This document shows, one piece after another, positions 1 through 28,283 of a DNA stretch of 28,283 nucleotides (the first letter of the stretch is position 1; each line of letters starts with the position of its first letter). Under the pieces are notes generated by a model. That model saw nothing but the letters and a program-made list of their open reading frames with translations. It was not told the origin of the DNA and did no database searches. This DNA comes from a virus. The translations under genes and the position numbers were made by a program. The stretch is taken from positions 1 through 28,283 of the IMG/VR virus record IMGVR_UViG_3300031918_000122. One strand, given 5' to 3'.

Positions 1-784
1 CTGGAAACAGGCGAAATTGTTTCCAAATAAAAATCGATCGGATCAAACCGGCACCGCAGACAACGCGGTCTAAATCAGGTGCTCGCTCACTCATCGAACC
101 AGCGAGGTAAAAGAATTAAAGGGAGTAATCGAGCTATAAGCATAGGAACCTTATAAGCAGAGCAGCAGTAATCGAAACATGATTATGAGCGGGCCAAAAA
201 AACAGAGACTAACGTAATAATATGTGAGGGCGTCCTCTTTCGGCGAGAAGCATAGTATTATATGTCATAGTTAAGCGGCTGGGGACTGTCGCATTACAAA
301 ATGTCCAAAAAATGATGATTGATGGTAATACGTATTAGCAGCCATGATCCTTAAATGGAGAAAATCGAAAAGCTATAAATGCAGGAATAGCATCCCAAAA
401 TCCACACAGGTTTAAGCTCCTCAGTGTATCGAGAAGTAGGTGTCCGCCCTTTGGAAGGTTGGCCCAGGCAAGAATAGTAAATCTAATAAGCCGATTAAGA
501 GTTATGCCGGACTCAAAACCTATATTGAACATACAGGAAAGGCAAACCGACAGCAAACCTGGTACTGGTGGCAAATCAATTGCTCCGAGATAGACAAATG
601 CTGAACGGACAGCTATAAATGTCGAATTTTAATTATTTACCACGTCAATAAGTCTCATAGAAGCCGACCATACAAAATAGCCACTATTAAAGTTACTTAT
701 GAAAAATGGGTATCTGCCGCAACAGCATACAACAATATAAAAACGATATAGAATAGGTAATTTGGATAATTAAAAGCAATAACT

Positions 785-892
785 CCCCGCGCTATAATAA
801 TGGCGATCAGCCCATGAGAGATGGAAGATTAAAGGAGAAAATGCAAAAACAACTATTAATAGAATACATAAACCGGCTAGTAATGCGCGGGG
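785..892 (+). ncRNA. Multibranch domain closed by an 8-bp GC helix
   Basis: CCCCGCGC (785-792) is an exact reverse complement of GCGCGGGG (885-892). Such a GC-only match is unlikely by chance in sequence this AT-rich. The enclosed 92 nt contain a short CCAT/ATGG hairpin and long purine-rich single-stranded stretches. This is the clearest long-range helix in the gene-free region and the best anchor for a fold of the candidate large RNA. Confidence 0.55.
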
Positions 893-1689
893 TGGAAATC
901 CAATAGTTGAAGTTATCTTTTTGGCAATTAAAAAACCAAAGGCCCATGGACCTAGATAGCGAACATCTCATTATATTACTGGTTTTAAAATGAATGAAAC
1001 AATATAAAAACCAACCTAGTTGTTGCTTTCAAGGTTAATCGAAAGTGGTCTGCGCCTATACTAGTAGATAGGAAACACACGTTGTAAGTGTGATAACGAA
1101 CAGAAAGGCGAAAGCCGAAGTTGGAAACTCGCTATATAGTTTCATCCCGGCGAGATTCGGGCAGTAGATTAAGCTATAGAACAAATCATGCGAAAAACTA
1201 AAAGAATGGCTAGTTAGGAGTACGACCTGCCAGACAGGAAAACTTCAAACCCATGATATATGGGCAAAGTTTATATCACCAGTAAAAGAGTAGTAAGCTT
1301 TTACAGCATATGTCAATACGGCTAGAACCCGGTATACTTATTGCTATCATATGTCTTATGAATAGTAATAATAGGGGCGCAAAGGAGCTCGATATGCAAA
1401 ACCAAGTGGAAGGTCAAACACTTTAAAACCAATAGAATAGGGAAATGAACAATCATTCGGTACAAGACGATAAGAAAGTCATTTCAATACAAGAGTCTGA
1501 AGTTTAGAAACCTGGCGCCCATAGTTGGAATCAGTCCTTTAATGGAGAAAGGTACAGAACACGCAGGTCCAAACTGTAAACAAAGTAAATAATTAAGAAT
1601 ATGATTATTTGCCCCGTGCTTATGTACATATATAAAGTAGTCACTAAATAGGATTTAAACAAAACATTGCAAATTATATCAATAGTAAC

Positions 1690-1707
1690 TCAAGTTTCAA
1701 GACTTGA
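1690..1707 (+). other. Perfect 6-bp hairpin
   Basis: TCAAGT (1690-1695) pairs with ACTTGA (1702-1707) around the loop TTCAAG. It lies near the 3' end of the candidate RNA and just ahead of a more pyrimidine-rich stretch (about 1740-1860). No U-run follows, so it is not a terminator by itself. Confidence 0.4.
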
Positions 1708-1797
1708 CACAATATGGAACTTCAGAACACCATGGCTTCATTTGCCATAGGAATTGATACAAGGTTCGTTACGAAATCTTTCTACATACGTTCTTCT

Positions 1798-1827
1798 CTA
1801 TTCTTAATGCTAAAGAATAGTTTTTTT
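1798..1827 (+). terminator. Intrinsic terminator-like hairpin
   Basis: CTATTCTT (1798-1805) pairs perfectly with AAGAATAG (1813-1820) across a 7-nt loop and is followed at once by seven T (1821-1827). The stem is AT-rich and so not very stable, but geometry and U-tract are right for the plus strand. It gives a natural 3' end for the candidate large RNA upstream. Confidence 0.5.
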
Positions 1828-1830
1828 AAA

Positions 1831-2332
1831 TTATCAAATATTATCGGCTATTGTATTTACTATACTCAAGAGGCTAATCTCAAGGGTAGATCGTGACATA
1901 AACATCCATAGGCTTGTTGTGTAAATATAACTGGAATAGATGGAGAAGCCCATTATTCAAATACCGCTTTTATTCAAAACCAGCCCGAGAAAACGATGAA
2001 ACTAGGGCATACATATATACAATGGAATGGAGCGTCTTAGAGCAGTGGCAGATAATGCTGAGGTAATAAGATTGATCATAAGAGACTACTTATGAGGTTT
2101 ATAGTAAATAAATCGTCTAGCGACTGACAGATACAGAAAGTATATAGTGATATAAGGATTACATGCCCTGCGAGTAGGAGAGCAATGGATTTAGGATTGG
2201 AGTGTAACCAATCATTATTAAATTTCTTTACATTTTACATCAAATTTTCTAGTCGGAACAGATTAAACTCTCAGTAAGACGCAAAATATTTTCAAAACAC
2301 AGTAATTAAATCAATTAAAAACGGAGGTCAAA
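1831..2332 (+). other. Gene-free stretch upstream of the first early gene
   Basis: No credible ORF is seen here. It contains a perfect hairpin, GATTGG (2195-2200) with CCAATC (2208-2213), with the 7-nt loop AGTGTAA, and a weaker GCCC/GGGC pairing near 1985-2010. The last 110 nt are AT-rich and would be expected to hold the promoter for the plus-strand genes, but I cannot identify a specific Bacteroidota or phage promoter motif. Confidence 0.35.
2323..2332 (+). promoter_or_regulatory. Shine-Dalgarno ribosome binding site
   Basis: GGAGG at 2323-2327 lies five bases before the ATG at 2333. Most other starts here have only A-rich leaders (typically ending in CAAAATG), as is common in Bacteroidota. 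A near-perfect Shine-Dalgarno is therefore unusual in this window and confirms the start. Confidence 0.7.
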
Positions 2333-2800
2333 ATGAAGACAAAGAATAAAGTAGGTCAGCGGCTTTTTGCTGGCGCAGAAATTTTCAAAATAGCATCAAA
2401 ACCAGTTGATGTAAATCACAAGTCAAAAGAAAAAGAATTACGTATCGAAAAACTTGCACTTATCTGCATGCCAAAAGCACTCGTAGTAAACGAAGTGAAA
2501 TTGACACACGGACCTGGTGGATCGGAAATTTACGTAGTGAACGGAGGAGACAACAAAGTCTTATTCCCTGGTAATTACAAATTCGCAGAAGACGCCGGTA
2601 AATTCGATCTCGAAAAAGAGCCCGACACATATTTCCCTTCCTATAAGGAGGCAATCTCAATTTGCAACGCTGAAAATGAAAGCGAGATTAATCGCTTGAC
2701 AATTATTCGCGATGATATCGAAGAACAGATTAACTGTCTAATTGCCGCTAACAAGGCAAATACCGCAGCTATTCCGTTGTACGAAGAAGAAGAGGACTAA
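2333..2800 (+). CDS. Unknown 155-aa early protein with acidic C-terminus
   Basis: I do not recognise the family. The protein is soluble, with a basic N-terminus and a middle part rich in short beta-type segments (GGSEIYVVNGGDNKVLFPGN). Residues from about 115 to 140 (ENESEINRLTIIRDDIEEQI) look helical, possibly a short coiled coil, and the chain ends in the acidic tail EEEED. No catalytic motif, signal peptide or membrane segment is visible. The start is fixed by a good Shine-Dalgarno, making this the gene most clearly marked for strong translation. It is the first gene after the long noncoding region and is followed after 35 nt by another unknown gene in the same direction. An early host-takeover or DNA-binding accessory role would be a guess. 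Confidence 0.85.
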   Translation: MKTKNKVGQRLFAGAEIFKIASKPVDVNHKSKEKELRIEKLALICMPKALVVNEVKLTHGPGGSEIYVVNGGDNKVLFPGNYKFAEDAGKFDLEKEPDTYFPSYKEAISICNAENESEINRLTIIRDDIEEQINCLIAANKANTAAIPLYEEEED

Positions 2801-2803
2801 TCC

Positions 2804-2819
2804 GAGTTCGCAAGAACTC
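2804..2819 (+). other. GCAA-tetraloop hairpin between two genes
   Basis: GAGTTC (2804-2809) and GAACTC (2814-2819) form a perfect 6-bp stem capped by GCAA, a stable GNRA tetraloop. It occupies almost the whole 35-nt gap between two genes and is followed only by a weak T-rich stretch. It could protect the 3' end of the upstream message, attenuate transcription or be a processing point. Confidence 0.5.
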
Positions 2820-2835
2820 TTAATTCATATTCAAT

Positions 2836-3357
2836 ATGGATAAAAAGACTAGTTTAAATGATATTGATTTGCAGCGATTAGCTGAATTAGTCAATGTCTA
2901 TCTCAAACCATCTGAACGTTTTTCAATAAATGGGAAAGGTGAGGTTTCTTTAACAGTTAAATCTTGGTTGGCAAGACTCTTTAAACGGAGTTCAGAAGAC
3001 CACTATGACTTCTTAGAAGTGGTAGGGATAATTGTAAAAGGAATTATGGATGTTAAGGGAGTAATCCCTTTCATAGCAACTACATGCGATAATTCTATTG
3101 ATATATTAATTGACAACAATGATAGATCAACAGTTATTGCAAAACTCTATACAGCACATATAATAGACGAAGACCCTCAAATAGAAGAGGCAAAAGTGAT
3201 TGGGCAAAAGGTAACAATTGAGTCCAAACAACGAATGCTCTATCCAGGAGAAGTTATATTCCGAAAGGAACCTAGCATCCGAGAGCTAAATGAGAATGTT
3301 TGCGCATTATTAAATGGCAAAAGAAACAATAAAATTGTCATAATTGGCAAAAGGTAG
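2836..3357 (+). CDS. Unknown 173-aa protein
   Basis: Not recognised. The N-terminus (DKKTSLNDIDLQRLAELVNVYL) is predicted by eye to be helical. It is followed by a basic stretch (KSWLARLFKRSSEDH) and then a hydrophobic segment (FLEVVGIIVKGIMDVKGVIPFIA, about residues 61-83) that could be a buried helix or a weak membrane-associated helix. The C-terminal half is mixed alpha/beta and ends in the basic IVIIGKR. The only in-frame ATG with an A/T-rich leader is used as start. The stop is TAG, one of several genes here that use TAG, which argues against TAG recoding. Cotranscription with the upstream gene is likely. Function unknown. Confidence 0.8.
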   Translation: MDKKTSLNDIDLQRLAELVNVYLKPSERFSINGKGEVSLTVKSWLARLFKRSSEDHYDFLEVVGIIVKGIMDVKGVIPFIATTCDNSIDILIDNNDRSTVIAKLYTAHIIDEDPQIEEAKVIGQKVTIESKQRMLYPGEVIFRKEPSIRELNENVCALLNGKRNNKIVIIGKR

Positions 3358-3665
3358 TTTTTTAATTAAGTAATAAATATTGAAATTCATTGAGGTTAAA
3401 CCCTGACGTTCGAACTGTATATGATTGGGTAACTCCGAGGATCATTTACGCTAAGCGAGAAGACAATGTACAAAAAACAATATTCATTATGGCTTAGAAA
3501 ACACACAAAAAAAATAACGCAGATCCAAACCTTAAACGGGGAGGAACTGCTTTGTCCTTTTAAAAAAGAATAAACAGAGTGATATCTGTTATTTAACACG
3601 GAGAGGTTGCTTTAGGTCAAAAAGAATTAACTATTAGTAATAATCAAAACTAAAAAATTATCAAA
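3358..3665 (+). other. 308-nt gene-free stretch with hairpins, possible ncRNA or leader
   Basis: No real gene is seen. On the plus strand CTAAGC (3451-3456) pairs with GCTTAG (3492-3497), and ATGAT (3421-3425) with ATCAT (3441-3445). AGGA (3542-3545) pairs with TCCT (3555-3558), extendable by G-U pairs. A 9-bp hairpin with one bulged A runs 3569-3578/3585-3593. Two look-alike segments occur 60 nt apart: GGAGGAACTGCTTTGTCC (from about 3540) and GGAGAGGTTGCTTTAGGTC (from about 3600). The region could be a structured 5' leader of the next gene or a separate small RNA. Confidence 0.35.
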
Positions 3666-4124
3666 ATGACAGCACCTACTAAAATTACACCTACAAAACT
3701 GATCGCAAAACGCGAAGTACTTATCGCACAGATCAAAACCTCTTGGAATCTTATTATTAAAAACAATGTATTACCAACAGAGATGATGCCTCTATACAAT
3801 TTAACAGCTGTATATGCTCAAATTAAAAAAGACGAAGCCAAGTTGATCGAAACGAAGATCAAACTACAGGCAATTAATTTTGGAATTAAGGACCTAAGTC
3901 TTATCTCTAAAGATAGCGCGTTCTATTCGATCTTTTTATTACAACAAATTAAAGAACGAGCAACAAAATTGGCAATGATCCCAACAAAAAAGGAAGATAC
4001 CGAAAAAGTGGTATTTAGTAGAAAATTCATCAACGATGAAATTACTGAATTGAATGGGAAGATAACTATACTGGAGGAATATCTGCTAAAATTTAACGCT
4101 GAAGAAATTAATGACGCAGCATAA
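3666..4124 (+). CDS. Unknown 152-aa helical protein
   Basis: Not recognised. The composition is strongly helical and lysine/glutamate-rich. Heptad-like hydrophobic spacing appears around residues 10-60 (KLIAKREVLIAQIKTSW, then AQIKKDEAKLIETKIKLQAI) and again at 125-147 (INDEITELNGKITILEEYLLKF), so a coiled-coil or helical-bundle protein is likely. It has no cysteine pairs, signal peptide, membrane span or nucleotide-binding motif. The ATG follows ATTATCAAA, similar to the leader before the MoxR gene (CATATCAAA). It stands alone between two gene-free stretches of about 300 nt, both with possible RNA structure. Function unknown. Confidence 0.8.
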   Translation: MTAPTKITPTKLIAKREVLIAQIKTSWNLIIKNNVLPTEMMPLYNLTAVYAQIKKDEAKLIETKIKLQAINFGIKDLSLISKDSAFYSIFLLQQIKERATKLAMIPTKKEDTEKVVFSRKFINDEITELNGKITILEEYLLKFNAEEINDAA

Positions 4125-4416
4125 CACTAACAAAGAAGTAATGGTAAATGCACTAGAAGAAGTGTAATTGGGTCCAATTCCCAAGCTTTAACAAAAGACA
4201 GATAATTTAAAAAAAGGGCAAATAGAGTTCGTTAGCTTCATAAGGGTCTAAAGACTGGTGTTGCGTTACAGTATACGACTATAATACAGAGACTCGTAAT
4301 CAAAGTATTGTGATTAACTGGACAGTCAAGCGTAAAATCAGACAACGAGGCGTCCACGAAACGCCTACAAGTTTGTAACTCCAAATTATCTGTCATCACA
4401 TTAAAAAACAAACAAA
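4125..4416 (+). other. 292-nt gene-free stretch with a run of hairpins
   Basis: No credible gene. Plus-strand hairpins: TGCACT/AGTGTA (4149-4154/4161-4166), TTGGG/CCCAA with a 7-nt loop (4168-4172/4180-4184), TAATCA/TGATTA (4297-4302/4311-4316) and AGGCGT/ACGCCT with a 7-nt loop (4348-4353/4361-4366). GACTG (4253-4257) pairs with CAGTC (4323-4327) and could close a multibranch domain that also includes TTGCG/CGTAA (4261-4265/4295-4299). The 4168-4184 hairpin resembles a tRNA T-arm with C for U55, and 4349-4365 resembles an anticodon arm with C for U33, but no cloverleaf can be built around them. Confidence 0.4.
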
Positions 4417-4902
4417 ATGAGACCAATTGAAAGAATAGATGATTTTTTAAAAAAAGTAGATTGGAATGACCTATTATATAACAGATGGAAATTGGATAAA
4501 GAAATTTATTACGATAAAAAAATTGCATACGCAATAAAACCAACTGTTCCAGAATACTGGAAAGAAAATCCAGATATGAGAATCGGCCAAGTCCTTATAA
4601 ACATGCAAATAGTGCCAAATGACATTGTAATATGGCATGCAGAAGAGCCAGACATTTTAATGTCACAGGGACTTCCACCAGAAGAATGTTTGTATTGGAC
4701 TTCGCTCTACGACAAAGACATGAATCTTTTAGATGAACCATTAAACCGAAGAGTTAGCGATTTAACAAAAGATCATATTATCGCAATCGATAAATACATG
4801 AAAGAGCACAACGGAAAGATATCACCAGAAATGGAGCAAGCGTTCGTAAATGTTCTACTAAGGCCAGAAATCACATTAGATGATTATTCTGAAATGAAAT
4901 AA
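4417..4902 (+). CDS. Conserved hypothetical protein, WxxNPDxRxGQ type
   Basis: The protein resembles a widespread uncharacterised family in bacteria and phages. Its hallmark, an opening RPIxRID helix followed by W-x-E-N-P-D-x-R-x-G-Q-x-L-I-N, is seen here at about residues 45-62 (YWKENPDMRIGQVLINM). A second block (residues 93-120) has LYWTSLYDKD followed by SDLTKDHIIAI, the recurring D-x-T-x-x-H-I-x-A-I ending of that family. No enzymatic motif, signal peptide or membrane segment is seen. The start ATG follows an A-rich leader (AAAAAACAAACAAA) and is preceded by the structured gene-free stretch. The family recognition is from memory of its sequence pattern; the function of such proteins is not known to me. 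Confidence 0.8.
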   Translation: MRPIERIDDFLKKVDWNDLLYNRWKLDKEIYYDKKIAYAIKPTVPEYWKENPDMRIGQVLINMQIVPNDIVIWHAEEPDILMSQGLPPEECLYWTSLYDKDMNLLDEPLNRRVSDLTKDHIIAIDKYMKEHNGKISPEMEQAFVNVLLRPEITLDDYSEMK

Positions 4903-4954
4903 CAGATCCTATCAAACTTTATCACATAAGATTTAACTTAAAAGTAAATTAAAA

Positions 4955-5521
4955 ATGCTGATAGAACTAGATTTGGAAGAGGCTAAGCGTCTCGGGATTA
5001 CAGTAAATCAGATTATATTGATTAGTTTGCTGATGAATAAAACACCAATAAGACCTCTACTGGACGTAATTCCATTAGAAGAAGATGACATCAACAACCT
5101 AATAGATAAGGATATATTAACAAAAGAATCAACTTTTGATGAAAAAGATTTTTCAAAACTAGTCATAACCGAAGACTTTAAAACAAAAATTAAAGTTAAA
5201 GATTATTTTACTGAATTCTTTGAAGCATATCCAGCATCAGTGCTGAGAAATGATGGACTAAAGGATTACTTACGAGGAGATATATCTCGATGTAGGAAGT
5301 ATTATGATAAAATAGTAGGAAAAAACAAAACCAAACATGACCACATGATGGATTGCCTAAAATTCGAAGTAGAAACAAGAAAAAGAGGAAATTCACTAGG
5401 TTATATGAAGAGAATGGCTAAATGGCTATTATCTGAAGAATGGCTATTATATGACGAATTTATGAAAGATAAAAAAATTCAAAAACATGCAGGGGAAGTT
5501 TATGGCACCGCAATCGAGTAG
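4955..5521 (+). CDS. Unknown protein next to the helicase; possible helicase-loader-like accessory
   Basis: Not firmly recognised. The first half (MLIELDLEEAKRLGITVNQIILISLL, then IPLEEDDINNLIDKDIL) has the rhythm of a small winged-helix or HTH domain with a linker. The second half (about 80-180: YFTEFFEAYPASVLRNDGLKDYLRGDI, then GYMKRMAKWLLSEEWLLYDEFMKD) is all-helical and rich in aromatic residues. Proteins of this size and style often sit directly before DnaB-type helicases in phages and act as loaders or replication-initiation accessories. Here its 3' end overlaps the helicase ORF, which implies coupled translation. The role is inferred from position only; no Walker motif is present, so it is not a DnaC-type ATPase. 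The stop codon is TAG. Confidence 0.75.
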   Translation: MLIELDLEEAKRLGITVNQIILISLLMNKTPIRPLLDVIPLEEDDINNLIDKDILTKESTFDEKDFSKLVITEDFKTKIKVKDYFTEFFEAYPASVLRNDGLKDYLRGDISRCRKYYDKIVGKNKTKHDHMMDCLKFEVETRKRGNSLGYMKRMAKWLLSEEWLLYDEFMKDKKIQKHAGEVYGTAIE

Positions 5522-6494
5522 TAAAATACTAGGATACAGACATATATCAACTGCTACGAACGAAATTGTTGGATATATTCAAGACAGAAGGACAAAAAAA
5601 GTAAACTCATTAGCGACCAGATGGCCTAAATTCAATCGCCTAGCAATGGGAGGAATTGAACCAAATGCCATATATGCAATAGCAGGGGTCTCTGGGAGTG
5701 GAAAGTCGTCATTTGTCAATACATTAGAAACTGATCTTATTGATCTAAATCCACGCGAAGATATAGTAATCCTATCATTTTCGTTTGAAATGCTATCAAG
5801 CAGGCAAGTGGGAAGAAAATTATCCTATAAACTAAAAAAAACCACATCAGAGTTATATAGTGCCTCAGAAAAGGGGCTAATAACGGACGAAGAGTATGAG
5901 GGGATACAGAAAGAGGCAAAAACAATAATGAGTTATCCAATTTATTATGTAGATACGCCAGGGAACGTAAGCGAAATAGCAACAACAATAAAATTCTTTC
6001 AAGATACTCTTGCCAAAGGGAAATGGCTAGTAGTCATTATAGACCATACTCTATTAATTAGAGGAAGTGGTACCGGAGGAGAAAGAGAAATTATTGTGGA
6101 TTTAGAAAAAGAATTAATAGGGGCAAAAAAAGTTGGTAAAACCTCTATCATACAAATATCACAAATGAATAGGAATATTGAATCGCCAGAAAGGTTAAAC
6201 AATAGTTCTCTTCATTACCCACAGCGAAGCGACTTATCGTCAAGCGATGCGGTCTTCCAAGGATCAGACTATGTCATAGTAATACACAGACCTGAAGTAT
6301 TAGGATTATTATCCTATGGTTACAACAATCTCCCCGTAAAAGATTGTGTATACTTACATTTTTTGAAAAATAGAGAAGGGGACCTTAAGATATTGAAATT
6401 TATCAATGATCTAAAGTATAACAACCTAAAAGAGCCAGAAGAAGACGAAATAACCGCGGAAAGACACCAACAGCAGCTAGAAATAAAAATTTAA
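5487..6494 (+). CDS. DnaB-type replicative DNA helicase, RecA-fold core
   Basis: This is a hexameric-helicase ATPase core. The Walker A loop GVSGSGKSS lies at about residues 68-76. The conserved FEM (FSFEMLSSRQVGRKLSYKL) follows at about 103-120, Walker B as VVIIDH near 182-187, and the motif-3 region ISQMNRNIE near 225-233 with its glutamine. HFLKNREGD (about 290-298) is the C-terminal segment that in DnaB holds the basic residue contacting the neighbouring subunit. At 335 aa it lacks the N-terminal collar domain of cellular DnaB (about 450-470 aa), like compact phage helicases. It would unwind DNA 5'-3' at the phage fork with the primase encoded at 8567. The start may be 5487 or the ATG at 5502, which has AGGGGAAG just upstream; both overlap the preceding gene. 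Confidence 0.92.
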   Translation: MQGKFMAPQSSSKILGYRHISTATNEIVGYIQDRRTKKVNSLATRWPKFNRLAMGGIEPNAIYAIAGVSGSGKSSFVNTLETDLIDLNPREDIVILSFSFEMLSSRQVGRKLSYKLKKTTSELYSASEKGLITDEEYEGIQKEAKTIMSYPIYYVDTPGNVSEIATTIKFFQDTLAKGKWLVVIIDHTLLIRGSGTGGEREIIVDLEKELIGAKKVGKTSIIQISQMNRNIESPERLNNSSLHYPQRSDLSSSDAVFQGSDYVIVIHRPEVLGLLSYGYNNLPVKDCVYLHFLKNREGDLKILKFINDLKYNNLKEPEEDEITAERHQQQLEIKI

Positions 6495-6507
6495 AAAAAC
6501 ACACATC

Positions 6508-7062
6508 ATGAATAACTATTACAATTTTACGGTAACATTGCCAACAAAGAAACAAGACAGATTCGGTTTGAAAAAAACAGCATTTGTAGAAACGATCATC
6601 GAAGGATGCCCATGGTTGACAGTGGCCGGAACAGACGCTCCATTCAAAAATACCCTAGGAAAGAGTATTAAAGGAATAGACTATGCACCAGCAGGAAGCG
6701 TATTGACTTTCGGTACCAGTAAAACACACGATGTAAATTGGATTGAAGATTTATCATATTTGAAAGATGGATACAAAATGCCAAACTACAATTTGATGAC
6801 AGAAACAGCAGGAGCGCTAAAACACCTGACGTTATTTGCGCTCAACAACGCAAAACAAACCACAAAAAGTAACGACCGTTACTCAGAAAGTTATAAATGC
6901 CCACTTTGTGGAAATATTACAGATGTAGAAGAATTTGCTTCTTGTACAAAAGTAGGATACACCATAATCCCAAAGGCAATTAGCTTTCCAACCTTCTATA
7001 GTTATCGTAAACCTCAATACACCACCGAGTATACTGTTACTATCGAAAATATCTACGCATAA
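6508..7062 (+). CDS. Unknown 184-aa protein with a small cysteine knuckle
   Basis: Not recognised. The bulk looks like a beta-rich fold. A cluster of three cysteines, CPLCGNITDVEEFASC (about residues 131-146), is C-x2-C-x11-C, suggesting a zinc knuckle that lacks an obvious fourth ligand; a lone Cys near residue 34 (GCPW) could serve. It lies 13 nt after the helicase gene and before the Sak4-like gene, so a role in DNA replication or recombination is likely from context. The stop is followed by a long-loop hairpin that could partly end transcription. It could be a single-stranded DNA-binding or structural accessory protein; nothing in the sequence proves either. Confidence 0.8.
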   Translation: MNNYYNFTVTLPTKKQDRFGLKKTAFVETIIEGCPWLTVAGTDAPFKNTLGKSIKGIDYAPAGSVLTFGTSKTHDVNWIEDLSYLKDGYKMPNYNLMTETAGALKHLTLFALNNAKQTTKSNDRYSESYKCPLCGNITDVEEFASCTKVGYTIIPKAISFPTFYSYRKPQYTTEYTVTIENIYA

Positions 7063-7071
7063 TAATAACAT

Positions 7072-7141
7072 GCGGATGATTATATCAAATCATATCAAAT
7101 ATTGTCAACTCTATCAAATAAAAAATCATCTGCTGTTTTTT
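7072..7141 (+). terminator. Long-loop hairpin with T-run (terminator or regulatory stem-loop)
   Basis: GCGGATGATT (7072-7081) pairs over all 10 positions, with one G-U, with AATCATCTGC (7124-7133). It is followed by TG and then six T. The loop is 42 nt, much longer than in a typical intrinsic terminator, and holds three TATCAAAT repeats. It may end part of the transcription after the upstream gene, or be a cis-acting stem-loop whose loop binds a protein. Confidence 0.45.
7083..7119 (+). repeat. Three direct TATCAAAT repeats in the hairpin loop
   Basis: TATCAAAT occurs exactly at 7083-7090, 7093-7100 and 7112-7119, spaced 10 and 19 nt start to start, about one and two helical turns. This puts all copies on the same DNA face, as in iterons or operators. 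They sit in the only gap inside the replication block, between the helicase-side genes and the Sak4-like gene. They could be a replication-origin or operator element, or simply A/T-rich low-complexity sequence. Confidence 0.45.
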
Positions 7142-7158
7142 AACAATAAGACAGCAAA

Positions 7159-7905
7159 ATGGTTATACTACCAACAATAAAAAGCATACCCAAAGTATTA
7201 AACCCAAGATTCTTAATTTTGTTTGGAAAGCCTAAAACTGGAAAAACAACATTACTATCAACCCTAAAAAACTGCCTAATAGTAGATCTAGAAGGCGGAT
7301 CAGAGTTCTTAGAAGCAATGGCAGTTCAAGCTAGAAGCGTCACAGATCTAGGAGAGATAGCAACAGCAATTAAAACAAAAATTGCAGAAACAGGGAAAAA
7401 ACCATACGATTACATTGCAATAGATAATGCTACAAGACTAGAAGACATGTGTTTGCCATATGCCGCCAGCCTATATAAACAAAACCCAATAGCAAAGAAC
7501 TGGACTGGAACTGATGTGAGAACGTTAGAAAAAGGAGCAGGATATCTTTATTTAAGGGAAGCCGTAAAAACAGTAATAGATAACTTTCGTAACCTAACAG
7601 ATCATTTTATTCTGATAGGACATACAAAAGACAGTCTAATAACTAAAGACGGAATAGAATTATCTGAAATGGAAATAGACTTGGTTGGAAAACTTGGATT
7701 AATAGTCTGCGGAGAAGCAGACGCAGTGGGATATGTTTATAGAAAAACAAATGAGACTTTAATATCATTTGAAGGAGGAGTAAACTCAGTAAGAGAAGCA
7801 AGAGCCCCGCACCTAAGAGGGAAAAAAATAGTTATAGCAGATTCTGATAAAGATAATGTGATTACAACCTATTGGGATAAAGTATTTTTGCCATCAAATG
7901 ATTAA
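7159..7905 (+). CDS. Sak4-like AAA_24 ATPase (RecA-fold recombination protein)
   Basis: A compact RecA-fold NTPase of 248 aa. Walker A is GKPKTGKTT at about residues 23-31, directly after the first strand FLILF. The next strand ends in LIVDLEGGSEFL, typical of AAA_24 proteins, and Walker B is YIAIDN near 87-92. A later LIGHTKDS supplies the sensor region. This is the pattern of the Sak4-type phage recombinase family, which stimulates single-strand annealing together with a phage ssDNA-binding protein. The following gene is a good candidate for that partner and overlaps or abuts this stop. Crassvirales commonly carry this family near helicase and primase. The start ATG has the A-rich leader GACAGCAAA. 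It could also be annotated only as an ATP-binding protein. Confidence 0.87.
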   Translation: MVILPTIKSIPKVLNPRFLILFGKPKTGKTTLLSTLKNCLIVDLEGGSEFLEAMAVQARSVTDLGEIATAIKTKIAETGKKPYDYIAIDNATRLEDMCLPYAASLYKQNPIAKNWTGTDVRTLEKGAGYLYLREAVKTVIDNFRNLTDHFILIGHTKDSLITKDGIELSEMEIDLVGKLGLIVCGEADAVGYVYRKTNETLISFEGGVNSVREARAPHLRGKKIVIADSDKDNVITTYWDKVFLPSND

Positions 7906-7921
7906 TAGAAAGAGACAGATT

Positions 7922-8548
7922 ATGATATTTAGTACACAAAACGCTTTTGACGTTGAAAAGAAAGACATTGCCTTCTTAGAAGGAGGTATTCACGAAAATG
8001 TAAACTTTGTTAACGTGAGAAAAGAACGCTCCACCGGGGGCAATTTATTCCTTGAATTCGAATTTGCAAAAAACGGAGCCAAGTTAACCCATACAGAATG
8101 GGAACCAAATAAAAGATCAGAAGACACAGACGAACAATTTGCAACAAAAGCAAATAACCAAGTGGCAAGAATATTACAAGTTATGGGATGTTTCTACGAA
8201 AAAGAAGCATTACAGAACTACACTTTCAGCGAGTTCGATGAATTGTACTCATGGGTCAAATCATTAATGGATGCAGTTGATAAAAACAAACTATTGAGAG
8301 TAAAAGTTATTTATGGCGAAACAGGTTATACCTCATTGCCTAAATATGCCAAATATACTTTCATTGAGAGCATGGATATCCCAGCGGATAAATCTAAGAT
8401 TAAAAAATTAGGTATTGATGTGTTTGATCGTCCAGAAATAGGAGATAAAGAAACATCAACTGCAACGGCAGCAAATATATTTGGTGGAGGAGCTACAGCA
8501 GTGAATATGATGAACGCTACCGCTAATTCTATGACAGCGCCTTTTTAA
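7922..8548 (+). CDS. Putative single-stranded DNA-binding protein
   Basis: The protein (about 208 aa from this start) has a beta-rich first 150 residues (VNFVNVRKERSTGGNLFLEFEF, then LLRVKVIYGETGYTSLPKYAKYTFIESMDIP) like the OB-fold-type phage ssDNA-binding proteins that follow Sak4-like genes. A low-complexity tail follows (AANIFGGGATAVNMMNATANSM) and it ends in TAPF, recalling the short protein-docking tips of SSBs, though without the usual acidic residues. The frame is open from an ATG at 7898, but ATG 7922 is preferred: it has ACAGATTATG, the same ten bases as at the start of the next gene, and avoids overlap with the Sak4-like gene. Function is assigned from context and composition. Confidence 0.75.
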   Translation: MIFSTQNAFDVEKKDIAFLEGGIHENVNFVNVRKERSTGGNLFLEFEFAKNGAKLTHTEWEPNKRSEDTDEQFATKANNQVARILQVMGCFYEKEALQNYTFSEFDELYSWVKSLMDAVDKNKLLRVKVIYGETGYTSLPKYAKYTFIESMDIPADKSKIKKLGIDVFDRPEIGDKETSTATAANIFGGGATAVNMMNATANSMTAPF

Positions 8549-8566
8549 GCTGATTATAAACAGATT

Positions 8567-9544
8567 ATGTATAATACCAATACTATTCTAAATCAAAACG
8601 CAGAGGCCAAAATTACAATGCAAAATATACTAGAGAAAGTAACTGATTATGATATCTTCTCTAAATATATAGGTGATTTTAAAATAGGTTATATATATAA
8701 TAGTCCGTTACGAGATGACAAAAATCCTTCATTTGGAATTTTTGTAAGTAGAAAAACGGGAGATCTATTGTATAAAGACTTGGCAAGCGATGACTGCGGA
8801 AACGTATTTAAATTTGTTAAACGACTAAAAAACCTAAATACATATGAAGAGACCTTGAAAGTAATTTCAGAAGATATGAATATTAATGGGTTAAAATTAA
8901 TGATGTCGTCAGAGCATAAGCAACGATTAATTAAAGACACGATTATAAGCGTAGTCAGAAAGCCATTAAATCTTACTGATATTAAATTTTGGAGTAGCTT
9001 TGGTGTATCTAAAGAAACACTTAAGATATACAATGTTAGTCCAATTTCTAAGTTTTTAACAAATGGAATAGTAAAAGGTAAATACGAAATAGAAAACCCT
9101 TTGTACTGTTACAAAGTGTTTAACAAGTTTAAAATTTATAGGCCTTTTGGTTCTAAAATGATAAAATGGAGAGGGAATTTAAACGCTCTTGATATTCAAG
9201 GATTTGAGCAATTACCGGAAAATGGGGATTTGCTTATTATCACAAAATCATTGAAAGATGTCATGGTATTACATGAGATGGGATATGATGCAGTTGCTCC
9301 TTCGAGCGAAAGCGTTACAATACCAGAGAGTGTAATGAATAACCTGAAAAAAAGGTTTAAAAGAATATTGATTTTTTACGATAGAGATAAAGCAGGAGTT
9401 GAATATGCAAGGAAAGTATCAAAAGCGTATAATATAAATGCAATCTTTATCAACAAAAAGTATAAAACAAAAGATATTAGCGATTTAGTCAAAGGACTGG
9501 GATATGCGAAAGCATTACAGATTTTTGATTCAATGGCTAATTAG
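8567..9544 (+). CDS. DNA primase with Toprim domain
   Basis: The protein (325 aa) has the two-part layout of phage Toprim primases. The N-terminal block SPLRDDKNPSFGIFVSRKTGDLLYKDLASDDCGNVFKF (about residues 46-83) has the fold-defining residues of the primase zinc-finger domain but not its four metal ligands. The C-terminal Toprim region runs from about 215: LLIITKSLKDVMVLHEMGYDAVAPSSES, then ILIFYDRDKAGVEYA (near 266-280), whose D-R-D binds metal. The first Toprim motif, normally with an invariant Glu (like EGxxD), reads TKSLKD here, so the usual glutamate is missing or relocated. The enzyme would make RNA primers with the DnaB-type helicase. No helicase fusion is present, unlike T7 gp4. 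The start shares ACAGATTATG with the previous gene; the stop is TAG. Confidence 0.88.
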   Translation: MYNTNTILNQNAEAKITMQNILEKVTDYDIFSKYIGDFKIGYIYNSPLRDDKNPSFGIFVSRKTGDLLYKDLASDDCGNVFKFVKRLKNLNTYEETLKVISEDMNINGLKLMMSSEHKQRLIKDTIISVVRKPLNLTDIKFWSSFGVSKETLKIYNVSPISKFLTNGIVKGKYEIENPLYCYKVFNKFKIYRPFGSKMIKWRGNLNALDIQGFEQLPENGDLLIITKSLKDVMVLHEMGYDAVAPSSESVTIPESVMNNLKKRFKRILIFYDRDKAGVEYARKVSKAYNINAIFINKKYKTKDISDLVKGLGYAKALQIFDSMAN

Positions 9545-9734
9545 CTGAAAGAACAGGATCGTCCATATCGATTAGCAACCTGTTAAAGTATTGCGATGTG
9601 TGATCAAAGCAATGTAAAAAAGTAGAAGATTGCAATTGGGATGATAACCCAGGGAAAAACAAACGTTAGATGTATATGGGTATATCAGTAGAGTGCAATG
9701 AAATAGTGCACACTTCAAAGACAAAATAATCGGA
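9545..9734 (+). other. Gene-free stretch with hairpins and mutually exclusive pairings
   Basis: Plus-strand pairings: AACAGG (9552-9557) with CCTGTT (9579-9584); TGGG (9637-9640) with CCCA (9648-9651) around the 7-nt loop ATGATAA; GTGCA (9693-9697) with TGCAC (9707-9711). GCAAT at 9609-9613 can pair either with ATTGC upstream (9590-9594) or with ATTGC downstream (9629-9633), a switch-like choice. The region leads into the tRNA-like element, so both may belong to one transcript. No ORF is credible here. Confidence 0.35.
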
Positions 9735-9808
9735 AGGCCATTGCCCACATAGGTACATGGGGATCTTAGAAATAAGATAGTATACGAGTTCGAATCTCGT
9801 ATGGCCTA
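9735..9808 (+). tRNA. tRNA or tRNA-like element with a 6-nt anticodon loop
   Basis: A nearly complete cloverleaf. The acceptor stem is AGGCCAT (9735-9741) with ATGGCCT (9801-9807), a perfect 7 bp. U8-G9 precede a D-stem CCCA/TGGG (9744-9747/9758-9761) with a GG-containing loop. The anticodon stem is ATCTT/AAGAT (9763-9767/9774-9778), followed by a 5-nt variable loop. The T-arm ACGAG-TTCGAAT-CTCGT (9784-9800) is canonical. The next bases are A then CA, so CCA is not encoded. The anomaly is the anticodon loop: only AGAAAT (9768-9773), six bases without U33, so no anticodon can be assigned. It may be a decayed tRNA, a tRNA that reads in an unusual way, or a tRNA mimic that stabilises or processes a transcript. 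No isotype is proposed. Confidence 0.6.
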
Positions 9809-9864
9809 CAATTTAAATTGAACCTTGGAAAAGTTCAAATAATTATCACTATTATTAATCTTCG

Positions 9865-9890
9865 TTAACAGAATGGAGTTACTCTGTTAA
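9865..9890 (+). other. 8-bp hairpin in the leader of the MoxR gene
   Basis: TTAACAGA (9865-9872) is the exact reverse complement of TCTGTTAA (9883-9890), with a 10-nt loop. It ends 22 nt before the ATG at 9913 and has no T-run, so it is more likely a leader or RNA-processing structure than a terminator. A second 6-bp hairpin, TTGAAC/GTTCAA, lies just upstream between the tRNA-like element and this one. Confidence 0.45.
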
Positions 9891-9912
9891 TCAAAAAACA
9901 AAACATATCAAA

Positions 9913-11142
9913 ATGAATATAAAATCCAATACAGAAAATTATCTGATTAGTCCAATGGAGACTGAAAAACATTTCGGAGTTAAGACGAGTAAATTTATCG
10001 TCATCGACAAAAATACATTTGACTTCGTAATTCAGGACAATAGCGAATATATATCAGAAGGAGAATGGATCGACGAGGAAATTGACGGACGAAAATTCCG
10101 TAAAGTGAAGAAAAACATACTTGCCGAATTCGGTGATATTTTGTTGAGCGAATACAAAAACTCTGACAAAATATATGAAATTATCAGCAAGAAATTCATT
10201 AACATGTCTGGACCTTCCCAGGTTATCAAGAATGCATTGTCAAATGATATGAACCTCATATTATACGGTAAAGGAGGTTTTGGTAAATCAGAAGTTTGTG
10301 ACGAATTATTTTCATGTGCAGAATTGAAGGGGCGCGTATTCATTAAATCGCTATCTGAAGCTACCACCGTTGAAGACTTATTCGGAGGCATTAATATTAA
10401 GAAAATGACTGACACGGGCTCAATCGAATACAATTGTGAAAATTCATTCGCAAACAGTGAGATTGTGATTCTCGAAGAGATCTTTGACGCTAATCCACAA
10501 GTGTTGGCCGCACTTAAGGATACATTAACCTCAAAAGAAATTCGAAACGGAAATCAACGTTTCCCGATAAAAACCAAAATTATTATCGGGCTTACCAACA
10601 AAACATACGAAGAAGTAATTGAAGATGACTCAACAGAGGCGTTAACTCAACGATTCGCTGTATCATATCCATTCCAGTACGAAATCAACAAACTAAACTC
10701 AGCGAGTCTGATTTTAAATCGTTATCCAGACTTTGGAGAAGATAAACTGGCTGCAATGATTGACACTATTACAGAGATGAAAGGTCTTTCCCCACGAAAG
10801 ATTCTGGAAATGTCAAAATACATTAAAAATTTGGATATCATTAAGAATAAGAACTATTCTGAAAAGATCACCAATAATTTGATGACGCCAGTAACCAATT
10901 ACCTGAAAACAAAAACAAGTATCAATGTATATAAATCACTATTTAACGAAATCGTAACGACAAAGAAAGCAATACGAGACGGACAAATTACAGATTATGA
11001 TTCATTCATTGATACCAGTCGAAACCTGGAAATCATTAAAAAGGCTATCGCTAGAAAGGCTATCGCTTTGAGTGGAGAACAAAGTGCTATAAATGCAATA
11101 AAAGAAATTGATGAGTTATTAACCCTGATTAACAAGCGATAA
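9913..11142 (+). CDS. MoxR-type AAA+ ATPase
   Basis: A 409-aa AAA+ protein of the MoxR/RavA/CbbQ kind. Walker A is YGKGGFGKSEV at about residues 118-128. Then comes EDLFGGI (about 156-162), the motif in MoxR proteins where the helix-2 insert begins, and Walker B as IVILEE (about 183-188), with glutamate in place of the usual aspartate. GLTNKT (about 225-230) carries the sensor-1 asparagine and ALTQRFAVSYPF (near 243-254) the arginine finger. The C-terminal part is the helical lid plus an extra helical region. MoxR ATPases work as hexameric remodelling machines with a VWA partner, often inserting metals or assembling complexes. The VWA gene starts 3 nt after this stop, the classical pairing. 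The phage target is unknown. Confidence 0.88.
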   Translation: MNIKSNTENYLISPMETEKHFGVKTSKFIVIDKNTFDFVIQDNSEYISEGEWIDEEIDGRKFRKVKKNILAEFGDILLSEYKNSDKIYEIISKKFINMSGPSQVIKNALSNDMNLILYGKGGFGKSEVCDELFSCAELKGRVFIKSLSEATTVEDLFGGINIKKMTDTGSIEYNCENSFANSEIVILEEIFDANPQVLAALKDTLTSKEIRNGNQRFPIKTKIIIGLTNKTYEEVIEDDSTEALTQRFAVSYPFQYEINKLNSASLILNRYPDFGEDKLAAMIDTITEMKGLSPRKILEMSKYIKNLDIIKNKNYSEKITNNLMTPVTNYLKTKTSINVYKSLFNEIVTTKKAIRDGQITDYDSFIDTSRNLEIIKKAIARKAIALSGEQSAINAIKEIDELLTLINKR

Positions 11143-11144
11143 TA

Positions 11145-12329
11145 ATGATAGCAGGAAATAACGCACACGCGTGCTTCCAAGATATGAAGTACAATATGGA
11201 ATACGAAGACTTTGTGAAATTAGCAGCAATTAAAAAAGCTCTAAAATCAAACAAAGACAGAGAAATGGAAAATTGTAAAGCGCGCGGGACATATACGAAA
11301 GAATATAAATCAGCGGAATTGGAACTGAAAAAATTCGAATCCATTATGCTACCAAGCATATATAATAAATTAAGCGGATACGAGACGCAATCAGCTTTTC
11401 AGAAAGGGGAAGATGGAGAAGACGTCGAGTCTTATAAAGATATAGCCTTGAAGTCAGATATAATGGCAGAATCAGGGAAATATGAAGAAGGCACGATCTT
11501 AAATAGAACGATCAATGCAATGTACAATGAGTACAAAGACATAATCCAATTTGAACCTACAAAAGAGGAAATCAAAGAAGAGCAAGGGGTAGTAAGTAGA
11601 AATACCTGCGCAGAAGAAAATTCTAACGAACACAAAGAGCCAGAGGACGGTAACCCACTAAAAGATATGGTAGGATACAAAGAATTGGAGGCTTGGCTAA
11701 AAAAAATGAAAGGTACTACAAATTCTAAGAAAAAGAAATATAGACAAATGTCAAAAATTTCTGATTTACAGAAGGTATCTCCTGTGGAATTTATTAAACC
11801 TAAGGCTTTGTTTATGAAAAAAATTATAGGCAAAGAGTTATACTTGAAACAAGTGATTGAAAGTGAGAGATTTATGCATACCATTATTGATAGATCAGGA
11901 AGTATGGGAGGTTTTCATGACTGGCGCAATGCCTTAATGGAAAAAACATATGATGATTGTGTAAAAATGAACATTAGCGTAGAAAATTCCTTTTGGAATT
12001 CACACTTGTATTCAACTGGTGAATTTGCACCACAACGAATAAGAAATAAAACAGATTTGGAGAATAAAGTGTTTACAATTGACGAAGATGACGAAGACAA
12101 TATGGGTCGATGTACATTAGAAAAAGTTAGATTGTTAACAAAACTTAAAACAAAGCAATATTTATTAGTGATCTCAGACGGTACCGGTTCAATATACAAT
12201 GCAGACCAGAGAGAAGCTATTTTTGCCGAAGCTGAATCAAAGAACATTGAAGTTAAATTCGCATTATTTTCGAAAAAAAATGACATGCAAGGGACAAAAA
12301 AAGAAGACATTTTCTACATTTATAAGTAA
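11145..12329 (+). CDS. VWA-domain protein, partner of the MoxR ATPase
   Basis: The N-terminal 230 residues are a charged, helical region with no recognisable enzyme motif; residues 155-210 are lysine- and glutamate-rich and probably flexible. From about residue 240 a von Willebrand factor A domain follows. It begins with the metal-ion-dependent adhesion site D-R-S-G-S-M-G (D249, S251, S253) after strand FMHTII. Near 340 comes QYLLVISDGTGSIYN, whose aspartate is the usual later MIDAS acidic residue, and the domain closes with IEVKFALFSKK. The third MIDAS element (a threonine) is less clear. The gene follows the MoxR ATPase by 2 nt and surely forms an operon and complex with it. Such VWA proteins usually present substrates to the ATPase. 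No signal peptide or membrane anchor, so it is cytoplasmic. Confidence 0.88.
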   Translation: MIAGNNAHACFQDMKYNMEYEDFVKLAAIKKALKSNKDREMENCKARGTYTKEYKSAELELKKFESIMLPSIYNKLSGYETQSAFQKGEDGEDVESYKDIALKSDIMAESGKYEEGTILNRTINAMYNEYKDIIQFEPTKEEIKEEQGVVSRNTCAEENSNEHKEPEDGNPLKDMVGYKELEAWLKKMKGTTNSKKKKYRQMSKISDLQKVSPVEFIKPKALFMKKIIGKELYLKQVIESERFMHTIIDRSGSMGGFHDWRNALMEKTYDDCVKMNISVENSFWNSHLYSTGEFAPQRIRNKTDLENKVFTIDEDDEDNMGRCTLEKVRLLTKLKTKQYLLVISDGTGSIYNADQREAIFAEAESKNIEVKFALFSKKNDMQGTKKEDIFYIYK

Positions 12330-12359
12330 TATTTTACATATGAATGAAGATAAAAATAC

Positions 12360-12459
12360 CGACGAAGACCTATAATCGTCGAGCCTATTACAGAACAGGA
12401 AAGGGGTATTGTCTAAATTCATAGATAATACCCCTTATCGGAGTAACACCGAGATAGGC
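12360..12459 (+). ncRNA. Compact structured RNA: hairpin plus three-way junction
   Basis: Four helices fit together without conflict. CGACGA (12360-12365) pairs with TCGTCG (12376-12381). GCCTAT (12383-12388) pairs with ATAGGC (12454-12459) and encloses two more helices. The first is a 15-bp hairpin, AAGGGGTATTGTCTA (12401-12415) with 12422-12436, one G-U and a 6-nt loop. The second is TCGG (12438-12441) with CCGA (12449-12452), with a 7-nt loop. Single bases (12437 and 12453) separate the inner helices, while 12 nt (12389-12400) link the outer stem to the long arm, a layout that favours coaxial stacking. There is no T-run, so it is not a terminator. It lies between the VWA gene and a small ORF starting at 12485 and may be a 5'-leader regulator or an independent small RNA. 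Confidence 0.65.
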
Positions 12460-12484
12460 AACAATTCAAATACAGTATACAATT

Positions 12485-12712
12485 ATGGATGCAGATAATT
12501 TATTACCTCGTAGATATGAAACATACGAGGATTGGTGTGCAAGGACTGGGAGAATGACATACAAAAGAAGTAGCATATATGATAACATTAAACCATATAC
12601 ACCTTTTGGAGATGCAAACACTCAACTAGTTACAGAAGCAAAAGAACATACAATAGGTCCGATAGAAATATTGGACTACACAACGTTTATTACAATCAAA
12701 CAAAACTATTAA
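12485..12712 (+). CDS. Unknown 75-aa protein
   Basis: Not recognised. A short soluble protein rich in tyrosine and threonine (YETYEDWCARTGRMTYKRSSIYDNI), with a single cysteine, no metal-binding set and no membrane segment. It begins 25 nt after the three-way-junction RNA, so its translation may be controlled by that structure. It is followed by the next ORF after one base, which supports its reality as part of a two-gene unit closed by the strong terminator at 13062-13120. Small size and lack of recognised family make the function open. Confidence 0.65.
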   Translation: MDADNLLPRRYETYEDWCARTGRMTYKRSSIYDNIKPYTPFGDANTQLVTEAKEHTIGPIEILDYTTFITIKQNY

Positions 12713-12713
12713 A

Positions 12714-13034
12714 ATGGAAGCAACAAAAGTGATTATACCAGCAAAAGAGAATTTATTTAAGAAATTTTATAACATGACTGCAGATATTGCAAAGAAATTG
12801 AAAGAACCACTCGTGGAACGTTCGACTAAACGCAAATTTGAATCAGCAACAGACTTTTGCTCGGATCAGTTGATAGAAGCTGAAAATGAATTCAACAAAT
12901 TAGTTGAAAACATTGAAGATTTAGATGTCAATAAATTACTCAAAACTGAAAAGAAAAAAGAAGATGCAAAAAAGACTAAAGAAGCTATCGAAAGATTGTA
13001 TTTAGCATTCTTTGGAACTAAATTGGCAGCATAA
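12714..13034 (+). CDS. Unknown 106-aa helical, lysine-rich protein
   Basis: Not recognised. The chain is almost entirely helical, highly charged and lysine/glutamate-rich, with a coiled-coil-like segment from about residue 50 to 95 (LIEAENEFNKLVENIEDLDVNKLL, then KKEDAKKTKEAIERLYLAFF). One cysteine near residue 43 is not part of a zinc motif. It starts one base after the previous stop (TAAAATG), so it is probably translationally coupled to it. The intrinsic terminator after its stop ends this small unit. It could be a nucleic-acid- or protein-binding accessory factor; there is no direct evidence for either. Confidence 0.72.
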   Translation: MEATKVIIPAKENLFKKFYNMTADIAKKLKEPLVERSTKRKFESATDFCSDQLIEAENEFNKLVENIEDLDVNKLLKTEKKKEDAKKTKEAIERLYLAFFGTKLAA

Positions 13035-13046
13035 TCTATAAAATAT

Positions 13047-13120
13047 GCTAAGGGGTTAGCAAATAAAGCATGTGCAAACTTGGATGTGATAATCCTGACA
13101 CATGCTTTATTATTTTTTTT
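13047..13120 (+). terminator. Strong intrinsic terminator with preceding GGGG-loop hairpin
   Basis: AATAAAGCATGTG (13062-13074) pairs perfectly over 13 bp with 13099-13111, followed by A and eight T (13113-13120). The 24-nt loop contains an inner GGAT/ATCC hairpin (13082-13085/13092-13095). Just upstream, GCTAA (13047-13051) pairs with TTAGC (13056-13060) around GGGG. This ends the two small genes upstream. The extra hairpin and inner helix leave room for a small stable RNA released by processing. Confidence 0.75.
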
Positions 13121-13137
13121 ACTTAAACCGAAATAAA

Positions 13138-14139
13138 ATGGATATTAGTATACCATATTACGAAGACAACTCAAGGATATCAAGATCCAGTTTAAATTGG
13201 TTCAAAATATCTCCTAGATACTTTAGGGATAAACTTGACGGCAAGATACCAAACGACGCCTCGTCCGCGATGGATAATGGAACCATGAGGCATGCTTACC
13301 TATTACAATACAATGAATTTAGTAAGATGTATAGGATATTGGACTTTACAATACCATCATCCTCTCAACAAAAACAATTTTGCCAATCTTATATAGATAG
13401 CAAAGCCCCTAGCGTCGTTTTAAAGGCGATAGAGGCATTTAAATTGAATTATAGTGCAACTGGTAAGACAGATGCTACGATTGAAGCTACGGCCCTTAAA
13501 ATGGCTCTACAGCTAAAAGGATATATCAAATGGTTGAGAAGTAATACTGCCGGACAAAAGAATATGTCATGGGCTCAATTAACTTCATTGAAAATAATGA
13601 AAGAGAATGTTTCGCTTCATAAGAAAGCGAGAGAACTCATTTTGACAGAACTGGATTCACCTAATGTAGAAACACATAATGAATTCCATATTAACTGGGA
13701 ATACGAGACAAAATTCGGAGGAACAGTTTCATGCAAATCATTAATCGACAGATTAATAATAGACCACGAAAGCAAAGTAATAAAATTAATTGATATAAAA
13801 ACGACACTTAGTAATAGTAATTTTGCAGAATCATTTACAAAATACGATTACGGGCAGCAAATGGCATTCTATTGGATGGCGATATATTGGTATTTTAAAA
13901 ACGAATTGAATCTTGATATAGAGGAATACAGAAGCGAAACTTATATTGTAACCATTGAAAACGGCAACAATGAAGTTAAAGTTTTGAGTGTTCCGGAAAG
14001 AACAATACTCAACAAACTTACAGACATAGACAACAACTTATCACAAATAGATTGGCACTTACGCAATGGTCTATGGGATTACACAAAAGAATACTACGAA
14101 GGTGATGGTGTAGAATCATTACTTGAACATGGTACTTAA
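13138..14139 (+). CDS. PD-(D/E)XK nuclease, RecB-like exonuclease family
   Basis: A nuclease of the RecB/YqaJ/Cas4-like superfamily, about 333 aa from this start. GTMRHAYLL, near residue 45, gives the histidine that precedes the core in this family. CKSLIDRLIID (about 198-208) gives the first catalytic Asp, VIKLIDIKTT (about 213-222) is the D-x-K strand, and YGQQMAFYWMA (about 237-247) is the Q-x-x-x-Y motif. Such enzymes act as exonucleases in phage recombination and DNA repair, and in this context probably process ends for the Sak4-like/SSB pair. An upstream in-frame ATG at 13102 lies inside the terminator hairpin, so ATG 13138, after CCGAAATAAA, is preferred. Its 3' end overlaps the following gene by 11 nt. 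Confidence 0.87.
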   Translation: MDISIPYYEDNSRISRSSLNWFKISPRYFRDKLDGKIPNDASSAMDNGTMRHAYLLQYNEFSKMYRILDFTIPSSSQQKQFCQSYIDSKAPSVVLKAIEAFKLNYSATGKTDATIEATALKMALQLKGYIKWLRSNTAGQKNMSWAQLTSLKIMKENVSLHKKARELILTELDSPNVETHNEFHINWEYETKFGGTVSCKSLIDRLIIDHESKVIKLIDIKTTLSNSNFAESFTKYDYGQQMAFYWMAIYWYFKNELNLDIEEYRSETYIVTIENGNNEVKVLSVPERTILNKLTDIDNNLSQIDWHLRNGLWDYTKEYYEGDGVESLLEHGT

Positions 14140-14695
14140 AGAAACATTGAATTCCTCATTACTATTTTTATTACCATTAGTAGCTGAAAAAGGTGAAACT
14201 TGGTTAGATTACACAGGCGCAAAAAACCTATATTCGACGCGAGACGACAGTTTTGTGAATGGATACAACATAGATATAAATAAGCCATGGTTGGATCGAC
14301 ATATATTCCTACTTTTCGAAGCAGCAATAGATTTAGATCTACCATTATCAAAGTTAAGAAGAAATGAGAATTTCAAATCAAAATATACAGTAAAAATAAA
14401 TAAAGTCTTTTACGTAATCTATGCATATAGGATACCAGATGAAAAGGAAAAGTCATATAGACATATCCTTGATGGGGACTATAGACATATAAGCGGAGAT
14501 GATAAAGCAGATATAATATCTTTTTGGGAAGAGGGAGTTGACTCATTATTATTTCACTCACTATACCGTAGCGATAAGACGTTAGGGAAAATAGAGAATG
14601 AAGAAATATACGAAGTTGATTATCTTCCGACAAGAGAAGACATTATGCATGCTATAATGATTAAAGACGAAACTAAAAATGCCATTACTTGCTAA
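14129..14695 (+). CDS. Unknown protein of about 188 aa at the end of the plus-strand block
   Basis: Not recognised. A mixed alpha/beta soluble protein with an aromatic-rich middle (WLDRHIFLLFEAAIDLDLPLSKLRR, then TVKINKVFYVIYAYRIPDEKEKSYRHI), a histidine/aspartate-rich stretch (about 114-125) and a C-terminal helix. No classical catalytic motif can be named. The frame can be entered at a TTG at 14123, but the ATG at 14129 is the better start; it overlaps the nuclease stop by 11 nt, so the two genes are probably translated together. The last sense codons and the stop form the loop and 5' arm of the transcription terminator, an economical gene end. Function is unknown; partnership with the nuclease is plausible from coupling only. 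Confidence 0.78.
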   Translation: MVLKETLNSSLLFLLPLVAEKGETWLDYTGAKNLYSTRDDSFVNGYNIDINKPWLDRHIFLLFEAAIDLDLPLSKLRRNENFKSKYTVKINKVFYVIYAYRIPDEKEKSYRHILDGDYRHISGDDKADIISFWEEGVDSLLFHSLYRSDKTLGKIENEEIYEVDYLPTREDIMHAIMIKDETKNAITC

Positions 14696-14718
14696 CTGCA
14701 GGTGATGGCATTTTTTTT
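14677..14718. terminator. Bidirectional terminator between convergent blocks
   Basis: AAATGCCATTACTTGC (14677-14692) pairs with 14698-14713 over 16 positions, two of them G-U, with the 5-nt loop TAACT. On the plus strand eight T follow (14711-14718). On the minus strand the stem is followed by five T (the A-run 14675-14679). It serves the plus-strand gene whose stop lies in the loop and the minus-strand giant operon ending 49 nt away. Confidence 0.85.
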
Positions 14719-14761
14719 ATTATTTTGCAACTCTATCTATTCGAAACGCGACAGAGCCAAA

Positions 14762-17700
14762 TTATTGTGGCCTTGTTGATGATTTTTTTCTAGCATTTCT
14801 TTTTTTGATAACATTTGGGTCTGTTGGACCTAATGCTCTAAAGATCAATCCAATATTCTTTCTCATGTATAATTCCTTAGCCTGTAAATCTGGATGCAGA
14901 AAGTTTTCATAGATATTCTTGTACCCGGGTATCAATTTAGTAACATACTGCTCTCCTTTAGTTTTGCCTTTATATTTTCCTCTCTGTATCTCAGTGCCTA
15001 AAGTCCCAGACATCAATCCATCTGTGATATTGAACATTACATCCCATTGATTTTGTGCGGCTGTAGGTGATTTTAAAATTCCTAATGCATCTGCCGGAGA
15101 AAATACTGCATTCTGTTCGTATAGAACCCTCATTGCGGCTATATATAACATTTCTTGTGTAGATGGTTTCTCCTTGTCTTTATCAGGCTGATCAGGTTTT
15201 AATAGCGAAGTAAGTATTGCGGTAATTACCATATATTTTACTTCATTTAAAGTCCTTTTAATATTATATACCTTATAGCTCTCAGACGTATTTAGAGACT
15301 CTCTAAGAGGCTTAATTATGTTAAAGGTAAGAATGTTCAACAATGCTTGATAACCTGCCTTAGAAGTCGCTAAAGTACGATATTGACCCTCATCCATCAT
15401 ACCTTTAGTATAATTAAACATCCTGCCACCAAATCTATCCTGAATAGCACCAACCATCCATCCTCTATGCATCATTAATGCACTAGCAATGGCATTTGTA
15501 TTAATAGCATTTCTATCTGAAGATACGAGAACACCATCTAATTTAGCAGCTAATCTTTCTGCAACCATATTAGACTTATTCATTACTTCTTGAGTAACAA
15601 ACGCTTTGTATTTTGGGTCTACTGATAATTGACCACTTTTCTTATCAATTATAAATGAGTCATATAGATTAGTTGGTAATGCATTAAAAAATTCAATAGC
15701 ATCCTTTCTGTTAGATCCTGGAGTTGTAGACATAAATTTAGTAATAAATTCATTCCTATTTACATATGTATCTCCATCTAATTTATACCCTTTTAATACT
15801 GCTATAAGCATTCTAGATTTAACTAAGAAGTCACCTGCTGTATATGGACCATACATTATATGTTCTCCTGTAAATTGGGCTAATTGTAATCCATATGTAT
15901 CTTTAGTAGATTCCGCTTCTGACCCAGCAACTCCATACAATCTAGTCAAGGCAACCACTTTATTATTAAATCTTCTTCTAGTAAGACTCATCAATGCTTC
16001 AGGTAAAATTTTAATTAGTTCTATATTTGCATTCCACAAGTCCTTTTCATTCATATTTAATCCAATCTCGGCTTCAATCTTCATATTTATCTCTGCAGTA
16101 GCATAATTAGCTACAATAGCTAGTGGATTGTATGCAAGGTTTATCATTCTAAACCAAGATAGCATACTTTTAAAAGGTTTAGCTATATCTATCTTAATAT
16201 TTGAATTTGGTAATAAAACTTTAAATATTCCTATACTCCGCCTCCAGTCAGCGAAGTTCAAGGAGGCCGTCATTCTATTTGAGTTTATACCGTACATAGA
16301 CCTATCAACCATTCCTCTAGCTCGTTTAATTATATTAGTTTCGCCAGCTTTAGTAGTCTCTAAATCAGATCTATCTAAACCTTTATTTTTTATTGCTCCA
16401 CCAATCTTATTAAACAATGTTTTATTTGAGGCGGAAGTCCTATTCAGGCCTTCTAATAATACTTGTACATCAGCATGATTTTCATTCTGTCTCTTATAAT
16501 TAGCAGCCATAGTATAATACAAAGTATATATATGTATCATATCTTTTGAAATAGCAGATGGGTTATCAAGCATCTTCCTATAAAATACAGGGATATTTTT
16601 TACTATAGAGCTATCTGGCCTAAATAATTTATCTACATCTCCACCATATTCAGACTCATCTGATCTAACTGCAAATATGTCTTTTATTTCATTCCATATA
16701 CCTTTTAGTAAATTATTCTCAGAAAACATTCTACGAACGCTATTACCAGATATCTGTGGCATAAGTAATGGATTTGGCCTCTCTATAAAATCAAGCATAG
16801 AATCAGCTTCTTTCCTCATTTCAATAATAGTATTATAGAATTCTGCCTTATCTGAAGAACTCATCATTTTATTGAATTCAGAAGAGTTATCGTATAATAT
16901 TTTGTTAGGTTGCAACCCGTAATCAGACATATCTTTTTCATACTTGTTGTTATAGAAGATAGAATTCTCATCTAGCTCAGACCAAGAAGCATTAGGGACG
17001 TCTCTTTTTATTAAAGATTTATCTTTAGGTTCTATTTTCATCCAATATCCTTTAGGTACTAATGAAACACCATCACTTCTAACAGTATGATTTTCTGCAA
17101 ACCATTCTTCAGATATTTTTTGCTCGATAGAATTTCCTAATGCCATTTCAGTATATTTTGCATTTTCAGCAAGATACGCCTTAGTCTTCACCATGTCAGC
17201 GATACTACCAAACTGTCTAGCATTTTTGTTTTTAGATTGATTTTTATATTTGCTTAACATGGAATCAGCACTATCAATCCATTCTTTTACTGATTTTAGG
17301 CCAATTCTAGATGCTTCCATTCGGTTAACTCTAATCTCCATTGTATTAGTGTCTCTGAATGATTTTAATATAGCTTGTTTTTGATCATATAAAGCTTGCC
17401 ATTGTGGAGTTTGATTTTCTTTTTCTAAAGAAGCTAAATCGTCCCAAAATGACTGCTCATATTCTACTTTAGTATTTGCTTGCACCCATCTCATATACTC
17501 TTCTGGAGCCAATGTAGATTTCATAATAGATTTAGCTTGATTAAATTTGGTTTTATTAGTGTGATAATCTAATTTACCCTTCATATTCTCATTATATGAT
17601 TTTAATTCATTTGCTATCTCCAGATCTCTTCCAAATTTAGGGAGTCCAGTTCCTTGGTATTTATCAGACGAAAGAAATTCTTTTTCTTTCCTTAGTGTAA

Positions 17701-20371
17701 ATAATCTCTCACTATCCTCTAACGTCATATTAAATGCATCTGGAACTCCAAACTCATTTATATATTTATCAGTTATGGCGCGAATCGACTTATTTGAATC
17801 ATCTAAAACTTCACTAGTCATAGGAGACAATGAGTGTTTTAAATTATAATATTCTGGAGTAAACATCCTCTCGGCATGTTCTTCTAAAAACTTATCCTTT
17901 TTCTCTATAAACTTTTTATACTCTACTGGATCTAGTGGTGATTCATATGTATTATTAAGGTCAAACTCTTCAGCGAGTTCGTCCATAAATTTATTATAAT
18001 CCTTTAAGAAGACGCCATATTTAAGTTTAGACAGTAAAAATCCAGTAGCTTTACCTTCGTGATGCTCGTAAAAACTCATAAAACTAACATATGGATTAGT
18101 ACCAGCCATCTTTTTAGATAATATAGATAATTTAGATATCCATCCAGAATTACTCACATCATGTCTTACTTGATTATTTATGTTAGTAAGTAAAAAATCT
18201 AACGCTCTGATTTGCTCAACTCTAGACATAGATGGGCTCCCTACAAATGTAGACATCCAGGTAACATCTCTTTCTGAATTATACAAATCCTCAACTACCA
18301 TATCCATAGTAGGAGATCCTGCAGTAGCTGCTATTTCCTGTAGCTTATTCCTGTATTTATATTCAAATAATGGCTGAAATAATTCATCTAAATTTTGAAA
18401 TGCTTCCTTTACTGAATTTAAGTTTTCTTTAAACTCCTTAAGTTTAGTTTTGCTAGCATATTTATTTATTATACTATCTTCGTTATTATTTATTACTGAA
18501 ATATTCTTAATCGACTGATCAAACATTTTAAGAAAGTCATTATAAATAGAAATTAATCTATTTGCATCAATATCATCTCCAACTTTCATTTTCGTTGTCA
18601 TTTCTTTCAACTCCTTCTCAGTAGACAATCCTTCTTGCATTGCGTATTCAACAAATTTCATTGCCGCAACCACTTCGTCCGAATTTTCTATTTCATTAAT
18701 TACTTTATCGAATTCATCTCTTTGCGATCTAGTTAAAGCCTTACTTTTCTTTAATATTGCGGCTCTAGATTTTAATCCATGGACATAAAACTCTTTTGCT
18801 TTAATAGCATTTTCAGTCATATCTCCTGGTTTCCAAAATATTTTCTTTTGTAATGAGACAAAACCTTTTTTATCTATTAATACCTCCTCTCTATTTAAAT
18901 CAGACAATACCCCCCTAACTAAATCGTCTATATTAGCTGGATTATGTTCGTACATCCAATTTTTAAGCAATTCAGAATCTTTAGAATTAACATCAAAACT
19001 ATCTATAAACTGATCTATAGTCATTCCTTTATATAATTCATCAAATTTAGATTCGCCTTTGTCAGTAAATATAATATCTAATGACTCAACTATACTTTCT
19101 CTTTCATTTAGGTCTCCAAGTACCCTCATTTGTCCTTCGCCATTTAAAGCCCACTTAGCTAATTCGCTAATTGTAGTCTTCTCATTGATAGTAAACACTA
19201 GACCGGAACGAATGCCCAGAGCCTCCTTAATAGTGTCTGTAAACGCCTTAAAATAGGCTTTAATGGCATCTATAAGTGTTTTATGTCGTTCTTCATTCAA
19301 AATGCCCTGAACTGCCATATCTAAAGCTCTTGCAACGATCTCATCGTTCATTGCATCTTCATCAATATTCTCAGATTTATATGTCTCACGTACATTTTCT
19401 TCTAATCCTTCTGTAGCCTTTGCTTCAAAAAGCAGATTTTCATATATAGACTTTAAGGATAGTACTGATTTTATATAATCTAGAAATGGGTGACTAAATA
19501 ATTCGTGAACAACAGTAGTTTCATCTGCATTATTACTTACTATATATGCGGTATTACTAGTATCATCATATGCTCCAAGATCTCCAGACTGAAACCATGG
19601 AAATATCTCTTGCATCTCAGAATCTGTAACTACTTTAAAACTAACACCAGTTCTTTTACCTATATTAGTAGCTAACATATGTAAAACTGCTTGAGTTCTA
19701 CGTTGGACCTTTTTTAATTTCTTTAACTCTTTCTCAGTTCTTTTGTCTAATTCAGTTTCATCTTTAGTAAATGTACCTGGTTTGTCTTCTCCTAATGCAG
19801 ACTCAGCCTTAGAAGTACCTTCATACATATCAAATATTTGATTCTTCTTTTGTAAGTTTATACTTAATTGGGAATCTTTTTCCTCTTGTTCTTTTAATGC
19901 ATTTTCAGATATCTGATCAGCAGTTAATTCTTCTTCTTTAGATAACTCTATTTTACTTTTAACTGGTTTTATTGGCTTATCTAAATTAATATCTATTCTA
20001 TACGCAGTTTCTCCATTTATGGTTTTAAGTGTTTCGAATGGAACTATAGATAACGCCGACTCTGGAAATATAATACTAAACTCATTAAACTCACTATCAG
20101 CCTCTTCTTCGGACATTGGGTGTGTAGGCTTTTCGTCAAATCTTAATTTTGTCTGATATAATTCATAATCTTTTTCATATTGAGATAATTGTTCGTCAAA
20201 TGATTTTTCAGATAAAATTATAGATTCTATTTGCTCTAATGTAGGCCATTCAGTAGTATTATTCTTTTCCATATATACACCCATCTTGGCAGCAAGTACC
20301 ATTGGATGCATATTAGTTTGTTCTGTAAGTGCCTGAAACTCTTTCAAGCGAATATTTATACAATGTTTCAT
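14762..20371 (-). CDS. Giant 1,869-aa protein with zincin-like motif; probable virion cargo
   Basis: Second gene of the minus-strand operon. Crassvirales encode a few proteins this large next to the virion RNA polymerase gene, believed to be packaged in the particle and ejected with the DNA; I infer the same here. The first 230 residues are charged and helical. TTVVHELFSHPFLDYI (H289, E290, H294) looks like a metallopeptidase site but has three residues between Glu and the second His, one more than classical HExxH. Long helical, coiled-coil-rich parts follow (about 440-760 and 900-1200). The C-terminal third has hydrophobic helices (FNILTFNIIKPLRESL, then YMVITAILTSLLKP) and ends in a basic tail (KKRNARKKSSTRPQ). 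Its ATG overlaps the previous gene's stop in TAATG, implying coupled translation. The exact role is not proven. Confidence 0.8.
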   Translation of the reverse strand: MKHCINIRLKEFQALTEQTNMHPMVLAAKMGVYMEKNNTTEWPTLEQIESIILSEKSFDEQLSQYEKDYELYQTKLRFDEKPTHPMSEEEADSEFNEFSIIFPESALSIVPFETLKTINGETAYRIDINLDKPIKPVKSKIELSKEEELTADQISENALKEQEEKDSQLSINLQKKNQIFDMYEGTSKAESALGEDKPGTFTKDETELDKRTEKELKKLKKVQRRTQAVLHMLATNIGKRTGVSFKVVTDSEMQEIFPWFQSGDLGAYDDTSNTAYIVSNNADETTVVHELFSHPFLDYIKSVLSLKSIYENLLFEAKATEGLEENVRETYKSENIDEDAMNDEIVARALDMAVQGILNEERHKTLIDAIKAYFKAFTDTIKEALGIRSGLVFTINEKTTISELAKWALNGEGQMRVLGDLNERESIVESLDIIFTDKGESKFDELYKGMTIDQFIDSFDVNSKDSELLKNWMYEHNPANIDDLVRGVLSDLNREEVLIDKKGFVSLQKKIFWKPGDMTENAIKAKEFYVHGLKSRAAILKKSKALTRSQRDEFDKVINEIENSDEVVAAMKFVEYAMQEGLSTEKELKEMTTKMKVGDDIDANRLISIYNDFLKMFDQSIKNISVINNNEDSIINKYASKTKLKEFKENLNSVKEAFQNLDELFQPLFEYKYRNKLQEIAATAGSPTMDMVVEDLYNSERDVTWMSTFVGSPSMSRVEQIRALDFLLTNINNQVRHDVSNSGWISKLSILSKKMAGTNPYVSFMSFYEHHEGKATGFLLSKLKYGVFLKDYNKFMDELAEEFDLNNTYESPLDPVEYKKFIEKKDKFLEEHAERMFTPEYYNLKHSLSPMTSEVLDDSNKSIRAITDKYINEFGVPDAFNMTLEDSERLFTLRKEKEFLSSDKYQGTGLPKFGRDLEIANELKSYNENMKGKLDYHTNKTKFNQAKSIMKSTLAPEEYMRWVQANTKVEYEQSFWDDLASLEKENQTPQWQALYDQKQAILKSFRDTNTMEIRVNRMEASRIGLKSVKEWIDSADSMLSKYKNQSKNKNARQFGSIADMVKTKAYLAENAKYTEMALGNSIEQKISEEWFAENHTVRSDGVSLVPKGYWMKIEPKDKSLIKRDVPNASWSELDENSIFYNNKYEKDMSDYGLQPNKILYDNSSEFNKMMSSSDKAEFYNTIIEMRKEADSMLDFIERPNPLLMPQISGNSVRRMFSENNLLKGIWNEIKDIFAVRSDESEYGGDVDKLFRPDSSIVKNIPVFYRKMLDNPSAISKDMIHIYTLYYTMAANYKRQNENHADVQVLLEGLNRTSASNKTLFNKIGGAIKNKGLDRSDLETTKAGETNIIKRARGMVDRSMYGINSNRMTASLNFADWRRSIGIFKVLLPNSNIKIDIAKPFKSMLSWFRMINLAYNPLAIVANYATAEINMKIEAEIGLNMNEKDLWNANIELIKILPEALMSLTRRRFNNKVVALTRLYGVAGSEAESTKDTYGLQLAQFTGEHIMYGPYTAGDFLVKSRMLIAVLKGYKLDGDTYVNRNEFITKFMSTTPGSNRKDAIEFFNALPTNLYDSFIIDKKSGQLSVDPKYKAFVTQEVMNKSNMVAERLAAKLDGVLVSSDRNAINTNAIASALMMHRGWMVGAIQDRFGGRMFNYTKGMMDEGQYRTLATSKAGYQALLNILTFNIIKPLRESLNTSESYKVYNIKRTLNEVKYMVITAILTSLLKPDQPDKDKEKPSTQEMLYIAAMRVLYEQNAVFSPADALGILKSPTAAQNQWDVMFNITDGLMSGTLGTEIQRGKYKGKTKGEQYVTKLIPGYKNIYENFLHPDLQAKELYMRKNIGLIFRALGPTDPNVIKKRNARKKSSTRPQ

Positions 20372-23300
20372 TATGAAAAGCAGGGTTTTAAGTTATCTTT
20401 GTCTTCGTCTGATAGATTATTATATTCTTCCATAGTCATAGCTGGGAACCCAGCATCTTGAAATGTTTTATTTATAGTAGATAATTCCTGTTCTGAAATA
20501 GATACAGAAGAAATTGGTTTATTTTCAATAGAATTTTTAGTATTTTCATATACATCTCTAATTGCCTGTATGGACTCTAAAGTCATTTTACCAGCATCTT
20601 GTCTACTACCTATTCCTGCAAAATCTTTTTCTAGTATTGGGGTTGCTGACTTAACGAAAGTATCACCATTCCATTTATACCATAGGTTATCTGTAAGATT
20701 GAAAACATTAACTTCTTTTCCATTAACTTGGGCCATTGCTACGGCCCACCCAGTTCCGCCTTTAACAGTTTTCATATTATTTTCTATAGGTGCTATTGCA
20801 ACCACCTGAGTACTATTTTTAACCTGAAACCAATTGCGACTAAGTAGATCTTTATATGCATCTGGCCTTCTATGTAAGAGGGTATTTGCTTTTTGAACCT
20901 CAGACCATCCTTCTTCTAGCTCTGATTGTGTCAATACCCTATTGCCAAGCGGAGTTTTAGATCCATGGTAATAATGAATATGATTTATTACTCCATATTC
21001 TCTGCCTATAGTATCAAACATACTATCAGCACCGATAGCTCCTCCGGAGTGATTCGTTATATCTTTCATATCTGTTAATAACGTTTCTGGGGCAGCTTCT
21101 GTTGTAACCTTAGTCGGGGTAGTAACAGCCTCATTAAAATAGTCTGTAGAAACGTTATTATCTAATAAAGTATCCATAACTACCTTAGAATAGGCTTCTA
21201 CGCTTGTTTTAAGCTCTTCTGTAGTATTATTTTTTGTAAGTTGAGAGTTAGATAGTAATCTAGAAAACTCGTACATAGAAGCATCTATTTGAGCGTCAGA
21301 ATATCCTTGTTCAGATAAGTCATCATTTAATGAATTAGCAGCAGATTCATAATCTTTGGTATTCTCTGCTACTTCTAGGTATTCTTTTATTTGATTCCTT
21401 AAATCCTCAATTGGATTTGCTTCCATCATATCTTCATCATATTGATCTTCATATACTTCACCATCTTCTATTTGCTCATCAAGTGGTCTAAAAGTAGAAA
21501 ATGCATCTGCAGAATCTTTTGAAACTCTAGCAGATTGAAATCTAGGATCATTATTATACGCTGCAACTAATTGTTGAATAGCGCTAGTAAACATTTCATT
21601 AGAGGTAAATAAGAAATTCGGTATAGTACCATTTTCTCTAAGTGTATTAGATGGAACAATAGACTTATCTAAACCTAATTCAACTATAGATCTGCCTGAT
21701 ACTTTCTCACTAGACTTGTCAGTAGCAGTATATACTGGTTTAATTTTACCATCTTCATCAGTAACGGTACCAACTTGTTTGTATAATACATAGAATTTAC
21801 CTTCACTACCAGCATCATAGGCTACTTTAACATATGGCCTGAATATAGGGTTTTTCATGTCATCCATTCCTATGTTTTTAGCATCAGATTGAATAAATAC
21901 TACCTCATGAGTCTTACCTTTAATGTACTCAGCCCTAGAAGGAATTGATGGGGCATTATAAGTATCAGGTATTCTCATACCGCCTATATCTGTAAACGTA
22001 CCTAGATTCTTATGTATATAAGTAGAAGGAACTATTTTATCATCATACCATCTATTTCTAAATACCTGATCTATCGCTTCTTGCTCATTTTCAAATGGAT
22101 CTTGAGTCTTTTTAAATTCCTCTAATTTATTATTTACAAAATCACCAAACCCAATATCAGATCTAACATCTTCTCCAAGTTTGACTTGATTAAATGCACC
22201 ATTTTCACCATTAGAGAAGTATTGATAAAGTATAAAATCATGTGCAAATGATTTGACCTCAGGAATTGGACTATCTAATAACTCGCCCCAGTATTCTTTT
22301 ATTTCAGTTGCATAATTATCGTTTTTTACAGAAGATGTAACATATACATGATCAGGACGTTGATTATATGGATCTATATTTACTTCTGATATTTCAGGTT
22401 CAATATTATTTAAAAATGTATTATTACTTAATAATGCATATGCACTAACCTCGTCTTTAATCTTTTGTTTAATCTTATATAATCTTTTTGCAATTGTATT
22501 ATCGCCAAAGAATATTCCACCTATATCTGTATTATTCTCTTTAGCTAAATCAATATAGAATTTAGATTTTATTAATGAGTCAACTGCATTAGCAATTTCT
22601 ACTACAGTATCTTCATTCATTACATTTCTACTATTTATTCTAGATGCAATTTTATTTATGAAATTTTCAACCGAGTCAGTAGTTCTGAAGAATCTACCAT
22701 TTCCGACTAAATTAGACATACTCAATGCATTCTTTAGTTTAGCATTCAAAAATGTTTCAGCGTAGAATTGAGATACATTTCTAAATACGCTCTTATTACC
22801 AAGTTCTTTAATTGCTTGAACGTTCTTGGCAAATAGTTTAATAGAGGTGAGGCTATTCCCCCATTTTTTATTGTCAATCTGAGAATACTTAACTAATTCT
22901 GCCAATGACTTAGAAAATGGTTGAAGTTCTTGATATGTTTCAAATATGAGTAGCTGATTATATGCATGTTCAAATGTTCCAGAAATGCTAGCTAATTGAG
23001 TCCTTAAATATTCTTTATCAAATACGTGTCCATTATCTAGTATTTTGTGTTTATTTTTATCAAATTTATTCAATCCATCAAGTAATCTTTGTTTCCTCTC
23101 ATCGACATCGCCTTCTGCTAATATAGCAACCTTTGCCATATTCATATATTTTCTGCTGACTGATCTAACTACGCGCTCTTCTTTTTCAAAAGCAGAAGCC
23201 ATTTTGTCGGCGCCATATTGACCATCTACAAGTCTTACACCGTTAGCTATTTCTTTTAATATGGGCTGTGGCATAAAATAGAACGAATTTCCACCAATAC

Positions 23301-26300
23301 CTGTTCTCAATAATAAACTGACAGTATTATATGTGTATTGATTAACATTAAGTCTAGTAATATAAGGGTCCTTAGCAACATCGACGTGAGCATTAATCAT
23401 AGCAGATAGCCAGTCAAGTATACGTTTACCATCTATACCATCTATATCGTGCAAACTACTCATTTCGAATTTTCTAATTGGGCCTCTATTATTAAACTCC
23501 AATTTTGCAGTTTGAGTTAATACATGATGGGCATTACCTAATGCAAATGGAGCTATACCACGCTTACCAGTAGAATACTCTTCTTTCTTCCTGGATTGAA
23601 ATGATGGAGATAAGTATTTGAATGGAGACGTTTTTTCGCTTACATTTATTAATGATTCAACATCACTAAGTATATTGTCTTTTAATTCATCAGTCACAGT
23701 ATCAAGTGGCATTCTAGTTTCATGAGTACTATCTGGGTCAGTTAGAACTGCCATAAATACATCTAAAAGTCTATTTTGAACTGCTTCTTTTGAATTAGAA
23801 TGATACGAGTCTTTTCCATCGATAGACAATGAATCATCGAATTTCATTTTTTCGACCACTCCTGATTCGTTCTTTTTAAAGTTATATCTAGCAATATAAA
23901 GTTTATCAATATCAAAATCAGAACCAGTTAGTTTGGTAAACTCAGTAGGCAATACTATTGTATCTCCAATATTAGCAGGCATTACGTCTACTATTTTTAA
24001 TGATGACATCGATGATAAGCCTTGTGTAGGAATTCTATAACCAATAGATGATGCTTGTGAATTTGGGCCTATTATTTTATTATCAATAAGCCATTGTTTT
24101 TGAGCAGAAAAGTTCTTTATTTCTTTTGGTAGTACATCTTTAAACATAGTAATAGAAATAACTGTTTCCATAGATCCATCGTCAAAGAATCTTAATGGCA
24201 TACCATTATTTATAAGATGTTTCCCTTTATGTGATTTATCATAATCTTCTTGACTTATCTTACCTTCATTTAATTGTTGAGACATTATAGATTTTAAACC
24301 AAATGGAGTCATTTGAATAAACATACCTCCTGGGGTCTGAACGTCAATAACTTTCTTCCCAATAGTAGCCATTATTCTTGACTCAATCCATTTCCAATCT
24401 AGTAAACCCTGAAGTGGATATCTTTTTTCACCATCTTTAGTACTAAGTTTTTCTATAATATCGACAGACATGCCAGAATTTTCAGCGTCCTCAGATAATA
24501 ATTTATATAAATCGTCTTCATTTACCTCCTGTTGTCCACTCTCATTTGTTGTAACTCCTAATTCTTTAGAAAGGGAATTAACACCAAGATCAGACAAGGC
24601 AATATTAGACTCTCTTGCGATTGCAATCAATTCAGCGCCGGTAGCACCTTTTTTACCATTTAGATCTATATTACTGTATGTTTTATCTGATAATATGTTT
24701 GATAATCCAGTTTTATTAGCTTGTGTGCCTAGATTAATGTTAGCGCTCTCGTGAGGATCTGTTAATAGCTGACGTCTAAGATATTTATACTCCTGTTCTT
24801 CATGAGCCATATTCGATAGATCATTAATCTCTGACTGAGTACCATCCTTGTAAAAAGACATAGTTTTCCCATTACCAACTTTAACAGCACTATTAAATGC
24901 CACCATATCGATTTTACGCATTCCTGTGGCAACTTCATCTATATTCATTCTGTCATATAAAGTAGATAGATCGCCTCCAGCTAGAGCCCTGAAAAGAGGG
25001 AACATAGCCATCTTATCAAGTTTAGGTATATCTAAATTCCTTATTTCATCGATTCTGTCGCCAAAATAGATCATTTTCAATGGTTTAAGAGCCAAATTCA
25101 TAACTGAAGTGTACTTAACATCATCATTCATCCATGATTGATCTGGTGATTCAAGTAAATTAAATGCATCTTCCATTTCCGGAGACCATTCGCCAAGCAT
25201 CTCTACTATATTCCTATACATAGATGGAGATATATAAACAGTAGCATCAGTCTCATTTATCTTTTTCTCACCATATCCAAGGAAACTATTTTCAACAGAC
25301 TTAGATCCTATAGCAAATTGTTTTTTGTATTGTTTATTTAACTCTTCTAATTCAGATAATTTACCAACATCTCTTTCGGCTATAGGCAAAAACTTGTTAT
25401 TTATTAAGTCTAGCAAATTAGGTATTGTCTGTTTTAACGACTTTCTTAATTCACTATTAATGGAACTTGCAAGGAATCTATTTCTAAGTTCAGCAAATTG
25501 ATTGCTACCTACTTTATTGTCATTTAACTCGGAAGAATTAAATTTAGTTACTCCACTTAGTCTATGCCCAACAGGCCAATCAGTTCTAAGATTAGACCCG
25601 GTAGAAAGTATAGATGATAATCTCTTTATTTTAGAGTCTGGATTTGGATAGAACGAAGGGTCTTTTGATATGATTTTTTCAAACTCATTGACAGATATGA
25701 TTCCATTAACTAATCCCTCCCCAATCATTTGAATAGTAGCTGCTTGATTTTCGTATCCGCCGTAAGTGTTGCTGAATACTGAATTTTTAGCATTTGATGA
25801 GTGTTTGTTGAAATCGCCTTTATCTAATAGTTTATTATTTAATGTATATGTATTTGACCCATCATATTGTATTACACCTATAGATTTACAATATTCCAGT
25901 TCCTGGTATAATGCAGTAGTTAACGATGCATTAATCATATCATTTCTAACGGTAGTAGCACCCTGTTCTATGTCACTATCTTTATTAGTAATAAATATAC
26001 GTTCTAAGTTGTTTAAGGCAATAGTTAAACCATCTTTTGGATCTGCTAATACTGCAGCATCTAAGTAGTCATTTAAACTTAAATTAGAAGTTTTTACTTC
26101 GCCTCCAATTGAAAGCGCATGAACCATATCTCCAAAGTGCCTAAATCGCAAACCATTGCCATGATTTTCAGACCACTTTTTGCCTGTGTTCATATTCTCG
26201 CCACCAAAGTGATACACTTTTTCTAGTTTATTCTGATCACCTCCTTGTAATTGATATTCATCCCAAGCATCTCTTATTGTATATAATTCTGCAATAAAAT

Positions 26301-28283
26301 ATTCTCCTAATTGATCCTTAGCCTCTGGTCCGAAATCTATATTTATAACATTATTAGAGGTCCCATCTGGATTATCTACGACCGTTCTATTATATATAAT
26401 ACCTTCATGTATAAGTTTTATTCCAGATATAAACATGTATGTTTTCTTATCTGCCATGGTTGGTAAACACATATAATCTTTTGACATTGCTGCCATTTTC
26501 ATCACATAGTCTTCTGCGGGAGATATATCTAAATAGTCTCTACCTTTATCCTTAGTCTCTTCTTCGTACAGCTTTACGAATGTTTTTAATTGGATTTTAG
26601 AAGCGACCCCAGTTCTAAGTTGACTAAGCAATCTGGATCCAGTACCAATTCCACCTTGATCTAATCTTCCTCTATTATAAGTAGACTTTAGTAACTCATC
26701 AATAGCTTCTGGAGATTGATTTATGTCTCTTACTTTATCTGATAAGTAATTATTTAATGATATCTGATATAATTTAGCTCCATCGGCACCAAGTACAGTT
26801 ACCTCTTCTGGGGATGGATGGACCTTAATATATGCTGCGGCTAGGTTTTTAGCAAACTTTTCACCTAGGAATATGTTTTTTGTGCTCATCTTCCTATTAA
26901 TCTTAGTATATCTATCTTTTTTATAGATGGACCCATCGTTATCAATAAGAGACTTAAGTATATTATTGAACAGTAAATACATTTTGCCTGACTTCCTATT
27001 GGTAAGATAATCCATAAGTGATTCTATTGAATTCTCTGGGCCTCCATTACCACTAGATAGCATGTATTCTATTGTTTCAGAGTCTATGTTAACTCCGAGT
27101 TTGCTGTATAATGATACTATTTTGTTTATTACTTGACGTCTTCCTTCTTCCGTAGCGATATCTATACCATTTTTAGACCAATTAACTGGATTAGAAATAC
27201 CATCTCTAAACTCAGTTCTAATTGATTCAACGTATTTTGCATTAAATGTTTTTTGTCCATTCGCATCAGTAGGATATATATTTTCATCTTCTGATAACAT
27301 TTGGCCCCAAGCCAATGGCAACGTCTTGGTAGCCCTATCCACATCACTGTCCATTACATTAAACAATGACTCTACTTGGTTTTGGGACTGCAATTGCTCT
27401 TTATATCCAATGTTAATGAACTCATGTCTTAAGCTGAACATTGTATTCCAAAATTGAGTCTTAAAGTTCTCGTCTAGCATGGGATTCCCATCTTCGTCTA
27501 ATTCGCTTATTCTCTCAAGTAAATTCCTATAAAATGCGTTATTTTCAGATAGTCTAGATATCTTTCCAATCATAGACTCTACAGTCCTTTCATTTGACAA
27601 ATGAGATATCATGGTATTCCACGCAACGTCAAATGGTATAAATTTGTATAAACCGGTCATTGGTTCTTCAATAAACTCTAATTCGCCATCTTTAATTTCA
27701 GAGTGCTCCATTGTTGCAATGAACATCTTTACTCCAGTCCTTATATTATCCTTTTTGGATATCTCATAAGAGGCTTTGGAGTGGTCAGCCATTTCATCAG
27801 CAAGTTGATTAGAACTAGTATCGGTAGCATTATACTCGTCAATCTCTCTTATTCCCATTAATGTTAGAGAGCGTTTCAATTTAGGAATAAATACCTCTTC
27901 GAATCGATCATGGATTTCTTCGAACAAAGCTTTTCTTTGTGGGTCAGTCTCTTCTTCTGCTGATTGTTTTATAGTAGCATTTAATTTACCAAAGTCAATA
28001 TCCTCAACATTTTTGTCTATTCCTGAAACTCCATTTACTCTAAATAAAGTATATAACAGCGCATCCCTTATCTCAAACAATTGAGTATAAGTTTGTATAT
28101 TATTTAAATTAAGTTCCGTTATTCCATAGGGAGCAGCATCACCATACTTGTCTTTAAATTCTCTTAAGCTGTTTTGATTAATAGAATGACCTTTAAACAC
28201 ACCAAGTTCAACATCCTTAAATAACCTATCTAGGCTTTTTGGCGATAAACCAAGTAGTTTATTAGTAAAATTAGCAACTATCC
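20371..28283 (-). CDS. crAss-like virion RNA polymerase, single-chain two-barrel type (5'-partial)
   Basis: The key motif is TKLTGSDFDIDKLYIARY, whose three aspartates D-F-D-I-D (residues 1428-1432 counted from the GTG at 28200) match the Mg-binding loop of the YonO-like RNA polymerase of crAss-like phages. In these enzymes both double-psi beta-barrels of cellular beta and beta' sit in one chain, packaged in the virion to transcribe early genes. Flanking sequence fits a giant polymerase: long helical N-terminal part, then PANIGDTIVLPTEF just before the catalytic loop. Near the C-terminus (about 2380-2550) is a separate module (HSGGAIGADSMFD, then GGTGWAVAMA and FAGIGSRQDAG) resembling SLOG/Rossmann-type nucleotide-binding folds. 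The GTG at 28200 is not the true start: the frame stays open to the window edge (VANFTNKLLGLSPKSLDRLF upstream), so the N-terminus is missing. It ends in TAATG, shared with the downstream gene. Confidence 0.88.
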   Translation of the reverse strand, partial: IVANFTNKLLGLSPKSLDRLFKDVELGVFKGHSINQNSLREFKDKYGDAAPYGITELNLNNIQTYTQLFEIRDALLYTLFRVNGVSGIDKNVEDIDFGKLNATIKQSAEEETDPQRKALFEEIHDRFEEVFIPKLKRSLTLMGIREIDEYNATDTSSNQLADEMADHSKASYEISKKDNIRTGVKMFIATMEHSEIKDGELEFIEEPMTGLYKFIPFDVAWNTMISHLSNERTVESMIGKISRLSENNAFYRNLLERISELDEDGNPMLDENFKTQFWNTMFSLRHEFINIGYKEQLQSQNQVESLFNVMDSDVDRATKTLPLAWGQMLSEDENIYPTDANGQKTFNAKYVESIRTEFRDGISNPVNWSKNGIDIATEEGRRQVINKIVSLYSKLGVNIDSETIEYMLSSGNGGPENSIESLMDYLTNRKSGKMYLLFNNILKSLIDNDGSIYKKDRYTKINRKMSTKNIFLGEKFAKNLAAAYIKVHPSPEEVTVLGADGAKLYQISLNNYLSDKVRDINQSPEAIDELLKSTYNRGRLDQGGIGTGSRLLSQLRTGVASKIQLKTFVKLYEEETKDKGRDYLDISPAEDYVMKMAAMSKDYMCLPTMADKKTYMFISGIKLIHEGIIYNRTVVDNPDGTSNNVINIDFGPEAKDQLGEYFIAELYTIRDAWDEYQLQGGDQNKLEKVYHFGGENMNTGKKWSENHGNGLRFRHFGDMVHALSIGGEVKTSNLSLNDYLDAAVLADPKDGLTIALNNLERIFITNKDSDIEQGATTVRNDMINASLTTALYQELEYCKSIGVIQYDGSNTYTLNNKLLDKGDFNKHSSNAKNSVFSNTYGGYENQAATIQMIGEGLVNGIISVNEFEKIISKDPSFYPNPDSKIKRLSSILSTGSNLRTDWPVGHRLSGVTKFNSSELNDNKVGSNQFAELRNRFLASSINSELRKSLKQTIPNLLDLINNKFLPIAERDVGKLSELEELNKQYKKQFAIGSKSVENSFLGYGEKKINETDATVYISPSMYRNIVEMLGEWSPEMEDAFNLLESPDQSWMNDDVKYTSVMNLALKPLKMIYFGDRIDEIRNLDIPKLDKMAMFPLFRALAGGDLSTLYDRMNIDEVATGMRKIDMVAFNSAVKVGNGKTMSFYKDGTQSEINDLSNMAHEEQEYKYLRRQLLTDPHESANINLGTQANKTGLSNILSDKTYSNIDLNGKKGATGAELIAIARESNIALSDLGVNSLSKELGVTTNESGQQEVNEDDLYKLLSEDAENSGMSVDIIEKLSTKDGEKRYPLQGLLDWKWIESRIMATIGKKVIDVQTPGGMFIQMTPFGLKSIMSQQLNEGKISQEDYDKSHKGKHLINNGMPLRFFDDGSMETVISITMFKDVLPKEIKNFSAQKQWLIDNKIIGPNSQASSIGYRIPTQGLSSMSSLKIVDVMPANIGDTIVLPTEFTKLTGSDFDIDKLYIARYNFKKNESGVVEKMKFDDSLSIDGKDSYHSNSKEAVQNRLLDVFMAVLTDPDSTHETRMPLDTVTDELKDNILSDVESLINVSEKTSPFKYLSPSFQSRKKEEYSTGKRGIAPFALGNAHHVLTQTAKLEFNNRGPIRKFEMSSLHDIDGIDGKRILDWLSAMINAHVDVAKDPYITRLNVNQYTYNTVSLLLRTGIGGNSFYFMPQPILKEIANGVRLVDGQYGADKMASAFEKEERVVRSVSRKYMNMAKVAILAEGDVDERKQRLLDGLNKFDKNKHKILDNGHVFDKEYLRTQLASISGTFEHAYNQLLIFETYQELQPFSKSLAELVKYSQIDNKKWGNSLTSIKLFAKNVQAIKELGNKSVFRNVSQFYAETFLNAKLKNALSMSNLVGNGRFFRTTDSVENFINKIASRINSRNVMNEDTVVEIANAVDSLIKSKFYIDLAKENNTDIGGIFFGDNTIAKRLYKIKQKIKDEVSAYALLSNNTFLNNIEPEISEVNIDPYNQRPDHVYVTSSVKNDNYATEIKEYWGELLDSPIPEVKSFAHDFILYQYFSNGENGAFNQVKLGEDVRSDIGFGDFVNNKLEEFKKTQDPFENEQEAIDQVFRNRWYDDKIVPSTYIHKNLGTFTDIGGMRIPDTYNAPSIPSRAEYIKGKTHEVVFIQSDAKNIGMDDMKNPIFRPYVKVAYDAGSEGKFYVLYKQVGTVTDEDGKIKPVYTATDKSSEKVSGRSIVELGLDKSIVPSNTLRENGTIPNFLFTSNEMFTSAIQQLVAAYNNDPRFQSARVSKDSADAFSTFRPLDEQIEDGEVYEDQYDEDMMEANPIEDLRNQIKEYLEVAENTKDYESAANSLNDDLSEQGYSDAQIDASMYEFSRLLSNSQLTKNNTTEELKTSVEAYSKVVMDTLLDNNVSTDYFNEAVTTPTKVTTEAAPETLLTDMKDITNHSGGAIGADSMFDTIGREYGVINHIHYYHGSKTPLGNRVLTQSELEEGWSEVQKANTLLHRRPDAYKDLLSRNWFQVKNSTQVVAIAPIENNMKTVKGGTGWAVAMAQVNGKEVNVFNLTDNLWYKWNGDTFVKSATPILEKDFAGIGSRQDAGKMTLESIQAIRDVYENTKNSIENKPISSVSISEQELSTINKTFQDAGFPAMTMEEYNNLSDEDKDNLKPCFS

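Follow-up and report, generated by a model that had tools for sequence, protein, structure and literature searches.

The window (the whole 28,283-base stretch of DNA analysed here, a crAss-like phage record) contains a gene-free interval at positions 31–2332, which we regard with good confidence as a large structured RNA gene on the plus strand. Comparison of related sequences supports the interpretation that the interval encodes a putative large structured RNA outside the known families, and this RNA would very probably be among the largest structured viral RNAs known. The original prediction had proposed a giant structured RNA at this site, possibly a very large phage RNA of a new class, or a tandem series of smaller RNAs. 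Covariation along the full length in two clades, synteny over four subfamilies, and the lack of any Rfam match support a large structured RNA outside the known families.

Location of the interval and its neighbours

Crass-like phages are among the most abundant human gut viruses, and the DnaB-like helicase of the window shares ~70% identity with its counterpart in cr118_1 (Suoliviridae, Uncouvirinae). A short ORF precedes the interval and gene A follows it, with the replication genes located further downstream; the genes flanking it on both sides are on the plus strand. Contig L001 is identical (100%) to window 1–10797 and extends 5.7 kb further upstream; because a 122-aa ORF on this contig (L001 5330–5698) terminates at window position 30, the true gene-free interval is 31–2332. 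In alignments of relatives, the conserved block begins directly after the upstream stop codon. The features of the locus are:

1–30, plus strand: end of the upstream 122-aa ORF, from the overlap with L001
31–2332, plus strand: whole gene-free interval, proposed giant structured RNA; non-coding, with covariation over its whole length
2333–2800, plus strand: gene A, 155 aa, a conserved gene adjoining the proposed RNA, with no Pfam, PHROG or PDB relative
2836–3357, plus strand: gene B, 173 aa, conserved neighbour by synteny among related loci

Genes A and B are without recognisable relatives, and fold searches with models of both returned no PDB relative; the two are the first candidates for RNA partners. 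Separately, contigs L002 and L003, both identical to the window, stop inside the RNA interval at window 780 and 1458, perhaps at assembly breaks.

Coding capacity

The expectation that no gene would be found in a region of 1.8–2.3 kb was borne out for 31–2332 by ORFs, alternative codes, and the phase of indels. Under table 11, no ORF of at least 80 aa occurs within the interval, and lowering the cut-off to 60 aa yields just two, 335–574 (minus strand, 79 aa) and 1714–1896 (plus strand, 60 aa). With TAG or TGA read as sense, the longest ORF in the interval reaches 103 aa, and each plus-strand frame of the interval contains 49–54 stops. Indel lengths among four relatives, sorted by remainder modulo 3 (0/1/2), number 44/108/102 in the interval and 3/0/0 in gene A in the same comparison. 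Window 31–2332 is non-coding under the codes tried. Two antisense ORFs annotated within the RNA interval of relatives, L210 2344–2826 (cr7_1) and L212 2480–2986 (Bohxovirus), were considered and rejected; neither is conserved and that of cr7_1 has in-frame stops under table 11, so both are probably spurious.

Conservation of sequence and structure in the window's clade

A scan with the helicase identified 63 related loci. The region is retained in relatives with 45–82% identical DNA; specifically, L010, L013, and L016 align to it at 70–77% identity, and eight more phages align at ~46–50% overall, with strongly conserved blocks. Motifs retained in most relatives include GAAGTYTAGAA (1499), GTCACTARATAG (1640), CTTYAGAAYACC (1720), and AGGAACTAATACAAG (1748). 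A gapped two-motif pattern matched 17 viral contigs, all already in the helicase-scan set; pattern matches in two bacterial genomes, L080 and L081, gained no support from covariance model R1 (described below). A scan with the motif CCTACCRTTGGNNTCCC was not specific, as 57 viral records matched, many of them outside the phages studied, and protein alignments of gene A were too divergent to seed a scan. Between conserved cores, entire arms are present or absent (e.g. window 1135–1185). Such gain and loss of arms between conserved cores is usual for structured RNAs.

Single-sequence folding energy gave z = +1.1 for 1–1000 and z = −2.6 for 831–1830; by folding energy alone, the 5′ half is no better than shuffles, and the energy signal is partial. 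Column-shuffle folding z-scores were dropped because a downstream-gene control was equally extreme. Given that folding energy was undecisive and the column-shuffle scores were matched by the gene control, we relied on covariation.

Covariation shows that secondary structure is conserved along the interval. A structure derived over the whole length from four phages (L001, L010, L013, and L016) was evaluated in eight other, held-out phages, where pairing reached 60% compared to 35–39% when the structure was slid. Cells changed on both sides numbered 356 versus 81–129 for slid structures (~3-fold), and this excess was found in each sixth of the interval length. For the core, we aligned 12 phages over window 1467–1862 by sequence only and scored on them a structure taken from four closely related phages: across the 12, 90.3% of cells were paired in the core (window 1493–1772) versus 30–43% slid, both-side changes were present at 22 of 33 pairs, and the covariation score was 0.522 against a slid maximum of 0.122. 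A scan of all column pairs revealed 15–16 antiparallel stacks scoring above 1.5 compared to 1 parallel control stack, and 11–12 compared to 0 above 2. Model R1, a covariance model built on the core junction (window 1685–1772), matches the held-out phage L085 (E = 2e-4) within that phage's own gene-free interval. Across 1.02 Mb, the model gave no significant match besides the window and L085, and it finds a single core copy in each of three near-complete clade genomes. No covariation-supported helix linking the two ends of the interval was found.

Individual structural elements

The elements resolved within the interval are:

275–345, plus strand: hairpin region from covariation, in which 322–326:341–345 covaries and 275–281:286–292 and 283–287:302–306 are alternatives
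891–900, plus strand: GNRA hairpin GGU-GGAA-AUC
1107–1116, plus strand: GNRA hairpin GGC-GAAA-GCC
1250–1278, plus strand: candidate H-type pseudoknot from covariation, with 1250–1253:1261–1264 crossing 1254–1259:1273–1278
1342–1367, plus strand: long hairpin, the strongest single signal of the covariation scan
1493–1656, plus strand: domain from covariation, closed by 1493–1498:1651–1656 and 1502–1507:1644–1649 and enclosing 1560–1564:1614–1618
1685–1772, plus strand: core junction of 1685–1689:1768–1772, 1690–1694:1703–1707, 1717–1721:1763–1767, 1722–1725:1754–1757, and 1730–1731:1750–1751; 90% of cells paired (together with the 1493–1656 domain) and represented by R1
1798–1827, plus strand: conserved hairpin with a T-run behind it in the window; by alignment of relatives, not a conserved terminator
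1934–1958, plus strand: covarying hairpin downstream of the terminator-like site
2101–2109, plus strand: loop motif ATMGTAAWT, which 12 of the 13 clade members carry at 81–91% of the length

GNRA-type loops had been predicted and are present at 891–900 and 1107–1116; the motif of the former hairpin, GGTGGAAATCC, recurs in other subfamilies at a different relative position. Where a nested double helix had been proposed (1240–1272), a paired element does exist, but it reads rather as the candidate H-type pseudoknot. Its helix 1250–1253:1261–1264 has both-side changes in distant phages, and helix 1254–1259:1273–1278 varies among close relatives only. By contrast, the proposed long-range GC helix across 785–892 (8 bp, 785–792:885–892) is missing from L010, L013, and L016; it is not conserved and probably arose by chance.

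A second clade and the family-wide locus

The syntenic interval of 15 Oafivirinae-type phages contains 20 antiparallel stacks above 1.5 versus 1 parallel. Held-out pairing in these phages was 69% compared to 37–43% slid, with 397 both-side cells compared to 105–138. Using 17 sequences, 25 helices were supported, spanning bases 51–2071 of the 2,075-base L104 region. Two long-range pairings (L104 201–206:1927–1931 and 303–309:1498–1504) are well kept and hardly variable, and suggest a single folded molecule.

Where a related locus has a gene A orthologue and extends far enough upstream, it is in most cases gene-free, or nearly so, for ~1.4–2.3 kb immediately before that gene (ORF cut-off 80 aa, the lower values being due to short chance ORFs). 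GenBank genomes of the Uncouvirinae, Oafivirinae, Loutivirinae, and Boorivirinae have ~1.9–2.5 kb at the locus, mostly unannotated, a syntenic blank across four Suoliviridae subfamilies. A large blank precedes gene A in all Suoliviridae phages checked, and crAss001 (Steigviridae) has no blank of comparable size.

By BLAST, 39 regions from four subfamilies form one cluster, and the window's clade (13 regions) forms a separate one. Links between the two clusters are weak (best E 2.5e-4 and 6e-4, to cr53_1), model R1 detects nothing significant in the other subfamilies, and short motifs are common to both clusters, some at other relative positions. Synteny and size make it likely that the RNA of the window's clade is homologous to that of the other subfamilies. 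A circular permutation between the clades, considered on account of the shifted motifs, was rejected, as one segment shared by L010 and cr53_1 keeps the same relative position.

Strand, extent, and alternative interpretations

GNRA hairpins in the window's clade are enriched on the plus strand (72 versus 52 ± 7 in shuffles) and not on the minus strand (18 versus 30 ± 5); outside this clade, GNRA enrichment is likewise stronger on the plus than on the minus strand. Conserved G-U columns occur inside covarying helices of the core. A strand-neutral wobble count (G-U versus A-C) gave no significant strand preference, and the held-out performance of minus-strand folds is nearly equal to that of the plus strand. 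Similar covariation on both strands, together with the adjoining replication genes, would suit an element acting at the DNA level, for instance an origin of replication or a packaging region in which single-stranded DNA forms hairpins. However, GNRA loops enriched on one strand, conserved G-U pairs inside covarying helices, and a multibranched structure over 2 kb, which is not typical of origins, argue against this and render a DNA element very improbable.

With regard to extent, the original prediction had placed a terminator-like 3′ end at 1798–1827. The hairpin at 1798–1820 is retained in the close group, but a following T-run of at least 5 occurs only in the window and L010, and is missing from L013 and L016. 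The T-run is therefore not conserved, and because covarying structure continues 3′ of the 1798–1827 hairpin, position 1830 is not the end of the RNA. A conserved internal terminator was not found in 53 regions. A bolder reading, to which we give somewhat less than even odds, is a single free-standing RNA of ~2 kb, a core part of every Suoliviridae phage that would serve as an RNA machine or scaffold needed in infection. Alternatively, the interval could hold a tandem of at least two smaller RNAs processed separately, for example with a break at 1798–1827 and a second RNA at ~1830–2290. Most supported helices are indeed local or mid-range, arms are gained or lost independently, and in the window and L010 a T-run follows a terminator-like hairpin near 80% of the length. 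Yet L013 and L016 lack the T-run, a terminator occupies no constant position in the other regions, total length stays near 2 kb across subfamilies, and the two long-range Oafivirinae pairings are well kept, if hardly variable; we thus consider a tandem rather unlikely. It nevertheless ranks first among the alternatives, ahead of a leader and then of a DNA-level element.

The leader alternative holds that the interval is a very long structured 5′ leader controlling genes A and B in cis, as might be expected from the fact that it always precedes gene A and that the last supported Oafivirinae helix (L104 2029–2038:2062–2071) stops a few bases short of where gene A begins. Against this, conserved structure starts right after the upstream stop codon and not near gene A, and an ornate structure of ~2 kb far exceeds known leaders, making such a leader improbable.

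Comparison with known RNAs

The window has no Rfam match at the gathering threshold in a scan including GOLLD, ROOL, OLE, HEARO, and group I and II introns, and seven related loci gave only tRNAs, outside the interval; this agrees with the original statement that neither GOLLD nor ROOL is recognisable here. A permissive scan of window 1–2400, up to E = 5, returned only sub-threshold matches to unrelated families, and the ribosomal RNA models of Rfam have no match in the interval.

GOLLD, found in phages and prophages, is very large and ornate and frequently lies close to tRNA genes; it is without assigned function, its core is conserved and the rest less so, and many members are above 800 nt (PMC12286853). 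ROOL, likewise large, ornate, and encoded by phages and prophages, is frequently located close to tRNA islands and without described function, and the ROOL of solved structure has 659 nt (PMC12286853). OLE, a bacterial RNA that is also large and ornate, assembles into an ordered complex (PMC12286853). The proposed RNA would resemble GOLLD as a very large ornate phage RNA near a tRNA, with a conserved core and less conserved remainder, but differs in length (~2000 nt versus the many GOLLD above 800), in having no Rfam match, and in its place beside gene A, kept across the whole phage family. It would share with ROOL the character of a large ornate phage RNA with a tRNA nearby, but spans ~2 kb compared to 659 nt and again has no Rfam match. 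Large size and ornateness would also link it to OLE, which the interval does not match in Rfam. OLE is not known to occur in phages.

If the interval held a divergent representative of one of the known large RNA families (GOLLD, ROOL, OLE, or HEARO), or else an intron of group I or II, this would explain an RNA of the same general kind, large, ornate, and phage-encoded, with a tRNA gene upstream. The Rfam results, with no match at gathering and permissive matches confined to sub-threshold hits to unrelated families, make this extremely unlikely; moreover, the interval interrupts no gene, as an intron would, because the flanking ORFs are separate and complete. A literature search outside preprints and most subscription journals found no description of the locus or RNA, and in a 2021 survey of crAss-like phages the words intergenic, noncoding, and RNA structure are all absent.

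Proposed role

A large structured RNA outside the known families remains our preferred reading. Such an RNA would be made within a plus-strand operon transcript, as may be surmised from the sites examined: no promoter or conserved internal terminator was recognised, with no match to a Bacteroidota-type promoter pattern in L001 and sigma-70-like sites no more frequent than in shuffles. The RNA would then be cut out, or ended, near gene A, and would fold into a body of several domains, with outer arms gained or lost from one relative to the next. By analogy with what is thought for GOLLD and ROOL, it could act in trans as an architectural RNA or RNA–protein particle, a role to which we assign a little less than an even chance. 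The machine or scaffold may be a ribozyme, may assemble into a cage-like structure, or may form the body of a particle specific to the phage.

If this reading is true, the ~2 kb RNA is larger than 16S ribosomal RNA and would exceed twice the size of GOLLD, while being absent from Rfam and blank in most of the GenBank annotations read. The locus would offer a tangible subject for structural and genetic studies of why giant RNAs persist in phages, a question equally posed by GOLLD and ROOL.

Additional observations

Several features were recorded near the interval or in related genomes. Upstream in L001, 1219–2018 contains two halves resembling one tRNA, ~720 bases apart, between which lie a complete tRNA-Arg (1295–1369) and a minus-strand 170-aa ORF (1369–1881) that is HNH-endonuclease-like; the split-tRNA region matched no intron family. 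A gene for a sigma-70-like (ECF type) sigma factor occupies L001 2751–3353, upstream of the interval on the same strand. In crAss001, a 905-base blank (L202 43286–44190; MH675552 95965–96869) lies beside Gp96, a TROVE (Ro60-like) gene that is present in this phage and absent from the ten Suoliviridae-type records searched. Structured RNAs are the ligands of TROVE proteins, so this blank may harbour a Y-like RNA. The helicase of cr118_1 is annotated as two CDS with a ~350-base insert, perhaps an intron (L005 12201–12557), and the helicase stretch is also longer in L023 and L024. Finally, a tRNA match in L104 (12899–13054) extends over 156 bases, and the gene seems to contain an insertion of ~80 bases.
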